Below the pieces are notes generated by a model that made no database searches, was not told the DNA's origin, and worked only from the letters and a program-made list of their open reading frames with translations. A DNA stretch of 64,000 bases. It comes from Candidatus Lachnoclostridium avicola (lineage in GTDB: Bacteria; Bacillota; Clostridia; Lachnospirales; Lachnospiraceae). Positions 1 to 64,000 of this stretch are shown piece by piece; positions within the stretch are counted from its first letter, which is position 1, and every line of letters begins with the position of its first letter. The stretch spans positions 79,445 through 143,444 of the forward strand of contig DXFM01000027.1 in assembly GCA_019114465.1 (NCBI GenBank), given 5' to 3'. Position numbers and translations under genes: made by a program.

Positions 1-699
1 ATCGTGCTCAACACCAACAACTACAATGCGGCAGAGCATGAGCAGACCATCGCTCAGGCAGTGGCAGCTTATCCCGATGCCCAGTGGCGTGTGGTGACCA
101 TCCATCAGGATATTTACGGCTCCGGCCTGGATCACTCCGATACCGACGGTATGATTCTGAGAACCCAGCTGACCCCCATCTTTGACAAGTATGACATTGA
201 CGTGGTGCTTCAGGGACATGATCACACCTACAGCCGTTCCAAAATGCTTTACGGCGATCAGCAGGAGCACAGCAGCTATGAGTTCCGTCTCAACGAGGCT
301 GGCGACGACTATGACTGGGACAACGCTTACAACAAGGAGACCGGCGAGAAGATCAGCCTGTATCCCGATGCCGGCGACGCTGCAGCAGTGGATGCGAAAA
401 ACCGCTTTGCCGAGGACAACAACTGCTACACCATTGAGTCCGCCGGTGAGATGACGGTGACCGATCCTCAGGGAACGCTTTACATGACCGCAAACTCTGC
501 TTCCGGTTCCAAGTACTATGAGCTTACCGCTGTTCAGCAGGACTACATTGCCAACAGAAGCCAGAACTGGCTGCCCAGCTATTCTGTGATCAATATGGAT
601 TCTGATGACTTCAGCATCACCACCTACCAGATTACAGACAGCGGTTCTGTGGAAACCATTGACAGCACCTTTACCATCCATAAAACGGCAGACAGATAA
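1..699 (+). CDS. Calcineurin-like metallophosphoesterase, C-terminal part (5' truncated by window edge)
   Basis: The reading frame is open from base 1, so the true start lies upstream and 232 residues are visible. The motif QGHDHTYSR (about residue 70) is the GH-D-H metal-binding block of calcineurin-like phosphoesterases, and HQDIYGSG upstream fits another metal-ligand histidine. The tail is rich in aspartate and asparagine and has no membrane segment. Full-length relatives are usually secreted or surface enzymes that hydrolyse phosphoesters, but the N-terminus that would show a signal peptide is missing here. The next gene (YibE/F) follows after 13 bases, so the two are probably co-transcribed. 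The family is clear; the substrate cannot be read from the sequence. Confidence 0.85.
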   Translation: MVLNTNNYNAAEHEQTIAQAVAAYPDAQWRVVTIHQDIYGSGLDHSDTDGMILRTQLTPIFDKYDIDVVLQGHDHTYSRSKMLYGDQQEHSSYEFRLNEAGDDYDWDNAYNKETGEKISLYPDAGDAAAVDAKNRFAEDNNCYTIESAGEMTVTDPQGTLYMTANSASGSKYYELTAVQQDYIANRSQNWLPSYSVINMDSDDFSITTYQITDSGSVETIDSTFTIHKTADR

Positions 700-712
700 C
701 AGTTGAGGTATT

Positions 713-1879
713 ATGGCAGAAAAGATTCACAGCCATATCGGCAAAATAATTATTGCAGCTCTTATTTTGGTCATCACTGCAGGCATGATCATCCGCCTGA
801 ATGGGGTGACCAGGACAGAGCTGGTAAACCGCACCGGTCAGACTTTTGAGACCGGTGTGGTTGTTGAGATTTTACAGGACAATCTTCAGAATGACGGCAC
901 CCGGGTGGGCCAGCAGACCGTGGTGGTCCACATGACCAGCGGGGAGAAACAGGGGGAGGATCTGGTGACCACCAGCAATTCCGGCTACCTGTTTGGAGCT
1001 CCCTGCGAGGTGGGAATGAAGGTTGTAGTGATGCAGAGCGTGTCGGGGGACACGGTGATCACCACGGTGTATTCCATTGACCGGAAAGAGGTGATCATCG
1101 GATTTGCAGCTCTTTATATTGCGGCTCTCTGTCTGGTGGGCGGAATGAAGGGACTGCGTGGAGCTCTGGGACTGATTTATACATTTGGGGCGATTATTTA
1201 CATCTATCTGCCCCTGGTCTATCTGGGATACTCCCCGTTTTGGGTGTCCGTGTTTATATGTGTGATCACCACCCTGGTGACCATGCTTCTCATCGGCGGT
1301 TTTGCCAGAAAGACCATCTGTGCTACCCTGGGAACCATGGCGGGGGTGATCATCGCGGGGGCGGCGGCCACTGTTTTTTCCAATATGACGGGTGTGACCG
1401 GATGGAACGTATCAGATATTGAAAGCCTGATGACTCTTCAGCAGGTCAACGGCATTCAGGTGGGCGGCCTGCTGTTCTCCGGTCTTCTCATCAGCGCTCT
1501 GGGAGCGGTGATGGATGTGGCCATGTCCATTTCCAGCTCCATGCAGGAGCTTCACGATCAAAATCCATCCATGAGCCGGCTGGAATTGATGCGGGCAGGT
1601 ATGCGCGTGGGCCGCGACATGATGGGAACCGATTCCAACACCCTGATCCTGGCGTTTGCAGGCGGCAGCCTGTCCATGCTGGTGTTGGATTACGCCTACG
1701 ATCTGCCCTATCTGCAGATCATCAATTCCAACAACATCGGAATCGCGGTCATGCAGGGACTTTCCGGCAGCTTCGGAATCGTTCTCAGCGTTCCCGCCAC
1801 TGTGGTAATGGCCGCTTACATCTACAAGATGGAAAAGAAGAAAAAATGCCTGGAGAGCATTGCGGACGATTCTGTATAA
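713..1879 (+). CDS. YibE/F-like multi-pass membrane protein
   Basis: A 388-residue protein with one hydrophobic segment near the N-terminus (about 10-30), an extracytoplasmic domain of roughly 100 residues, then a series of seven or so hydrophobic helices from about residue 125 to the end. The helices are rich in Gly/Ala with the SLIGGFARK-type and DVAMSISSS stretches typical of the YibE/F family. The C-terminus is short and basic (KMEKKKK). It begins with ATG 13 bases after the phosphoesterase. YibE/F proteins are uncharacterised integral membrane proteins, sometimes proposed as transporters; no function is claimed here. A weak hairpin with a short T-run follows the gene. Confidence 0.8.
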   Translation: MAEKIHSHIGKIIIAALILVITAGMIIRLNGVTRTELVNRTGQTFETGVVVEILQDNLQNDGTRVGQQTVVVHMTSGEKQGEDLVTTSNSGYLFGAPCEVGMKVVVMQSVSGDTVITTVYSIDRKEVIIGFAALYIAALCLVGGMKGLRGALGLIYTFGAIIYIYLPLVYLGYSPFWVSVFICVITTLVTMLLIGGFARKTICATLGTMAGVIIAGAAATVFSNMTGVTGWNVSDIESLMTLQQVNGIQVGGLLFSGLLISALGAVMDVAMSISSSMQELHDQNPSMSRLELMRAGMRVGRDMMGTDSNTLILAFAGGSLSMLVLDYAYDLPYLQIINSNNIGIAVMQGLSGSFGIVLSVPATVVMAAYIYKMEKKKKCLESIADDSV

Positions 1880-1910
1880 GTATTAGAAAATTTTTCATCC
1901 ATGAGTTATA

Positions 1911-1941
1911 ATGCAGGTAACCACCAAGGTACCTGCATTTT
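1911..1941 (+). terminator. Weak intrinsic terminator after the YibE/F gene
   Basis: A 9-bp perfect stem (ATGCAGGTA / TACCTGCAT) with an 11-nt loop is followed by only three to four T residues. It sits 32 bases after the stop codon. The stem is modest, so termination may be incomplete. Confidence 0.45.
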
Positions 1942-2130
1942 GTGCGATACGCCCGGAAAACGGCCGCCATGCTTGCATGAGCGGACATTTGCCGGGCAAC
2001 GGACAGCGAACAGCTCTGCTGTGAGCTGCCCGTGGTATCGCGAATCGGATAGGGAAAGGGACTTTCCCTATCCGATCGTGAAAGCCCCGGGCGAAGGGCG
2101 TGCACATGCCCCGGCACCTTGGAAAACAAC
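1939..2130. repeat. GC-rich, hairpin-dense intergenic element
   Basis: About 190 bases between the YibE/F and aldo/keto reductase genes hold no convincing ORF but several inverted repeats. The strongest is a perfect 15-bp stem with a 3-nt loop at 2044-2076 (ATCGGATAGGGAAAG / CTTTCCCTATCCGAT). Smaller ones include GCGATAC / GTATCGC around it and GGGC-rich repeats just before the next gene. The core CGGATAGGGAAG recurs at about 23528 in front of another gene, which suggests a dispersed intergenic repeat rather than a gene-specific leader. No T-run follows the long stem. Confidence 0.5.
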
Positions 2131-2150
2131 ACATGAGGGGAGAGAAGACA

Positions 2151-3275
2151 ATGGCATATTTGGGAGAAGACATTAAAAAACTGGGCTTCGGCCTGATGCG
2201 GCTTCCGCAGAAGGAAGAGGGAGTCATTGATGTGGAGCAGGTGAAGGAGATGGTGGATCTGTTTCTGGACGCCGGCTTTACCTATTTTGACACGGCCTGG
2301 GCCTACGCCGGCAGCGAGGACGCCATCCGTCAGGCTCTGGTGGAGAGGTATCCCAGAGAGAAATTCCAGCTGGCCACAAAGAATGCAGCCTGGATCAAGT
2401 GCAGCACCAGAGAGGAGGCCATCGCTCAGTTTGACACTTCCCTGAAGCAGACAGGAGCTGGGTATTTTGATTTCTATCTTCTTCACAACCTGGGCGAGAG
2501 CCGCACGAAATATTTTGATGATTTTGATATGTGGAGCTGGGTACAGGAGAAGAAAAAAGAAGGCCTGATCCGCCATGTGGGATTTTCTTTCCACTCCACG
2601 CCGGAGGAGCTGGACGCAATTCTCACCGCCCATCCGGAGATGGAGTTTGTTCAGCTGCAGATCAACTACGCGGACTGGGAGAACCCGGCCGTTCAGTCCA
2701 GAGGCTGCTATGAGGTGGCCAGAAAGCACGGCAAGCCGGTGATTATTATGGAGCCGGTCAAGGGCGGTATGCTTGCAACCCCTCCGCAGCCGGTACTGGA
2801 CATTTTAAAGGGAGAGGAGCCGGAGGCATCTGCGGCGTCTTGGGCCATCCGCTTTGCTGCCAGCCTGGATGGAGTGATTACTGTGCTCTCCGGCATGAGC
2901 AATGTGGAGCAGATGAAGGACAATCTCTCCTTCATGAAGGATTTTAACGGTCTGTCAGAGAAGGAGCGGGAGACTCTGGATCAGGCCCAGAAGGCCCTGG
3001 CAAAGATTCCGCTGATCCCCTGCACCAACTGCAACTACTGCGCGAAGGTATGCCCGGAAAACATCGGTATTTCCGGTTCCTTTACGGCTATGAATTATCT
3101 GACCCTGTACGGAGATATGGGGGCGGCCAAACATCAGGAGAACTGGCTGGTAGGCGGACATGGAAAGAAACAGGCCAATCAGTGCATCAAGTGCGGAAGG
3201 TGTGAGAAAGCCTGCCCGCAGCACATCGCCATCCGCAGGGAACTGGAGAAAGTGAGCAGCGAGCTGCTGAGATAA
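2151..3275 (+). CDS. Aldo/keto reductase with C-terminal 2x[4Fe-4S] ferredoxin domain
   Basis: A 374-residue protein. The N-terminal ~280 residues form the AKR TIM barrel, with the catalytic Asp/Tyr in FDTAWAYAGSE, the Lys in LATKN and the His in FYLLHNLG. The C-terminal ~90 residues carry two ferredoxin-type clusters, CTNCNYCAKVCPENI and CIKCGRCEKACPQHI. This fusion is common in anaerobes and implies NAD(P)H- or ferredoxin-linked oxidoreduction of an aldehyde or ketone; the substrate is not evident. The ORF track starts at 2100, but ATG 2151 is preferred because GAGGGGAGAGAAG lies just upstream and the AKR homology starts there. The following CMD-family gene lies 48 bases on, and both may act in the same redox process. 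Confidence 0.9.
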   Translation: MAYLGEDIKKLGFGLMRLPQKEEGVIDVEQVKEMVDLFLDAGFTYFDTAWAYAGSEDAIRQALVERYPREKFQLATKNAAWIKCSTREEAIAQFDTSLKQTGAGYFDFYLLHNLGESRTKYFDDFDMWSWVQEKKKEGLIRHVGFSFHSTPEELDAILTAHPEMEFVQLQINYADWENPAVQSRGCYEVARKHGKPVIIMEPVKGGMLATPPQPVLDILKGEEPEASAASWAIRFAASLDGVITVLSGMSNVEQMKDNLSFMKDFNGLSEKERETLDQAQKALAKIPLIPCTNCNYCAKVCPENIGISGSFTAMNYLTLYGDMGAAKHQENWLVGGHGKKQANQCIKCGRCEKACPQHIAIRRELEKVSSELLR

Positions 3276-3323
3276 CCCATCGTTTCCCCGCCGCGTCAGA
3301 ATCGAAAAAGGAGGAAATCAGAT

Positions 3324-4016
3324 ATGAGAGACATTCATGAGACCGATCCGGAATTTATGGAGCGGTTTGAACATTTTGCGTTTGATGAGGTAGTCAATGA
3401 ACCGGGACAGGAGCTGGAGCCGGAAACCAGATATCTGGCCATTCTGGCCACTCTTTTGGGATGCCAGGGGATTGACGAGTTTCGCACTGTGCTTCCCCGG
3501 GCCCTGGACGCGGGAATTTCCCCGGTGATGGCAAAGGAAGTGATCTACCAGGCGGTGGATTACCTGGGAATCGGCAGAGTCCGTCCTTTCCTGGACGCGG
3601 CCAATGAGATTCTGGAGGCCAGAGGCGTGAGCCTTCCCCTGGAAGGACAGGCCACAACCACCATGGAGAACCGCCTGGAGCGGGGAGCAGCCGCCCAGGT
3701 GGAGATTTTCGGCGACCGGATGAAGGACGCCTGGAAAAACGGCCATATTAACCGCTGGCTGGCGGCCAACTGTTTCGGGGACTATTACACCAGAACAGGG
3801 CTGGACTACAGACAGAGAGAGTTGATTACATTCTGCTTCCTGGCAGCCCAGGGCGGCTGCGAGCCCCAGCTCACCTCCCATGCAGCCGGCAATATGCGAA
3901 TCGGCAACGACAAAGAGTTCCTGATCCGGGTGGTGTCCCAATGCCTGCCCTACATCGGATATCCCAGGAGCTTAAACGCCATCAGCTGCGTCAATAAAGC
4001 GGCGGAAAACCAGTAA
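3324..4016 (+). CDS. Carboxymuconolactone decarboxylase (CMD) family protein, two-domain
   Basis: A 230-residue protein with two CMD/AhpD-like helical units: one around residues 30-100 (ETRYLAILATLLGCQG) and a second around 140-220 (RQRELITFCFLAAQGG). The second unit keeps a Cys and a His in GGCEPQLTSHAAG; the classical CxxC pair of AhpD is not present, so peroxidase activity is doubtful. A strong AAGGAGGA site precedes the ATG. Soluble; no signal peptide. Two-domain CMD proteins of this size are widespread in gut Clostridia and often sit next to oxidoreductases, as here. No specific substrate is claimed. Confidence 0.85.
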   Translation: MRDIHETDPEFMERFEHFAFDEVVNEPGQELEPETRYLAILATLLGCQGIDEFRTVLPRALDAGISPVMAKEVIYQAVDYLGIGRVRPFLDAANEILEARGVSLPLEGQATTTMENRLERGAAAQVEIFGDRMKDAWKNGHINRWLAANCFGDYYTRTGLDYRQRELITFCFLAAQGGCEPQLTSHAAGNMRIGNDKEFLIRVVSQCLPYIGYPRSLNAISCVNKAAENQ

Positions 4017-4036
4017 AATCATTTCTGTTTCCATTT

Positions 4037-4092
4037 ACAGCCGGAAACGGACGGCATGCCCGGAGAGGGCGCGTCCGCTTCCGGCTGTTTTG
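4037..4092 (+). terminator. Intrinsic terminator after the CMD gene
   Basis: The arms ACAGCCGGAA and TTCCGGCTGT, with an inner ACGGAC/GTCCG extension, close a long GC-rich stem followed by TTTTGG. A second short stem (TGGTATTC / GAATACCA, 4091-4113) follows directly. Confidence 0.75.
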
Positions 4093-4131
4093 GTATTCCA
4101 TTTGAGAATACCATCATTTCTTTTAGCAATT

Positions 4132-4160
4132 TTATTTTCCCGCCTCCATGAAGGTATAAT
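4132..4160 (+). promoter_or_regulatory. Probable promoter of the aconitase gene
   Basis: A perfect -10 hexamer TATAAT (4155-4160) lies 36 bases before the aconitase ATG. The -35 region at the right distance (TTATTT) is a poor match, so strength may depend on an activator. Confidence 0.5.
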
Positions 4161-4196
4161 GAAATCAGAAAATAAAAGCAATGGGGGAATTTATTC

Positions 4197-6155
4197 ATGG
4201 GAAGATCACTGACACAGAAGATTATTGAGTCCCACTACGTCTCCGGCAGCATGGTTCCGGGGGAGGAAGTGTTTATCCGGGTGGATCAGACCCTGACTCA
4301 CGATATCAATGCGGTTATGACTTATCTGGCCTTTGAGGCCATCGGCTTGGACCGGGTGCGCACGGAATGCAGCGTGAGCTATCTGGATCACAACCTGCTG
4401 TATGTGGACAACAAGACGCCGGATGACCATATTTATCTCCAGTCCGCGGCGAAGCGGTTCGGAGTGTATGTATCCAGGCCCGGCAACGGCATCTGTCATA
4501 CTGTGCATGTGTCCAGGTTCGGCGCGCCGGGAAAGGTGAGCATGGGCGGAGACAGCCATACGCCCCACGGGGGAGCCATCGGAATGCTCTGTATCGGCGT
4601 GGGAGGCATGGATGTGGCTACAGCCATGACGGGAGTTCCCATGCGGTTAAAAATGCCGCGGGTGGTAAAGGTGAACCTGACGGGAGAGCTGAGACCCGGG
4701 TGCAACACCAAAGAGGTGATCCTGGAAATGCTCCGGAGAGTGAGCATCAAGGGAGGCCTGGGAAATGTGTATGAGTATGCAGGTCCTGCTGTGGAGAAGC
4801 TGAAGGTGCCCGCCAGAGCCACTATCGCCAACATGGGAGCGGAGATGGGGGCAACCACCTCGATTTTCCCGGCGGATGAGCAGGTGAGAAAATTTATGAA
4901 GGCCCAGGGAAGGAAGAAAGACTATGTGCAGCTGCTTCCTGATGATGACGCCCAGTATGATGAGGTCATTGACATTGACCTCAGCCGGCTGGAGCCGTTA
5001 ATTGCCTGTCCTCACCAGCCGGACCAGGTGATTCCGTTAAAAGAGGCGGAAAAAAAGAGGGTGCAGCAGGTGTTTATCGGAAGCTGCACCAATGCCAGCT
5101 ATTCTGACATCGCAAAGGCGGCGCTGGTATTCGAAGGGCATCATGTGAATGAAGATGTAAGCTGTACCTGTGCGGTAGCCTCCAAGCAGACTTACCGGGA
5201 GCTGATGCGGGACGGATACATTGATATGTTGCTGGCCGCGGGAGTGCGGATGCTGGAGATCGCCTGCGGCCCCTGCTGTGCCATCGGCCAGACTCCGGCG
5301 ACAGACGGAGTGGCGGTGCGTACTTCCAACCGGAATTTCAAGGGCCGGGCTGGGAATCCCACGGCAAAAATTTATCTGGTGAGCCCGGAGAGCGCCGCGG
5401 CCACGGCCATTATGGGGACCTTCGCCACTGCGGAGGACGTGATGGGCGAGGATGTGGTGAAATTAGCTCAGGTGAAAGAGCCGGAGGAGTATCTGGTGGA
5501 CGATTCCATGATTATCGAACCGCTGCCGGAGGAGGAAGCCAAAAAGGTGGAGATTGTCCGCGGCCCCAACATCAAGTTCCTGCCCATCCCGGAACCTCCC
5601 AGACAGCATCTGCAGGTTCCGGTGAGTTTAAAAGGCGGAGACAATATTTCCACCGACGATATCACGCCGGCCAGCGCGGAATTTTCCAGCATGAGGTCCA
5701 ACATTCCCCTCATGTCCCAGTACTGCTATTATCGCTATGACCCGGATTTTGCCGCCAGGGCAAAGGAGATGGGCAGCAGTATCATTGTGGCCGGTGAAAA
5801 TTACGGGCAGGGCTCTTCCAGAGAGCATGCGGCTATCAATCCCATGTATCTGGGTGTGAAGGCGGTGATCGCGAAGAGCATCGCCAGGATCCACAAGGGG
5901 AATCTGATCAATCACGGAATCATTCCCATGATTTTTGAGGATTGCCGGGACTACGACCGGATCGACCTATTAGATGAACTGGAAATTGACAATCTGCCGG
6001 ATCAGATCCGGACACGGACTGTCACAGTGAAAGATAAGACAAAGAATTTCACCTTTCAGGTGAAACTGGAGTTAAGCGGCAGTGAGATGGAAGTGGTGCT
6101 TGAAGGCGGTCAGCTTTCCCATTTGAAAAAACAGCTGGCCGGACAGGAGGAATGA
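4197..6155 (+). CDS. acn: Aconitate hydratase, short bacterial (Aquifex-like) type
   Basis: A 652-residue fusion of a LeuC-like large domain (about 1-430) and a LeuD-like swivel domain (about 465-645). Cluster ligands are seen in GSCTNASY and CGPCCAIGQ; substrate-binding loops include GGDSHTPHGG and, in the swivel domain, ENYGQGSSREHAA. It interconverts citrate and isocitrate via cis-aconitate in the cytoplasm, feeding 2-oxoglutarate and so glutamate synthesis. The length is about 250 residues shorter than AcnA/CitB and matches the shorter class found in Clostridia. ATG 4197 follows an ATGGGGGAA ribosome site. No citrate synthase or isocitrate dehydrogenase gene is nearby. A 40-codon ORF follows after three bases. 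Confidence 0.92.
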   Translation: MGRSLTQKIIESHYVSGSMVPGEEVFIRVDQTLTHDINAVMTYLAFEAIGLDRVRTECSVSYLDHNLLYVDNKTPDDHIYLQSAAKRFGVYVSRPGNGICHTVHVSRFGAPGKVSMGGDSHTPHGGAIGMLCIGVGGMDVATAMTGVPMRLKMPRVVKVNLTGELRPGCNTKEVILEMLRRVSIKGGLGNVYEYAGPAVEKLKVPARATIANMGAEMGATTSIFPADEQVRKFMKAQGRKKDYVQLLPDDDAQYDEVIDIDLSRLEPLIACPHQPDQVIPLKEAEKKRVQQVFIGSCTNASYSDIAKAALVFEGHHVNEDVSCTCAVASKQTYRELMRDGYIDMLLAAGVRMLEIACGPCCAIGQTPATDGVAVRTSNRNFKGRAGNPTAKIYLVSPESAAATAIMGTFATAEDVMGEDVVKLAQVKEPEEYLVDDSMIIEPLPEEEAKKVEIVRGPNIKFLPIPEPPRQHLQVPVSLKGGDNISTDDITPASAEFSSMRSNIPLMSQYCYYRYDPDFAARAKEMGSSIIVAGENYGQGSSREHAAINPMYLGVKAVIAKSIARIHKGNLINHGIIPMIFEDCRDYDRIDLLDELEIDNLPDQIRTRTVTVKDKTKNFTFQVKLELSGSEMEVVLEGGQLSHLKKQLAGQEE

Positions 6156-6158
6156 TCT

Positions 6159-6281
6159 ATGGAAGAAGAAATCCCGACTCTGATTCCCACAGCCGCCGGA
6201 CTGGCTTCCGGTGTGGAAGTGAGCGCTATGGAGCTTGTGATAGTGATGGCTTTTATCGGGGTATTTGGATGGATTCTGTAA
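6159..6281 (+). CDS. Small single-pass membrane protein (40 aa), unknown function
   Basis: This ORF is too short for the supplied track. It begins at ATG 6159, three bases after the aconitase stop, with GGACAGGAGGA about 8 bases upstream lying inside the aconitase 3' end. The product starts MEEEIPTLIPT and ends in an uncharged run MELVIVMAFIGVFGWIL that fits one transmembrane helix. A strong terminator begins 36 bases later, so it is the last cistron of the aconitase transcript. Ribosome site, spacing and composition support translation; I do not recognise a family. It could instead be a chance ORF. Confidence 0.5.
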   Translation: MEEEIPTLIPTAAGLASGVEVSAMELVIVMAFIGVFGWIL

Positions 6282-6317
6282 ACTTCCTTTCCTAAATAAA
6301 TGTACGGCTGTCAAGAG

Positions 6318-6350
6318 ACGGTCCGCGGAAATTTCTGCGGACTGTTTTTG
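6318..6350 (+). terminator. Intrinsic terminator of the aconitase operon
   Basis: A near-perfect 14-bp self-complementary stretch centred on GGTCCGCGGAAA / TTTCTGCGGACT is followed by GTTTTTGTTTTC. Confidence 0.85.
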
Positions 6351-6351
6351 T

Positions 6352-6479
6352 TTTCATAGGAAACTTCGTTCCTATGAAAATAAAAACGCTCCGCGCAGGA
6401 TCGCACTGCGGCGGAGAGGAACATGGCGCTTAGAGCGCTCCGCCGCAGGCGGAGAATCCTGCGGTGCAGGATTCTTTTT
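6352..6479. repeat. Modular intergenic hairpin repeat ending in a terminator
   Basis: Three consecutive perfect hairpins fill this gap. The first is an 11-bp stem TTTCATAGGAA / TTCCTATGAAA with loop ACTTCG (6352-6379). The second is CTCCGCC GCA GGCGGAG (6438-6454). The third is GAATCCTGC GGT GCAGGATTC followed by TTTTTC (6454-6479), a textbook terminator. The connecting DNA (AAAACGCTCCGCGCAGGATC) resembles dispersed repeats I associate with Lachnospiraceae genomes. No ORF with a ribosome site occurs here. Confidence 0.6.
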
Positions 6480-6494
6480 CAAGTTCCCAGAAAC

Positions 6495-6523
6495 TTTCAT
6501 TGAGGAGGAAAAACGTATATAAT
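6495..6523 (+). promoter_or_regulatory. Promoter of the LysR-type regulator gene
   Basis: TTTCAT (6495-6500), a 17-base spacer and TATAAT (6518-6523) lie about 40 bases before the likely start codon. Confidence 0.55.
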
Positions 6524-6562
6524 AGAAACATTAAGACCATGGATTCAGACAAGGGGATGAAA

Positions 6563-7453
6563 ATGATGAAAGATACGGATTGGGAAATTCTTTATGAACT
6601 GCACAGACATCCAAATCTGACGAAGGTGGCCAATCTGCTCTACCTTACTCAGCCGTCCCTGACCAAACGGCTGCGGGCTATGGAAAACGAGTTCAGCGTG
6701 AGAATCGTCAACCGGACATCCAAAGGCCTGGAATTTACGGCGGAGGGAGATTACCTGGCGGAGAGGGCAAAGCAGTATATGAAATTCATCCAGGAGACCA
6801 GAGAGGGGCTGCGCAGGTTTCAGAAAGAGGGGGAGGAGATCATCACCATCGGTTCCTCCTACACCTACAGCAAATATGCCCTGACGGATCTCATGCTGAA
6901 ATATAAGGGAAAAAATCCCAGGATGGAGTTTGAGGTGGTTACGGATCAGAGCAATGTGCTGTTTCGAAAGGTGCTGGACGGAAGTGTGGACGTGGGATTT
7001 ATCCAGGGAGATTATGAAGGACCGGTATGGCAGCTGTGTGTGGGAAAGAGCCAGGGCTACGCGGTTACAAAGGAGGCGGTCTCTCTGGATGACCTGCCTT
7101 CCATGACCCGGCTGAATTACAAGACCAATGACCGGACAAAGGAGCTGCTGTCTGCCTGGTGGGAAGATTATTACGGTACGGCAGAGCCGTCAGGAATGGT
7201 GGTGGGCTATGTGGATGTGGCTCTTCAGCTGGCGGAAAAGGGGCTGGGCTACACCTGCTGTTTCCTTCCGAAAGGGGCGGAAACCAGGAATAATCTGAAT
7301 CTGACGCCACTGGTCCGGCGGGACGGCAGCCCTGTGGTGCGCCGCACATGGTTTGTCTATTCCAAGGAGAAACGGCGGCCGCCTGCTCTGGAGCATTTCA
7401 TCCGGTATGTACAGGAGGAACTGGGAGAGAGAAAAGAACATTTAGAGAAATGA
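6563..7453 (+). CDS. LysR-family transcriptional regulator
   Basis: About 296 residues. The N-terminal 60 residues are a winged helix-turn-helix (LTKVANLLYLTQPSLTKRLRAME) typical of LysR; residues ~90-290 form the periplasmic-binding-like effector domain (ITIGSSYTYSKYAL, DVGFIQGDYEG). The ORF track starts at 6464, inside the repeat; AAGGGG at 6551-6556 places initiation at ATG 6563 (ATG 6557 or 6566 possible), downstream of a TATAAT promoter. LysR proteins usually bind a small metabolite and activate or repress neighbouring genes. Here the neighbours are an ACT-domain protein downstream (10 bases) and the aconitase operon upstream, so an amino-acid or organic-acid ligand is plausible but unproven. 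Confidence 0.9.
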   Translation: MMKDTDWEILYELHRHPNLTKVANLLYLTQPSLTKRLRAMENEFSVRIVNRTSKGLEFTAEGDYLAERAKQYMKFIQETREGLRRFQKEGEEIITIGSSYTYSKYALTDLMLKYKGKNPRMEFEVVTDQSNVLFRKVLDGSVDVGFIQGDYEGPVWQLCVGKSQGYAVTKEAVSLDDLPSMTRLNYKTNDRTKELLSAWWEDYYGTAEPSGMVVGYVDVALQLAEKGLGYTCCFLPKGAETRNNLNLTPLVRRDGSPVVRRTWFVYSKEKRRPPALEHFIRYVQEELGERKEHLEK

Positions 7454-7463
7454 GGAGGATATT

Positions 7464-7832
7464 ATGAGGATAAAAAAGATGAACCGTGATTTTTCTGTGT
7501 GCAGGGTGGCAGACTACACCCTTGTAAATTTAAATGCGGACTACTGTTTCATAGAAAAGACGGAGGAGGAGAATTCACTGGTCTGCATGACAGAAGATGT
7601 GCCGGCCAACACCACGGAGCGGGAGGACGGCTGGAAGGCTTTTCGCATAGAGGGAGTATTGGATTTTTCCCTGATCGGCATTCTGGCCGGGATTGCGGGA
7701 GTTCTGGCGGAACACGGAATTTCGATTTTTGCGGTGTCCACCTATAATACGGATTATGTTTTGATAAAAAGAGAAAGCTATGGAAAGGCACTGGAGATTC
7801 TGGGCGGCGCGGGGTATGAAATTGTGGAGTGA
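7464..7832 (+). CDS. ACT-domain protein (CASTOR/ACT_7-like)
   Basis: A 122-residue cytoplasmic protein with two ACT-like halves. The C-terminal half contains FSLIGILAGIAGVLAEHGIS followed by a strand (FAVSTYNTDYVLIKRE), the classic beta-alpha-beta-beta-alpha ACT pattern that binds amino acids. It starts at ATG 7464 with AGGAGG 7 bases upstream and lies 10 bases behind the LysR gene, so the two form an operon. Small stand-alone proteins of this type are common and are thought to sense amino acids; no ligand can be assigned. An in-frame ATG at 7479 is an alternative start. Confidence 0.8.
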   Translation: MRIKKMNRDFSVCRVADYTLVNLNADYCFIEKTEEENSLVCMTEDVPANTTEREDGWKAFRIEGVLDFSLIGILAGIAGVLAEHGISIFAVSTYNTDYVLIKRESYGKALEILGGAGYEIVE

Positions 7833-7867
7833 GGGAGAAGAGCAAGAAAAGAATTTACTGTTAAATA

Positions 7868-7909
7868 TTCGTGCAAAGTATTGCTTCCTTCGTGCAAATA
7901 GCATATGCT
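7868..7909 (+). promoter_or_regulatory. Promoter and direct-repeat operator of the dinJ-like gene
   Basis: TTGCTT (7881-7886), 17 bases, TATGCT (7904-7909) form a promoter 30 bases before the antitoxin gene. A 10-base direct repeat TTCGTGCAAA occurs at 7868-7877 and 7889-7898, spaced 21 bp (two helical turns) and flanking the -35 box, as expected for an autoregulatory RelB/DinJ operator. Confidence 0.5.
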
Positions 7910-7938
7910 AAAAGTACCAGCAGAAAGGGGTTGATGAT

Positions 7939-8223
7939 ATGGCTGGAAATACCACAAACATCAGCATCCGCATGGACGCGGATTTGAAGGCACAGGCTGA
8001 CGCCTTGTTTGCGGAACTCGGCATGAATTTATCTACGGCGTTCAACATTTTCGTGCGCCAGTCGCTTCGTGAGGGCGGCATTCCCTTTGAAGTGAAGCTG
8101 GAACAGCCCAAGCCAAACAAAGAAACGATTGCTGCCATGCTGGAAGCGGAAAGAATTGCAAAAGACCCGTCTGTAAAGGGCTACAATGACCTCGACGAGT
8201 TGTTTGCCGACCTGAAAAAATGA
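7939..8223 (+). CDS. RelB/DinJ-family antitoxin, apparently orphan
   Basis: A 94-residue protein starting MAGNTTNISIRMDADLK, the ribbon-helix-helix N-terminus of DinJ/RelB antitoxins (dimerising DNA-binding strand then helix, LKAQADALFAELGMNLSTAF). The C-terminal half (from about residue 55) is the toxin-wrapping segment. A GAAAGGGG ribosome site precedes the ATG. In intact loci a YafQ/RelE toxin gene overlaps or follows; here only a 23-codon ORF and then a cupin scrap follow, so the toxin has been lost or replaced. Such orphan antitoxins can persist as regulators or anti-addiction genes. Confidence 0.9.
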   Translation: MAGNTTNISIRMDADLKAQADALFAELGMNLSTAFNIFVRQSLREGGIPFEVKLEQPKPNKETIAAMLEAERIAKDPSVKGYNDLDELFADLKK

Positions 8224-8291
8224 GGAAAACAGTACAGATTGGCTGGGATCCGGAGTTTATCGAAGGGGATATTTTCGGGATATGCAGATAA
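8220..8291 (+). pseudogene. 23-codon ORF in the toxin position behind dinJ
   Basis: ATG 8220 overlaps the antitoxin stop (ATGA), as is usual for toxin genes in this family. The reading frame MRKTVQIGWDPEF... stops after 23 codons. It shows no recognisable RelE/YafQ catalytic motif. It is best read as a truncated or replaced second gene, or as a chance ORF. Confidence 0.3.
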
Positions 8292-8297
8292 AGAATC

Positions 8298-8366
8298 AAG
8301 ATCACCACGGAGAGAGTGGGAGTGGGCAATGTGACCTTTGAGCCGGGTTGCCGCAAAATGTACTAA
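8298..8366 (+). pseudogene. Cupin gene fragment
   Basis: The frame reads KITTERVGVGNVTFEPGCRK, nearly the same as ERVGIGNVTFEPGCRNNW in the cupin pseudogene at 12134-12413, then diverges and stops. At DNA level the two copies differ at many third positions, so this is a scrap of a different cupin gene, not a recent duplication. It has no start codon or ribosome site of its own. Confidence 0.6.
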
Positions 8367-8535
8367 GATTTTGAGTGTGTATAGTGTTGAAATAAATGAG
8401 AAGTTGGTTGAAGGAAGTTTGATCCAGATGCCGGCTTTTTTAATTATTTTAATTATTGTCTTTCTATATACAGCGCTGTAAAGTCGAATTACAATTGCAC
8501 GCAATATTTTTCTGAATATTACGAAAGGGAAAGAT

Positions 8536-10190
8536 ATGGACAATACAGATAAGATCATTCAGGAGCAGAAAGAGAGAATTATTGCATTAAATGAAGAAAT
8601 ACAACGACTTCAGGCACTCTTATCTGGAGCTGGCATTCCATATGAAAAGAAAACGCAAGAAAATGTGGCTGTTCAGTCAGATTTAGCTGTGAAAGATGCA
8701 GAAACCGAACAGGGAAAGCGTATTATTCCAGAGCCGATTACTCAGAAACATGCCCAGTACTTCTACTCCTTTTTCAAAGGTCGAAAAGATGTATACAGTA
8801 GAAGAGCTGGAAAGCCGAATCCCAAAACCGGAAAGACGGGATATTATGCTCAGTGCTGGAATTGTTGGAAACCGGGCATCTGTCCCAAATATGAAAATAA
8901 GAAAATGAAATGTTCGGACTGTCCTGAACAGCGTTATAAAGAACTTACTGGAAATGTGATTATGCAGCATTTACTTGGACTGCGGGAAGATTGCTCTGAT
9001 GTGATCGGATTATACCCGCTGCTGCCTGATGAGACCTGCAATTTCCTTGTATTTGATTTTGATAATCATGATGAAAATACAAGCGGGGAAGATTTTGCCG
9101 ACACAGAGAACTCTGGAGGGAGGAAGTAAATGCATTGCAAGAAATCTGCCATATTTATGGAGTGGATATTCTGACAGAGCGTTCCCGTTCCGGTAAGGGA
9201 GCACATATCTGGATGTTTTTCCAGGAACCTTAATGAAGCATATGCCGCAGTGCGCAGCAGTGATGTGAGAAACAGGCAGATCGTATCTGATGTAGAAGAA
9301 TGCCTGAAACAGGGCAGGACTCCACTTGTGCTGACAAAATTTAAAGATCATGCAGATACATTGCTTGCTATGCTTCAAGATAAGGCGGACCATGTATTTC
9401 TGCTCAAAGGAGGAAGAAGCATAAAAGAAAATGAACAGATCCGCGAGAGAATGAAAAGTGTTCCGGCAAATGAATCGATGATTCTTGTGGCAATCGGACA
9501 GTATATCGGCGAAGGGTTTAACTATCCAAGACTTGATACGATGATGCTGGCAACACCCATCGCATGGCAGGGGAACGTGGAACAGTATTCAGGAAGGATC
9601 CACAGGGATTATGAAGGAAAACAGGATGTGATCATATATGATTATGTGGATACGCATATCCGCGTCTTGAATAAAATGTATTATAAAAGATTGCGGGCGT
9701 ATAAGAAGATTGGTTATGAGATCATTATGAATACGACAGAGAAAAAGCAGGAAACAAATGCTATATTTGACAGTGATTCCTATATGTCTGTATTTGAGAG
9801 AGATTTAGTGGAAGCTAATGCTGAAATCGTGATCTCCAGTCCCGGTGTCGGTGCAAGAAGTATACGCAGGATGCTAAAAGGTCTGGGAGAACGCTATGAC
9901 GAGGGGGGGTAAAGATTACACTTTTGACTTTGCCGGCAGATGGTTACCCGAAAGAAAGGATTGAAAAGACAAAAGAACTGCTTACGGAACTGACGGAGGT
10001 GGGAGTAGCCGTGATGGAAAAGCCGGGAATACATGAGCATTTTGCTGTTATTGACAGGGAGATTGTCTGGTACGGCAGTGTGAATCTGCTGTCCAATGCT
10101 AAGGAAGAGGATAATCTGATGAGGGTGAAGAGTAAGGAAATTGCGCAGGAGCTGATGGAGAGTGGGTTTATGGATAAAGCTTTTGGTTAA
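8536..10190 (+). pseudogene. Broken AEP-TOTE primase / SF2 helicase / PLD-like gene
   Basis: Three frames together encode one protein type. Frame 1 (8536-9129) has a coiled-coil N-terminus and an archaeo-eukaryotic-primase region with cysteine knuckles (CWNCWKPGICPKY, KCSDCPEQRY) and the metal motif FLVFDFDNHDEN. A one-base shift near 9105 continues it as WREEVNALQEICHIYGVDIL...GAHIWMFF up to a stop at 9231. A large deletion removes the Walker A/DEAD half. From about 9229 the frame resumes with helicase motifs V-VI (AIGQYIGEGFNYPRL, QYSGRIHRDYEG) and a PLD-like domain. A second shift at a seven-G run (9902-9911) splits the end, which carries the HEHFAVIDREIVWYGSVN motif. Intact relatives are roughly twice as long. 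The gene is AT-richer than its surroundings and is surely non-functional as a primase-helicase. Confidence 0.8.
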
Positions 10191-10240
10191 TGCGACAACG
10201 TTACTGTTGATCCATAAGTATAATTGATTTAACGATAAAA

Positions 10241-10269
10241 TTGAAATTTAATTTTGATGATGTTATAAT
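10241..10269 (+). promoter_or_regulatory. Promoter of the AbiE-like pair
   Basis: TTGAAA (10241-10246), 17-base spacer, TATAAT (10264-10269), 31 bases before the start codon of the first gene. Confidence 0.65.
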
Positions 10270-10300
10270 AATGAAAATAAGTTAAAATGGTGATGTTCGT

Positions 10301-11251
10301 ATGGAATATATTACAGAGATTTTAGGCATTTCAGTGATTCGCACAGAATGGCGGCAGCAAAGCAGGCTTCCTTTTTTCCTTAATGAAAAATATTATTTTG
10401 AACAGGTAAAACTCGGAAAAACAGTATGTCTGTTTTTACATCCACAGGAAGAATTGGATACTGTGAATTCACTAAAAAAGCATTTAAGACGTATTGGTGA
10501 AATCTGTGAATTACCAATGGTACTGGAAATGCCACGGCTTACCAGTCAGCGGCGAAAGACATTAATTGAGGCACGAATACCATTTGTTATACCTGGAAAA
10601 CAGCTATATCTTCCCTTTCTGGGGACAATGCTCACAGAAAAGTGCGACGCAGAGTTAACGGGAGTGATGTTGGATAAATTACAGCCATCCGCTCAGCAAC
10701 TGCTATTTGCTATGATACTTAGTGGGTGTGAGCCTATGTTACTATCACCTCTTTCCAAAAGGTTTGGGGTTACAGCTATGACGATAACTCGTGCAGCTGA
10801 TCAATTGTGCAGAACCAATTTGATAAAAAAAGTTGGAACCGGCATCGGAGCAAAGAAAATGCTTGTAACAGAATGTACACCCAAAGAACTGTATCAGGAG
10901 ATGCAGCCATATCTGATCCAACCGGTTCGAAAGACTGTATATATTTCTAAGGAGGAGGTGCAGCCGGAAATGTTTTCTGCAGGACTTTCAGCACTTTCCG
11001 ATATGAGTATGCTGAATCCGCCGACTATTCAAACTTGGGGTACACTGAAATTATCTTTAGAAAAAGATTCTTACACAAGCAGTCTATTGGATTCGGACAG
11101 ACAATGTGCCCTGCAGATTTGGAAATATGATCCCCGAAATATCAGCCAGACGGAGATGGTCGATGTCTTATCACTGGCATTGAGTCTGGCAGAGGATGAA
11201 GATGAACGTACCCGGCAATGTCTGGAAGAATTAACAGAAAGGATATGGTAA
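10301..11251 (+). CDS. Winged-helix regulator/antitoxin of an AbiE-like toxin-antitoxin pair
   Basis: A 316-residue protein with no signal or membrane segment. The centre (about residues 125-190) reads as a winged helix (LSPLSKRFGVTAMTITRAADQLCRTNLIKKVGTG), suggesting DNA binding. The N-terminal ~100 residues hold a beta-rich domain of unknown role. It lies four bases upstream of a nucleotidyltransferase gene, the same order as AbiEi (regulator/antitoxin) and AbiEii (toxin). In that family the first protein represses the operon and neutralises the second. The ribosome site is weak (TGGTGATG). Assignment as antitoxin is an inference from gene order and fold; no catalytic motif is visible. Confidence 0.65.
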   Translation: MEYITEILGISVIRTEWRQQSRLPFFLNEKYYFEQVKLGKTVCLFLHPQEELDTVNSLKKHLRRIGEICELPMVLEMPRLTSQRRKTLIEARIPFVIPGKQLYLPFLGTMLTEKCDAELTGVMLDKLQPSAQQLLFAMILSGCEPMLLSPLSKRFGVTAMTITRAADQLCRTNLIKKVGTGIGAKKMLVTECTPKELYQEMQPYLIQPVRKTVYISKEEVQPEMFSAGLSALSDMSMLNPPTIQTWGTLKLSLEKDSYTSSLLDSDRQCALQIWKYDPRNISQTEMVDVLSLALSLAEDEDERTRQCLEELTERIW

Positions 11252-11255
11252 GCAC

Positions 11256-12017
11256 ATGGTAACAGGATTAGAAAGTTTTCGGCGGTGGTTTGCGGAGTAT
11301 ACCGACCAGTATACAATTATTGGCGGAACCGCATGCGACCTTCTGATGAGCGAGGATGGTCTGGAGTTTCGGGCAACACGAGATATTGATATGGTTCTGA
11401 TCGTGGAAAGCCTGACTCCGGAATTTGGACGCAGATTTTGGGAGTATGTAAATGCGGCAGATTATGAACACAGGAATAAAAGCACAGGAGAACCGCAGTT
11501 TTACCGCTTTTCGAAGCCATCCAGCCAGGATTATCCCTATATGATTGAGTTATTCTCTGGGCGCGTCGATGCAATCGAACTTCCAGAAGATGCAGTCTTG
11601 ACACCTCTTCCATTGGATGATGAGATATCCAGTTTATCAGCCATTTTGATGGATTCTGACTATTATCAGTTCCTTCAGGAAGGAAAAGTCGTGCTGAATG
11701 ATATACCGATTCTAGATGCTGGCTATCTGATCCCCTTCAAAGCGAAAGCGTGGCTGGATCTGACAGAACGAAAGGAACAAGGAGAGCATGTTGACAGTAA
11801 AAATATCCGTAAACACAAAAACGATGTATTCCGTTTGAGTATTTTATTGACGCCTGACACCAAGGTGATACCACCATCTTCAATTCAAAGGGATTTAGAG
11901 ACATTCTTTTCAGCTATGGAGAAGGAAACGGTTGATCTGAAATCGTTTGGTATACGAAGCCAGGGGCTGAAAGAGATTATTCAGAAAATGAAATTGATTT
12001 ATGGGCTGATAAAATAA
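11256..12017 (+). CDS. AbiEii-like nucleotidyltransferase (putative toxin)
   Basis: A 253-residue protein. The N-terminus shows the minimal nucleotidyltransferase core IIGGTACDLL followed by RATRDIDMVLIV, i.e. the GG...D-x-D pattern with two metal-binding aspartates about 25 residues later. The rest is alpha-helical and ends in a basic KKMKLIYGLIK-like tail. In AbiE systems the second protein adds nucleotides to target RNA and halts growth, acting in phage abortive infection or plasmid maintenance. It is intact, unlike its neighbours on either side. Translation is probably coupled to the upstream gene (four-base gap). Other NTase families (for example aminoglycoside modifiers) are less likely because of the paired regulator. 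Confidence 0.7.
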   Translation: MVTGLESFRRWFAEYTDQYTIIGGTACDLLMSEDGLEFRATRDIDMVLIVESLTPEFGRRFWEYVNAADYEHRNKSTGEPQFYRFSKPSSQDYPYMIELFSGRVDAIELPEDAVLTPLPLDDEISSLSAILMDSDYYQFLQEGKVVLNDIPILDAGYLIPFKAKAWLDLTERKEQGEHVDSKNIRKHKNDVFRLSILLTPDTKVIPPSSIQRDLETFFSAMEKETVDLKSFGIRSQGLKEIIQKMKLIYGLIK

Positions 12018-12133
12018 TCATACTTCCCAGGCATACTCCACCATGCAAACTAAGCATTTGCCTATGGACTCCTCCAGTTATACAATAAATTCAGACAAAA
12101 AAGAAATTGCATTTCAAACAGGAGGCATTACAC

Positions 12134-12413
12134 ATGGATACAGAGAAAATGAAACAGGACTTAGGCGGCGGAAACGTATTTGAGGTCGGCGAGCCGAACA
12201 CAGCATTCGCCCAGTATTTCATCGGACAGAGCTATCTGAAGATGCTTACTGCAGAGAGAGTCGGAATAGGCAACGTGACTTTTGAGCCGGGATGCCGCAA
12301 CAACTGGCACATTCATCACAAGGGCGGCCAGATCCTGCTGGTGACCGGCGGAAGGAGCTTCCAATGAATGGCTGGAGGTAGTGGAGGACGAGGAGTACAG
12401 CAAACTGCCGTAG
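12134..12413 (+). pseudogene. Cupin-domain (carboxymuconolactone-decarboxylase-associated type) gene with internal deletion
   Basis: ATG 12134 has AGGAGG 8 bases upstream. The frame encodes the first half of a small cupin (FEPGCRNNWHIHHKGGQILLVTGG), with the metal-binding H-x-H intact. After GGR the frame breaks and the authentic C-terminus reappears in another frame (NEWLEVVEDEEYSKLP, stop 12411-12413). Intact relatives have about 130-140 residues; roughly 45 residues of the second cupin motif are missing. The promoter-proximal part is intact, so the loss looks recent. Confidence 0.75.
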
Positions 12414-12429
12414 GCACAGGGAGGAATGT

Positions 12430-13056
12430 ATGATCATTTATCGCAGCTTTGCGCCGGAGGACATTCCGGCGCTGGCGGAGATTGTGGGGGAGACCTGGAA
12501 TTTCCGCCGTATGTGCCGCAGAGGAGAAGATCCGGCCGTCATGGCTCTGGATTACCTGAAGGGCTGCCTGGCAGAGTCCACGGCGGCGTTTGTGGCGGAG
12601 GAAGATGGAAAAGCGGCGGGCCTGATCTCAGTCAGGGCGGAGAAGAAGACACTTCCCCGCCTGTTTTTGTCTGAGAAACGGGAGGAGGCGGACGGCGCGT
12701 CCCCATCTTCCGAAAGTTCCGGCGTCCGCCGGATGCGGGAGTATGAGGCCAGATGTCTGGGACTGAGACGGCAGGCGGAGGAGGCCGGCATGAAGTTTGA
12801 CGGGGAGCTGACTCTCTTTGCTGTGAGGCCAAAGATGCGGGGCCGGGGAGCAGGGCGGGAGCTGTACCGGAGAGCTCTGGATTACTTAAAGGAGGAAGGC
12901 TGCCGCCGTTTTTTTCTGTACACGGACAGCAGCTGCACCTACCAGTTTTACGATGCCAGAGGTCTGGCCTGCCTGGGACGGACGGCCATGCCTCCGGCGG
13001 ATGGCAGCAGCCGGGAATTTGTGATTTTTCTCTACGGAAATACAGATTTGTTGTAA
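12430..13056 (+). CDS. GNAT-family N-acetyltransferase
   Basis: A 208-residue cytoplasmic protein. It opens with the usual GNAT N-terminus (MIIYRSFAPEDIPALAEI) and has the acetyl-CoA-binding motif A near residue 135 (FAVRPKMRGRGAGREL), followed by FFLYTDSSCTYQFYDARG. Residues ~75-115 form an extra charged insert. A GGGAGGA site lies four bases before ATG 12430; ATG 12426 in another frame is a shadow. It would transfer an acetyl group to an amine on a small molecule or protein; the substrate is unknown. It directly follows the cupin pseudogene. Confidence 0.85.
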   Translation: MIIYRSFAPEDIPALAEIVGETWNFRRMCRRGEDPAVMALDYLKGCLAESTAAFVAEEDGKAAGLISVRAEKKTLPRLFLSEKREEADGASPSSESSGVRRMREYEARCLGLRRQAEEAGMKFDGELTLFAVRPKMRGRGAGRELYRRALDYLKEEGCRRFFLYTDSSCTYQFYDARGLACLGRTAMPPADGSSREFVIFLYGNTDLL

Positions 13057-13082
13057 TTCCAACAGAATCTCTTTTCCTTTTC

Positions 13083-13091
13083 TGTTATAGT
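13083..13091 (+). promoter_or_regulatory. Extended -10 promoter of hcp
   Basis: TGTTATAGT reads as an extended -10 element (TG-n-TATAGT) 54 bases before the hcp start. No good -35 box is present at 17 bases. An FNR- or NO-sensing activator is possible for this gene family, but no clear operator was seen. Confidence 0.4.
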
Positions 13092-13144
13092 AGGGCCATC
13101 GCAGGGAAGAAATCACCTGCCGCAGGAAAGGAGAATTCACAGAG

Positions 13145-14785
13145 ATGAAAGATTATCATATGTTTTGCAGACAGTGTCAGGAGACGGCAGGGTGCACCGG
13201 CTGCACCGTATCCGGAGTCTGCGGAAAGAAGCCGGCGACGGCAGCCCTTCAGGACGGGCTGATGTACTCCGTCACAGGGCTGGCGGAGCTTCTGACCATG
13301 GTGCGGGAGCAGGGACTTCCGGTGGAGGAGAGGCTCAATGATCTGGTGGCGGAGGACCTGTTTATCACCATCACCAATGCCAACTTTGACGATGATAGGA
13401 TCCGGCAGCAGATTTTGATGACCCAGAGAGAAAAGGCCGGGCTGACCGAATCCTGCCCGGAGCTGGCGGCCGCGGCGAAGGCGGAAGCCCTGTCCCCCGC
13501 AGCCCGGTGGACGGCGGAGGAAGTTGCCCATCCGGCCATGGGGCTTCTCACGGGAGAAGATGAGGACGTGCGCAGCCTGCGGGAGCTGATTGTCTACGGC
13601 TTAAAGGGAATGGCAGCCTACCGGAAGCACGCCGGAGCCCTGGGATACAGGGAGGAGAGCCTGGATGCCTTTTTGCAGAGGGCGCTGGCGGCCGCGGCCA
13701 AATCCCAGAGCGCGGAGGAGCTTACCGCCCTGGCTCTGGAGACGGGAAAGTACGGAGTGGAGGCCATGGCCCTTTTAGACCGGGCCAACACGGAGACCTA
13801 CGGAAATCCGGAGATCACAAAGGTGGACATCGGAGTGGGAAATCGTCCGGGTATCCTGGTTTCCGGCCACGACCTGCGGGATCTGGAACAGCTTCTGGAG
13901 CAGACGGAAGGGACTGGGGTGGATGTGTACACCCACTCGGAAATGCTTCCGGCCCACTATTATCCTGCCTTCAAAAAGTACACTCATTTCGCGGGAAATT
14001 ACGGGAACGCCTGGTGGAAGCAGAGGGAGGAGTTTGAGGCCTTCCACGGACCGGTGCTTCTCACCACCAACTGTCTGGTGCCGCCATTGGAAAGCTATAA
14101 GGACCGGGTTTATACCACCGGAGCAGCAGGTTTTCCCGGATGCCGCCACATTTCCGAAGGTCCGGACGGAAGAAAGGATTTTTCTGAGCTGATCCGGAAA
14201 GCTCAGGTGAGCGCTCCGCCGAAAGAGCTGGAGAGAGGAACCATCACCGGTGGATTTGCCCACAGCCAGGTGTTTGCCCTGGCAGATCAGGTGGTGGAGG
14301 CGGTGAAATCGGGAGCCATCCGGAAATTCGTGGTGATGGCCGGATGCGACGGAAGGAGCCGGTCCAGAGAGTATTACACAGAATTTGCGAAGGCGCTGCC
14401 GAAGGATACGGTGATTCTGACGGCGGGCTGCGCCAAATACCGTTATAACAAGCTGGATCTGGGAGATATCGGCGGCATTCCCAGAGTGCTGGACGCCGGC
14501 CAGTGCAACGATTCCTACTCCCTGGCCCTCATCGCCCTGAAATTAAAGGAGATTTTCGGGCTGGAGGATGTGAATGACCTGCCCATCGTCTACAACATCG
14601 CCTGGTACGAGCAGAAAGCGGTGATCGTCCTTCTGGCTCTCCTTTCTCTGGGGGTAAAGAACATCCACTTAGGCCCCACTCTGCCGGCATTCCTGTCCCC
14701 CAATGTGGCGAAGCTTCTGACGGAACAGTTCGGTATAGGAGGAATTACCACGGTGGACGAGGACTTGAAGCTGTTCTTCTCATGA
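13145..14785 (+). CDS. hcp: Hybrid-cluster protein (hydroxylamine/NO reductase)
   Basis: A 546-residue protein of the usual Hcp length for Clostridia. The N-terminal cysteines in [23 protein letters not shown] bind the [4Fe-4S] cluster. C-terminal cysteines and glutamate (including [27 protein letters not shown] and [12 protein letters not shown]) provide ligands of the hybrid 4Fe-2O-2S cluster. It reduces hydroxylamine or nitric oxide and protects anaerobes from nitrosative stress in the cytoplasm. It has its own promoter and a GAAAGGAGAA ribosome site. No partner reductase (Hcr) is adjacent. Confidence 0.95.
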
Positions 14786-14793
14786 CGGCGGTC

Positions 14794-14822
14794 TTGCAAT
14801 TTACCGCAAATCGTAGTATACT
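14794..14822 (+). promoter_or_regulatory. Promoter of the c-di-AMP riboswitch / Opu operon
   Basis: TTGCAA (14794-14799), 17-base spacer, TATACT (14817-14822). Transcription would start near 14829, giving a leader of about 290 bases. Confidence 0.75.
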
Positions 14823-14837
14823 GGAAGACAGCAGAAA

Positions 14838-14995
14838 TCAATACAGAACGTCGAGTGCCGGCACGCCGGCAGCGGGAGACCCAATTTTCAGGGGTGAATT
14901 CACAGATGTGATAGAGAACCTTCTTTCTCGAACCCGTCAGCTAATTCCGTAGACATGGAAGGATTCCGTATGAGCGAAATACGTTTATTTGCCAT
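14838..14995 (+). promoter_or_regulatory. c-di-AMP riboswitch (ydaO/yuaA type)
   Basis: The leader contains the hallmark conserved blocks of the ydaO class: GGGAGACCCA, then CAGGGGTGAATTC (about 14889-14901), then TTCTTTCTCGAACCCGTCAGCTAATTCCGT-like sequence (from 14921), with intervening paired regions such as GTGCCGGCACGCCGGCAG. These aptamers bind c-di-AMP and normally turn expression off at high ligand. A Rho-independent terminator 20 bases downstream would serve as expression platform. The regulated genes encode an osmolyte importer, a known class of c-di-AMP target. Boundaries are approximate. Confidence 0.9.
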
Positions 14996-15013
14996 GCTTA
15001 TTACAAATCTTTT

Positions 15014-15046
15014 ACCGTCTGTTTGATACAGGCGGTTTTCTTTTTT
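15014..15046 (+). terminator. Riboswitch expression-platform terminator
   Basis: ACCGTCTGT TTGAT ACAGGCGGT (one G-T pair) followed by TTTCTTTTTTC, between the c-di-AMP aptamer and the transporter genes. Confidence 0.8.
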
Positions 15047-15120
15047 CTGTATTGTACCGGCTTCGCGGGGCGGTTTTTTTCCAGATTCCGCGGATTTCGT
15101 ACAGGAGGTGTCTGACAGGT

Positions 15121-16248
15121 ATGATCCAATTCAAAAACGTATCAAAAGTATTTCATGGACAAACGATTATTGACGATATCAGCTTTGTGATTGAGGATGG
15201 GGAGTTCGTGGTCCTGCTGGGAGAGAGTGGCTGCGGAAAGACCACCACCTTAAAAATGATCAACAAGCTGATTTCCCCCAGTTCCGGCACGGTGGAAATC
15301 AACGGCCAGGACATTGGAGACGCAGATCCCATCGCCCTGCGGCGGAGAATGGGGTACGTGATCCAGCAGATCGGACTATTTCCCCATATGACCGTTAGGG
15401 AAAACATTGAGATCATCGCGAAAATGAACAACAAGGACAAGGGGCGGCTGGAGCAGAATGCCAGGCGGCTGATGGAGATGGTAAATCTGGATCCGGATCA
15501 GTTTCTGGACGCCTATCCTTCGGAAATGTCCGGCGGACAGCAGCAGAGAGCCGGAGTGGTTCGGGCATTTATGACAGATCCGGAGATTATTCTCATGGAT
15601 GAGCCGTTTTCCGCCCTGGATCCCATTACCAGGACCCAGATCCAGAACGCTCTCATTGACATGCAGACGGCTTTAAAACGGACCATCGTGTTTGTGACCC
15701 ACGACATGGATGAGGCCATCCGCCTGGCGGATCGGATCTGCATCATGGACAAGGGAAAAATCGTCCAGTTCGACACGCCGGAGAACATTCTGAAATATCC
15801 GGCCAACGATTTCGTCCGGAATTTCATCGGGCCGAAGCGGATCTGGACTTCCCCGGAGTTCATCCGCACCAGGGACATTATGATCTCCGACCCGGTGTGC
15901 TGCCATCCGAAGCTCCCGGCCTTCAAGTGTATTGAGCTCATGGGACGCAAGCGGGTGGACACCCTGATGGTGACCGATCAGTACAAGCGGATATACGGGG
16001 TACTGTTTGCCGAATCCCTCATCGGGATTCAGGATTTAAAGAAGCCGGCGGAGGAGCTGATGGATCAGCAGTTCACCTCTGTGCCGCCGGACAGCTCCAT
16101 TGTGGACCTGCTGACTCTGTTTGACGAAAAGCATCTGTCCACCCTTCCGGTGGTGGACAGTCAGGGAATCATCGAAGGCCTGATTACCAGGAGTACCCTG
16201 GTCAACACGCTGAGCAGACAGTTTATTCAGGAAAAGAAGGAGGCGTAG
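15121..16248 (+). CDS. opuCA: Osmolyte (glycine betaine/carnitine/choline) ABC transporter ATPase with CBS pair
   Basis: A 375-residue cytoplasmic ATPase. Walker A is GESGCGKTTT (about residues 36-45), signature SGGQQQR, Walker B ILMDEPFSALD, and the switch His follows in VFVTHDMDEA. Residues ~255-370 form two CBS domains (DIMISDPVCCHP, LPVVDSQGIIEG). In related OpuCA proteins the CBS pair binds c-di-AMP and inhibits transport, which would add to the riboswitch control seen here. The ORF track begins at 14989 inside the leader; ATG 15121 with ACAGGAGGTG upstream is the real start. The permease gene follows after three bases. Confidence 0.92.
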   Translation: MIQFKNVSKVFHGQTIIDDISFVIEDGEFVVLLGESGCGKTTTLKMINKLISPSSGTVEINGQDIGDADPIALRRRMGYVIQQIGLFPHMTVRENIEIIAKMNNKDKGRLEQNARRLMEMVNLDPDQFLDAYPSEMSGGQQQRAGVVRAFMTDPEIILMDEPFSALDPITRTQIQNALIDMQTALKRTIVFVTHDMDEAIRLADRICIMDKGKIVQFDTPENILKYPANDFVRNFIGPKRIWTSPEFIRTRDIMISDPVCCHPKLPAFKCIELMGRKRVDTLMVTDQYKRIYGVLFAESLIGIQDLKKPAEELMDQQFTSVPPDSSIVDLLTLFDEKHLSTLPVVDSQGIIEGLITRSTLVNTLSRQFIQEKKEA

Positions 16249-16251
16249 GGT

Positions 16252-17829
16252 ATGATCCGGGATTTAATCAATTATTTTATGACATCTGGGGACGAGGTAT
16301 TGGCCCTGCTCATGGAACATATTCAGCTGACCACCCTGGCTCTTCTGGCCGCCATTGCCATCGGAATTCCCCTGGGAATCCTGATTTCCTATATAAAGCC
16401 GGCCAGCAAGCCGGTTCTGGCCTTCGCCAACCTGGTGCAGGCCATTCCCAGCATGGCCCTTCTGGGACTGGCCATTCCTGTTCTGGGCATCGGGATGAAG
16501 CCGGCGGTGTTCCTGGTGGTGATCTATTCCCTTCTGCCCATCATCAAAAATACATATGCGGGCCTGATGAATATCAGCCCCCAGATGCTGGAGGCGGCGG
16601 AAGGCATCGGACTCACCAAGAGACAGATTCTTTTTAAGGTGCGGATTCCCATGGCCCTTCCGGTGATCATGACCGGCGTGCGGATCTCCGCCGTCTCCGC
16701 CGTGGGCCTGATGACTCTGGCGGCTTACGTGGGCGGAGGCGGTCTGGGAGATCTGGTGTTTTCCGGCATCCGCCTGGTGAACAATGTGAAAATTCTGGCC
16801 GGCGCCATTCCCGCCTGTATCCTGGCGCTTCTGGTGGACCGGATCTTTGCCGCCGTGGAAGTGCTGGTGACTCCCATCAGTCTCCTTCCCGGGAACAATA
16901 AGCAGGAGAAAAAGAAGCGAAAAGGCCGGGAGAAGCTGGTGGCCGGCGTCGCTGTGGTACTGGTGGCCGCCCTCATCGGAGTGACTCTGTTCCAGCCGGC
17001 GAAAAAGAGCGATCTGCGCATTGCCAGCATGGATTTTTCGGAAAATGAGATCCTGGCCTACATGCTCTCCGAGGCCATTGAGACGAAAACGGGACTCTCC
17101 GTGGACACCGTTCTGGATCTGGGCGGTTCCTCCGTGTGCGTCACCGCCATCAACAGCGGGGAGATCGACGGCTACATTGAATACACGGGAACCATATACG
17201 TGAGCATCCTGGACCAGCCGGCCATCTCAGACGTGGAGAAGGTGTATGAGGAGTCCAAAGCGGGCATGATGGAACTGTACGGGCTGGAGGTGTTGAATTC
17301 TCTCAATGTGAACAATACCTACACCCTGTCCACCACGAAGGAGATCGCGGAAAAGTACGGCTTAAAGACCATCAGCGATCTGAAAAAATGGAATGGCCAG
17401 CTGAGGGCCACCACCACCCTCACCTTCTTGAACCGGGAGGATGGACTTCCGGGAGTGAAATCCCTCTACGGTCTGGAATTTGCCGAGGAGACGGGAGTGG
17501 ACGGGGCACCCCGGTATACAGCCCTCATGAGCGGGGAGGGAGATCTGATCGACGCCTACTCCACCGACGGCCTGCTGAAAAAATTTGATCTTGTGGTGCT
17601 GGAGGACGACAAGGGAGCTTTCCCGCCCTACTACGCCGTTCCTGTATTCCGGAGTGAGGTGATGGAGCAGTATCCGGAGATCGCCGACGTTTCCCAGGCT
17701 CTGGGAGAGGTTCTGACCACTGACCGGATGGCGGAGCTCAATTATCTGGTGGACGAGGAAGATCAGGACCCCAGGGATGTGGCCCACAACTTCCTGGCGG
17801 AATACGCGCCGGAGCTGGCGGCACAGTAG
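16252..17829 (+). CDS. Osmolyte ABC transporter permease fused to substrate-binding domain
   Basis: A 525-residue fusion. Residues ~1-215 are an OpuB/OpuC-type permease with about six membrane helices and the EAA loop (EAAEGIGLTKRQILFKVRIP). A basic linker (NKQEKKKRKGREK) leads to a further membrane helix (about 228-245) and then an extracytoplasmic OpuAC-like binding domain (ASMDFSENEILAYMLSEAIE, SGEIDGYIEYTGTIY, about 250-525). The fusion tethers the binding protein to the membrane, as in Lactococcus OpuA. Together with the upstream ATPase it makes a complete two-gene importer for a quaternary-ammonium osmoprotectant; the exact ligand cannot be read. AAGGAGGCG precedes the ATG. Confidence 0.9.
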   Translation: MIRDLINYFMTSGDEVLALLMEHIQLTTLALLAAIAIGIPLGILISYIKPASKPVLAFANLVQAIPSMALLGLAIPVLGIGMKPAVFLVVIYSLLPIIKNTYAGLMNISPQMLEAAEGIGLTKRQILFKVRIPMALPVIMTGVRISAVSAVGLMTLAAYVGGGGLGDLVFSGIRLVNNVKILAGAIPACILALLVDRIFAAVEVLVTPISLLPGNNKQEKKKRKGREKLVAGVAVVLVAALIGVTLFQPAKKSDLRIASMDFSENEILAYMLSEAIETKTGLSVDTVLDLGGSSVCVTAINSGEIDGYIEYTGTIYVSILDQPAISDVEKVYEESKAGMMELYGLEVLNSLNVNNTYTLSTTKEIAEKYGLKTISDLKKWNGQLRATTTLTFLNREDGLPGVKSLYGLEFAEETGVDGAPRYTALMSGEGDLIDAYSTDGLLKKFDLVVLEDDKGAFPPYYAVPVFRSEVMEQYPEIADVSQALGEVLTTDRMAELNYLVDEEDQDPRDVAHNFLAEYAPELAAQ

Positions 17830-17913
17830 AATTGCAGCGGAAAAAACGGGGAGTTATCATTGACTAACCTCCTGAAAAGTCCTATTCTGAAAAGAAACGA
17901 GGAGGGATGCCCG

Positions 17914-18126
17914 ATGAAATCATTGTCAGAGGCAAAGGCAGGAGAGCGGTGTGAGATCAAATGGATGTTCGGTATCCCCGAGATTCTGGACTTTATGAGA
18001 GAGCGGGGCGTGGACGTGGGAAGCACCGTGAGCGTGATTCAGAACCGGGCGGGCAGCCTGATCATCGGCGCAGGCAGCCGGCGGATCGCCGTCAGCGGAG
18101 AGGTTGCGGCCAGGATCAAGGTGTGA
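17914..18126 (+). CDS. FeoA-domain protein
   Basis: A 70-residue protein with the SH3-like FeoA fold: a small-domain core with ERGVDVGSTVSVIQNRAGSLII and a closing strand RRIAVSGEVAARIKV. FeoA proteins are cytoplasmic partners of the ferrous-iron permease FeoB. No feoB is present here, so this is a stand-alone FeoA-like protein whose role is open. ATG 17914 is preferred over the track start (17860) because GAGGAGGG lies 7 bases upstream. It is 84 bases behind the Opu operon and just ahead of the valS T-box promoter. Confidence 0.8.
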   Translation: MKSLSEAKAGERCEIKWMFGIPEILDFMRERGVDVGSTVSVIQNRAGSLIIGAGSRRIAVSGEVAARIKV

Positions 18127-18134
18127 GGAAATAC

Positions 18135-18163
18135 TTGACAAACCACCCCAAACTCTATATGAT
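18135..18163 (+). promoter_or_regulatory. Promoter of the T-box / NUDIX-valS operon
   Basis: Consensus TTGACA (18135-18140), 17-base spacer, TATGAT (18158-18163), starting nine bases after the feoA-like stop codon. Confidence 0.8.
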
Positions 18164-18169
18164 AGGAAA

Positions 18170-18459
18170 GAAAAGAAACAGGCTGTGAAGAAGAGGAGTA
18201 CGCCCGTATGACCCTGCAGAGAGGAACGCCCGATGGCTGGGAGGCGTCCGGGAAGGAAAGGCGGAAGGTGGCTTCGGAGCCGGGCGGTGAAAGAACCTGC
18301 CGGAAGGGGTGCCCCGGAAGGAGGTTTTAGGTAGCCGTACCCGACTGGTCCCCGTTACCGGGCCAAAGAGATTGCCGTCCCATGGAGACGGTGAAAAAAG
18401 GTGGTACCGCGGTTTATTCGCCCTTTGCGCATAATAAGATGTGCAGAGGGCGTTTTTTT
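18170..18459 (+). promoter_or_regulatory. T-box leader, probably valine-specific
   Basis: A 290-base leader with T-box hallmarks: stem I with the GAGTA element, AGAGAGG and the distal GGCTGGGAGGCG motif, the T-box sequence AGGTGGTACCGCGG (18399-18412), and a terminator. Aligning stem I with the tryptophan T-box at 50.5 kb on the shared GCT-C(C/G)GAG segment puts GTG (Val, 18268-18270) in the specifier place; aligning from the upstream GAA would give GGT one base earlier, so the specifier is tentative. valS as third gene supports valine. Uncharged tRNA-Val would favour the antiterminator and raise expression of all three genes. Confidence 0.88.
18419..18459 (+). terminator. T-box terminator
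   Basis: CGCCCTTTGCGCAT / ATGTGCAGAGGGCG with a six-base loop, followed by seven T residues. It competes with the antiterminator formed by the GGTGGTACCGCGG region. Confidence 0.85.
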
Positions 18460-18472
18460 GAAAGGAGATCAT

Positions 18473-19021
18473 ATGCTGTATAAGTTCTGCCCGGAGTGCG
18501 GGAAAAAACTGAGAATGCGGAAAATGTGGGATGAGGGAGAGGTACCCTTCTGCGATTCCTGCGACATCGCCTGGTATGAGCATCCATCCCCCTGCATTAT
18601 CACCCTGGTGATCAATGAATTTGAGGAGGCGGCTCTTCTGCGCCAGGATTACATTATGGAAGACAACTACGTGCTGGTGGCCGGATACATCAAGCCGGGA
18701 GAGACGGCGGAGGAGACCGCCTTCCGGGAGGTGGAGGAGGAGATCGGCGTCAAGATGGACACCATTTCCAGAGTCCGCACCTTCGCGCTGAAGGAAAAAG
18801 AGCTTCTCATGCTGGGTTTTGTGGGATTTGCCAAAAAGACGGATCTGAAGCTTTCCACGGAGGTGGATTCCGCCCTGTGGGTTCCGGTGGATCAGGCCAT
18901 GGAGAAATTAAAGGGAAGCGAGATCGCCTACCGGATCCTGGAAGCCTATCTGGCAGATCCGGAAGGGATCAGAAGGAGCGCTCATGGAGAAAAAGAATTC
19001 CTGCCGGAAGCAGATGAGTAA
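18473..19021 (+). CDS. NUDIX hydrolase with N-terminal zinc ribbon
   Basis: A 182-residue cytoplasmic protein. The first 30 residues form a zinc ribbon (CPECGK...CDSC). The Nudix box is GYIKPGETAEETAFREVEEEIGV-like (GX5EX7REUXEEXGU; about residues 72-94). This architecture resembles NudC-type NAD(H) pyrophosphatases and related enzymes that cleave nucleoside diphosphate-X compounds. ATG 18473 follows AAAGGAGATC, directly after the T-box terminator, so this gene is the first to be controlled by the T-box. Its function with valS is unknown. The last 38 bases overlap the next gene. Confidence 0.88.
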   Translation: MLYKFCPECGKKLRMRKMWDEGEVPFCDSCDIAWYEHPSPCIITLVINEFEEAALLRQDYIMEDNYVLVAGYIKPGETAEETAFREVEEEIGVKMDTISRVRTFALKEKELLMLGFVGFAKKTDLKLSTEVDSALWVPVDQAMEKLKGSEIAYRILEAYLADPEGIRRSAHGEKEFLPEADE

Positions 19022-19187
19022 CTGTGAGACCTGTGAAAACTACGTCTTCGACGAGGAATTTGAGTACTATGTCTGTGAGGCCAGCCTGGACGAGGATGAG
19101 ATGGCCCGGTTTCTGGGCAGCCAGAAATTTGAGTGCCCCTACTACCGGCTGAACGACGAGTACCGTATTGTGAGAAAGCAGATGTAG
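18984..19187 (+). CDS. Small cysteine-containing protein (DUF6472-like)
   Basis: A 67-residue protein with four cysteines placed in two pairs (NCETCENY, and a YYVCEAS / ECPYYRL pair), plus the acidic core [13 protein letters not shown] and the C-terminus YRIVRKQM. I recognise this as the DUF6472 type common in Lachnospiraceae. The cysteines suggest a bound metal, but no function is known. ATG 18984 has AAGGAG six bases upstream and overlaps the NUDIX 3' end in another frame; ATG 19014 is a shorter alternative. It lies between the NUDIX gene and valS in the T-box operon. Confidence 0.75.
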
Positions 19188-19260
19188 GCAGGGAGGGTCG
19201 CCCCGGCGGCATACCAAAATAGAGAGGAATCAAAATAGAGAGGATAAAAAGGAGATCGCT

Positions 19261-21912
19261 ATGAAAGAACTGGAGAAAACTTATTCCCCTGGTGAAATTG
19301 AGAGCCGCATTTATCAGAAGTGGCTGGACAAAAAGTATTTCCACGCAGACGCGGAGGAGGGAAAGAGAAAAGGTAAGAAACCGTTTACCATCGTGATGCC
19401 GCCGCCAAACGTAACAGGCCAGCTGCACATGGGCCACGCCTTAGACAACACCATGCAGGATATTCTGATCCGCTATAAGAGAATGCAGGGGTACGAGGCT
19501 CTCTGGCAGCCGGGAACGGACCACGCGGCCATCGCCACGGAGGTGAAGGTGACCAACAAGCTGAAAGAGGAAGGCATCGACAAGCACGATCTGGGCCGGG
19601 AAGGATTTTTAAAGGAAGCCTGGAAGTGGAAGGAAGAGTACGAGAGCCGCATCATCAGCCAGATGTACAAGATGGGCGTTTCCGCCGACTGGGACCGGAT
19701 GCGTTTTACCATGGACGAGGGCTGTTCCAAAGCGGTGAAGGAAGTATTTATCCGCCTTTATAAAAAGGGATACATCTATAAGGGTTCCAGGATCATCAAC
19801 TGGTGCCCGGTGTGTCAGACCTCCATCTCCGACGCGGAGGTAGTTCATGAGGAGCAGAACGGCTTCTTCTGGCATATCAACTATCCCATCGTGGGAGAAG
19901 AGGGACGTTACGTGGAGATCGCCACCACCCGTCCGGAGACCATGCTGGGAGATACGGCGGTGGCGGTAAACCCCGACGACGAGCGGTATAAAGACCTGAT
20001 CGGAAAAATGCTAAAGCTGCCTCTGACGGACCGGGAGATCCCGGTGATCGCCGACGAGTACGTGGACAAGGAGTTCGGAACGGGCTGCGTGAAGATCACC
20101 CCCGCCCATGACCCCAACGACTTTGAGGTGGGACGGCGCCACAACCTGCCGGAGATCTGCATGATGAACGACGATGCCACCATCAGCATTCCGGGAAAAT
20201 ATTTCGGCATGGACCGCTACGAGGCGAGAAAAGCCATGGTGGAGGATCTGAAGGAGCAGGGTCTTCTGGTGAAGGTGGTTCCCCACGCCCACAACGTGGG
20301 AACCCACGATCGGTGCAAGACCACGGTGGAGCCCATGGTGAAGCAGCAGTGGTTTGTAAAGATGGAGGAGATGGCAAAGCCGGCCATCGAGGCCTTAAAG
20401 ACGGGAGATCTGAAATTTGTGCCGGAAAACTTCGGAAAGACCTATCTCCACTGGCTGGAAGGCATCAAGGACTGGTGTATCTCCAGACAGCTGTGGTGGG
20501 GTCACCGGATCCCGGCCTACTACTGTGATGAGTGCGGGGAGATGACCGTTTCCAGAGAGATGCCGGAGAAGTGCCCGAAGTGCGGCTGCACACATCTGAC
20601 CCAGGACGAGGACACTCTGGACACCTGGTTCTCCTCCGCTCTGTGGCCCTTCTCCACTCTGGGCTGGCCGGACAAGACGCCGGAGATGGAGTATTTCTAT
20701 CCCACCGACGTGCTGGTGACCGGATACGATATCATCTTCTTCTGGGTGGTGAGAATGGTATTCTCCGCCCTGGAGCAGACGGGCACGGTACCCTTCCACA
20801 CGGTGCTGATCCACGGACTGGTGAGAGATTCCCAGGGACGGAAGATGAGCAAATCCCTGGGCAACGGAATCGATCCGCTGGAAGTGGTAGACAAGTACGG
20901 GGCAGACGCCCTGCGCATGACCCTGATGACGGGAAATGCTCCCGGCAACGACATGCGCTTCTACTGGGAGAGAGTGGAGGCCAGCCGCAACTTTGCCAAC
21001 AAGGTGTGGAACGCCAGCCGGTTTATCATGATGAACATTGAGAAGGCTTCCGATGAAAAGGTGGAGCTGTCCGACCTGACTATGGCGGATCGGTGGATCC
21101 TGTCAAAGGTGAACCGCCTGGCGAAGGAAGTCACGGAAAACATGGACAAGTACGAGCTGGGAATCGCCCTCCAGAAGGTGTACGACTTTATCTGGGAGGA
21201 GTTCTGCGACTGGTACATCGAGATGGTGAAGCCCAGACTGTGGGGAGAGGGAGATTCCACCACGGCGGCGGCCATCTGGACCCTGAAGACGGTGCTGATC
21301 CAGTCCTTAAAGCTGCTGCACCCCTTTATGCCCTTCATCACCGAGGAGATCTTCTGCAACCTGCAGGATGAGGAAGAGTCCATTATGATTTCCTCCTGGC
21401 CGGAGTACCGGGCAGACTGGGATTTCGCCGCCGACGAGAAGGACGTGGAGATCATCAAGGAGGCGGTGCGTGCCATCCGCGGCGTGAGAACCTCCATGAA
21501 CGTGCCCCCCAGCAAGAAGGCGAAGGTGTATGTGGTTTCTGAAAATGAGGATCTGCTGGCCGTGTTTGAGCGCAGCCGGGTATTCTTTGCCACATTGGGC
21601 TACGCCAGCGAGGTCTTCCTACAGAAGGATAAGACCGGCATTGGAGAGGACGCTGTGTCCGCAGTGATCCCCCAGGCCAATATCTATCTGCCCTTTGCGG
21701 AGCTGGTGGACATTGAGAAGGAGATCGAGCGTCTGAAGGCGGAGGAGAAGCGTCTCACCGGCGAGCTGGCCAGAGTCAACGGCATGCTGAACAACGAGAA
21801 ATTTATGAGCCGCGCTCCCGAGGCGAAGGTGGCCGAGGAGCGGGCGAAGCTGGAGAAGTACACCCACATGATGGATCAGGTGAAGGAGCGGCTGAGCCAG
21901 CTGGAAAAGTAA
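19261..21912 (+). CDS. valS: Valyl-tRNA synthetase
   Basis: An 883-residue class I synthetase. The HIGH motif is HMGH (residues 56-59) within [14 protein letters not shown]. The editing (CP1) domain spans roughly 190-330 ([19 protein letters not shown]). KMSKS is exact at residues 528-532. A zinc knuckle is visible near 420-445 (CDECGE...CPKCGC). The C-terminal ~70 residues are the charged tRNA-binding coiled coil ([17 protein letters not shown]). It attaches valine to tRNA-Val in the cytoplasm. A strong AAAAGGAGATC precedes the ATG. Its expression is set by the upstream T-box through the NUDIX and DUF6472 genes. Confidence 0.97.
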
Positions 21913-21940
21913 AGTAAAATAGAAAGAAATTTTACTTTAT
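21911..21940 (+). terminator. AT-rich terminator after valS
   Basis: A 10-bp inverted repeat AAAGTAAAAT / ATTTTACTTT starts right at the valS stop; low GC, so probably weak. Confidence 0.45.
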
Positions 21941-21986
21941 AGAATTTTTATAGTTTTCACTTATATTTTATATAATCATCGCTGGA

Positions 21987-22015
21987 TTGCATTGAGAAAA
22001 AAATAACTATATAAT
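21987..22015 (+). promoter_or_regulatory. Promoter of the SLC13-like permease operon
   Basis: TTGCAT (21987-21992), 17-base spacer, TATAAT (22010-22015). A second TATAAT at 21971 lacks a good -35. Confidence 0.7.
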
Positions 22016-22128
22016 AAAGGAGTAAACGCAAAGCGAAAGATAATCTGCACAATCCAGGCGGCCGAATTTCATGAATGGACAGGGCGAATTGTCTTCTTTG
22101 TATTAAGCTTTATAATGGAGGACTGTTT

Positions 22129-23412
22129 ATGTCTATACAACTGATTATTACCTTGTGCATTCTGGTATTCCTGGTAGTGATGCTGCTTACCAACAAGCTG
22201 CCCTACGGTGTATCTGCAATGATCTGCTGCGTGCTGTTCGTACTGTTCGGCATCCTGGATCTGCAGACCGCGTTCTCCGGTCTTTCCAGCAGCACGACCC
22301 TGATGATCGCCCCCATGATCGTGGTGGCAAGCGCTCTGGGCAAGACCAGCCTGATCGGACGTATCCGTAAGCTTATGGACCGCCTTCAGGGCAAGAGCGG
22401 ATTCCTGCTGGTTCTGGGAATCTGCGGCATTACCATTATTCTTTCCCAGTTAATGGGACAGATCGCATGTATTTCCGTTATGCTTCTGTTCTTACAGACG
22501 CTGGATGACAAGAGCGAGTATTCTCCCGCCCGTATGCTGTTCCTGGTAGCGACTGTTAACTGTATCGCCACCTCTAAGATCCCGATTGGTATGGGCGCTA
22601 CCATGCCCGGTACCATCAATTCCTATTATCAGGGACTTGTGGGACCGGAAGATCTTCTGGGCATTACGGACTTCTTTAAGGCCGGCATCCTGCCCCTGAT
22701 CGTGGGAACTATCTACTGTGTATTCATGTACCGCCTGATCCCCAACGGATCCATCGACAGCGGCGACGTGAAGGAAGTCAAGGACGCAGCTCCCATCTCC
22801 AAGAAGGATGAGATCTTCATTTTCGGCGTATTCATCGCTATTATGGCTGGCTTCATGTTTACCAACCAGCTGGGCAGCGACATCACCAATGTAATTCCGG
22901 CAGCAGGCCTTCTGGTTCTGATCGTGTGCAAGGTTCTGACCATTCCGGAAGTGATGAAGTCCTTAACCAGCGATATGGTATGGATGGTTGCAGGTATGAG
23001 CGTTGTCTCCACCGCCCTTTCCGTTACGGGAGCCGGCGAGCTGATCGGTGAGACTGTACTTAAGATCCTGGGCGGAAATCCCAGCGGACTGTTTGTCTCC
23101 ATCGTGTTCTGCGTAGCATGCACCCTGATGACCAACTTCATGTCCAACATGGGAACCATGGCTCTCATGAGCCCCATCGCCGCTTCCACGGCTCTGGCCG
23201 GCGGTATGAACGTAAAAGCAGTTGTTCTGACCTGCTGCGTATCCGCATGGTTCGCAGTAGTGATGCCCACCGGATGTTCCGGCGCCATGATGGCTTTCGG
23301 TATCGGCCACCACAACGCCTTCAAGCTGATGAAGTTTACCCTTCCGCTGATACTGCTGCTGATGATCGCCCTGATCATTGGAATCAACATATTCTTCCCG
23401 ATTTACGGTTAA
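22129..23412 (+). CDS. SLC13/CitMHS-like anion permease
   Basis: A 427-residue integral membrane protein with about 11-12 hydrophobic helices. It has two related halves: ITIILSQLMGQIACISVMLL in the first and TLMTNFMSNMGTMALMSPIA in the second. The repeated SxxxN(M/T)-type hairpins are where the divalent anion/sodium symporter (DASS) and ArsB/NhaD-like proteins bind substrate and sodium. It likely carries a di- or tricarboxylate or a related organic anion. ATG 22129 follows AATGGAGGA; the longer track ORF (22075) has no ribosome site. The alpha/beta hydrolase gene downstream is separated by a terminator. Confidence 0.82.
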   Translation: MSIQLIITLCILVFLVVMLLTNKLPYGVSAMICCVLFVLFGILDLQTAFSGLSSSTTLMIAPMIVVASALGKTSLIGRIRKLMDRLQGKSGFLLVLGICGITIILSQLMGQIACISVMLLFLQTLDDKSEYSPARMLFLVATVNCIATSKIPIGMGATMPGTINSYYQGLVGPEDLLGITDFFKAGILPLIVGTIYCVFMYRLIPNGSIDSGDVKEVKDAAPISKKDEIFIFGVFIAIMAGFMFTNQLGSDITNVIPAAGLLVLIVCKVLTIPEVMKSLTSDMVWMVAGMSVVSTALSVTGAGELIGETVLKILGGNPSGLFVSIVFCVACTLMTNFMSNMGTMALMSPIAASTALAGGMNVKAVVLTCCVSAWFAVVMPTGCSGAMMAFGIGHHNAFKLMKFTLPLILLLMIALIIGINIFFPIYG

Positions 23413-23421
23413 GGAAAAATT

Positions 23422-23457
23422 ACACCGCCGCCCAGCTTTTCGGCGGCGGTGTTTTTT
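23422..23457 (+). terminator. Strong intrinsic terminator after the permease
   Basis: ACACCGCCGCC / GGCGGCGGTGT, 11 perfect pairs with a 9-base loop, followed by TTTTTT. Confidence 0.92.
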
Positions 23458-23578
23458 CACTTCAAAGGAAACTGCAAACCGGACGGGCCCGGCGGAAGAG
23501 CTGGGGACGGGCCGGGGTGATCCCGGCGGATAGGGAAGTTTCCCTTCAGTAAATTAATAGAAAGGAACTGGAAAATAA

Positions 23579-24505
23579 ATGAAAAAAGTAATTAATCCTG
23601 GTTTTGCAAAAAAGACCATCAATCTGATCGACAACATTGTTTACTCTCATCAGAAAGACTTAAACGGCAACCCTATGGAGCTGAAGATGAGCATCATGCT
23701 GCAGAATGGCAACAGCGAGATGCGTCTGGCTGCGGGAGAGGACGATCCGAAGGAGGATCACAGCCCGAAGCCGGCCCTGCTGTGGATTCCCGGCGGCGGC
23801 TGGAGAGGCGCGGACAAAAACCTGATGCTGGGCGAGATGAGCGAATTTGCCAGAGCCGGGTACGTGGTTGCGTCCATGTATTACCGCAGCAGCGCTGAGG
23901 GACACTGGCCGGATCAGCTCATCGATGTGAAGACGGCCATCCGTTTCCTGAGAGCCAACGCGGAGAAATACGAGATCAATCCCGACAAGGTCGCCGTGTT
24001 CGGACGTTCCGCCGGCGGCCATCTGGCAGCGTTCGCGGCCATGAATACAGAGGACGGCTGTGAGGGAACGGAGTGGAAGGCGTTCTCCGACAAAGTGCAG
24101 GCCTGCTGCAACATGTTCGGACCCACAGACATTGTGGCCAACATGGAAGTGGAGGAGAAGAAGTTTGCTGATCCCAACTTCCGCTGGCATTCCGTGGAGG
24201 AGACCCATGGCGGCGCTCTTCTGGGCGGAGATCCGGCGACCATGAAGGAGCGGGCAAAGGCGGCCAGCCCGGTGAATTTTGTAAATCCCGATATGTGCCC
24301 CATGCAGATCCTTCACGGCAACAGCGATCCCATCGTTCCCATTGAGGCAAGCAGCGACATTCTGTACCAGAAGATCTGTGACGCAGGTCTTGAGGACAGA
24401 ACGGAGTACTATGTGGTGGAGCATGCCGGCCACGGCACCAGAGAGTTCTTCCAGGACTCTGTAAAAGAGCTGATGATTGCTTTCTTTGATAAATATTTAA
24501 AATAA
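23579..24505 (+). CDS. Alpha/beta hydrolase (BD-FAE / esterase-lipase type)
   Basis: A 308-residue protein without a signal peptide. The oxyanion motif is IPGGGWRGA (about residue 63, HGGGW type), the nucleophile elbow is GRSAGG (Ser near residue 143), the acid lies near NSDPIVP and the His in EHAGHG. This fits small carboxylesterases of the hormone-sensitive-lipase/feruloyl-esterase-like group, which cleave acetyl or aryl esters. The 166-base gap after the permease contains a terminator and a GC-rich inverted element (AAAGGAAACT ... AGTTTCCCTT, 23464-23549), so it may have its own promoter, which I could not identify. AAAGGAACTGG precedes the ATG. Confidence 0.85.
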   Translation: MKKVINPGFAKKTINLIDNIVYSHQKDLNGNPMELKMSIMLQNGNSEMRLAAGEDDPKEDHSPKPALLWIPGGGWRGADKNLMLGEMSEFARAGYVVASMYYRSSAEGHWPDQLIDVKTAIRFLRANAEKYEINPDKVAVFGRSAGGHLAAFAAMNTEDGCEGTEWKAFSDKVQACCNMFGPTDIVANMEVEEKKFADPNFRWHSVEETHGGALLGGDPATMKERAKAASPVNFVNPDMCPMQILHGNSDPIVPIEASSDILYQKICDAGLEDRTEYYVVEHAGHGTREFFQDSVKELMIAFFDKYLK

Positions 24506-24520
24506 TACGGCTTTCTTAAG

Positions 24521-24587
24521 AGGAAGCGCTGCAGAATCTCCCAGATCACAAGGATTTCAGAGAGGAAGCGGCGCTTCCTTTTTTTGT
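24521..24587 (+). terminator. Intrinsic terminator after the hydrolase gene
   Basis: AGGAAGCGCTGC pairs with GCGGCGCTTCCT across ~35 bases, or AGGAAGC with GCTTCCT locally, before TTTTTTTG. The remaining ~240 bases to argG hold a GC-rich stretch without an ORF and then the arg promoter. Confidence 0.8.
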
Positions 24588-24715
24588 GCCCTTAAGCTGG
24601 GCGGCCGCCTGCCAGGCCTCCCCGGGCGATTGCTTTCCGGACGGCGCGGGAAGGGATTCTCTGACAATGAAAATGTATAAAAATGCGAACACAGGAATTT
24701 TTATGTAAAAAGTAG

Positions 24716-24751
24716 TTGAATATTTATGAATGAAGTTGTATAATCATTCAA
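24716..24751 (+). promoter_or_regulatory. arg operon promoter with overlapping ARG-box-like sites
   Basis: TTGAAT (24716-24721), 17-base spacer, TATAAT (24739-24744). A dyad TGTATAATCATTCA (24738-24751) overlaps the -10 and resembles the ArgR consensus TGAAT-n4-ATTCA with one mismatch. A second half-matching site TGAATATTTATGAAT covers the -35. ArgR-arginine binding there would block RNA polymerase. No argR gene is in the window. Confidence 0.65.
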
Positions 24752-24822
24752 AACAAAAAGAAAACAGCAGGAAAGATTGAAAGATCTGACGCATATTTAT
24801 GAAAAAAGACAGGAGGAATTGA

Positions 24823-26076
24823 ATGATGGAAAAGAAATATGGAAAAGTTGTGCTGGCGTATTCGGGAGGTCTGGATACCTCCGTGCTCATTCCCTGGTTA
24901 AAGGAGCACTACGGCTGCGAGGTGATCGCGGTCTCCGGCGATGTGGGCCAGGGAACGGAGCTGGACGGCCTGGAGGAGAAGGCCATCAAGACGGGAGCGT
25001 CAAAGCTCTACATTGTGGATCTGAAAAAGGAGTTTGTGGACGACTACATCATCCCCACCATGCAGGCAGGGGCTTCCTACGAGAAATATCTGCTGGGAAC
25101 CTCTTTCGCCCGCCCCATCATCGCCAAGAAGATCGTGGAGATCGCCAAAAAGGAAGGGGCGGACGCCATCTGCCATGGCTGCACGGGCAAGGGAAATGAT
25201 CAGGTCCGTTTTGAGCTGGCCATCAAGGCCTTCGCTCCGGACATGGACGTGATCGCTCCCTGGCGCTTCTGGGAGCTGAACAGCCGGGAGAAGGAGATTG
25301 AGTACGCGGAGAAGCACAACATCCCCTTAAAGATCAGCAAGGAGACCAACTATTCCAAGGACAAAAACCTGTGGCACCTCTCCCACGAGGGGCTGGATCT
25401 GGAGAACCCGTCCAACGAGGCCCCCATCAACCGCCCGGGATTTCTGGAGCTGGGGGTTTCCCCGGAAAATGCTCCGGACACCCCCGCCTATGTGAAGATC
25501 CATTTTGAGAAGGGCGTTCCCACCGCAGTGGACGGGGAGGAGATGGACTCCGTGGCCCTGATCGAGAAGCTGAATGCCCTGGGCGGAGCCAACGGCATCG
25601 GCATCCTGGATCTGGTGGAGAACCGTCTGGTGGGAATGAAGAGCCGGGGCGTCTACGAGACCCCCGGAGGAACCATCCTTTATGCGGCCCACGAGAAGCT
25701 GGAGGAGATCACTCTGGACCGTGACACCCAGCACTACAAGCAGCAGATGGCCTTAAGATTCGGAGAACTGGTGTACAACGGCCAGTGGTACACGCCTCTG
25801 CGCAAGGCCATGAGCGCTTTTGTAGCTGTCACCCAGGAGACGGTGACCGGGGACGTGATTTTAAAACTGTACAAGGGAAATATCATTCCCGTTTCCGTGA
25901 CCTCCCCCTACACCCTCTATTCTGAGGATATCGCCACATTCGGCGAGGACCACTCCTACAATCAGGCGGATTCCGCAGGATTTATCAACTTGTTCGGACT
26001 GCCCATCAAGGTGCGGGCCATGAATGACGCGGCGCTGGAAAAGAAGACGGGCAAGGGATTCCCGTCTGTGGAATAA
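24823..26076 (+). CDS. argG: Argininosuccinate synthase
   Basis: A 417-residue enzyme. The N-type ATP pyrophosphatase P-loop is AYSGGLDTS (about residues 11-20), followed by the citrulline/aspartate-binding [13 protein letters not shown]. It joins citrulline and aspartate with ATP to form argininosuccinate in the cytoplasm. AGGAGGA lies six bases before ATG 24823; ATG 24826 is an equally good alternative. It is the first gene of a seven-gene operon encoding the whole path from N-acetylglutamate to arginine, all on one strand with short gaps. Confidence 0.97.
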
Positions 26077-26101
26077 TCATTGGAACAGGGAGGAGACAGT
26101 T

Positions 26102-27502
26102 ATGGCGAAAATGTGGGCGGGACGGTTCAAAAAGGAGACGGACCGGCTGGTAAATGAGTTTAACGCCTCAGTGTCTGTGGACAGCCGTCTGTACCGGGAG
26201 GATATTGAAGGATCCATGGCCCACGCGGCCATGCTGGCCAGACAGGGGATCATCTCCGAAGAGGACGGGGAGGCGATCCAGGCGGGGCTGAAGAGCATTT
26301 TAAAGGACATGGAGGAGGGAAAGATCACCCTGAGCCCGGAACTTTACGAGGACATTCACATGGCCAACGAGCAGCTGCTCACGGAGCGGATCGGGGACGC
26401 GGGAAAACGGCTCCACACCGCCCGGTCCAGGAACGATCAGGTGGCCCTGGATATGAGGCTGTACGTGAGAAAAGAGATCGGGGAGATTATCAGCCTGGTG
26501 CTCCAGTTTATGGAGGTGCTGTGCGACCAGGCGGCGGACCACCTGGAGACGGTGATGCCGGGTTACACCCACCTGCAGAGAGCCCAGCCCATCACCTTTG
26601 CCCATCACCTGATGGCCTACGCCAATATGTTCAAGCGGGATGTGAGACGGCTGGAGGACTGCCTGGAGGGGATGGATGAGATGCCCCTGGGATGCGGCGC
26701 CCTGGCCGGCACCACCTACCCCATCGACCGGGAATTTGTGGCCAAAGAGCTGGGATTTTCCGCTGTGACGGACAATTCTCTGGACGGGGTGTCTGACCGG
26801 GACTACTGCATGGAGCTGTGCTCCTGTCTTTCCATCCTCATGGTGCACCTGTCCAGGCTGTCGGAGGAAGTGGTGCTCTGGTGCTCCTGGGAGTTTAAAT
26901 TCGCGGAGCTGGACGACGCATTTTCCACCGGCTCCTCCATCATGCCCCAGAAGAAAAATCCGGACGTGTGCGAGCTGATCCGGGGAAAGACGGGGCGGGT
27001 CTTCGGAGACCTTCAGACCCTTCTGGTGATGATGAAGGGCCTGCCCCTGGCCTACAACAAGGATATGCAGGAGGACAAGGAGGCGGTGTTTGACGCCATC
27101 GATACTGTGAAAATCTGCCTGAAGGTGTTCGCCCCCATGTTCGCCACCATGACGGTGATTCCGGAAAATATGAGGGCGGCGGCGAAGAAGGGGTTTTTAA
27201 ACGCCACCGACTGCGCTGATTATCTGACGAAAAAGGGAGTGCCTTTCCGGGACGCCTACAAGGCTTCGGGAACCCTGGTGGCCATCTGTATCGAGAAGGG
27301 CGAGACCCTGGATACCCTTCCCCTGGAGGTCTACCGGCAGGTGTGCCCGGTGTTTGAGGAAGACGTCTACAGGGCAGTGGATTTAAATGCCTGCGTGAGG
27401 GAGAGAAAGAGTCTGGGAGGCCCCGCCCCGGAGGAGGTGGCCCGCCAGCTGGAAAAGATCCGGGGATTTTTAAAAGAGAAGGAAGGGAAGGTGTTCTCAT
27501 AA
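26102..27502 (+). CDS. argH: Argininosuccinate lyase
   Basis: A 466-residue member of the fumarase/aspartase superfamily. The signature GSSIMPQKKNPD (near residue 280) and the His-containing block PGYTHLQRAQP are intact. It splits argininosuccinate into arginine and fumarate, the last step of the pathway. ATG 26102 follows AGGGAGGAGACAG; the longer track ORF (26024) runs back into argG. Its stop overlaps the argC start (TAATG), indicating translational coupling. Confidence 0.97.
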   Translation: MAKMWAGRFKKETDRLVNEFNASVSVDSRLYREDIEGSMAHAAMLARQGIISEEDGEAIQAGLKSILKDMEEGKITLSPELYEDIHMANEQLLTERIGDAGKRLHTARSRNDQVALDMRLYVRKEIGEIISLVLQFMEVLCDQAADHLETVMPGYTHLQRAQPITFAHHLMAYANMFKRDVRRLEDCLEGMDEMPLGCGALAGTTYPIDREFVAKELGFSAVTDNSLDGVSDRDYCMELCSCLSILMVHLSRLSEEVVLWCSWEFKFAELDDAFSTGSSIMPQKKNPDVCELIRGKTGRVFGDLQTLLVMMKGLPLAYNKDMQEDKEAVFDAIDTVKICLKVFAPMFATMTVIPENMRAAAKKGFLNATDCADYLTKKGVPFRDAYKASGTLVAICIEKGETLDTLPLEVYRQVCPVFEEDVYRAVDLNACVRERKSLGGPAPEEVARQLEKIRGFLKEKEGKVFS

Positions 27503-28437
27503 TGGGAAAGCCCAAAATATATATAGACGGAAAAGAAGGAACCACCGGCCTGCAGATCTATGACCGCCTGGAAAAGCGGGCGGATCTGGACCTCCTTCTC
27601 ATCGACGAGGAGAAGAGAAAGGACCCGGAGGAGAGAAAGAAGTATTTAAACGGGGCGGATCTGGTGTTTCTGTGCCTGCCGGACGTAGCTGCCAGGGAGG
27701 CGGTCTCCATGGTGGAAAATCCCGGCGTCCGCATCATCGACGCCTCCACCGCCCACCGGACGGCTCCCGGCTGGATCTACGGATTTCCCGAGCTGTCAGG
27801 AAAACAGCGGGAGGCAGTAAAGCAGGCGGGGCGGGTGGCCAATCCGGGCTGCCACGCCACCGGCTTTATCGCCGCCGTGTATCCTCTGACGGCTATGGGG
27901 ATTCTGGAGGAGGGGGCGGCTCTCACCTGTTTTTCCCTCACCGGCTACTCCGGGGGCGGGAAGAAGATGATCGCCGAATACGAGGATCCGGCCAGGGACG
28001 TGAGGCTGGATTCTCCCAGGATCTACGGCCTGAATTTAAAGCACAAGCACCTTCCGGAGATGAAGGCGGTGTGCGGTCTGAAGACGGATCCCATTTTCTG
28101 TCCGGTGGTGTCGGACTATTATAAGGGAATGGCAACTACCACAGCTCTGTTTTCCTGCCAGACGGGAGGACTTGGAGCGGAGCAGGTGAGGGAGAAGCTG
28201 GCCGCCTGGTACGAGGGGCAGAAGCTGGTGACAGTGGCCCCCTTTGGAGCGGGAGGCCCCATGCTTGCGGGAAACGAGATGGCTGGGAAGGATTCCCTGG
28301 TCCTCTATGTGAACGGGAGAGAGGATCAGATCATCATCACCGCCCTGTTTGACAACCTGGGAAAAGGAGCTTCCGGGGCGGCGGTCCAGAATATGAACCT
28401 GATGCTGGGCTTTGAGGAGACGGCGGGGGTGGAGTGA
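27502..28437 (+). CDS. argC: N-acetyl-gamma-glutamyl-phosphate reductase, short (type 2)
   Basis: A 311-residue NADPH-dependent reductase, shorter than the ~345-residue common type and matching the type 2 group. The N-terminus carries the nucleotide-binding IDGKEGTTGLQIYDRL, and the catalytic cysteine is in VANPGCHATG. It reduces N-acetylglutamyl phosphate to the semialdehyde. It overlaps argH by one base. The last codons are four bases from a GTG that the track uses for argJ; argJ more likely starts at 28464. Confidence 0.95.
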   Translation: MGKPKIYIDGKEGTTGLQIYDRLEKRADLDLLLIDEEKRKDPEERKKYLNGADLVFLCLPDVAAREAVSMVENPGVRIIDASTAHRTAPGWIYGFPELSGKQREAVKQAGRVANPGCHATGFIAAVYPLTAMGILEEGAALTCFSLTGYSGGGKKMIAEYEDPARDVRLDSPRIYGLNLKHKHLPEMKAVCGLKTDPIFCPVVSDYYKGMATTTALFSCQTGGLGAEQVREKLAAWYEGQKLVTVAPFGAGGPMLAGNEMAGKDSLVLYVNGREDQIIITALFDNLGKGASGAAVQNMNLMLGFEETAGVE

Positions 28438-28463
28438 CGGACCCGCGGATAAGGAGGAAGGAA

Positions 28464-29678
28464 ATGATTCATGAGACAGAGGGCGGCGTGTGCGCCGCCA
28501 GAGGATTTCAGGCGGGGGCTGTCCGCTGCGGAATCAAGGCATCCTCTGAGAAGGATGATACGGCGGTGATCTGGTCGGAGGTTCCCTGCGCCGCGGCGGC
28601 GGTGTACACCAGAAACCGGGTGCAGGCGGCTCCCATCCAGGTGACGAAAGCCCATCTGGCGGACGGCCGGGCCCAGGCGGTGATTATCAACTCGGGAAAC
28701 GCCAACGCCTGCGCCCCCGACGGTCCGGAGAACGCCAAGCGGGAGGGAAAGGCCTGCGCCTCCCTTCTGGGTATAGATGAAAATGACGTGATCGTCTGCT
28801 CCACAGGGGTGATCGGCCAGCGGCTGAACATTGAAGCTCTGGAGGAAAACCTCCCGAAGCTGACTCTGTCCCCGGAGGGGAGCGGTCTGGCGGCAGCGGC
28901 CATCATGACCACGGATACGGTGCCGAAGACCATGGCGGTGGAATTTACCGCCGGCGGCAGGCTCTGCCGTCTGGGCGGCATCTGCAAGGGCTCCGGCATG
29001 ATCCACCCCAACATGGGCACCATGCTCTGCGCCCTGACCACCGACTGCGCCGTAAGCTCCTCCGTGCTCCAGGAGGCGCTGCGGAAGAAGACGGCTGTCT
29101 CCTTCAACCGGGTGTCGGTGGACGGAGACACCTCCACCAACGATACCTGCTGCATCCTGGCCAACGGCATGGCGGGAAATGAGGAGATCACCTCCATGGA
29201 AGGGGCGGATTACGAAGCCTTTGCCGAGGCCCTGGAGACCGTCTGCGTGGCCCTGGCCAAAAGGATCGCGGCCGACGGAGAGGGAGCGGGACGGCTGGTG
29301 ACCTGCACCGTGTCCGGGGCGGCGGACGAGGAGAAGGCAGAGCGCCTGGCCAAGGCGGTGTGTTCTTCCTCCCTGGTGAAGGCGGCCATGTTCGGTGCCG
29401 ACGCCAACTGGGGAAGAATCCTCTGCGCCATGGGATATTCGGGAGCGGAGTTTGATCCGGAGCAGGTGGATGTGTCCTTTTCCTCCCAGGCAGGAGAGCT
29501 CTGCGTCTGCCGGGACGGCCGGGCAGTGGATTTTGATGAGGAACAGGCGAAGGAAATCCTGTCCCAGCCGGAGGTGACCATCCTCATTTCCCTGATGGAG
29601 GGAGAGGCGTCCGTCACCGCCTGGGGCTGCGACCTCACCTATGAGTATGTGCGGATCAACGGGGATTACCGGACCTGA
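28464..29678 (+). CDS. argJ: Glutamate N-acetyltransferase / amino-acid acetyltransferase (ornithine acetyltransferase)
   Basis: A 404-residue self-cleaving enzyme. The processing site with nucleophilic threonine is HPNMGTML, preceded by KGSG, which separates alpha and beta chains. It moves the acetyl group from N-acetylornithine to glutamate, making the pathway cyclic; no argA is present, so it may also start the pathway from acetyl-CoA. ATG 28464 has AAGGAGGAAGG upstream and matches the family N-terminus; the GTG at 28434 lacks these. Next gene after 18 bases. Confidence 0.96.
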   Translation: MIHETEGGVCAARGFQAGAVRCGIKASSEKDDTAVIWSEVPCAAAAVYTRNRVQAAPIQVTKAHLADGRAQAVIINSGNANACAPDGPENAKREGKACASLLGIDENDVIVCSTGVIGQRLNIEALEENLPKLTLSPEGSGLAAAAIMTTDTVPKTMAVEFTAGGRLCRLGGICKGSGMIHPNMGTMLCALTTDCAVSSSVLQEALRKKTAVSFNRVSVDGDTSTNDTCCILANGMAGNEEITSMEGADYEAFAEALETVCVALAKRIAADGEGAGRLVTCTVSGAADEEKAERLAKAVCSSSLVKAAMFGADANWGRILCAMGYSGAEFDPEQVDVSFSSQAGELCVCRDGRAVDFDEEQAKEILSQPEVTILISLMEGEASVTAWGCDLTYEYVRINGDYRT

Positions 29679-29696
29679 AAGGAGAGAGGATAGAAG

Positions 29697-30575
29697 ATGA
29701 GGGACACGACGATGATGCATCCGGAGGACCGGGCCGCCGTGCTGGTGGAGGCCCTTCCCTATATTCAGGACTACTACGGTCAGACCGTGGTGGTCAAGTA
29801 CGGCGGCAACGCCATGATCAACGAGGAGTTAAAAGAGGCCGTGATCCGGGACATGGTACTGCTGTCCCTGGTGGGCGTGCGGGTGGTAGTGGTCCACGGC
29901 GGGGGCCCGGAGATTTCCGGGATGTTAAAGAAAATCGGAAAAGAATCCCGCTTTGTGAAGGGACTGCGCTACACCGACCGGGAGACCATGGACATTGTGC
30001 AGATGGTCCTCTGCGGCAAGGTGAACAAGGATCTGGTAACTCTGCTCGCCAGGGCAGGAGGAAGAGGCATGGGCCTGGGAGGTATGGACGGCGGCCTGTT
30101 CTCAGCAAAACAGCTGACCGATGAGGACGGAACGGATTACGGCTATGTGGGGGAGATCACGGAGGTGAATCCCGCCCCGGTGACCGATCTGCTGGACGCG
30201 GGCTACATACCGGTGGTCTCCTCCGTGGCGGGAGGCGCCGACGGGGAGACGGCCTACAACATCAATGCGGACACGGCGGCGGCGAAGCTGGCCATCGCCC
30301 TGAAGGCCAAGAAGCTGATCCTGCTCACAGACGTACGGGGGCTTTTGAGGGATCCGAAGGATGAGGAAACTCTGATCCGCAGCCTGAAGGTGTCGGAGGT
30401 GCCGGCACTGGTGAAGGCGGGGGTGATCTCCGGCGGCATGATCCCGAAGGTGGAGTGCTGCGTGGAGGCGGTGAGAAACGGTGTGGAGCGGGCCAACATC
30501 CAGGACGGCCGGGTGAAGCACTCGGTGCTCATGGAGCTTTTGTCCGACGACGGCGTGGGCACCATGATCCACTGA
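29697..30575 (+). CDS. argB: Acetylglutamate kinase
   Basis: A 292-residue amino-acid kinase. Motifs VVKYGGNAM (near residue 26), VVVHGGGPEI (near residue 62) and NINADTAAAKLA (near 185) line the ATP and N-acetylglutamate sites. It phosphorylates N-acetylglutamate; the longer N-terminal helix (residues 1-18) is typical of hexameric, arginine-inhibited enzymes. AAAGGAGAGAGGA precedes the ATG. An 84-base gap with a small CCGGG/CCCGG hairpin separates it from argD. Confidence 0.96.
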   Translation: MRDTTMMHPEDRAAVLVEALPYIQDYYGQTVVVKYGGNAMINEELKEAVIRDMVLLSLVGVRVVVVHGGGPEISGMLKKIGKESRFVKGLRYTDRETMDIVQMVLCGKVNKDLVTLLARAGGRGMGLGGMDGGLFSAKQLTDEDGTDYGYVGEITEVNPAPVTDLLDAGYIPVVSSVAGGADGETAYNINADTAAAKLAIALKAKKLILLTDVRGLLRDPKDEETLIRSLKVSEVPALVKAGVISGGMIPKVECCVEAVRNGVERANIQDGRVKHSVLMELLSDDGVGTMIH

Positions 30576-30659
30576 GATTCATCGGGAAGATCTTCGCCTC
30601 TCGGGGCGGGGCGGCAGAATTCCGGGTCTGGCGCCCGGAGAAGGGAGAAATCAGAAAAT

Positions 30660-31853
30660 ATGACATATAAAGAGCTGAAACAGGAAGAAGAATGCTATGT
30701 AATGCCCACCTACGGCCGGTATCCCGTGGCCCTGGACCGGGGAAAGGGAGCCAGACTGTGGGATGTGGAGGGAAAGGAGTACATCGACATGGCCTCCGGC
30801 ATCGGCGTCAACTGCCTGGGATACGGAGATAAAGACCTGGTAAAGGCCATATCAGAGCAGGCGGGCCGCCTGATGCACGTCTCCAACCTCTACACCACGG
30901 CGCCCATGGTCCAGACGGCGAAGACCCTGGTGATTTTCTCCGGCCTGGAAGGGGGAAAGGTATTTTTTGCCAATTCCGGGGCGGAGGCCAACGAGGGAGC
31001 CATCAAGCTGGCCAGAAAATACAGCTTTGACAAATACGGGGAGGGGAGAAGTAAGATTATCACCCTGAAAAATTCCTTCCACGGCCGCACGGTGACCACT
31101 CTAAAGGCCACGGGCCAGGATAAATTCCACCAGTACTTTTTCCCGTTCACAGAAGGCTTTGACTACGCCGAAGCGGGAGATCTGGAGGATCTGAAGAAGA
31201 AGGCGGGAAAAGACGTCTGCGCCGTGATGATCGAGCTGATCCAGGGAGAAGGCGGCGTTCTGCCTCTGGATCAGACCTACGTCCAGGAGGTGGAGAAGCT
31301 GTGCCGGGAGAAGGACCTGCTGCTGATCGTGGATGAAGTGCAGACGGGAATCGGAAGGACCGGCAGCCTGTTCTGCTTCCAGCAGTACGGGATCCGTCCC
31401 GACGTGGTCACCATGGCGAAGGGACTGGGAGGAGGCCTGCCCATCGGGGCGGTGCTGGCGGCGGGAAACTGCAGCACCGTTTTAGGGCCGGGAACCCACG
31501 CCTCCACCTTCGGCGGATCCCCCACAGTCTGCGCCGCCGCCAACGCCGTGCTGGCGAAGGTCAATAATCCTGTATTTCTGGAAAAGGTGCGCAGCAAGGG
31601 AGAATACATCCGCCAGAATCTTCAGGCTATGAAAACGCCGGCCATCAAGGGTGTCCGCGGCATGGGACTGATGATCGGAATTGAGGTGGAGGCGGGAAAG
31701 CAGGGAGAGTACGTGAACCGCATGCTGGAAAAGGGCGTGCTGGCTCTCACCGCCGGCTCCAGCGCCGTCCGTCTGCTGCCGCCCCTCACCATCACCATCG
31801 AGGAGATCGACGAAGCCCTGAAGGTGATGAAAGACGTGTTCGGGGCAGCATAA
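30660..31853 (+). CDS. argD: Acetylornithine aminotransferase
   Basis: A 397-residue class III PLP aminotransferase. PLP lysine is in MAKGLGGGLPIGA, and the cofactor-binding aspartate in LLIVDEVQTGIGRTG. FANSGAEANEGAIKLAR is the phosphate-binding region. It converts N-acetylglutamate semialdehyde to N-acetylornithine. GAAGGGAGAAATC lies before the ATG. Paralogues can also act on succinyl-diaminopimelate, but the operon position settles the main role. Confidence 0.96.
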   Translation: MTYKELKQEEECYVMPTYGRYPVALDRGKGARLWDVEGKEYIDMASGIGVNCLGYGDKDLVKAISEQAGRLMHVSNLYTTAPMVQTAKTLVIFSGLEGGKVFFANSGAEANEGAIKLARKYSFDKYGEGRSKIITLKNSFHGRTVTTLKATGQDKFHQYFFPFTEGFDYAEAGDLEDLKKKAGKDVCAVMIELIQGEGGVLPLDQTYVQEVEKLCREKDLLLIVDEVQTGIGRTGSLFCFQQYGIRPDVVTMAKGLGGGLPIGAVLAAGNCSTVLGPGTHASTFGGSPTVCAAANAVLAKVNNPVFLEKVRSKGEYIRQNLQAMKTPAIKGVRGMGLMIGIEVEAGKQGEYVNRMLEKGVLALTAGSSAVRLLPPLTITIEEIDEALKVMKDVFGAA

Positions 31854-31889
31854 GCCCGCGGGAGAATTTTAAAGAAAAGAGGTAAAACC

Positions 31890-32804
31890 ATGAAGCATCT
31901 TCTGAAAATGTCTGATCTGTCCAAAGAGGAGATCATTTCCATTCTGGATCTGGCAGACCAGTTAAAATATGAGCAGAAAAACCACATTCCCCACCCGCTG
32001 CTGGCGGGAAAATCCCTGGGCATGATCTTCCAGAAATCCTCCACCAGAACCAGGGTGTCCTTTGAGGTGGGTATGTACCAGCTGGGAGGCCAGGCCCTGT
32101 TTCTCTCCTCCAACGACCTGCAGATCGGCAGGGGAGAGCCGGTGCAGGACACGGCCAGGGTGCTGTCCCGCTATCTGGACGGCATTATGATCCGCACTTT
32201 CGCCCAGAAAGAGGTGGAGGACCTGGCGGCCTACGGCTCCATCCCGGTGATCAACGGCCTGACGGACTACGCCCACCCCTGTCAGGTGCTGGCGGATCTG
32301 ATGACCATACGGGAAAAATACGCCGCCCTGGAGGGCATTAAGCTCTGTTACATCGGGGATGGCAACAACATGGCCAATTCCCTTATTGTGGGCGGCCTGA
32401 AAATGGGAATGAAGGTGGCGGTGGCAGCTCCTGAGGGATACCATCCCGACCCGGCCGTGCTGGATTTTGCCGCCGGCAATCCCGATTTCCTCCTGACCGG
32501 GGATCCTGCCCTGGCGGCGGCGGACGCGGACGTGGTCTACACCGACACCTGGGCCTCCATGGGTCAGGAGAAAGAGAAGGCGGAGCGTCTGAAAGCTTTC
32601 GCCGGCTATCAGGTGAATGAGGAGCTTTTAAAGAACGCAAAGCCCGGCGCCATGGTGCAGCACTGCCTGCCGGCCTACCGGGAGCAGGAGATCACGGAGG
32701 ACGTGTTTGAGGTTCACGCGGATGAATTGTTTGAAGAAGCAGAAAACCGCCTCCATGTGCAGAAGGCGGTTCTGGTAAAACTGATGGGGGAGGAGCAGCG
32801 CTGA
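31890..32804 (+). CDS. argF: Ornithine carbamoyltransferase
   Basis: A 304-residue enzyme. Carbamoyl-phosphate loop STRTRVSFE (about residue 50), ornithine loop and HCLPAYREQE (near residue 258) are intact. It makes citrulline from ornithine and carbamoyl phosphate, cytoplasmic. The residue set is biosynthetic (argF); no arginine deiminase genes are near. Last gene of argGHCJBDF; a long hairpin follows immediately. Confidence 0.96.
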   Translation: MKHLLKMSDLSKEEIISILDLADQLKYEQKNHIPHPLLAGKSLGMIFQKSSTRTRVSFEVGMYQLGGQALFLSSNDLQIGRGEPVQDTARVLSRYLDGIMIRTFAQKEVEDLAAYGSIPVINGLTDYAHPCQVLADLMTIREKYAALEGIKLCYIGDGNNMANSLIVGGLKMGMKVAVAAPEGYHPDPAVLDFAAGNPDFLLTGDPALAAADADVVYTDTWASMGQEKEKAERLKAFAGYQVNEELLKNAKPGAMVQHCLPAYREQEITEDVFEVHADELFEEAENRLHVQKAVLVKLMGEEQR

Positions 32805-32811
32805 CGGGTCT

Positions 32812-32857
32812 GCCGGTTCCGGGGAGGTTATTCCTCCGCCGGGGCCGGCTTTAATTT
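32812..32857 (+). terminator. Terminator of the arg operon, overlapping the convergent gene's end
   Basis: GCCGG..CCGGGGAGG TTATT CCTCCGCCGG..CCGGC makes a long stem with small bulges, followed by TTTAATTTT. The TTATT loop is the stop-codon region of the convergent CNNM gene. Confidence 0.75.
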
Positions 32858-34159
32858 TACGACAGCCTCCTCCACCTGGTGATCCTCGATGAGATTGATC
32901 TGGATGGTCATCTTCGGATGCTCCGCCAGAATGTTCTGGGGACCGTCCTCCGGCACCGTCCCCAGCAGGTTGAAGACCAGGCCGGTGAAGGTGTCGCAGT
33001 CCTCGTCGTCCAAGGACAGGCCGGTGGCGTCCTCAAAATCCCGGAGAGACACATTGCCGTGGACGGCGAAGACTCCGTCCTCCAGCTTTTCCACGGTGGG
33101 ATCCGGCTCGGAGGCAGTCTCCCCGGAGGATGTCAGGCTGCCCACCAGCTCCTCCACCAGGTCGTGGAGGGTGACGATGCCGGCGATGCCGCCGTACTCG
33201 TCCAGGACAATGGCCATGGAATTGTGGCTCTGCCTCATGTTGCGGAACAGCACGTCGGCCTTTAAGGTCTCCGGCACAAAGTAGGCGGGCTGTACGGCGT
33301 GGGCCAGGACGTTCTCCCGGCTCTTATCCTTCAGGCGGAAGTAATCCTTCGCGTTGAAGACGCCCACAATGTGGTCCGCAGAGCCCTCGCAAACCGGGTA
33401 CAGAGTGTGGCGGCTGTCGTGGATGGTGGCATCCCACTCATCCATGGAGTCCTCCATCCAGAGAAACAGCACGTCGGTCCGGTGGGTGCCGATCTCCCCG
33501 GCGGTCAGATCGTCAAATTCAAATACGTTCTGGATAAATTCCTTCTCCTCCCGGTCGATGGCCCCGTTCTCACTTCCCGCGTCCACCATCAGCCGGATCT
33601 CCTCCTCGCTCACCTGATCGTCTGCCTCGTTGGGGTCGATGCCTATGAGCCGGAGCACCGTGTTGGTGGAGAAGGACAGGAACCACACGATGGGGGCAAA
33701 CAGGGTGGAGATAAAACTGATCAGTCCGGAAATCCCCAGAGCCAGCTGCTCAGACTTCTTCATGGCGATCCGCTTGGGCACCAGCTCTCCGAAAATCAGG
33801 GTGAAGTAGGAGAGGATGAAGGTGATCAGCACCACGGCGATGGTGTTTAAGGTGCTGGCGGGGATGGGGACGCCCAGGCCGGACAGCCATTCCACCAGAC
33901 TGTCGGAAAAGTTGTCGGCGGCGAAGGCACTGCCCAGAAATCCGGACAGGGTGATGGCCACCTGGATGGTGGCCAGGAACTTGGCCGGGCGGCTGGTGAG
34001 CTTGCTCAGCCGTTTGGCTTTTTTGTTGCCCTGGGAAGCCATTTTGGCCAGCTTCGCGTCGTTGATGGAGAGGACCGCGATCTCAGCGCTGGCAAAGACA
34101 GCGTTCAGCGCGATCAAAACAACCTGTATCAGCAATAGAAATCCAACAGAATCTTTCAA
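32828..34159 (-). CDS. CNNM/CBS/CorC-type transporter (hemolysin family, magnesium-exporter-like)
   Basis: A 443-residue membrane protein. Residues ~1-200 form the CNNM (DUF21) domain with about four hydrophobic segments (LLIQVVLIALNAVFASAEIAVLS, TLIFGELVPKRIA). Residues ~215-335 are a CBS pair (TDVLFLWMEDSMDE, SMAIVLDEYGGIAGIVTL) and ~350-435 the CorC_HlyC domain. Family members such as MpfA and CorC-like proteins act in magnesium or cobalt efflux; 'hemolysin' is a historical label. The gene reads leftward, converging with argF. Its 5' leader carries a strong promoter, an acidic short ORF and a terminator, suggesting attenuation control (see findings). Confidence 0.88.
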   Translation of the reverse strand: MKDSVGFLLLIQVVLIALNAVFASAEIAVLSINDAKLAKMASQGNKKAKRLSKLTSRPAKFLATIQVAITLSGFLGSAFAADNFSDSLVEWLSGLGVPIPASTLNTIAVVLITFILSYFTLIFGELVPKRIAMKKSEQLALGISGLISFISTLFAPIVWFLSFSTNTVLRLIGIDPNEADDQVSEEEIRLMVDAGSENGAIDREEKEFIQNVFEFDDLTAGEIGTHRTDVLFLWMEDSMDEWDATIHDSRHTLYPVCEGSADHIVGVFNAKDYFRLKDKSRENVLAHAVQPAYFVPETLKADVLFRNMRQSHNSMAIVLDEYGGIAGIVTLHDLVEELVGSLTSSGETASEPDPTVEKLEDGVFAVHGNVSLRDFEDATGLSLDDEDCDTFTGLVFNLLGTVPEDGPQNILAEHPKMTIQINLIEDHQVEEAVVKLKPAPAEE

Positions 34160-34224
34160 TGTTATACAACCTCTTTCTTAATATTCATAGTATTGGTCTT
34201 TTTCGGTAAATGTGTGCGGCAGAC

Positions 34225-34287
34225 TAAAAAAGCATAAGACGAAACCCGTGTGCCGGATCAGAGCCCACAGGTTATGTCTTATGCTTT
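34225..34287 (-). terminator. Leader terminator upstream of the CNNM-type gene
   Basis: On the minus strand AAAGCATAAGAC pairs perfectly with GTCTTATGCTTT (12 bp), with a second inner stem AACC-TGTG / CACA-CG-GGTT, and is followed by TTTTTTA. It lies between the leader promoter and the coding sequence, so it must be bypassed for expression. Its 5' arm contains the last codons of the leader ORF. Confidence 0.75.
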
Positions 34288-34352
34288 GTATTTAAAAAAA
34301 CGAACATGTTTTTATCTCGTTCAGGGTCTGCGTCGCTGTCTACGGCGTCCAT
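34272..34352 (-). CDS. Putative 26-aa acidic leader peptide
   Basis: ATG at 34352 (minus strand) opens MDAVDSDADPERDK..., with seven acidic residues and one proline among the first 13, then a hydrophobic/basic end (MFVFLNTKHKT). AAGGAGG lies 12 bases upstream and a consensus promoter 42 bases upstream. The stop codon falls immediately after the 5' arm of the leader terminator, so a translating ribosome would cover that arm. Acidic/Pro-rich nascent peptides are known to destabilise ribosomes at low magnesium (as with MgtL). Translation is inferred from layout only. Confidence 0.55.
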   Translation of the reverse strand: MDAVDSDADPERDKNMFVFLNTKHKT

Positions 34353-34393
34353 TATGTATACTGGCCTCCTTGAAATATTGTAATATGAGAAGA

Positions 34394-34422
34394 ATTATAG
34401 GCAGAAACAGGAGTTTTGTCAA
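34394..34422 (-). promoter_or_regulatory. Promoter of the leader and CNNM-type gene
   Basis: On the minus strand a perfect TTGACA (34417-34422), 17-base spacer and perfect TATAAT (34394-34399). The coding region starts about 225 bases downstream, leaving a long leader. Confidence 0.85.
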
Positions 34423-34459
34423 CTGGCAAAAAAGGTTTGTGTAAATTTAATAAAAAATA

Positions 34460-34517
34460 TTGACAACCCCAAAAAAAACTGTATAATTAAGTTATATGAT
34501 AGTTAAGCAACTTAATT
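34460..34517 (+). promoter_or_regulatory. Promoter and dyad operator of the PatB-like gene
   Basis: TTGACA (34460-34465), 16-base spacer, TATAAT (34482-34487). A perfect 9-bp inverted repeat AATTAAGTT ... AACTTAATT with a 15-base spacer (34485-34517) starts within the -10 and covers the start of transcription, a good position for a repressor. Confidence 0.7.
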
Positions 34518-34547
34518 AACAAAAATTTTAGAAAGGGGATCTGAAAA

Positions 34548-35759
34548 ATGAAGTACGATTTCACAAGTATTATGGACCGGAGAGGGAAGGACGCCATTGC
34601 TGTGGACGGCCTTGGAAAGAATCCCGGATTTGCTCCGGAGCCTCCGAAGGAAGGCTATGACATCATTCCCATGTGGGTGGCGGATATGAACTTCCCCACA
34701 GTGCCCACCATTCCCGAGGCGATTATCGAGAGAGCGAAGCATCCGGCATATGGATATTTCTCCGCAACTGACGAGTACTACAATTCCATCATCAAATGGC
34801 ATGAGACGAGAAACGGCGTGACCGGCCTGACCAAAGAGTGCATCGGCTATGAGAACGGCGTTCTGGGCGGCGTCATCAGTGCGCTGAACGTATTCTGCTC
34901 CAAAGGCGACAAGGTTCTCCTTCACACCCCCACCTATATCGGATTTACCAACTGCATGACCAACAACGGCTACGACATGGTGCTCAGCCCCTTAAAGAAG
35001 GATGAGAACGGCGTATGGCGCATGGACTTCGAGGATATGGAAGAGAAGTTAAAGACCCAGAACATCCACGCGGCAGTGTTCTGCTCTCCCCACAACCCCT
35101 GCGGCCGTGTATGGGAGAAGTGGGAGATCGAGAAGGCCATGGAGCTCTATAAGAAATACGACGTGTTCGTAGTTTCTGACGAGATCTGGTCCGACATTAT
35201 CTTAAACGGCCACAAGCACATCCCCACCCAGTCTGTGAGCGAGGATGCCCGCATGCGCACCGTGGCAGTGTACGCTCCCAGCAAGACCTTCAACCTGGCC
35301 GGACTGGTGGGAAGCTACCATATTATTTACAACAAGTGGATCCGTGACAGGGTACTGAAAGAGTCCTCTCTGCCCCACTACAACGACATGAACGTGCTGA
35401 GCATGCACGCCCTCATCGGCGCCTACAAGCCGGAAGGCTATGAGTGGGTGGATGAGCTGCTTCAGGTTCTCAGCGAGAACGTAAACTACGCCTGCGATTA
35501 TATCAAGGAGCATTTTGACGGAGTGGAAGTTTCCAAGCCTGAGGGAACCTACATGCTGTTCTTAGACTGCACCAAGTGGTGCGAGAAGCACGGCAAGACC
35601 ATCGCCGACGTGGAGAAGGCCGGCTGGGACGTGGGTGTTGCATGGCAGGACGGCCGGATGTTCCACGGTCCGTGCTCCATCCGTATGAACCTGGCCCTTC
35701 CTCTTTCCAGAGTGAAGGAAGCTTTCGAGCGCCTGAGCAAGTACGTATTCTGCGACTGA
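34548..35759 (+). CDS. MalY/PatB-type PLP aminotransferase (probable cystathionine beta-lyase)
   Basis: A 403-residue fold-type I PLP enzyme. It begins with the PatB hallmark MKYDFTSIMDRRG...SKWD-like region and MWVADMNFPT; the PLP lysine is in APSKTFNLAGL, and SPHNPCGRVW and VVSDEIWSDI bind the cofactor. Such enzymes cleave cystathionine or cysteine to pyruvate, ammonia and a thiol, and some act as regulators. AAAGGGGATC precedes ATG. It is followed after 38 bases by a redoxin, hinting at a shared sulphur or redox role. Transcription starts at a strong promoter with a dyad operator. Confidence 0.9.
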   Translation: MKYDFTSIMDRRGKDAIAVDGLGKNPGFAPEPPKEGYDIIPMWVADMNFPTVPTIPEAIIERAKHPAYGYFSATDEYYNSIIKWHETRNGVTGLTKECIGYENGVLGGVISALNVFCSKGDKVLLHTPTYIGFTNCMTNNGYDMVLSPLKKDENGVWRMDFEDMEEKLKTQNIHAAVFCSPHNPCGRVWEKWEIEKAMELYKKYDVFVVSDEIWSDIILNGHKHIPTQSVSEDARMRTVAVYAPSKTFNLAGLVGSYHIIYNKWIRDRVLKESSLPHYNDMNVLSMHALIGAYKPEGYEWVDELLQVLSENVNYACDYIKEHFDGVEVSKPEGTYMLFLDCTKWCEKHGKTIADVEKAGWDVGVAWQDGRMFHGPCSIRMNLALPLSRVKEAFERLSKYVFCD

Positions 35760-35797
35760 CAGAATCAAAAAAATAAAAAGGAACGGAGGAATCTGCA

Positions 35798-36343
35798 GTG
35801 AAATTTCAGACAGGAGAGAAACTGGACAATTTTATGTTTGACACTCCCTTTGAACCGGGGCTGGAGTTAAAGGAAACGGCGGAACGGGTGAGCGGCCGGA
35901 CGGCGCTCCTGTTTCTGAGATACTATGGCTGCACCCTCTGCCAGCTGGACATTCACCGTCTGGCAGCCGGATACGGGGAGATCAGGGATGCGGGAGGCCA
36001 GGTACTGGTGGTCCTCCAGTCCAGGCCCCAGACCATCGCCGGACAGGTGAAGCCGGATGATCTGCCCTTTGACATCATCTGCGATCCGGAAGGAAAGCTC
36101 TACGAGACCTATGAGATCAACCCGGCGCCCAGTATGGAAGCCATGGTGGACGCTCCCACCATGGAGAAGATCAAGGCCGCTCAGGCGGAGGGCTTCCAGC
36201 ACGGAGAGTACGAAGGAAATGAGCTGCAGCTCCCGGCGGTGGTGGTTGTGGACAGAGATCTGACTGTGACCTACGCCCACTACGGGACCACCGCAGGCGA
36301 CGTGCCGGATGTGAAAGAGCTGGCGCGCCTGCTGACGGAATAA
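35798..36343 (+). CDS. AhpC/TSA-type redoxin
   Basis: A 181-residue thioredoxin-fold protein. The motif RYYGCTLCQLDIHRL (about residues 46-60) has a CxxC-like pair (GCTLC) at the peroxidatic position, followed by VLVVLQSRPQT. The C-terminal half has PAVVVVDRDLTVTYAHYGTTAGD. It lacks a signal peptide. It resembles small peroxiredoxin-like or thiol oxidoreductase proteins that use the AhpC/TSA fold. It lies downstream of the PatB-like gene with AACGGAGGA as ribosome site, probably in one operon ending at the terminator at 36370. Confidence 0.82.
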   Translation: MKFQTGEKLDNFMFDTPFEPGLELKETAERVSGRTALLFLRYYGCTLCQLDIHRLAAGYGEIRDAGGQVLVVLQSRPQTIAGQVKPDDLPFDIICDPEGKLYETYEINPAPSMEAMVDAPTMEKIKAAQAEGFQHGEYEGNELQLPAVVVVDRDLTVTYAHYGTTAGDVPDVKELARLLTE

Positions 36344-36369
36344 CCGAAATAAGATCCAACGACGAGGAC

Positions 36370-36416
36370 GGAACGAACGGACAGAGGAATGTCCGGGCGT
36401 TCCGCCCTTGTTTTTT
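36370..36416 (+). terminator. Intrinsic terminator after the redoxin gene
   Basis: GGAACG..CGGACA GAGGAA TGTCCG..CGTTCC double stem followed by GCCCTTGTTTTTTC. Confidence 0.75.
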
Positions 36417-36451
36417 CACGGGTTTCGTCGATTTTTCCCGGAATTATTTTG

Positions 36452-36479
36452 TTGCATATCTGATATTTTCTATTATAAT
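36452..36479 (+). promoter_or_regulatory. Promoter of folC
   Basis: TTGCAT (36452-36457), 16-base spacer, TATAAT (36474-36479). Confidence 0.7.
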
Positions 36480-36515
36480 AGATGGGGTAGAAAGATGCCA
36501 AAGAGGAGATCTGCA

Positions 36516-37841
36516 ATGGAAGATGCGAGAGAATACCTGTCAGAGATACCGGCGTTTGCCAGGGAAAAGCACAGTCTTTCCCAGGCGGAATCATTTTTCC
36601 GGGAGCTGGGCTGTCCGTTTCCGGGCCGGGTGATCCACGTGGCGGGAACCAACGGAAAGGGATCTGTCTGCGCCTTCCTCTCATCCATTCTCCGGGCATC
36701 CGGATTTCATGTGGGAACATTTACTTCTCCCCATCTGAGGGACATCCGGGAGCGGATCTGTCTGGACGGGGAGCTGATTGGAGAAAAGGCATTTCAGCAA
36801 AGCTTTAAGAAGGTGTATCAGGTCTGGAAAAAGATGGAGAAGGAGGGGATAACCCACCCCACCTTTTTCGAGTACCTGTTTTATATGGCGGCAGCCTGGT
36901 TTTATCAGGTGAAGCCGGATGTGGTGATCCTGGAGACGGGGATGGGAGGCCGGAGAGATGTGACCAATATCTGCCGGCCGGACATCACTGTGATCACCTC
37001 CATCAGTCTGGATCACATGGCATATCTGGGGAATACGGTGGAAGAGATCGCCGGAGAGAAGGCGGGGATCATCAAAAAGGGAGTCCCCCTGGTATTTGAC
37101 GGAAATGACAGCCGGGCAGCCGGAGTGATCCGGGAGGCGGCAGAGGCCGTCAAAGCTCCCTGGTGGGATGTGAGGGAGGAGAATCTCTCTGTTGCCTGGG
37201 AAGGAATCTTTCCCAGGGTGGCCTACCCCTTTGAGGATGGCCGGGCGGAGGCGGTTCTCCCCTTCCCCGCCGGTTATCAGGTGTGGAACGGAGCTCTGGC
37301 GGTGAAGGCGGCGGAGATTTTAAAGGGATTAGAAGAAGCTTCCCCCGCGGGAACGGAGCCGGGCCATGAGATCACAGCCGCTGAGGTGGCGGAGGGACTT
37401 TCATCGGCCCGCCACGGAGGCCGCATGGAGGAGGTGCTGCCGGGATTTTATCTGGACGGCGCCCACAACCGGGACGGGATCCGCGCCTTCGGCCAGGCGG
37501 CCGCCAGAATCGGGAGAGAGCGGGGAAGGAAGATCCATCTGCTGTTCTCCGCCGTGTCCGACAAGGAGTACGGCGCCATGGCCGCGGAGCTGGCGGAGGA
37601 TCTGAAGCCGGAGGATATCACGGTGGCCAGAATGGAGAGCGAACGGGGCCTGTCCCTGGAGGCCATGGAGAAGGCTTTTTTCAGAGCCGGCTGCCTGGTG
37701 TACGGGTACGGCTCTGTGAGGGAGGCCCTTCGCGCCGCTCTGGAGAGAAAGGGAGAGGACCTGCTGTTTGCTGCCGGCTCCCTCTATTTTGTGGGAGAGC
37801 TGAAGGAATGCCTCAAGGAGGAAGAACATGATAAATTTTGA
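36516..37841 (+). CDS. folC: Folylpolyglutamate synthase / dihydrofolate synthase
   Basis: About 441 residues of the Mur-ligase family. The P-loop is HVAGTNGKGS; ETGMGGRRDVTN and TSISLDHMAYLG follow as in FolC, and the C-terminal domain has LDGAHNRDG. It adds glutamate residues to folates (and may make dihydrofolate). ATG 36516 with AAGAGGAGATC is the best start; ATG 36495 adds seven residues with a weaker site, and the track start 36408 lies upstream of the promoter. It overlaps the next small gene by 14 bases. Confidence 0.93.
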   Translation: MEDAREYLSEIPAFAREKHSLSQAESFFRELGCPFPGRVIHVAGTNGKGSVCAFLSSILRASGFHVGTFTSPHLRDIRERICLDGELIGEKAFQQSFKKVYQVWKKMEKEGITHPTFFEYLFYMAAAWFYQVKPDVVILETGMGGRRDVTNICRPDITVITSISLDHMAYLGNTVEEIAGEKAGIIKKGVPLVFDGNDSRAAGVIREAAEAVKAPWWDVREENLSVAWEGIFPRVAYPFEDGRAEAVLPFPAGYQVWNGALAVKAAEILKGLEEASPAGTEPGHEITAAEVAEGLSSARHGGRMEEVLPGFYLDGAHNRDGIRAFGQAAARIGRERGRKIHLLFSAVSDKEYGAMAAELAEDLKPEDITVARMESERGLSLEAMEKAFFRAGCLVYGYGSVREALRAALERKGEDLLFAAGSLYFVGELKECLKEEEHDKF

Positions 37842-37965
37842 CGAAGAGATCAAGCGTTTTAAACCCAGCCTGGACGTGGAGGAGGTGGAGGACGCCATTG
37901 TGAAGAGCGACCTGACGGATATGACGGACCTGATGATGGAATTGATCAGAGAACAGCAGAGATAG
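37828..37965 (+). CDS. Small acidic protein (45 aa) between folC and the TPR gene
   Basis: This ORF was not in the track. ATG 37828 lies inside the folC 3' end, with CAAGGAGGAAG upstream, and the frame runs to TAG at 37963-37965, nine bases before the next gene. The product MINFDEEIKRFKPSL...EDAIVKSDLTDMTDLMMELIREQQR is acidic and predicted helical without membrane segments. Tight packing between two genes and a good ribosome site argue that it is real. I believe similar small proteins occur in related Lachnospiraceae, but the function is unknown. Confidence 0.7.
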   Translation: MINFDEEIKRFKPSLDVEEVEDAIVKSDLTDMTDLMMELIREQQR

Positions 37966-37974
37966 GCGGTACCT

Positions 37975-39279
37975 ATGGATTATGTGAAGAGAAACCACCA
38001 GATTGCCAACAGTTATTACAATCTGGGACTGGAGAAGGCACAGATCCGGGACCTGTCGGGAGCGGCGGAGTGCCTGAAAAAGAGCCTTCATTTCAACAAA
38101 TACCAGACAGACGCCAGAAATCTTCTGGGTCTGATCTACTATGAGATGGGAGAGGTGGCGGACGCCATCGTCCAGTGGGTCATCAGCTTAAACCTTCAGC
38201 CGGAGGACAACCGCTGCGACTATTATCTGGACGAGATCCAGAGAAAGCCGGGAAGGCTGGAGATGGCCAGCCAGACGGTAAAAAAATACAATCAGGCTCT
38301 GTGGTACGCCCAGACGGAGGCCTACGACCTGGCTATCCTTCAGCTGGCGGCCGCGGTGGAGGAAAACGACCACTATGTGAAGGCCCAGCTGCTGCTGGCC
38401 CTGCTCTACATTTCCCAGGAGAACTACACCAGGGCCGGAAAGGCCCTGCGGCGGGTGCTCCAGATCGACCGGAGCAATCAGAAGGCCCTGTGGTACATGT
38501 CTATTGTGAAGGAGAAAACGGGGCGGGCGGAGGTGGAGCGCCAGCGGATGGACAACGCCTTCTCCCACACTAAACTGGAGGATGACAACATCATTCTGCC
38601 GCCCACCTACAAGGAGAGCACCGGCGGCCAGGTGGTGTTAAACATTCTCATCGGCGTGGTGCTGGGGGTGGCGGCCTTCATGACCCTGGTGATGCCGTCC
38701 ATCGAGGAGCGGCTCAACAGCGAGCACAATCAGGAGATCATCAGCTACAGCGAGCAGTTAAGCCAGAGCAATATCCGCATCGATCAGCTGGAGGCCCAGC
38801 TGGCCCAGGCGGAGGGAGACAGGGACAGCGCCGAGGCGTCCCTGAATTCGGTGGTGAGCGACAGCGGCGGAACTATCAGCCAGTACGCGTCCCTGGCCCG
38901 GATCCTCCAGGCCTACCGGGACGATGATTTCCGGACGGCGGCCCAGATCTACGCCGGATTGAATACATCCCTGATCACAGATCCCAACCTGCAGCCCATT
39001 CTGGAGGAAATCCAGGGGGATATGGCGGACCGGGGCTGGCAGGTTCTGGATGAGCTGGGAGACGCGGCGGTGGGCTCCGGGGATTACGCCGGAGCAGTTA
39101 CCTACTACGACGCCAGCCTGCGCCTCAACGGGGATAATCCCGGGGTGATGTACGACAAGGCGGCAGCCCTTCAGGCCCAGGGCCAGGAGGAAGCGGCGGA
39201 CGACCTGTTTGATCAGATTATAGAGAATTATCCGGACACGGACTACGCTGCCATGTCCAGGGAACAGAGAGGATACTGA
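37975..39279 (+). CDS. Tetratricopeptide-repeat membrane protein
   Basis: A 434-residue protein with an unusual TPR-membrane-TPR plan. Residues 1-200 contain about five TPR-like helices pairs (NSYYNLGLEKAQIRDLSGA, ARNLLGLIYYEMGEVADA). One membrane helix is near 221-243 (VVLNILIGVVLGVAAFMTLV). A coiled coil follows (EQLSQSNIRIDQLEAQLAQ, about 258-290), then further TPR-like repeats at 310-430 outside the membrane. It probably scaffolds a protein complex at the cell membrane. It follows folC and the 45-aa gene in an operon; no partner is evident. Confidence 0.8.
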   Translation: MDYVKRNHQIANSYYNLGLEKAQIRDLSGAAECLKKSLHFNKYQTDARNLLGLIYYEMGEVADAIVQWVISLNLQPEDNRCDYYLDEIQRKPGRLEMASQTVKKYNQALWYAQTEAYDLAILQLAAAVEENDHYVKAQLLLALLYISQENYTRAGKALRRVLQIDRSNQKALWYMSIVKEKTGRAEVERQRMDNAFSHTKLEDDNIILPPTYKESTGGQVVLNILIGVVLGVAAFMTLVMPSIEERLNSEHNQEIISYSEQLSQSNIRIDQLEAQLAQAEGDRDSAEASLNSVVSDSGGTISQYASLARILQAYRDDDFRTAAQIYAGLNTSLITDPNLQPILEEIQGDMADRGWQVLDELGDAAVGSGDYAGAVTYYDASLRLNGDNPGVMYDKAAALQAQGQEEAADDLFDQIIENYPDTDYAAMSREQRGY

Positions 39280-39350
39280 CGCCGGAACCGGGCGGAGGAA
39301 CGCTGCCGCCCGGGCGGCCGGACAGAAAAAATTTCACACAGAGATACAGA

Positions 39351-39385
39351 AGAGACATGAACCGGAGACGGGGCATGTCTCTTTG
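39351..39385 (+). terminator. Intrinsic terminator before the spoIIA operon
   Basis: AGAGACATG / CATGTCTCT perfect 9-bp stem with a 14-base loop, followed by TTGCG; T-run is short. Confidence 0.55.
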
Positions 39386-39444
39386 CGTTATGGGCCCGCC
39401 TGGGAGGCGGGAAGGCTAGGAAAACGGGAAAGGAGCTGTGTGTT

Positions 39445-39786
39445 ATGTCCAATGATACATTTACCTATGAGGCCAGGGGGCAGATTCTGATCATCCATCT
39501 CCCAAAGGAGCTGGATCACCACAACTGCCGGAATCTGCGGTATGAGACCGATCTGCTGCTGGCGGAAAACTACATCAACAAGGTGATCTTTGATTTCTCC
39601 AAAACGGAATTTATGGATTCCTCCGGCATCGGGGTGCTGCTGAACCGGTATAAGCAGATGGCGGGCAGCGGGGGAAAAGTGGCCATCTGCGGGGCGGGAG
39701 CCCAGGTAAAGAGGATTCTGTCCATGGGCGGCGTCTGCCGCCTGATCAAAAATTTTGATACGAAAGAGGCCGCGATCGCGGACTAG
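39445..39786 (+). CDS. spoIIAA: Anti-sigma F factor antagonist
   Basis: A 113-residue STAS-domain protein. The phosphorylatable serine is in FMDSSGIGVLLNRYK, as in SpoIIAA of Bacillus. In the forespore SpoIIE dephosphorylates it; it then binds SpoIIAB and frees sigma F. GGAAAGGAGCTG precedes the ATG. First gene of the spoIIAA-spoIIAB-sigF operon; no clear sigma-H promoter could be picked out in the 165-base upstream gap. Confidence 0.95.
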   Translation: MSNDTFTYEARGQILIIHLPKELDHHNCRNLRYETDLLLAENYINKVIFDFSKTEFMDSSGIGVLLNRYKQMAGSGGKVAICGAGAQVKRILSMGGVCRLIKNFDTKEAAIAD

Positions 39787-39800
39787 GAAGGAGGAGCCAG

Positions 39801-40232
39801 GTGGAACAGGGCAGGAGAGAGGAAATGAGGCTGGAGATGGACAGCCTGTCGGAGAATGAGGAGTTTGCCCGGGTGGTGGTGGCGGTGTTTCTCAGCCGAT
39901 TAAATCCCACCCTGGAGGAGATCGACGACGTGAAGACGGCGGTCTCCGAAGCAGTGACCAACGCGGTGATCCACGGCTACGGGGGAGGCGTGGGAAAGAT
40001 CCGGATCCTGGCGGCCGCGGAGGACAGGGAGTTTACGGTGGAGATCAGCGACCGGGGAGCCGGAATCGCCGATGTGAAAAAGGCCATGGAGCCCATGTTC
40101 ACCACAGATCCGTCGGGAGAGCGGTCCGGCATGGGATTTTCCTTTATGGAGGCGTTTATGGACCAGGTGGAGGTGATCTCCGCCCCCGGACAGGGCACAA
40201 AGGTGATCATGAAGAAGCGGATCGGAGCGTGA
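39801..40232 (+). CDS. spoIIAB: Anti-sigma F factor (serine kinase)
   Basis: A 143-residue GHKL kinase. The N box is VSEAVTNAVIHGY, and the G1/G2 boxes are ISDRGAGIADV and SGMGFSFMEAFMD. It holds sigma F inactive and phosphorylates SpoIIAA with ATP. The start is GTG 39801 after GGAAGGAGGAG; ATG 39825 would give 135 residues and matches the Bacillus N-terminus (MRLEMDSLSENE) nearly as well. The sigF start follows after four bases. Confidence 0.95.
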   Translation: MEQGRREEMRLEMDSLSENEEFARVVVAVFLSRLNPTLEEIDDVKTAVSEAVTNAVIHGYGGGVGKIRILAAAEDREFTVEISDRGAGIADVKKAMEPMFTTDPSGERSGMGFSFMEAFMDQVEVISAPGQGTKVIMKKRIGA

Positions 40233-40236
40233 CCCT

Positions 40237-40950
40237 ATGGATGAGACCATGAGATTGATTCAAATGGCTCACGAGGGAGATAAAGCGGCCAGAGATCAGC
40301 TGGTTGAAGACAACGTCGGCCTGGTCTGGAGCATTGTCCGCCGGTTTGCCGGCAGAGGACATGAGCTGGAGGATCTGTTTCAGATCGGAAGCATCGGACT
40401 GCTGAAGGCCATCGACAAATTTGATTTATCCTATGACGTCCGGTTTTCCACCTACGCGGTGCCCATGATCACCGGGGAGATCAAGCGGTTTCTCCGGGAC
40501 GACGGGCTGATTAAGGTGAGCCGGTCGGTGAAGGAGCTGGGAATGAAGGTGGGGGCGGCCAGGGAGAGCCTGTCCGGATCCCTGGGAAGGGAGCCGACCA
40601 TTGAGGAGATCGCCGGGGAACTGAAGGTGAGCCGGGAGGAAGTGGCGGCGTCCCTGGAAGCGGGGGCGGAGGTGGAATCTCTGTACCGGCCTTTTGGAAA
40701 AAACGACGGGCAGGAGCTGTGCCTGATGGACCGGCTGGAGGAGAAGGAGGACGCGGAGGAGACTCTGTTAAACCGCATGGTGCTGCGGGAACTGATCTCG
40801 GAGCTGGGGCCGAAGGAGCGGGAGATCATTATCCGCCGGTATTTCTGCAACCAGACCCAGAGCGTCATCGCGGCGGATCTGGACATTTCCCAGGTCCAGG
40901 TGTCCCGGCTGGAGAAAAAGATCCTGAGGCAGATGAGGGAAAAACTGTAA
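40237..40950 (+). CDS. sigF: RNA polymerase sigma factor SigF
   Basis: A 237-residue sigma-70 family member without region 1. Region 2 includes DLFQIGSIGLLKAIDKFDLSYDVRFSTYA, region 3 EIAGELKVSREEV, and region 4 the helix-turn-helix NQTQSVIAADLDISQVQVSRLEKK. It directs early forespore transcription. The gene order spoIIAA-spoIIAB-sigF is conserved in endospore formers, and it is followed by spoVA as in Bacillus. Confidence 0.96.
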   Translation: MDETMRLIQMAHEGDKAARDQLVEDNVGLVWSIVRRFAGRGHELEDLFQIGSIGLLKAIDKFDLSYDVRFSTYAVPMITGEIKRFLRDDGLIKVSRSVKELGMKVGAARESLSGSLGREPTIEEIAGELKVSREEVAASLEAGAEVESLYRPFGKNDGQELCLMDRLEEKEDAEETLLNRMVLRELISELGPKEREIIIRRYFCNQTQSVIAADLDISQVQVSRLEKKILRQMREKL

Positions 40951-40960
40951 AAAATCTGAA

Positions 40961-40989
40961 GTATAAAGCGGCAATCCCAATCCATACTA
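40961..40989 (+). promoter_or_regulatory. Sigma-G/sigma-F type promoter of the spoVA operon
   Basis: GTATA (40961-40965), 17-base spacer, CATACTA (40983-40989) match the forespore sigma-G/F consensus (GYATA and CATAMTA). It sits 24 bases before a 51-codon ORF and the spoVA genes, which are sigma-G-dependent in Bacillus. Confidence 0.7.
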
Positions 40990-41012
40990 CTCATAGAAAG
41001 GATGTGAGGTGT

Positions 41013-41168
41013 ATGGAAACCTGGAGACAGAAGGCTGGGATCGCCGCTTTATTCGCGTGTCTGCTTCTGACGGCGGCGGCTCTGTGCTACTGCCTGTTCG
41101 GCTTCTCCGCGGGAAGCGGGGAGATGGAGGGAACTTTTGTGGAAGCGGCGGAGGTGATGAGGGCTTGA
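41013..41168 (+). CDS. 51-aa single-pass membrane protein leading the spoVA operon
   Basis: The ORF begins at ATG 41013, 24 bases after the sigma-G-like promoter, with AAAGGATG upstream. The product METWRQKAGIAAL... has one membrane helix (residues ~8-31, LFACLLLTAAALCYCLFGF), then a short acidic tail. The stop overlaps the TTG start of spoVAA (TTGA), so the two are coupled. The track shows it only as the end of a longer out-of-frame ORF. Position suggests a small spore-membrane component; I know no named family. Confidence 0.65.
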   Translation: METWRQKAGIAALFACLLLTAAALCYCLFGFSAGSGEMEGTFVEAAEVMRA

Positions 41169-41794
41169 AGGAGACGGAGGTGTATTTAAACGTCCGGGAG
41201 ATCTCGGAGGTCCATGAGAAAAAAGTGCAGCTGAAGGATGTGGCCCAGCTGTGGTGCAGCGATCCGGCAGCCGTGGCCCGCTTAAACGCCCTGACCATCA
41301 AGACCATCCGGAAGGACCGGGATTTCCGGTATGTGGAGAGCGTTCTGGATCTGCTGCCCCTGATTCGGAACGCCGTTCCCTCCGCCCAGGTCACCATCGT
41401 GGGGCAGGTGAACTACATCATTGATTATCATAGGCCGAAGAAAGAAAACTATGCCTGGGAATGGCTGAAAACAGGCTTCGTGTGCCTGGTCTGCTTTTTC
41501 GGGGCGGCCTTTGCCATTATGACCTTCAACAACGACGTGGACGTGACAAAGGTGTTTCAGGAGATCTACTACGTGGTGACCGGCCGGGAGTCTGACGGCT
41601 TCACCATCCTGGAGCTGTCCTATTCCCTGGGGCTGGCGGCGGGCATCATCGGCTTTTTCAATCATTTTTCCAAGTGGAAGATCAACACGGATCCCACTCC
41701 CCTGGAGGTGGAGATGCGGCTGTACGAGGACAACATCAGCAAGACGCTGATCCAGAACGCGGACAGGAAGGAGTCAGGGATCGATGTCACTTGA
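41165..41794 (+). CDS. spoVAA: Stage V sporulation protein AA
   Basis: A 209-residue protein: an extracytoplasmic/cytoplasmic N-terminal domain (LNVREISEVHEKKVQLKDVAQLW, about 1-90) and two membrane helices (about 100-125 and 150-175). It is part of the inner-spore-membrane channel that moves dipicolinic acid. The start is TTG 41165, just after GGAGGTGATG and overlapping the upstream stop; the longer track ORF (41009) reads through another gene's frame. It overlaps spoVAB by 11 bases. Confidence 0.88.
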   Translation: MKETEVYLNVREISEVHEKKVQLKDVAQLWCSDPAAVARLNALTIKTIRKDRDFRYVESVLDLLPLIRNAVPSAQVTIVGQVNYIIDYHRPKKENYAWEWLKTGFVCLVCFFGAAFAIMTFNNDVDVTKVFQEIYYVVTGRESDGFTILELSYSLGLAAGIIGFFNHFSKWKINTDPTPLEVEMRLYEDNISKTLIQNADRKESGIDVT

Positions 41795-42221
41795 GAACCT
41801 GTTTCTGGCTTTCGCCGGCTTTTCCGCCGGGGGAGTGATCGCGGCGGGGGTGTTCGCCTTTCTGGCCATCATCGGCGTATTCCCCAGGCTGATCGGGAAG
41901 ACGGGGACGAAGCGCCGGGTCTTCCTCTACGAGACGGTGCTGGTGACGGGAGGGATCCTGGGAAATATCAGCGACCTTCTGGAGATCCCCCTGGGACTGG
42001 GAATCGGAGCCGTCAGCCAGATCCTTCTGGGGCTGTTCGGCCTGTCGGTGGGGATCTTTGTGGGCTGCCTGGTCATGTCCCTGGCGGAGACCCTAAAGGC
42101 CCTCCCCACCATCAGCCGCCGGATCCGGCTGGCCGTGGGACTCCAGTATGTGATCCTGGCCATCGCCCTGGGAAAGCTGGCCGGGTCCCTGGTCTATTTT
42201 GTAAAACGATTCGGCGGATAG
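41784..42221 (+). CDS. spoVAB: Stage V sporulation protein AB
   Basis: A 145-residue hydrophobic protein with about four membrane helices (LFLAFAGFSAGGVIAAGVFAFLAIIGVFPRL; GLGIGAVSQILLGLFGLSVGIFVGCLVMSL). It matches SpoVAB, a subunit of the dipicolinate uptake complex. The gene overlaps spoVAA by 11 bases with AGGAAGGAGTC as ribosome site. Confidence 0.9.
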   Translation: MSLENLFLAFAGFSAGGVIAAGVFAFLAIIGVFPRLIGKTGTKRRVFLYETVLVTGGILGNISDLLEIPLGLGIGAVSQILLGLFGLSVGIFVGCLVMSLAETLKALPTISRRIRLAVGLQYVILAIALGKLAGSLVYFVKRFGG

Positions 42222-42240
42222 GGCCGGGAAAGGAGAGACA

Positions 42241-42696
42241 ATGGAAGTCAATAAGAAGCTCTACGAGAGCTATGTAAAGGAGATTACCCCGGTCCACAGC
42301 AAGGGAATCAACATGCTGTGGGCGTTTCTGGTGGGCGGGCTGATCTGCGTTCTGGGACAGGCGGTGATCAATGCGCTGACTGCGGCGGGGATGGAGAAGG
42401 AAGCGGCCATGGCCTGGGCCCAGCTCTTTCTCATCGGCCTGAGCATTCTGCTCACCGGCCTGAACATCTTTCCGAAGATCACCAAATTTGCCGGGGCCGG
42501 CACTCTGGTCCCCATCACCGGCTTTGCCAATTCCGTGGTGGCTCCCATGCTGGAGTACAAGGTGGAGGGACAGGTGTTCGGCATCGGGGTGAAGGCCTTC
42601 ACCATCTCCGGACCGGTGATCCTGTACGGAATTTTGAGCACCTGGATTCTGGGAATCCTGGCCTACGTGCTGGGCCTGTGGAATCTGGGATGGTAG
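42241..42696 (+). CDS. spoVAC: Stage V sporulation protein AC
   Basis: A 151-residue membrane protein with about four helices and the conserved loop ITKFAGAGTLVPITGFANSVV. In Bacillus SpoVAC is a mechanosensitive channel for dipicolinic acid release during germination. GGGAAAGGAGAGAC precedes the ATG. Confidence 0.94.
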   Translation: MEVNKKLYESYVKEITPVHSKGINMLWAFLVGGLICVLGQAVINALTAAGMEKEAAMAWAQLFLIGLSILLTGLNIFPKITKFAGAGTLVPITGFANSVVAPMLEYKVEGQVFGIGVKAFTISGPVILYGILSTWILGILAYVLGLWNLGW

Positions 42697-42714
42697 GAAA
42701 GGGGGAGAAGAAAA

Positions 42715-43806
42715 ATGAGACGAGGAAGAGCCAGCCTGGAGTTTGAGCGCCCGCCGGTGATCGAGTCCTCCGCCTCCGTGGTGGGGCAGAAGGAGGGGGA
42801 AGGTCCCCTGGGAAAAGCCTTTGACCGTGTGGAACGGGATCCCATGCTGGGAAAAAAGACCTGGGAGGAGGCAGAGAGCGCCATGCAGGAGGAGGCCTGC
42901 CGCCTGGCCCTGGAGAAGGGAGGCATCCGGCCGGAGGAGGTCCGGTACTTATTTGCGGGAGATCTGCTGGGACAGCTCATCGCCACCTCCTTCGGGGTGG
43001 CGGATCTGGAAATTCCCCTGTTCGGCCTCTACGGGGCCTGCTCCACCATCGGGGAGGCCCTGAGCTTAAGCGCCATGACTGTGGCGGCAGGCTACGGGGA
43101 GCGGGTGCTGGCGGTGGCGTCCAGCCACTTTGCCACGGCGGAGAAGCAGTTCCGCTTTCCCCTGGCCTATGGAAACCAGCGCCCCTATTCCGCCACCTGG
43201 ACGGTGACCGGCAGCGGAGCCTTTGCGGTGTCGGATCGGGAGACCTTTCTGGAAAAGAGACGGGAGACCCGGAAGATGGGAGCGGACCGGTCTGCGGCGG
43301 AGGAAGGCCTGGCGGTGATCACCGGGGTCACCGTGGGCAAGATCGCCGACATCGGGGCGAAGGATTCCATGAATATGGGAGCCGCCATGGCTCCGGCGGC
43401 CTACAGCACCATTTCCAGAAACTTTATGGATTTTCAGGTGGATGAGAGCCACTATGACCGGATCATCACGGGAGATCTGGGAGAGGTGGGGCGGACGGTG
43501 CTGCTGGATTTTATGGCGGCGGGGGGCCATGACCTGTCAAAGGTCCATATGGACTGCGGCATGGAGATCTACGACAGCAGCTCCCAGGACACCCACGCCG
43601 GGGGAAGCGGCTGCGGCTGCTCGGCGGTGACTCTGTCCGCCTGTATTCTGGAAAAGGTGCGGTCGGGAGAGTGGAAGCGGGTGCTCTTTGTGCCCACCGG
43701 CGCCCTGCTCTCCCCGGTCAGCTTTAACGAGGGACAGTCGATTCCGGGAATCGCCCACGGCGTGGTCATTGAGCATCGGAGCGGGAAAGAAAGCCAGGAG
43801 GGATGA
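42715..43806 (+). CDS. spoVAD: Stage V sporulation protein AD
   Basis: A 363-residue soluble protein with the thiolase-like fold of SpoVAD (FGVADLEIPLFGLYGACSTIGEAL, where the cysteine occupies the thiolase nucleophile position). It binds dipicolinic acid at the spore inner membrane. It has no membrane helix. It starts 18 bases after spoVAC with AAAGGGGGAG and ends three bases before spoVAE. Confidence 0.95.
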   Translation: MRRGRASLEFERPPVIESSASVVGQKEGEGPLGKAFDRVERDPMLGKKTWEEAESAMQEEACRLALEKGGIRPEEVRYLFAGDLLGQLIATSFGVADLEIPLFGLYGACSTIGEALSLSAMTVAAGYGERVLAVASSHFATAEKQFRFPLAYGNQRPYSATWTVTGSGAFAVSDRETFLEKRRETRKMGADRSAAEEGLAVITGVTVGKIADIGAKDSMNMGAAMAPAAYSTISRNFMDFQVDESHYDRIITGDLGEVGRTVLLDFMAAGGHDLSKVHMDCGMEIYDSSSQDTHAGGSGCGCSAVTLSACILEKVRSGEWKRVLFVPTGALLSPVSFNEGQSIPGIAHGVVIEHRSGKESQEG

Positions 43807-43809
43807 GAG

Positions 43810-44166
43810 ATGGATTATGTGAAAGCGTTTGTGACAGGAGGGCTGATCTGCCTGGTGGTGCAGGCGGTTATGGACAACACGAAGCTGATGCCCGGCCGGA
43901 TCATGGTGGGCCTGGTGGTGACCGGCGGGATTCTGGGATTTTTGGGGATCTATGAGCCCTTCGCCCAGTGGGCCGGCGCCGGGGCCAGCGTTCCCCTTCT
44001 GGGATTTGGAAATTCTCTCTGGAAGGGTGTGAAGGAGGGAATGGCGGAGGAAGGTCTCCTGGGCCTGTTCAAGGGCGGATTCACCGCTACGGCGGGGGGA
44101 ATCTGCGGGGCCCTGGTGTTCGCCTATCTGGCCGCCCTTATCTTCAAGCCGAAGATGAAAGACTGA
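43810..44166 (+). CDS. spoVAE: Stage V sporulation protein AE (AEB type)
   Basis: A 118-residue protein with about three to four membrane helices, related to SpoVAC (FAQWAGAGASVPLLGFGNSLWKG is the equivalent conserved loop). Last gene of the operon; neither spoVAEA nor spoVAF is found here. A bidirectional terminator follows. Confidence 0.93.
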   Translation: MDYVKAFVTGGLICLVVQAVMDNTKLMPGRIMVGLVVTGGILGFLGIYEPFAQWAGAGASVPLLGFGNSLWKGVKEGMAEEGLLGLFKGGFTATAGGICGALVFAYLAALIFKPKMKD

Positions 44167-44170
44167 CATG

Positions 44171-44220
44171 GAAAAAGCCGCCGGCGGGAAATTCAGGATT
44201 TCCCGCCCGACGGCTTTTTC
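44171..44220. terminator. Bidirectional terminator between spoVAE and the NimA-like gene
   Basis: GAAAAAGCCG..GGCGGGAAAT and ATTTCCCGCC..CGGCTTTTTC form a long stem with A- and T-runs at both ends. It overlaps the last codons of the convergent gene. Confidence 0.9.
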
Positions 44221-44705
44221 TGTTTTACCAGCTCGATGGCCTCTTTCCCCGTCATGTGCTCCGGCGTGATCTCCACGATGCACACACGGTTTAACTGTCC
44301 GCTGATCTCCTCCTCCCGTCCGCTCTGTCCGGGGGAATACTTGTCCGCCAGAAGCTCCAGGGCCGCCCGCTTTTCCCCTGCGTCCTCCAGAATCCTGGCC
44401 CGGCCGAAGAGGATGACGCTGCGGAAAAAGGTGGTGAATTTTTCCGGGTGGATTTCGTCCTGGTCAATGACGCAGAAGGATACCCGGTCATCGGCGGAGA
44501 TGGCGTCCAGCTTGTGGCCGGAGCCGGCGCAGTGGAAATAGAGCCTGCCCTCCGCATATACATAACTCAAGGGGACGGCGTAGGGATATCCCCCGTCTCC
44601 TGTGACGGCCAGAACTCCCGCGGTGGCCGTCTTCAAAATCTTCTCACAGTCTGCCTGGGATAAAGCCTGGCGGCTGCGTCTCATTTCCCGAAATGTCATA
44701 ATCAT
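44193..44705 (-). CDS. NimA/pyridoxamine-phosphate-oxidase-like flavin protein
   Basis: A 170-residue protein with the split-barrel flavin-binding fold: MTFREMRRSRQALS at the N-terminus, GDGGYPYAVPLSYVYAEGRLYFHCAGSGHKLDAI, and VSFCVIDQDEI. Relatives bind FMN; some reduce nitroimidazoles (NimA), others are of unknown role. It reads leftward, 78 bases from the end of the PBP gene on the same strand. The last codons lie in the shared terminator stem. Assignment of nitroimidazole resistance is not justified from sequence alone. Confidence 0.85.
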   Translation of the reverse strand: MIMTFREMRRSRQALSQADCEKILKTATAGVLAVTGDGGYPYAVPLSYVYAEGRLYFHCAGSGHKLDAISADDRVSFCVIDQDEIHPEKFTTFFRSVILFGRARILEDAGEKRAALELLADKYSPGQSGREEEISGQLNRVCIVEITPEHMTGKEAIELVKQKKPSGGKS

Positions 44706-44783
44706 GATCCTCCCTGATGTGAAATCTCATGGGGTGTGAACTCTTATGGGTCCCGCGCCGGCGTCAGCCGGCGGCCCCGCGGC

Positions 44784-47471
44784 TCAGCCTGGAGGCGGAG
44801 CCGCGCTGATCACGTCGTCCTCATATTCGTTCACAGCGGCTGTGCCCGAGGACGGGGGCTGGAAGGTGGCCGGGGAATCGGTGCTCGATCCCGATCCCGG
44901 GGCCTGGATGCCGCCGGAAATGTTGGGGCTTATGATCACGCTGGAACTGCTGTGCATGGTGCAGTAGTCTGGCAGGGCGTACAGGGAATCGTCGGTCACC
45001 GTGGTCTCCCCGGCGGGAATGGTCATAAACACGCCGGTGGTCCGGTTGGGACAGTACTCGGTGGCCAGCATGCCGGAATCGGAGCAGACCGTAGCCCTGG
45101 TGTGGTGGTCGCACACCTCTGTGGGAACGGTGCCCTTCGCGAAATATTCGGTGTAGACCGCATTGCCCCTGGGGTCCGCGGAGCAGACGCCGGGAATGGC
45201 CAGCTTGCCGGACTTGCGGCAGATTTCCGCCGTCTCCACGCTGTCCGGAACGGTAAATCCCGGATCGGACAGACCCTCGTGGACTCTGGTCATGATCTTT
45301 CTCCAGATGTCCTTGTGGAAGCTGGTGCCTCCGTTGCCGGCAGTGAGCTGCTGGTTGTTGTCGCAGCCGCCCCAGACGCCGGCGGTGTAGTAGGGGGTGA
45401 AGCCCACGAACCACACGTCCACGTTGTTGGTGGTGGTACCGCTCTTTCCAGCGGCGGACATGCCGGAGAGGGCCGCCCGGGTGCTGGTGGAGTTGACGCT
45501 GATCTGGGGACCGGAAAAATGCCGGTTGGCCTCCAGAGAGTCGGACATGGCGTCAGTGAGCAGGAAGGCGGTGGAGTCCTTTAAAACCCGCTTCGTCTCC
45601 GGCTGATTGTCAATGAGCACCCGTCCGTTGTGGTCCAGAATCTTCGTAAAGAAGATGGGCTTGGTGTACACTCCGCCGTTGGCGATGGCGGAGAAGGCGG
45701 CGGTCAGCTCCAGGTTGGAGACGCCGTTGGTCAGTCCGCCCAGGGCCGCTGCCGCGGTCACGTCGGAGTCCACCAGGCTGGAGATGCCCAGATTCTTCGC
45801 GTACTCGATGCCCAGCTGGGGGGTCACGGTCTCCATCAGGCACCGGACCGCCACAATGTTCATGGAGTAGATGATGCCTTCCCGGATATTGGAGTAGCCC
45901 AGGAATCCGGAGGAATACCAGTTCCGGAAGGTCTTTTCCCCCACGGTGTAGGGGGCGTCGTAGTAGACGGTGCCCAGGGTGGCGCCGCAGGTGTCGATGG
46001 CCGGCGCGAAGCAGGTGATCACCTTAAATACAGATCCCGGCTGGCGCACCACGTCGCTGGCCCGGTTTAAGGTACGGCTGGCGGTCTTTTCCCCGCGCCC
46101 TCCGCTGATGGCCTTCACCTCCCCGGTGTACTGGTCCATGAGCACGAAGGACACCTGGGGCTGGAGCACCATGGTCAGGGTCTCGCCGATGACCTCGTCC
46201 CCCTCCTTGAGCTGCCATGCCCGGTACTGCTCCACGTCGTTCTGGGCGGCCTCCTGGCTCTCGTAGAGGCCGGTGTAGGAGTCGTTCAGCACGTTGTTGT
46301 GCCAGTTTTCCAGATTGTGCTCGGAAAAATGCTCCGTAGTGCCGTCCGAGTGGGTGACGGAGAGACGGTATTCCACCGAATACTTGGCCGCGGTATAGTT
46401 GTCCGGGTTGTTTACCTCCTCATCCACAATGGCCTGGATCTCCGGATCCTGGGTGGTGTAGATCTGCAGGCCGCCGCTGTAGAGCAGGTTGGAGGCCTGG
46501 CTTTCCGTGTATCCCAGCTGATTCATCAGGGCGTCCATGACCTGGTCAATGAGCTCGTCGGTGAAATAGCTGTAGGGAGTGCTGTTCTCCTTGGTGAGAA
46601 GGTCCACGTCCTGGATGCGGTCGTAGACGTCGTCCGCCAGGGCTTCCTCCTGCTGGGCAGGAGTGATGTAGCCCTGATCCACCATGTTCTGGAGAATGAT
46701 CCTCCGCCGGGCCTCATTGGCCTCCCGGCCGGAGATGGGGTTTAGGCGGGAGGGATTCTGAGTGATTCCTGCCAGAACGGTGCACTCGGACAGGGTCAGA
46801 TCGGACACGTCCTTGTTGAAATACCGCTTTGCCGCCACCTTTACCCCCAGGGTGTTGTTGCCCAGGTTGATGGTGTTCAGGTAGTTGGTGATGATCAGTT
46901 CCTTGCTCATGCTCTTGTCCAGCTGGAGAGCCAGATACTGTTCCTGGATCTTCCGCTCGATGCGGTCGCCCCAGTTGTCCTCGTTGCCGCCGCCCAGCAC
47001 GTTGTTCTTGATCAGCTGCTGGGTGATGGTGCTGGCGCCTCCGCTGTACTCCCCGGTGACAATGCCCCACACCGCTCTGGCGATGGAGCGCAGGTCGATG
47101 CCGTTGTGCTGCCAGAAGCGGGCGTCCTCGATGGCCACAAAGGCGTTGATCAGGTCCTTGGGGAGCTCGTCGTAGGTGGCTTCCTCCCGGTTGGATCCGG
47201 TCTGGACCAGGGTGTCCGTCAGATTTCCGGCGCTGTCATAGACGGTGGTGGCATAGCCTGCGGGCACAATGCTCTCCAGATCCAGTTCAGGAGCCTGTTC
47301 GATGATGCCGTTGATCATGCCGAAGGCCATGCCGGCGCCTGTGACGCCTAAAAATAGGAACAGCACGAAGAGCAGCTTGACGAAAGAAAAACTCAGCTTG
47401 GAGAAGTACTTCTTCTTCCTGGACTGAAGGAGTTTCAGCTTTTGTTCTGTTCCGGTTTTTCCGTAGTTCAT
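44784..47471 (-). CDS. Class A penicillin-binding protein (PBP1A-like)
   Basis: An 895-residue bifunctional cell-wall synthase. A cytoplasmic basic N-terminus precedes one membrane anchor (about 31-56). The glycosyltransferase 51 domain spans ~80-260 with catalytic Glu115 in AIEDARFWQHNGID and GGASTITQQLIK. The transpeptidase domain has SVFK (480-483), SMN (536-538) and KSGT (676-679). A long Ser/Thr/Pro-rich tail with several cysteines follows (from ~760). It polymerises and cross-links peptidoglycan outside the membrane. AAGGAGG lies before the ATG. Confidence 0.95.
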   Translation of the reverse strand: MNYGKTGTEQKLKLLQSRKKKYFSKLSFSFVKLLFVLFLFLGVTGAGMAFGMINGIIEQAPELDLESIVPAGYATTVYDSAGNLTDTLVQTGSNREEATYDELPKDLINAFVAIEDARFWQHNGIDLRSIARAVWGIVTGEYSGGASTITQQLIKNNVLGGGNEDNWGDRIERKIQEQYLALQLDKSMSKELIITNYLNTINLGNNTLGVKVAAKRYFNKDVSDLTLSECTVLAGITQNPSRLNPISGREANEARRRIILQNMVDQGYITPAQQEEALADDVYDRIQDVDLLTKENSTPYSYFTDELIDQVMDALMNQLGYTESQASNLLYSGGLQIYTTQDPEIQAIVDEEVNNPDNYTAAKYSVEYRLSVTHSDGTTEHFSEHNLENWHNNVLNDSYTGLYESQEAAQNDVEQYRAWQLKEGDEVIGETLTMVLQPQVSFVLMDQYTGEVKAISGGRGEKTASRTLNRASDVVRQPGSVFKVITCFAPAIDTCGATLGTVYYDAPYTVGEKTFRNWYSSGFLGYSNIREGIIYSMNIVAVRCLMETVTPQLGIEYAKNLGISSLVDSDVTAAAALGGLTNGVSNLELTAAFSAIANGGVYTKPIFFTKILDHNGRVLIDNQPETKRVLKDSTAFLLTDAMSDSLEANRHFSGPQISVNSTSTRAALSGMSAAGKSGTTTNNVDVWFVGFTPYYTAGVWGGCDNNQQLTAGNGGTSFHKDIWRKIMTRVHEGLSDPGFTVPDSVETAEICRKSGKLAIPGVCSADPRGNAVYTEYFAKGTVPTEVCDHHTRATVCSDSGMLATEYCPNRTTGVFMTIPAGETTVTDDSLYALPDYCTMHSSSSVIISPNISGGIQAPGSGSSTDSPATFQPPSSGTAAVNEYEDDVISAAPPPG

Positions 47472-47510
47472 ATAACCTCCTTTCCGGGATTTCCCAGTCG
47501 GTATCTACAT

Positions 47511-47539
47511 AGTATACCAAATATCATAGAGGAATTCAA
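47511..47539 (-). promoter_or_regulatory. Promoter of the PBP1A-like gene
   Basis: On the minus strand TTGAAT (47534-47539), 17-base spacer, TATACT (47511-47516). Confidence 0.7.
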
Positions 47540-47595
47540 CTTTTCCCATATTTTATGACAAAAGTGGGGGACAGGTGGGAAAAAACGGCCGGAGC

Positions 47596-47624
47596 TTGTG
47601 TTTTCTCCCATTTTTCGCTATAAT
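47596..47624 (+). promoter_or_regulatory. Promoter of the yigZ-like gene
   Basis: TTGTGT (47596-47601), 17-base spacer, TATAAT (47619-47624), divergent to the PBP promoter. Confidence 0.65.
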
Positions 47625-47654
47625 TGGGTCAGCATAAGCGGAGGAGGTTTCCCT

Positions 47655-48305
47655 ATGATTCCAGAGTACAAGATCCTCTATGAGGGAGGAAGCGGAGAGA
47701 TTACAGAGAAAAAATCCAGGTTCATCGCCACCCTGCGGCCGGTGGAGTCGGAGGAGGAGGCCCTGGCCTTTATTGAGGAGATGAGAAAAAAGTACTGGGA
47801 CGCCACCCACAACTGCTCAGCCTTTGTGATCGGGGAGCGGGGAGAACTGTGCCGGTGCAGCGACGACGGGGAGCCCAGCCAGACAGCCGGCCGGCCCATG
47901 CTGGACGTGCTTCTGGGAGAGGAGATCCGCAACGTGTGCGCGGTGGTCACCAGATATTTCGGCGGCACCCTACTGGGAACCGGCGGTCTGGTGAGAGCCT
48001 ACTCCGGGGCGGTGAAAGCTGGCCTGGAAAACTGCCAGGTGGTGACGAAGCGGCTGGCGAAGGAGCTTGTGGTGGGGACGGACTACAGCGGCGTGGGGAA
48101 GATCCAGTACCTGGCGGCTCAGAACGGCATCACCACCCTGGACAGCCAGTACGGGGCGGACGTGACTTTTTCCTTCCTGGTGCCGGTGGATGAGGCGGAC
48201 CATTTTTCCGCCCTGCTCACAGAGGGTACCAACGGCCGCTGTTCCATTGAGGTGAAGCGGGAGCTGTACTACGGCCTATTAAATAAGGAAATCCTTCTGT
48301 TTTAG
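47655..48305 (+). CDS. yigZ: YigZ/IMPACT-family protein
   Basis: A 216-residue cytoplasmic protein. The N-terminal UPF0029 domain contains KKSRFIATLRPVESEEEA, DATHNCSAFVIGE and the hallmark RYFGGTLLGTGGLVRAY; a ferredoxin-like C-terminal domain follows (from ~140). Family members are linked to translation regulation in eukaryotes; the bacterial role is unclear. ATG 47655 with GGAGGAGG upstream; the track start at 47598 lies within the promoter. Confidence 0.9.
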   Translation: MIPEYKILYEGGSGEITEKKSRFIATLRPVESEEEALAFIEEMRKKYWDATHNCSAFVIGERGELCRCSDDGEPSQTAGRPMLDVLLGEEIRNVCAVVTRYFGGTLLGTGGLVRAYSGAVKAGLENCQVVTKRLAKELVVGTDYSGVGKIQYLAAQNGITTLDSQYGADVTFSFLVPVDEADHFSALLTEGTNGRCSIEVKRELYYGLLNKEILLF

Positions 48306-48355
48306 GCGGAAAGAGGCACATTTCCCTCCGGAGGGACGGTTTTTCGCCAAACCCC

Positions 48356-48384
48356 TTGCAATCTGGCCGGTATGGTGCTATACT
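48356..48384 (+). promoter_or_regulatory. Promoter of typA
   Basis: TTGCAA (48356-48361), 17-base spacer, TATACT (48379-48384). Confidence 0.75.
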
Positions 48385-48416
48385 TACCAATCGGTAAGAA
48401 AATGAAACGAGACAGA

Positions 48417-48450
48417 CTAAGGACCGCCGGGTGCGGATCCTTAGTTTTTT
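48417..48450 (+). terminator. Leader terminator (possible attenuator) upstream of typA
   Basis: CTAAGGA-CCGC / GCGG-A-TCCTTAG with one bulge, followed by TTTTTTT, lies between the promoter and the ATG, only 22 bases before the start codon. A small CTTACC/GGTAAG hairpin (48382-48397) precedes it. There is no ORF in the 80-base leader. Confidence 0.7.
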
Positions 48451-48471
48451 TGAGAGGAAGAAGAACAAGGT

Positions 48472-50310
48472 ATGAGAATCAAGAGAGAAGACGTGAGGAA
48501 TATTGCGATCATCGCCCATGTGGATCACGGCAAGACCACCCTTGTGGACTGCCTGCTCCGTCAGAGCGGCGTGTTCCGCGCCAACCAGGAAGTGGTGGAG
48601 CGGGTGATGGATTCCAACGAGATTGAGAGAGAGAGAGGCATTACCATTCTCTCCAAAAACACGGCGGTGGAATACAAGGGAACGAAGATCAACATCGTGG
48701 ACACCCCCGGACACGCGGATTTCGGCGGCGAGGTGGAGCGGGTGCTCAAGATGGTAAACGGCGTGATCCTGGTGGTGGACGCCTATGAGGGTCCCATGCC
48801 TCAGACCAAGTTCGTGCTGCGCAAGGCTCTGGAGCTGGATCTGCCGGTAATCGTCTGCTTGAATAAGATCGACCGCCCGGAGGCCCGCCCCGAGGAAGTG
48901 GTGGACGAGGTTCTGGAGCTGTTTATGGATCTGGACGCTTCCGAGGAGCAGCTGGACTGCCCCTTCCTCTACGCGTCGGCAAAGGGCGGCTTCGCGAAGA
49001 AAAATCTGGACGACCCGGATGTGGATATGTCTCCCCTCTTTGAGACCATCATCGACTATATCCCCGCCCCCGAGGGAGATCCGGACGCCCACACCCAGGT
49101 GCTGATCAGCACCATCGACTACAACGAGTACGTGGGCCGTATCGGCATCGGCAAGGTGGAGAACGGTTCCATCCGGGTGAACCAGGAGTGCGTGCTGGTA
49201 AACCACCACGATCCGGACAAGTTCAAAAAGATCAAGATCGGCAAGCTCTACGAGTTTGACGGCTTAAACCGTGTGGAAGTGCCCCAGGCAGAGTTTGGCT
49301 CCATCGTGGCCATCTCCGGCATCGCGGACATTCACATCGGCGATACGGTCTGCTCCCCGGAGAATCCGGAGGCTATTCCCTTCCAGAAGATCTCCGAGCC
49401 CACCATTTCCATGGACTTTATGGTCAATGACAGCCCTCTGGCGGGCCAGGAAGGAAAATACATCACCTCCCGCCATTTGAGAGACCGGCTGTTCCGGGAG
49501 CTGAACACCGACGTCAGCCTCCGGGTGGAGGAGAAGAGCCCGGACTGCTTTAAGGTGTCTGGAAGAGGAGAGCTGCACCTGTCCGTGCTCATCGAGAATA
49601 TGCGCCGGGAGGGATATGAGTTCGCCGTCAGCAAGGCGGAGGTGCTCTACAAGTACAACGAGAGAAATCAGAAGCTGGAGCCCATGGAGCTGGCTTACGT
49701 GGACGTGCCGGATGAGTTTACCGGCATTGTGATCCAGAAGCTCACCAGCAGAAAGGGAGAGCTTCAGGGCATGAGCCCGTCCTCCGGCGGCTACACCCGT
49801 CTGGAATTTTCCATCCCCTCCAGAGGCCTGATCGGCTACCGGGGAGAGTTCATGACGGACACGAAGGGCAACGGCATTTTGAACACCAGCTTTGAGGGCT
49901 ACGGCCCCTACAAGGGCGATCTGTCCTACCGTCCCACCGGCTCCCTGATCGCCTACGAGGCGGGCGAGTCCATTACCTACGGACTGTTCAACGCCCAGGA
50001 GAGAGGAACCCTGTTTATCGGACCGGGAGTGAAAGTGTACTCCGGCATGGTCATCGGTTCCTGCCCGAAGGCGGAGGATATTGAATTAAACGTGTGTAAG
50101 ACGAAGAAACTGACCAACACCCGTTCCTCCAGCGCCGACGAGGCTCTGAAGCTGACGCCGCCGAAGGAGATGAGTCTGGAGCAGTGTCTGGACTTCATCG
50201 ACACGGACGAGCTTCTGGAAGTGACCCCCAAGAGCCTGCGGATCCGCAAGAAGATTCTGGATCCCACCATGCGCAAGCGGGCGATGATGAACCGGAAGTC
50301 CCAGCAGTAA
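48472..50310 (+). CDS. typA: Ribosome-associated GTPase TypA/BipA
   Basis: A 612-residue translational GTPase. G1 [10 protein letters not shown] (about residue 15-24), switch I RERGITI, G3 [14 protein letters not shown]4 NKID, then EF-G-like domains and the TypA-specific C-terminal domain ([13 protein letters not shown], about 505-600). It binds the ribosome and supports growth under stress and low temperature. Expression may be attenuated by the terminator in its leader. It is followed by the trpS T-box. Confidence 0.97.
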
Positions 50311-50355
50311 GGACCAGGTCCAAAAGACCGGTCCCTGCCAGGGAAAAGATTGGCT

Positions 50356-50385
50356 TTGACAGAGCAGGGGATTCCGTGCTATAGT
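50356..50385 (+). promoter_or_regulatory. Promoter of the trpS T-box transcript
   Basis: TTGACA (50356-50361), 18-base spacer, TATAGT (50380-50385). Confidence 0.75.
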
Positions 50386-50391
50386 ACTGAA

Positions 50392-50731
50392 TAAAGAGAA
50401 ATAAAAAAACCGATGAAGGAGGAGAGTACCTCTGTATCCGAAAGCACAGAGAGCGGCCCGGGAGCTGAGAGGGCGGCGTGACGGAACAGGGAGAATGGGC
50501 TCCTGAGGGCGAACCGAAATCCCGGAAGAGAGGCCAGGGGATCCACTGATCCCGGCGGCATTTCCGGAGAGTAGGGGAGACGCAGACTACAGTCCGGCGT
50601 TACAGGGACTGCGCGCCAAGTACCGGCGCGGCTTGAGAGCGTCTGAACAGGCGAAATCAGGTGGCACCGCAGGGAATGAGACCCTCTGTCCTGATATGAA
50701 TTTGCGTATCGGGACAGAGGGCTTTTTATTT
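50392..50731 (+). promoter_or_regulatory. T-box leader, tryptophan-specific
   Basis: A ~340-base leader with GAGAGTA, the distal AGAGAGCGG...GCTGAGAGGGC loop elements, specifier loop GAA-TGG-GCTCCTGAG (TGG = Trp codon at 50496-50498), the T-box AGGTGGCACCGC (50659-50670) and a terminator. Uncharged tRNA-Trp would stabilise the antiterminator and turn on trpS. The specifier agrees with the downstream gene. Confidence 0.93.
50691..50731 (+). terminator. T-box terminator of trpS
   Basis: CCCTCTGTCCTGATAT / GTATCGGGACAGAGGG (with one G-T pair) followed by CTTTTTATTT. Confidence 0.88.
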
Positions 50732-50735
50732 ACTG

Positions 50736-50813
50736 TGAAAGCCCGGCAGGCTGGATTGGGAATACAGATGGGATCGCATGAGCGCGCAGCGCGGAGCGAT
50801 CCTGAGGCTTTCA
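50736..50813 (+). repeat. Nested inverted repeats between T-box terminator and trpS
   Basis: TGAAAGCC / GGCTTTCA (50736-50743 and 50806-50813) encloses GGATCGC / GCGATCC (50771-50777 and 50796-50802). In the read-through RNA this would form a long hairpin 60 bases before the trpS start. There is no T-run. Confidence 0.5.
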
Positions 50814-50874
50814 TGGCTCGCGGTGTCCCCGTCAGCGGACGCGGCCTTTGATCAATTACAGGAGGAACAAAGAA

Positions 50875-51966
50875 ATGGGAAAAATAATTTTGACGGGAGA
50901 CCGCCCCACCGGCCGTCTCCATGTGGGCCACTATGTGGGCTCTCTGAGAAGAAGAGTGGAGCTGCAGAACTCCGGGGAGTACGAGAAGATCTTTATCATG
51001 ATCGCCGACGCCCAGGCGCTGACGGATAACATTGAGAATCCGGAGAAGGTGCGCCAGAACATTCTGGAGGTGGCTCTGGACTACTTGTCCTGCGGACTGG
51101 ATCCGTCCAAAACCACGATTCTCATCCAGTCCCAGATCCCGGAGCTTTACGAGCTCACCGCCTACTACATGGATCTGGTGACCGTGTCCCGGCTGCAGAG
51201 AAACCCCACAGTGAAGAGCGAGATCCAGATGAGAAACTTCGAGGCCAGCATTCCCGTGGGCTTCTTCACCTACCCCATCAGCCAGGCGGCGGATATCACC
51301 GCCTTCAAGGCCACCACGGTTCCCGTGGGCGTGGACCAGCTGCCCATGATCGAGCAGACGAAGGAGATCGTCCACAAATTCAATTCCGTGTACGCGGAGG
51401 TGCTGGTGGATCCCGACGCCCTGCTGCCGGAGAACCAGGCCTGCATGCGTCTTCCCGGCATCGACGGAAAGGCGAAGATGAGCAAGTCCCTGGGCAACTG
51501 CATCTATCTGTCCGACACGCCGGATGAGGTGAGAAAGAAGATCATGAGCATGTACACCGATCCCACCCACATCCAGGTGAGCGACCCGGGACACATCGAG
51601 GGAAATACGGTGTTCACCTATCTGGACGCCTTCTGCCGTCCCGAGCATTTTGAGCGGTATCTGCCGGATTACGCCAACTTAGACGAGCTGAAAGCCCACT
51701 ACCAGAGAGGCGGCCTGGGAGACGTGAAGGTAAAACGGTTCCTGAACAGCGTGCTGGAGGAAACTCTGGAGCCGATCCGCGCCAGAAGAAGAGAATTCGA
51801 GAAGGACATCCCCGAGGTATATCAGATCTTAAAGAGGGGAAGCGAGGCTGCCGAGGAGGTGGCTGCCCAGACCCTGTCTGAGGTGAAGGACGCCATGAAG
51901 ATCAACTACTTCAGCGATGAGGAGCTGATCCGGTCCCAGTCTGAGAAGTACAGCAGAAGCGAGTAA
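50875..51966 (+). CDS. trpS: Tryptophanyl-tRNA synthetase
   Basis: A 363-residue class I synthetase. The HIGH-like motif is in [17 protein letters not shown], and KMSKS is at residues 201-205. [15 protein letters not shown] lines the active site. It charges tRNA-Trp in the cytoplasm. ATG 50875 follows AGGAGGAACAAAG; the track start adds nine residues that include the ribosome site. Controlled by the tryptophan T-box. Confidence 0.96.
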
Positions 51967-52044
51967 ACGGAACCGGCGGATGGTTCCCGGAAACCGGGCG
52001 CAGGTCTCCTGGCCTGTGCCGGACGAAGAAATATGAGGTGGAAG

Positions 52045-52359
52045 ATGAGCGAAAAGAAGGAAAAGAAATGCTGCGGCTGCGGCAGGCATAAACACCGCAG
52101 CGAGGAAGAAGAGAAGGCTCTCCTTAACCGGCTGAACCGCATCGAGGGCCAGATCCGCGGAATCAAAAATATGGTGGAGGACGAGCGCTACTGTATTGAT
52201 ATCCTGAATCAGGTATCCGCCGTCCAGGCAGCCCTCAACAGCTTCAACCGGATCCTGCTGACCGACCACATCCACACCTGCGTGGTGGAGCGGGTGGAAA
52301 AAGGAGATACGGAAGTGATCGACGAGCTGTGCCGGGCAATCCAGAAGCTGATGAAATAG
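52045..52359 (+). CDS. CsoR-family metal-sensing repressor
   Basis: A 104-residue helical protein. The metal ligands Cys50-x24-His75-x3-Cys79 (YCIDILNQ ... HIHTC) keep the exact spacing of copper-sensing CsoR. The N-terminus has an extra Cys/His cluster KKCCGCGRHKH. CsoR proteins bind DNA as apo-tetramers and release it on Cu(I). No copper ATPase or chaperone lies next to it, so its target is elsewhere or not copper-related. ATG 52045 is chosen over 52033 by comparison with family length and the GAGGTGGAAG site. Confidence 0.88.
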   Translation: MSEKKEKKCCGCGRHKHRSEEEEKALLNRLNRIEGQIRGIKNMVEDERYCIDILNQVSAVQAALNSFNRILLTDHIHTCVVERVEKGDTEVIDELCRAIQKLMK

Positions 52360-52458
52360 GAAGAGATGGCCTGGGCGGAGTTTTCCGCCCCGGCTTCGCC
52401 TATAATTGTGTATAATTGTGCGAATTTTTTCTTCAACAAAAAATATTACAAAAAAGAG

Positions 52459-52487
52459 TTGACTTTTTCCCCTGTTTGTTATATACT
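52459..52487 (+). promoter_or_regulatory. Promoter of the tRNA cluster
   Basis: TTGACT (52459-52464), 17-base spacer, TATACT (52482-52487), 11 bases before the first tRNA. Upstream, TATAATTGTG is repeated twice in tandem (52401-52420). Confidence 0.8.
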
Positions 52488-52498
52488 ACCAGAGGTAT

Positions 52499-52572
52499 CG
52501 AGGCGTGGCTCAGCTTGGTAGAGCGCTGCGTTCGGGACGCAGAGGTCGCAAGTTCAAATCTTGTCGCCTCGA
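52499..52572 (+). tRNA. tRNA-Pro (anticodon CGG), copy 1
   Basis: Acceptor CGAGGCG / CGCCTCG, D-arm GCTC-GAGC, anticodon stem CTGCG/CGCAG with loop TTCGGGA, T-arm with TTCAAAT, discriminator A. CCA is not encoded. Confidence 0.95.
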
Positions 52573-52579
52573 TGATACC

Positions 52580-52651
52580 GGCCTATTGGTCAAGCGGTCA
52601 AGACGCCGCCCTCTCACGGCGGAAACCCGGGTTCGATTCCCGGATAGGTCA
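52580..52651 (+). tRNA. tRNA-Glu (anticodon CTC), copy 1
   Basis: Acceptor GGCCTAT / ATAGGTC (one G-T pair), anticodon stem CCGCC/GGCGG with loop CTCTCAC, T-arm CCGGG TTCGATT CCCGG. CCA is not encoded. Confidence 0.95.
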
Positions 52652-52654
52652 TGA

Positions 52655-52685
52655 AATGCTTTGGAAGGTTCCAAGGCATTTTTTA
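52655..52685 (+). terminator. Terminator after the first tRNA pair
   Basis: AATGCTTTGGAA / TTCCAAGGCATT (one G-T pair) followed by TTTTTT. It lies before tRNA-Thr, so the distal tRNAs depend on read-through or another promoter. Confidence 0.8.
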
Positions 52686-52690
52686 AGCAG

Positions 52691-52763
52691 GCTACTGTGG
52701 CTCAGTTGGTAGAGCAGCTGATTCGTAATCAGCAGGTCAGGGGTTCGAGTCCCCTCAGTAGCT
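52691..52763 (+). tRNA. tRNA-Thr (anticodon CGT)
   Basis: Acceptor GCTACTG / CAGTAGC, anticodon stem GCTGA/TCAGC with loop TTCGTAA, T-arm AGGGG TTCGAGT CCCCT. A TTTTTT run follows directly. CCA is not encoded. Confidence 0.95.
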
Positions 52764-52794
52764 TTTTTGATGGCGGTAAGCTGTCAAAAATTGT

Positions 52795-52868
52795 CGAGGC
52801 GTGGCTCAGCTTGGTAGAGCGCTGCGTTCGGGACGCAGAGGTCGCAAGTTCAAATCTTGTCGCCTCGA
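52795..52868 (+). tRNA. tRNA-Pro (anticodon CGG), copy 2
   Basis: Same sequence as the copy at 52499-52572. Confidence 0.95.
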
Positions 52869-52874
52869 TGATCC

Positions 52875-52946
52875 GGCCTATTGGTCAAGCGGTCAAGACG
52901 CCGCCCTCTCACGGCGGAAACCCGGGTTCGATTCCCGGATAGGTCA
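52875..52946 (+). tRNA. tRNA-Glu (anticodon CTC), copy 2
   Basis: Same sequence as the copy at 52580-52651; it is the last tRNA before the accessory island. Confidence 0.95.
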
Positions 52947-52960
52947 TATTATAGTGAGGG

Positions 52961-52995
52961 AAAGGCACTGTCTGGTGAGGACAGTGCCTTTTTTG
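52961..52995 (+). terminator. Terminator of the tRNA cluster
   Basis: AAGGCACTGTC / GACAGTGCCTT perfect 11-bp stem followed by TTTTT. Confidence 0.92.
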
Positions 52996-53055
52996 CGTCT
53001 GGAAATCAAACTGAAGACTGTGGATCAGATGTTAACAGAAATATCATTCGTAAGC

Positions 53056-54567
53056 TTAATATTGCTGTGCCAGATAAGGCTCGTTGTATAGAATATTATG
53101 AATGTTTTGAGGAATGCCAAAACCAATTTGATTGGTTCTCTCTGCTTCGGGAATATGCAGATTATGAGGATAGGAGGCTGAATGAATTATTAATCCTTTT
53201 ATTAACAGAGGATCAAATTTTTCGTCGAGCTCTTGGAAGAGGCCTGTAGCCAAAGATGCAACTCTGGGAGTCGAAAAGCTTGTGCTCACATTTTCAATAG
53301 TTGTTCCATTGGTGAAAAATGATTTAACCCCAGATATTACCAATTTTCCGTGGTCATCTATTCCTGCATTCCCGCCATAGTGTGTTACTTCTGGTTTTAT
53401 GATAAATTCCGGGCCGGGACCAACTCTTGTAAATGGGGATGGATTATCGATGTCAGCAAAATCAAAGGTTCTTTTTTTATGTGCCATCGAGCCAACTACT
53501 AAGGAGAGAACTGAGTCAGCCCCTTCGTGGATACGGCCTTTTGAAAGATGCATTGTGAAGTTTTTGCAATTACCAGCGGATTTGCAAATTAAAATGTTAT
53601 ATTGTTCTTGCAGTGCATCTAAAGCTACTGCAAAATCAGAAAATTTACTGTTATTGACTTCTCGAGTAATGCTAACAGAAAGGTTCCAAACTTTTATTTT
53701 TTCGTGATTTGCCTTAATTGCTTCCTGGATATTTGCAATTAAATCATCTTCATCCAAGAACTCCTTCGCAGGATCGGGGAAGATAGTCGCATCAAACAGT
53801 TTTAGCCCATTGTGGCCAATCCACTCCTTTTCCTCTAAAATATCTCCATAAAGTGCTGCTCCTGCTACAAAAGTGCCATGTGTTGACGAAATAACATTTT
53901 CCGGATAGACAGTCCATCGTTTGCCATCTATCCAAGGCTGAAGCTGGGGAATGCTGGCAATGCCATTATCAAGAATCCCTAAAGTCTCATACCGTCGTCC
54001 GTTTACAGGGTATATCGGAGAAACATCACTATTGTGATCTATAAAATCCAAAGATAATGTATACTGCGGCATGGGCTCAATAGAAAAAATCATCTCAAAA
54101 GAGGGGTCATTTGTTAGAGTATCAATTGTTATCTTTGGTAACTGCTTAATTTTATAGACAGGGACTTGACTTGTATAGAGAGTTTTTTGATAGGAAATAC
54201 CATTTTTAGTTAGACATTTTTCAAACAGTCTTTGCATTGCAATATTTGTTTCATAATTCTGAAAGTCAATTAACTTGATTTTATATGCCTTATCTTCTTT
54301 GTCCCATTGGACGATGGGGTCAAATGGTTTGAATGTTGCATCTTCACACATTTTTGCAACAAAAACGAATGGAATAGGAGATGATACCCGCTGCTCATAT
54401 ATGGAAGAAAATGAATGAAATGCATCCAACAATTGGGCAGAGCGGTCGATCAAGTCCTGACCAGTAAGTAACCACCTGGGAGGTTCCCGGTTGCGATTTC
54501 CCTCAACACGGAGTTCATCAATTTCCCGCGGTGCAAAGAATTTGATCGGTAGTCTTTCGTTATCCAT
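53056..54567 (-). CDS. ietS: Subtilisin-like (S8) serine protease, IetS-like
   Basis: A 503-residue cytoplasmic protein without signal peptide. The first ~185 residues are an unknown domain; the S8 domain follows with catalytic Asp200 (LGILDNGI), His230 (STHGTFVAG), oxyanion Asn333 (SAGNCKN) and Ser430 (TSFSTPRVA). It lies three bases behind an AAA ATPase gene, the arrangement of IetAS, a two-gene system first seen as plasmid interference and later reported as anti-phage. The region is clearly AT-richer than its neighbours, pointing to acquisition. Gene symbol is by architecture, not by alignment. How the protease is triggered is not known from sequence. Confidence 0.8.
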   Translation of the reverse strand: MDNERLPIKFFAPREIDELRVEGNRNREPPRWLLTGQDLIDRSAQLLDAFHSFSSIYEQRVSSPIPFVFVAKMCEDATFKPFDPIVQWDKEDKAYKIKLIDFQNYETNIAMQRLFEKCLTKNGISYQKTLYTSQVPVYKIKQLPKITIDTLTNDPSFEMIFSIEPMPQYTLSLDFIDHNSDVSPIYPVNGRRYETLGILDNGIASIPQLQPWIDGKRWTVYPENVISSTHGTFVAGAALYGDILEEKEWIGHNGLKLFDATIFPDPAKEFLDEDDLIANIQEAIKANHEKIKVWNLSVSITREVNNSKFSDFAVALDALQEQYNILICKSAGNCKNFTMHLSKGRIHEGADSVLSLVVGSMAHKKRTFDFADIDNPSPFTRVGPGPEFIIKPEVTHYGGNAGIDDHGKLVISGVKSFFTNGTTIENVSTSFSTPRVASLATGLFQELDEKFDPLLIKGLIIHSASYPHNLHIPEAERTNQIGFGIPQNIHNILYNEPYLAQQY

Positions 54568-54570
54568 ATC

Positions 54571-55677
54571 TTATAACTCCTTTCGCTCTAATGATTTAGA
54601 AATGGATTGAATTTTGCGAAGTGGAATCCCAAGGCTTTCGTTTGCTTCTTTATGGGTAACCCCATGATTAAGTAAAAATGCAATAAAATCGTTTTCACAT
54701 TCTACGGCATGTTTCTCATAGAGATAGATTGATTTTAAAACGTCGCAGTTGGTTAAAATTTCGCGGCCAGACAGAACAACAGTTTTCAATGCATTGAGGA
54801 TAATAGTTCTTATATCAGAATAGCTGAGCCCAACAAATGCACTAATGATTCGTTCAAGTTTTTTTTCGCTAGAAATAAAATCGGTAGATTTATTAGCAAG
54901 AAGGATATTCAAATAGTGTGCTATTTCATCTTTTTGAGGCTTTTCCAAAGCTACTATGGTTGAAAATCTCCTCCAAATAGCAGGATCTAGTAGTTCGTGG
55001 TGGTTAGTTGCGGCAATTAAAATGCTGTCGCTATTGAAACCGTCAATATTTTGAAGCAGGCTATTTACCACTCGTTTAAGTTCCCCAAGTTCATTTTTGT
55101 CATCACGCAGTTTTGCAATTACGTCAAACTCATCTAAGAACAAAATACATTCTCTTTTAGATGCATAATCAAAGATTTTTCTTATATTTTTAGCGGTGCT
55201 CCCCAACAGAGATGAAATTAAACCATCTAATCGTGCGGTTACCAGGGGAAGTCCCGTAATACTGGAAATATACTGCGCAACGGTTGTTTTTCCGCATCCC
55301 GGAGGACCGTAAAGAAGTAAGGTGTTTGAAATGTCTAATCCAGATTGAAGCAGTAAATCTCTATGCGTATAGCTGTCAATAAAGTTATGGATGGAGGCAC
55401 GGGAATACTGATCCAACACAACAAAATCGGGACTAACTTGCGGCATTGTAATCTCGACAATATCCATCCTGCTTTCGGAATCAACAGGTTTTGTCGAGAA
55501 GCTATCTAAGGAAGTCAAAGTGCCTCTTCTTTTGTTAAGTGTTGTGCGTATTTTTTTTGCTAGTGAAATTTCTCCCTGCTGCTCTAAATTATTAGCCAAG
55601 ACTTCGGCATAGTTAATTACTTTTTCCTTATCATTAACTAGGCCGCCCTCAATAATCTTTACAATTTCCGTATACAT
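54571..55677 (-). CDS. ietA: AAA ATPase, IetA-like
   Basis: A 368-residue protein. A helical N-terminus (~1-85) precedes an AAA+ core: Walker A GPPGCGKTT (about 127-135), Walker B CILFLDEFD, sensor 1 AATNHHELL and the arginine-finger region DPAIWRRF. A C-terminal lid (~255-330) is followed by an HTH-like segment (THKEANESLGIPLRKIQSISKSL). ATG 55677 with GAGGTGG is preferred over GTG 55686. It precedes the S8 protease in one operon. AAA proteins of this kind probably sense or unfold a target and control the partner protease; this is inferred from the family. Confidence 0.8.
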   Translation of the reverse strand: MYTEIVKIIEGGLVNDKEKVINYAEVLANNLEQQGEISLAKKIRTTLNKRRGTLTSLDSFSTKPVDSESRMDIVEITMPQVSPDFVVLDQYSRASIHNFIDSYTHRDLLLQSGLDISNTLLLYGPPGCGKTTVAQYISSITGLPLVTARLDGLISSLLGSTAKNIRKIFDYASKRECILFLDEFDVIAKLRDDKNELGELKRVVNSLLQNIDGFNSDSILIAATNHHELLDPAIWRRFSTIVALEKPQKDEIAHYLNILLANKSTDFISSEKKLERIISAFVGLSYSDIRTIILNALKTVVLSGREILTNCDVLKSIYLYEKHAVECENDFIAFLLNHGVTHKEANESLGIPLRKIQSISKSLERKEL

Positions 55678-55704
55678 GATGACCACCTCGCGTATTTGTG
55701 GTAA

Positions 55705-55733
55705 AGAATATCACATTGTGTTATTAAAGTCAA
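55705..55733 (-). promoter_or_regulatory. Promoter of the ATPase/protease pair
   Basis: On the minus strand TTGACT (55728-55733), 17-base spacer, TATTCT (55705-55710), 28 bases before the ATG. The remaining gap to the recombinase gene is AT-rich and holds no other clear signal. Confidence 0.6.
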
Positions 55734-55923
55734 TAATTTTGTTTTCAAAATTAAAAATATGTTATTATAACTCAATATTTTGTTGTTGATTTGCTAAAAC
55801 CAAAATGAAGTCAAACTTTGAATTGCTAAAATTTCAGAAAATTCCCCTATATGACAGATATTTCATTTATGATGGACTCATACAAAAGAGAAATACTATC
55901 AGTGAAAAAGGAGGCAGTCATCA

Positions 55924-56526
55924 ATGAAATCAACGATGTACGGATATGTGAGAGTATCTTCCAAGGATCAGTGCGAGGATCGGCAGATTCTGGCACTGCG
56001 GGAATTTCAGGTCCCGGAGAGGAATATTTTCATGGACAAACTGAGCGGAAAGGACTTTAACCGCCCCCAATATCGGAGAATGATCCGGAGGATAAGAGAG
56101 GGGGACGTGCTGGTGATCAAGTCCATAGACCGGCTGGGTCGAAATTACGAGGAGATTCTGGAGCAGTGGCGGATGATCACCAAGGAGAAGAAAGCGGATG
56201 TGGTGGTCCTGGATATGCCATTGCTGGACACGAGAAAGTCCGGAAAAAACCTGATGGGAGTGTTTGTGGCAGATCTGGTGCTTCAGATCCTGTCCTATGT
56301 GGCCCAGACGGAGCGGGAGAACATCCGGCAGAGACAGAAAGAGGGCATCGCCGCGGCCAGACAGAGAGGCGTGAAATTCGGACGGCCGAGGAAACGGATT
56401 CCGGAAGAATTTGCGCCTTTAAAGGACGCCTGGATGGGAAAACAGCTCTCCTCCAGAGAGGCTGCCAGGCAGCTGGGAGTGTCCCAGGATACCTTCTTGA
56501 GATGGGCAAAAGAACCAATTTCTTAA
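55924..56526 (+). CDS. Serine recombinase (resolvase/invertase family)
   Basis: A 200-residue protein, the usual size of Hin/Gin/Pin-type invertases. The N-terminal catalytic domain starts MKSTMYGYVRVSSKDQCEDRQ (nucleophile Ser12 or 13), with KSIDRLGRNYEEI; helix E connects to a C-terminal HTH (SREAARQLGVSQDTFLRWAKE). It should cut and rejoin DNA at short dyad sites. AAAGGAGGCAG precedes the ATG. Only 26 bases after its stop begins a segment flanked by inverted repeats and containing a promoter, directly in front of an exopolysaccharide operon, which suggests that it is a DNA invertase for phase variation. A stand-alone resolvase is the alternative. Confidence 0.9.
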   Translation: MKSTMYGYVRVSSKDQCEDRQILALREFQVPERNIFMDKLSGKDFNRPQYRRMIRRIREGDVLVIKSIDRLGRNYEEILEQWRMITKEKKADVVVLDMPLLDTRKSGKNLMGVFVADLVLQILSYVAQTERENIRQRQKEGIAAARQRGVKFGRPRKRIPEEFAPLKDAWMGKQLSSREAARQLGVSQDTFLRWAKEPIS

Positions 56527-56552
56527 GATTGCCTTAAAAAAAATACAAGGAA

Positions 56553-56740
56553 AAACGTAGACTTTTTCCCGCAAAAGAGATATAATACAGTGCAAATTGA
56601 AGGGGACTTTAAAGCAGAATAAATATTAGACAACTTACATAACAACTCATCATTATATTACTAATCGTAACACAAATCCCAATATTGTCTAACAACTACA
56701 ACTGAACGGAAAAGTCTACCTTTGAAAGGAAAAGTCTACC
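56553..56740. repeat. Candidate invertible segment bounded by inverted repeats
   Basis: Left site AAACGTAGACTTTTTCC (56553-56569) is the inverse of the right site GGAAAAGTCTACCTTT (56708-56723), apart from one base indel and one mismatch. A third copy GGAAAAGTCTACC follows at 56728-56740, in direct repeat with the second. An inner pair TTAGACAA / TTGTCTAA lies at 56626-56633 and 56685-56692. The segment contains the -10 box of a promoter that reads toward the polysaccharide genes and lies right behind an invertase-like gene. Confidence 0.55.
56558..56586 (+). promoter_or_regulatory. Promoter of the exopolysaccharide operon, inside the inverted-repeat segment
   Basis: TAGACT (56558-56563, within the left repeat), 17-base spacer, perfect TATAAT (56581-56586), followed by a ~195-base leader. 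Inversion would point it away from the operon. Confidence 0.6.
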
Positions 56741-56788
56741 TTATCATTCACTGCCAAAAACGAGATTACAGACGGAGCTGAGGACGGT

Positions 56789-57523
56789 ATGATTTCTGGA
56801 ATAATTGATGTCCATGCCCATATTCTTCCGGGGGTGGACGATGGGGCGAAAACTATGGATGAAACCCGAAGGATGCTGCAGCTGGCCTACGACCAGGGAG
56901 TCCGGGGAATCATCGCCACTCCCCACTATCTTTTCGGGGCGGATTCCCAGTCTGCGGAAGAGCTTCGAGAGGTGCTGGCCCAGGTGCAGAGAGAGGCCTG
57001 GTCCATTGATCCGGAGTTTCAGATCTACTGCGGCAACGAAGTTCTGTATTTCGACGGCATGGCTGAAGATCTGAAAGAGGGGAAGATCCTGACACTGGGA
57101 GACAGCCGGTACGTCCTGACGGAGTTTTATGATAATGTTTCTTTTCATGAGATCTATCAGGGAGTGCGGAAGGTGGCCATGGCCGGATACCGGATGGTGA
57201 TCGCCCATGTGGAGAGATATTTCTGTCTGCGGGAGGCGGGAAAGCTGGACAGCCTGATTCAGGCGGGGGCAGTGATTCAGATGAATTATAAAAGCCTGGA
57301 AGGAGGAATGTTCTCCTCAGACAGCCGCTGGTGCCGCAGGCAGGTGCTGGAAGGCCGGGTTCACCTGCTGGGAACAGATATGCACAACACCGGATCCCGG
57401 GCGCCGGAGATTCTGCAGGCAGTAAAATGGCTGCACAGGAAGAAGGGGGAGGCCGAGGCTTCCGCCATTCTCAGAGATAACGCCGAGACCATTCTGGCGG
57501 ATAAAATACTAGAACTGGAGTAG
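56789..57523 (+). CDS. CpsB/CapC-type tyrosine-protein phosphatase
   Basis: A 244-residue PHP-fold phosphatase. The metal ligands lie in IIDVHAHILPGVDDGAKT (about residues 5-22), IATPHY (near 44), the AHVERY block and LGTDMHNT near the end. It removes phosphate from the tyrosine-rich tail of the CpsD-type kinase and so tunes polysaccharide chain length and export. First gene of the exopolysaccharide operon. GGAGCTGAGGACGG precedes the ATG. Confidence 0.92.
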   Translation: MISGIIDVHAHILPGVDDGAKTMDETRRMLQLAYDQGVRGIIATPHYLFGADSQSAEELREVLAQVQREAWSIDPEFQIYCGNEVLYFDGMAEDLKEGKILTLGDSRYVLTEFYDNVSFHEIYQGVRKVAMAGYRMVIAHVERYFCLREAGKLDSLIQAGAVIQMNYKSLEGGMFSSDSRWCRRQVLEGRVHLLGTDMHNTGSRAPEILQAVKWLHRKKGEAEASAILRDNAETILADKILELE

Positions 57524-57528
57524 AAAAC

Positions 57529-58326
57529 ATGGAAAAGCAGTACGATGACGAAGAAATTGAAATTGACTTGAGAGCCATTTTGCTGGAATGGAGAAAGCGG
57601 TGGTGGATGATCGCGGCTGCCCTTGTGGCGGGAGCGCTGGCGGCCGGACTTTTCAGCCGGGTGATCCTGTCTCCGGTGTATGAGAGCACGTCCATGATGT
57701 ACGTGCTGTCCAAGGAGACCACTCTTTCCTCCCTGGCGGACCTTCAGATGGGGACTCAGCTGACCCAGGATTATAAAGTGCTGGTGACCAGCCGCCCGGT
57801 GCTGGAGGAAGTGATCTCAGAGCTGGGGCTGGACATGGACTATGAGGATCTGCAGGCTGCGGTATCCATTAACAATCCGTCGGATACACGAATCCTGACG
57901 ATCACCGTGAGCAATTCCGATCCGGTGATGGCAAAGACCATCGTGGATGAGATCGCCCAGACCGCCTCCGGGTACATCGGCTCCATTATGGAGATGGTTC
58001 CCCCGAAGATCGTGGAGGAAGGCCAGGTGCCGGAGTACCAGAGTTCTCCCAGCGTAAAGCGGAACGCGGCCTTAGGCGGTATAGCCGGAGCAGTTCTGGT
58101 GTGCGGCGTACTCACTCTGCTGGTGATCTTAAACGATACGATCCGGACAGAGGAGGATGTGGAACGGTATCTGGGTCTGACCACTCTGGCCCTTGTGCCG
58201 GAGCGGGGAAAGAGCCGGAAGGGAGAGGGCAGAAAGCAGAGATCCGGCGATGCCCCGGCGGGAGAGAGAAAAAAAGGCGCGTCCCGCAGTGAGACAAATA
58301 CAAGAGGAAAGAGGAGCAGGCAATGA
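57529..58326 (+). CDS. Wzz/CpsC-type polysaccharide co-polymerase
   Basis: A 265-residue membrane protein with two helices (about 25-46, WWMIAAALVAGALAAGLFSR, and about 183-205) flanking an extracytoplasmic domain (YESTSMMYVLSKETTLSSL). The C-terminus is basic and cytoplasmic. Its conserved start DLRAILLEWRKRWWMI matches the Wzz family. It acts with the kinase encoded next, as its activator, and sets chain length. It overlaps the kinase gene by four bases. Confidence 0.88.
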   Translation: MEKQYDDEEIEIDLRAILLEWRKRWWMIAAALVAGALAAGLFSRVILSPVYESTSMMYVLSKETTLSSLADLQMGTQLTQDYKVLVTSRPVLEEVISELGLDMDYEDLQAAVSINNPSDTRILTITVSNSDPVMAKTIVDEIAQTASGYIGSIMEMVPPKIVEEGQVPEYQSSPSVKRNAALGGIAGAVLVCGVLTLLVILNDTIRTEEDVERYLGLTTLALVPERGKSRKGEGRKQRSGDAPAGERKKGASRSETNTRGKRSRQ

Positions 58327-58997
58327 GAAAGGTACAGCTGACCATGCCGGAGAGCGATCAGAGGTTTGATGAGGCGATGAAGACCCTTCGGACCAATATC
58401 CAGTTCTCCGGAGCAGATATCCGGACCATCATGATGACCAGTACGGAGCCAAACGAGGGAAAGAGCGAAATCACATTTCACACAGCTCTGTCCTTTGCCA
58501 ATACGGGAAAGAAAGTTCTGCTCATCGATGCCGATATTCATAAAAGTGTTCTGACCACCCGCTATCATCTGGACCAGGAGGTGGACGGCCTGTCCCAGTA
58601 TCTGACAGGTCAGAAGCGGGCGGAGGAAGTAATTTACAGTACAAATGTGGAAAATTTCGATATCCTGTTTTCCGGGCCTTACGCCCCGAACCCGGCGGAG
58701 CTCTTTGAGAGCAGCCTGATGAGAGAGCTTCTGGAAGAAGCGGCAAAGCACTACGATTATGTGCTGGTGGACACCCCTCCTGTGGGTTCCCTGATTGAGG
58801 GAGCGATCATCGCCCAGTATTGCGACGGCGCGATTCTGGTGATCAAGAGCGGCGCCATCAGCTACAAGCGGGTGCAGCGGGTAAAGAGGCAGGTGGAAAA
58901 GAGCGGCTGCCGAATGCTGGGGGCAGTGCTCAACATGGTAAATACGTCAAAAGGCAGTTACTATAATTCCTATTACTACGGCGATTACGATTACTAA
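58323..58997 (+). CDS. CpsD/CapB-type tyrosine kinase
   Basis: A 224-residue BY-kinase. Walker A is STEPNEGKSEI (near residue 40), Walker A' KVLLIDADIHKS, and Walker B VLVDTPPVGS. The C-terminus ends in a tyrosine cluster GSYYNSYYYGDYDY, the autophosphorylation site and target of the phosphatase at 56789. It controls polysaccharide polymerisation at the membrane together with the Wzz-type partner. Confidence 0.93.
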   Translation: MRKVQLTMPESDQRFDEAMKTLRTNIQFSGADIRTIMMTSTEPNEGKSEITFHTALSFANTGKKVLLIDADIHKSVLTTRYHLDQEVDGLSQYLTGQKRAEEVIYSTNVENFDILFSGPYAPNPAELFESSLMRELLEEAAKHYDYVLVDTPPVGSLIEGAIIAQYCDGAILVIKSGAISYKRVQRVKRQVEKSGCRMLGAVLNMVNTSKGSYYNSYYYGDYDY

Positions 58998-59068
58998 AAG
59001 TTCTGTAAAGCCGGAGGAGATAGTGGTGCTGATTGAAATATAACTAATACAAGGAGGAAACAAAGAGG

Positions 59069-60055
59069 ATGAAAAAGAGTAAGAAAAAAATCCTGACAGG
59101 CGTTCTTGCAGCGGCTCTGGTAATGGGCAGCGCAATGCCGGCTCTGGCCGCAGAAGGCTGGAGACAGAACGATACCGGCTGGTGGTATGAGTATGACGAC
59201 GGAAGCTACGTAGTCAACGCATGGAAGTTTATCAACAACCAGTGGTATTTCTTTGACCAGAACGGCTACATGAGCCGCGGCTGGGTAATGGACAATGGTA
59301 CCTGGTATTTCTGCGATGCCAATGGAGCAATGCAGAGCGGATGGGTGAGAGTAGACGGAGTAAACTACTACTTAAATCCCGTTTCCGACGGTACCAAGGG
59401 AGCTATGAAAGTGGGAGAAGTGACCATTGACGGTCAGGTATACCACTTTGCAGAGAGCGGAGCCTGCCAGGACAGTGTGGCAACTCCTACCGCTCAGTTC
59501 TACGCTAATGGCCAGTGGGTAGTGACCAGCACGCCGGGCGGCGGAAGCAGCGGCGGTGGCGGCGGCAGCAGCTCCGGCGGTGGCGGCGGCAGCTCTTTAC
59601 CGACCACATCTACTGACGGAAGAGAAGTCAATCAGGCTGTAAAAGATCAGGTAGCTGCTGTGGAAAGCGAGATCACAGGAGAAGGCTCCGTGATCACAAG
59701 CATCAATACCACGACCTCCACTGCTCTGGAGACCCAGAAAGTGATGGTTAATGTGGATAAGGATCTGGCAGCAGACAAGACCATTGCAGATACGGACGCT
59801 GAGGCAGCCGTTGCCAGCGTGATGGAGACTCTCATCGACAATAAGAATGTGGTTACCATTGAGTATCCGGCAAGAGACATGACCTTTAATATGGCAGATG
59901 GCGGAGCGGATACGGCAAAAAAAGCTCTTTCCGCAGCATTTGACCGCATCAGCGGCGAGCAGATGAGCTATCTGGAGGGTAAGACCTACACTGCTGTTGT
60001 CACCATGGCAGACGGCGGAGAGGTAACTTACACTGTAAGCTTTAGTTTTCAGTAA
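59069..60055 (+). CDS. Secreted cell-wall-binding repeat protein
   Basis: A 328-residue protein with a signal peptide (about 1-28, cleaved after ALAA). Residues ~30-145 hold five or so choline-binding-like repeats with W/Y-rich units (GWWYEYDDGSYVVNAWKFINN, WYFFDQNGYMSRGW). A Gly/Ser linker (GGGSSGGGGGSS) leads to a ~130-residue domain of unknown function. The repeats likely anchor it to cell-wall polymers. It lies in the exopolysaccharide operon, 71 bases after the kinase, with AAGGAGGAAAC as ribosome site, so it may link the polysaccharide to the wall. Confidence 0.85.
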   Translation: MKKSKKKILTGVLAAALVMGSAMPALAAEGWRQNDTGWWYEYDDGSYVVNAWKFINNQWYFFDQNGYMSRGWVMDNGTWYFCDANGAMQSGWVRVDGVNYYLNPVSDGTKGAMKVGEVTIDGQVYHFAESGACQDSVATPTAQFYANGQWVVTSTPGGGSSGGGGGSSSGGGGGSSLPTTSTDGREVNQAVKDQVAAVESEITGEGSVITSINTTTSTALETQKVMVNVDKDLAADKTIADTDAEAAVASVMETLIDNKNVVTIEYPARDMTFNMADGGADTAKKALSAAFDRISGEQMSYLEGKTYTAVVTMADGGEVTYTVSFSFQ

Positions 60056-60075
60056 AAAAGGCAGGAGACAGATCC

Positions 60076-60726
60076 TTGAAGATACAGTACAGGCTGATTC
60101 TGGCCGGGATGCTGCTTCTGATGCCGGCGCAGACCCTGACGGTCTACGCCGGTTCCCTGAATGGGAATGAACAGGAGCTGCTGGGAGTGATCAGCGGAAC
60201 AGAAACTTACAACGGTCAGACATATCGGGTGAAAGAAGAGTATATCGCCCAGGCCCGGGCCTATTTTCTGCAGGATGATGTGGACATCACCGACGAGCAG
60301 AAGCAGGAAGCCCTTCAGACCATGTATGGGAGCATTGCCCAGGGAGTGGCAGAGGGTTATCTGGAACCAGTGGGAGGAAGCGGAACCGCCTATGAGGGAG
60401 GAAGCGGTTCCGGTTCTGCCCAGAACGGTGGAGAAGAGGCGGAGAAAGGCGGGGCAGAGGGAGAAAACGGAACTGCGGAGTCCGAGGAGACAGAACCTGA
60501 GACCACCCTGGCGCCGGTGATACTGGCGCTGGAACAGATCCAGGAGACAGAACCGAAGGATTCCATCCGGGATTTCCCCCTGGAAGAGATTCGAGTGGAT
60601 TATCCGTCCGGACTTCTGGCTGCGGCGGAGACGGCTGCCGGCGTGTGCCTCGCCGTCACTGCCGGTGTGGCCGCCCGTCTGGGACTGTTTCACCATCATC
60701 ATTCGAAGAAGGGGAGACGGAGATGA
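60076..60726 (+). CDS. Secreted or membrane-anchored protein of unknown function
   Basis: A 216-residue product with a signal peptide (about 1-26), a small globular region (~30-95), a low-complexity Gly/Ser/Glu stretch (~100-150) and a C-terminal membrane helix (~183-203) followed by a basic, His-rich tail (FHHHHSKKGRRR). The tail resembles a sorting signal without an LPXTG motif. It starts at TTG 60076 after AGGAGAC, 20 bases behind the wall-binding gene. It is not recognised as a known family. It sits in the polysaccharide operon and overlaps the next gene by four bases. Confidence 0.7.
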   Translation: MKIQYRLILAGMLLLMPAQTLTVYAGSLNGNEQELLGVISGTETYNGQTYRVKEEYIAQARAYFLQDDVDITDEQKQEALQTMYGSIAQGVAEGYLEPVGGSGTAYEGGSGSGSAQNGGEEAEKGGAEGENGTAESEETEPETTLAPVILALEQIQETEPKDSIRDFPLEEIRVDYPSGLLAAAETAAGVCLAVTAGVAARLGLFHHHHSKKGRRR

Positions 60727-61523
60727 CGGGAAAGAGAAAACAGCGAAAGATCTGTGACTGGATTTTGGCGGCGGTGATTGCAGCCGCTGTCTGGGGACTG
60801 ATGGTGACCGGGCTGTTCAGTATGGGGATTTACCGTACAGAACGGCTGAATGAATGGATCTCTGAGAGCGGTTATCTGGAAGAACGATATACGGCTTTTG
60901 AGCAGAAAGTGAGAGAGACGCTGGCGGAAGCCGGCCTTCCGGAAGATCTGCTGAAAGGGGAAGAATTTCACGACCGTTTTCTGACGGATCTGAAGAAACA
61001 GATTCTGGGAAATGCTTCCCAGACGCCGGAGACATGGTTTGGAAGTCTGGCGGAAGAACGGATCGGGGAGTATCTCCTGGATCTGAACGTATATACCACA
61101 GAGCTGTCTGACGAAGGGGTGTTTGCTCTTGCGAATAATCTCCAGAGTATCGAAAGAGTCTATACGGAGATTCCGGAAATAGGGACATGGAGAGAATGGC
61201 AGACTGATGTGCTGAAGAACGGCAGGTCCCTGGCGCTGGCGTCAGGAATTATTCTGCTGGCAGCCCTGGCAGTGGCTGTGGGGATTCAGCACCGAAAATC
61301 GCGGGTTCTGGACATTGGAGGAGTGGGCGGACTATCTGGATCCATCCTCCTGGCGGCATCTGCGGCTGTCTTTCTGGTCCTGAGAGGTCCCTCAGACAGC
61401 GAGATAGCGGATATTTTTTGGAAGGAAACAGTGAAATTGGCGGCGTCTATGAGCGCAGCAGGTGCGGGAGTGTCTGTGTGCCTGTGGATGACCGGCAGGC
61501 TTTGCCGAAGGGTAAAGAGATAG
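60723..61523 (+). CDS. Membrane protein of unknown function
   Basis: A 266-residue protein: one membrane helix near the N-terminus (~12-34), an extracytoplasmic domain of ~130 residues that is acidic and helical (YLEERYTAFEQKVRETLAE), then three membrane helices (about 170-190, 200-222, 240-260). ATG 60723 overlaps the upstream stop (ATGA). The layout hints at a sensor or polymerase accessory, but I do not recognise a family. Its place between a secreted protein and a sugar transferase suggests a role in polysaccharide export or assembly. Confidence 0.7.
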   Translation: MTGKRKQRKICDWILAAVIAAAVWGLMVTGLFSMGIYRTERLNEWISESGYLEERYTAFEQKVRETLAEAGLPEDLLKGEEFHDRFLTDLKKQILGNASQTPETWFGSLAEERIGEYLLDLNVYTTELSDEGVFALANNLQSIERVYTEIPEIGTWREWQTDVLKNGRSLALASGIILLAALAVAVGIQHRKSRVLDIGGVGGLSGSILLAASAAVFLVLRGPSDSEIADIFWKETVKLAASMSAAGAGVSVCLWMTGRLCRRVKR

Positions 61524-61549
61524 ATTAGTTACAAAAGGGATCAGGGAAT

Positions 61550-61840
61550 ATGAAAAAGAAAGTACGTAAGTGGTTGGTAATTGCAGCGGTATTGGCTATG
61601 GTCTTTGCCGGGGCGGAGATCGGAAGAAGTGTTCAGGCAAATGTGAGCGAGCCGGTGAGCGCAAATGTGATCGCCGGCATCGGAGGCCATCAGGATGGGG
61701 TCTTCCACCTGGATATAGTGGTGTGGGAGCTGCTGATGATTGGGGGAGGATACCTGATCTGGGCGGCTGTGTCCTGGGAGGACAGGAAAAAACAGAATTA
61801 CCGGAAAGCGGAGAAAAACGGATATGTTACTCAGGAATAG
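61550..61840 (+). CDS. Small two-pass membrane protein of unknown function
   Basis: A 96-residue protein with a signal-anchor (about 8-25, VIAAVLAMVFAGAEIGRSV), a Gly-rich extracytoplasmic segment, and a second helix (~56-76, IVVWELLMIGGGYLIWAAVSW). The basic tail is KKQNYRKAEKNGY. Start ATG 61550 follows GATCAGGGAAT, a weak ribosome site. It overlaps the sugar transferase gene by 17 bases, so the two are coupled. Confidence 0.65.
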   Translation: MKKKVRKWLVIAAVLAMVFAGAEIGRSVQANVSEPVSANVIAGIGGHQDGVFHLDIVVWELLMIGGGYLIWAAVSWEDRKKQNYRKAEKNGYVTQE

Positions 61841-63260
61841 AAATTTTTACGTGTTTGCAGATCTTGGGGCAGTTATCCTTTCCTTCTTTCTGACAGCGCT
61901 GGCCCGTTACGCATCCTTCACAGGCTCCCGGCTGGCGTTTGGAAATCTTTCCGGCTGCGGCCTGCTGGTGTCCGCTTACGTTCTGGTAATCCTGTTTTAC
62001 CAGCCGAAAAGGAAAATCGGAGAGCGGGGAAGATGGAATGAATTGCAGAACGTCATGCTGATCAATCTGTTCATGGCGATGGCGGTATCCATGGCGTTGT
62101 ACCTGGGAGATCCCAGCATGGCGTTTCCCCGTTCTTTTTACGCACTTTTTTTCCTGTTTGACTGCCTGATCATGTATCTGGAACGGCTGTACATCCGCAG
62201 CGGACTGCGGGCTTACTATGACAATCGGGAGAACCGGAAAAAGGTGCTGGTGTGCGCCAACGGATCCAATGTGAGGAAGGTCATCCGGAAGCTGAAACAA
62301 TCCGGCCTTTATGACCGGGAAATCGTGGGAGTGGCAGTGTTCGGGCCAACCACAGGACCCCAGGATCCGGTGGAAATCGGCATGTACGAGATTCATCAGG
62401 GAGAAAAAGGACCGGAGCCGGCCCACAGCGCTCAGACGCTGGAAGAGTACGCGAAGAAAAATGCAGTGGATGAAGCTCTCCTCAGCCTGCCGGATTACGA
62501 TAAAAATCGTTTGGAAGAGCTGATCCATTATTTTGAGACCATGGGAATCAATGTCCATGTGACCATCAATACCTTTGGTCTGACAGAGAAGGAAAAGCTG
62601 GTGGAAAACTTTGGAGTGTACCACGTGCTGACCTATGCGCCGCGGGTATTTGACCCTACGGAGCTGATCGCAAAGCGGGCCATGGACATTCTGGGCGCTA
62701 TTGTGGGGCTGATCCTCACCGGCCTTTTAAGCATCGTGGTGGTGCCCCTTATCTATCTGGAGTCTCCGGGGCCGGTGATTTTTAAGCAGACGCGGATCGG
62801 CTTAAACGGCAGACGGTTCCGGATTTACAAATTCCGGTCCATGTATATGGACGCGGAGGAGCGGAAAAAAGAACTGATGGCTAAAAACGAGATGAACGGC
62901 CTGATGTTCAAGATGAAAGATGACCCGAGAATCACCAAAATCGGCAAGTTTATCCGAAAAACCAGCATTGACGAATTCCCCCAGTTCTTAAACGTGCTGA
63001 AAGGCGAGATGAGCCTGGTGGGCACCCGCCCGCCGACAGAGGATGAATTCCTGCAGTACGAAGAGCGTCACAAACGCCGCCTGAGCCTGAAACCGGGCAT
63101 CACCGGCCTGTGGCAGGTGAGCGGCCGCAGCGACATCCAGGACTTTGAGGATGTGGTGAAGCTGGATTGCGAGTACATCGACAACTGGTCCCTGGGCCTG
63201 GATATTAAGATCCTGATCCAGACGGTGCTGGTGGTGCTGGGGAAGAGGGGCGCGGAGTAG
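61824..63260 (+). CDS. Polyprenyl-phosphate sugar phosphotransferase (WcaJ/CpsE-like)
   Basis: A 478-residue initiating glycosyltransferase. The N-terminus has four to five membrane helices (~10-115), a CoA-binding-like middle domain follows (VCANGSNVRKVIRKLKQSG), and another helix (~290-312) leads to the catalytic bacterial-sugar-transferase domain (FRIYKFRSMYMDAEERK, SIDEFPQFLNVLKGEMSLVGTRPP, LKPGITGLWQVSGRSD). It moves a sugar-phosphate from a nucleotide sugar to undecaprenyl phosphate, starting the repeat unit. Later glycosyltransferases would be expected downstream, but the following 720 bases contain none. Confidence 0.92.
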   Translation: MLLRNRNFYVFADLGAVILSFFLTALARYASFTGSRLAFGNLSGCGLLVSAYVLVILFYQPKRKIGERGRWNELQNVMLINLFMAMAVSMALYLGDPSMAFPRSFYALFFLFDCLIMYLERLYIRSGLRAYYDNRENRKKVLVCANGSNVRKVIRKLKQSGLYDREIVGVAVFGPTTGPQDPVEIGMYEIHQGEKGPEPAHSAQTLEEYAKKNAVDEALLSLPDYDKNRLEELIHYFETMGINVHVTINTFGLTEKEKLVENFGVYHVLTYAPRVFDPTELIAKRAMDILGAIVGLILTGLLSIVVVPLIYLESPGPVIFKQTRIGLNGRRFRIYKFRSMYMDAEERKKELMAKNEMNGLMFKMKDDPRITKIGKFIRKTSIDEFPQFLNVLKGEMSLVGTRPPTEDEFLQYEERHKRRLSLKPGITGLWQVSGRSDIQDFEDVVKLDCEYIDNWSLGLDIKILIQTVLVVLGKRGAE

Positions 63261-63397
63261 AGAGTCTAAAATGCTGTATGGTAATGTCTGCCCTAAATTT
63301 TTAGTGGCTTAGAAATGGGCTATTATGACCGCTTCCTACATCAAAAGTGGCTGAATTAGGTGTTTTTGTGTAGAAGCGTTTGTATAGTGATTTCTTC

Positions 63398-63545
63398 ATT
63401 ATAAAGCGAAAGTCGGATGGAACAGGCAGGGTGGCTACCTATTATAAAGCGAAAGTGGGGAGTTTGGCTTGGCTTGAGAAACATGAAATTATTCATTTTG
63501 GATAGATGGATGTGAATAATGATGAGGTCATTATAAAGCAAAAGT
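63398..63545. repeat. Three copies of ATTATAAAGCRAAAGT
   Basis: Copies at 63398-63413, 63441-63456 and 63530-63545 (the last with A for G at one position), spaced 43 and 89 bases, all in the same direction. The opposite strand of each copy contains TATAAT. They are embedded in unrelated sequence. Confidence 0.8.
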
Positions 63546-63879
63546 CATGACATGAAGAATGACGTCCACACCGCTGAAAGCCGGATAAATCAAGGATTTT
63601 CGAGAAATGTCTGTTACATGGTGACCGGACTGCCCAAATGATATTAGCTGGATAAAAATTGTCGTTTTCAGATTGCTATGTATAAAGTGTGTTTACTCAA
63701 ATGGGATTATTGAAGGCAATAAAGTATTCAATGTTTGAGGTGTCTGACCTAAATGGAATAGTTGTTGGTTATGAACCTGAAATGAACATTTCAGGGGCTG
63801 ATTTAACAAGATTTTGTACTGCGTTAATCGGGGCAGACATGACCTGAAAAAACTAAATGGATTGCTTTAGCTGATAGGG

Positions 63880-63932
63880 CACTGTGGAGATCATGAAGAT
63901 GTTATGAATACTCGAATGTATTTTCCACAGTG
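63880..63932. repeat. Inverted repeat before the last gene start
   Basis: CACTGTGGA (63880-63888) and TCCACAGTG (63924-63932), 9 bp perfect, with a 35-base loop. No T-run follows. It could be an operator or structured leader of the gene starting at 63987. Confidence 0.5.
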
Positions 63933-63986
63933 ATTTCGATCATAGAAAATATTCCGGTGCTGCCGGATGGAAAGAGGAAACACGTT

Positions 63987-64000
63987 ATGGATAAGAAGTA
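63987..64000 (+). CDS. Start of a gene running off the window
   Basis: ATG 63987 opens MDKK- and is preceded by AAAGAGGAAAC. Only four and a half codons are visible, so nothing can be said about the product. Confidence 0.4.

Follow-up and report, generated by a model that had tools for sequence, protein, structure and literature searches.

IetAS is listed by PADLOC and NCBIfam as an anti-phage system. Defence is only half of its known biology; the experimentally characterised relatives considered here are toxin-antitoxin modules (PMC5006074, PMC8562856, PMC6755753). In sgiAT of SGI1 the protease acts as the toxin and the ATPase as its antitoxin (PMC5006074), and the T133/A132 pair of mycoplasma is divided in the same way (PMC8562856). 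Both papers cite the work on IetAS of pTiC58. In mycoplasma, deletion of the ATPase antitoxin alone is lethal, while the toxin or both genes together can be deleted (PMC8562856, PMC6755753).

The window, which is the whole stretch of 64,000 nucleotides that was analysed, carries a pair of this kind. The gene ietA (54571..55686, minus strand) encodes a 371-aa AAA ATPase (Pfam PF00004, E=4e-32). It is followed on the same strand by ietS (53056..54567), which encodes a 503-aa S8 protease (PF00082, E=2e-25). Only 3 bp separate the stop codon of ietA from the ATG of ietS. The GC content of ietAS is 0.36-0.40, and 0.379 over positions 53011-55766, compared with ~0.54-0.55 in the surroundings. On the left lies a host tRNA array (52498..52946, plus strand) with the order Pro-Glu-Thr-Pro-Glu, in which ARAGORN finds the Pro-Glu pair twice; the array is also present in congeners. 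On the right lies a serine recombinase gene of the resolvase/invertase type (55924..56526, plus strand; PF00239, 1e-31). A sequence-only reading had described an ATPase and protease operon in AT-rich DNA between a duplicated tRNA array and a recombinase gene, and each of these points was confirmed.

The same reading had assigned the pair to IetAS, and the PADLOC models agree, with scores far above those of all other models. IetA matches PDLC02196 over its full length (3-370/374, E=2.1e-132, 440 bits). IetS matches PDLC02201 with E=1.3e-180 and 600 bits, though the main stretch covers only 142-558 of a profile that is 781 long. The pair misses the NCBIfam equivalog cut-offs (IteA 361/510 bits, IteS 252/900 bits), and its full-length relatives likewise fall below them (352-366), so that it represents a divergent IetAS subfamily. 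By descent the window pair belongs to the IetAS family, yet as a system it is incomplete.

The ATPase gene is intact. Its start codon is GTG, and an in-frame ATG three codons inward corresponds to the start of most relatives. IetA is 91% identical in amino acid sequence to IetA of Anaerotruncus colihominis, the nearest relative found. In a sequence search of solved structures IetA matched only general AAA ATPases of the p97/Cdc48 type.

The protease gene is shortened. IetS of A. colihominis (locus L002) has 781 aa and spans 1-778/781 of the PADLOC profile, and full-length relatives, of ~740-850 aa, span 1-780. Such a protein, with an N-terminal region, a subtilase core and a C-terminal domain, is a regular feature of the family that is absent from the window copy. 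By blastn the window and L002 are co-linear and ~84% identical in DNA sequence, except for two gaps in the window. The first deletion removed 180 bp (L002 6234-6413) in frame, so that 60 residues are lost from the N-terminal region after about residue 78. At its junction (54335..54337, minus strand) the blastn segments overlap by 3 nt (AAC). The second deletion removed 620 bp (L002 7678-8297) out of frame and took away the C-terminal domain (207 residues). Here (53073..53074, minus strand) the segments abut, with an overlap of <=1 nt. We infer that junction homologies of 3 and <=1 nt are typical of illegitimate deletion. Together the two deletions removed more than a third of the length of ietS. 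Past ..LYNEPY at the second junction the reading frame continues as LAQQY*. The native end of the protein, WHSNIKLTNDISVNI*, persists just downstream in another frame (53025..53075, minus strand; frame 2 translation of 53080..53011), and its counterpart in L002 is FWHSNIKLTNDVTVNV*. The first ~185 residues had been taken for an unassigned, possibly regulatory domain; they are instead the normal IetS N-terminal region minus 60 residues at ~78. The deleted pieces match nothing elsewhere in the same genome assembly, which is 86% complete, and on this basis their relocation within the genome was rejected.

Among 391 genomes of the class, open IetS-like frames with good matches encode 737-846 aa; only the window, the copy in G246, which carries nine stops and is clearly broken, and remote S8 proteases depart from this range. 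In an alignment of six relatives, invariant positions make up 21% of the deleted C-terminal part, 25% of the subtilase core and 5-12% of the N-terminal regions. The lost C-terminal domain is conserved to about the same degree as the protease core. The catalytic residues D200, H230 and S430 and the oxyanion residue N333 are present, and G428 is replaced by serine. The strict subtilase signature GTSxSxP therefore reads STSFSTP in the window; GTS is found in all relatives where the motif was located. The sequence-only reading had called the catalytic residues complete; Asp, His and Ser are kept, but "complete" is the wrong word for a gene with deletions of 180 and 620 bp and an out-of-frame end. 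AlphaFold2 models of the window IetS and the full-length L002 IetS, built from alignments of 4 sequences each, reached pLDDT values of 32-36 and were uninformative. A sequence search of solved structures with full-length IetS returned no match.

The window pair is foreign and was acquired horizontally from a mobile element. TypA of the host is only 62% identical to TypA of A. colihominis at the protein level while IetA is 91% and IetS 89% identical, so ietAS has moved horizontally. The pair, including IetS, is absent from all 8 other genomes of the genus. In congener G003 the site is empty, with the recombinase gene within ~120 bp of the tRNA array and no ietAS between them. The profiles thus match and the pair is not a core gene pair at this site, so that the IetAS assignment held on both counts. 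The acquired segment extends over approximately 52996..55923, and DNA homology to L002 covers 53011-55766 of it. The recombinase, which lies outside the insert, was considered as its mobiliser or as part of it; this was rejected because in G003 the gene is a native neighbour of the tRNA array. The insert has no convincing flanking direct repeats. In another congener (G008; L026 2268-3311) the same tRNA array has a gene for a tyrosine integrase beside it, which points to a hotspot for insertion, visited by more than one element.

Intact copies are found in several mobile contexts. The A. colihominis pair adjoins genes for NikA/MobC, a MobA/VirD2-type relaxase, ArdA and a topoisomerase, an ICE-like region. 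Relatives are also carried on conjugative Enterococcus faecium plasmids. On one of these, pA15023_P1 (L070 7125-12387), genes for TIR-domain proteins lie on both sides of ietAS. A contig from a viral collection (IMGVR_UViG_2889554616_000002; L071 4837-8355) carries an intact ietAS between an ArpU-like gene and terminase/portal genes and is probably a case of prophage cargo. ietAS moves between gut bacteria that are only distantly related, and intact copies lie in an ICE-like region, in a prophage-like contig and on enterococcal plasmids.

The damage to ietS is recent. Compared with L002, dN/dS is 0.04 for IetA and 0.06 for the shared part of IetS. With the prophage-borne L071 as outgroup, IetS has 14 changes on the window lineage and 12 on the Anaerotruncus lineage; the corresponding numbers for IetA are 7 and 9. 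More distant outgroups give 24 and 14 changes for IetS, a difference that is not significant. The dN/dS is low and the window lineage shows no excess of change, so the ietS deletions are recent. A long-standing pseudogene was rejected on the same lack of excess (14 vs 12).

Other parts of the window also hold AT-rich genes. At 8536-9912 a truncated AEP-TOTE primase domain (PF22548, 3-108/230, E=4e-29) is followed by a separate Helicase_C fragment. The two are what is left of a TOTE conflict system and form, besides ietAS, a second conflict/defence locus in decay. An AT-rich two-gene unit at 10301-12017 has no confident Pfam, PADLOC or NCBIfam match. One of its genes may encode a winged-helix protein (weak MarR match, below cut-off), the other looks nucleotidyltransferase-like by eye (GGTACDLL..RATRDIDMVL), and the two are perhaps an AbiE-like pair. 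Between the serine recombinase and polysaccharide genes, at 56553-56742, lies an imperfect inverted repeat with arms of 14-22 nt that are ~145 nt apart and the core AAGTCTAC. It could act as an invertible promoter that the adjacent Mpi-like recombinase flips.

With high confidence, we regard the locus as a horizontally acquired IetAS in which the protease gene was recently inactivated by two deletions and the IetA ATPase was left intact. In the intact module the ATPase would keep the protease harmless, as is established for relatives and presumed for the window pair. When the balance is upset by plasmid loss or, presumably, infection, the protease would kill or arrest the cell. The two deletions would leave a non-functional protease fragment beside intact IetA, and the window copy very probably lacks effector function. 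If the effector is disabled, neither toxicity nor phage defence is to be expected from the locus. Intact IetA may then simply be carried along, or it could neutralise a homologous module that enters the cell. Family membership, horizontal origin, the two deletions, the frameshift and the conservation of the lost parts are findings; for the window copy, both the loss of protease function and the toxin and antitoxin roles are what we infer from the sequence of one genome of the species. The proposal of a working defence pair with a regulatory N-terminal domain is not borne out: the window protease is what two deletions and a frameshift have left of a 781-aa protein.

The 503-aa protease may nevertheless retain residual activity, since its frame is open, it was under purifying selection in the past, the first deletion preserves the frame, and Asp, His, Asn and Ser are all present. 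A compact IetAS, in which a working subtilase core acts with IetA in defence or addiction, would draw on these same features and on the 600-bit PADLOC score and low dN/dS of the shared part. We consider it unlikely: no intact relative of such length was found in the 391 genomes of the class; the frame is lost at the second deletion, so that the true C-terminus goes untranslated; the part lost there is about as conserved as the core; and G428S alters the GTS motif. Still less probable is a short IetS that is a real, selected form in this species, for example a decoy or a protease released from regulation by its C-terminal domain, and that makes up a changed module together with IetA. The deletions might also have arisen in the assembly of a draft, probably metagenomic, genome, and the organism would then have the intact IetAS defence pair proposed from the sequence alone. 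The assembly is in 54 contigs and incomplete, and a single genome of the species is available for comparison. Yet there are two separate deletions, G428S is independent of both, and the missing pieces are absent from the rest of the assembly. Furthermore, junction homology of only 1-3 nt is far below assembler word length, which makes it probable that reads span the junctions. An artefact is therefore very improbable.

In mycoplasma, loss of the ATPase alone is lethal and loss of the toxin or of both is tolerated, so such a module is expected to decay by losing its toxin while the antitoxin stays intact. Independently broken copies of ietS beside an open ietA occur in E. faecium pVB6171_p1, where ietS is interrupted by IS256, in G246 (nine stops) and in L003, whose single stop is possibly a draft-sequence error. 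Breakage of the toxin before the antitoxin stands at four cases, which are too few for a statistical conclusion given the greater length of ietS. Orphan antitoxins are a familiar phenomenon in other toxin-antitoxin families. Selection might maintain IetA as an anti-addiction antitoxin that guards the cell against IetS arriving on plasmids, ICEs or prophages. Its gene is intact with a low dN/dS, and intact ietAS pairs occur on plasmids, in an ICE-like region and in a contig with terminase and portal genes. However, the deletions look too recent to tell selection on IetA alone from inheritance, and we hold this role to be possible but doubtful.

Like IetAS of pTiC58 (IteA/IteS in NCBIfam, ietAS in PADLOC), the window locus has an AAA ATPase gene upstream of an S8 protease gene. 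It differs in that its protease covers only the middle of the profile and both scores are below the equivalog cut-offs. The pair of A. colihominis JM4-15 (L002 4882-8346) has the same gene order and is 91% (IetA) and 89% (IetS, shared part) identical; DNA homology to the window begins ~80 bp before ietA and stops 14 bp past the ietS stop. It differs in its 781-aa IetS and in lying near mobile-element genes, whereas the window pair stands alone at a tRNA array. The E. faecium plasmids pA15023_P1, with ietAS intact, and pVB6171_p1, with ietS split by IS256, carry pairs of the same subfamily. Their IetS is ~31% identical to that of the window, and pVB6171_p1 was broken by an insertion sequence whereas the window copy was broken by deletion. 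sgiAT of Salmonella genomic island 1 (PMC5006074) and T133/A132 of Mycoplasma mycoides (PMC8562856) resemble the window locus: in each, a single operon, located on mobile or acquired DNA, encodes an AAA-ATPase antitoxin and a subtilisin-like protease toxin. Both toxins have their full length (757 aa for that of Mycoplasma) and demonstrated toxicity, whereas the 503-aa window protease is known from sequence. The strong IetAS profile match (600 + 440 bits) of a locus with a mutilated effector lacking its native C-terminus calls for caution in defence-system catalogues. The window locus adds a case of toxin-first decay in a module known both as a phage defence and as a toxin-antitoxin system. It is a known kind of system in ordinary decay.
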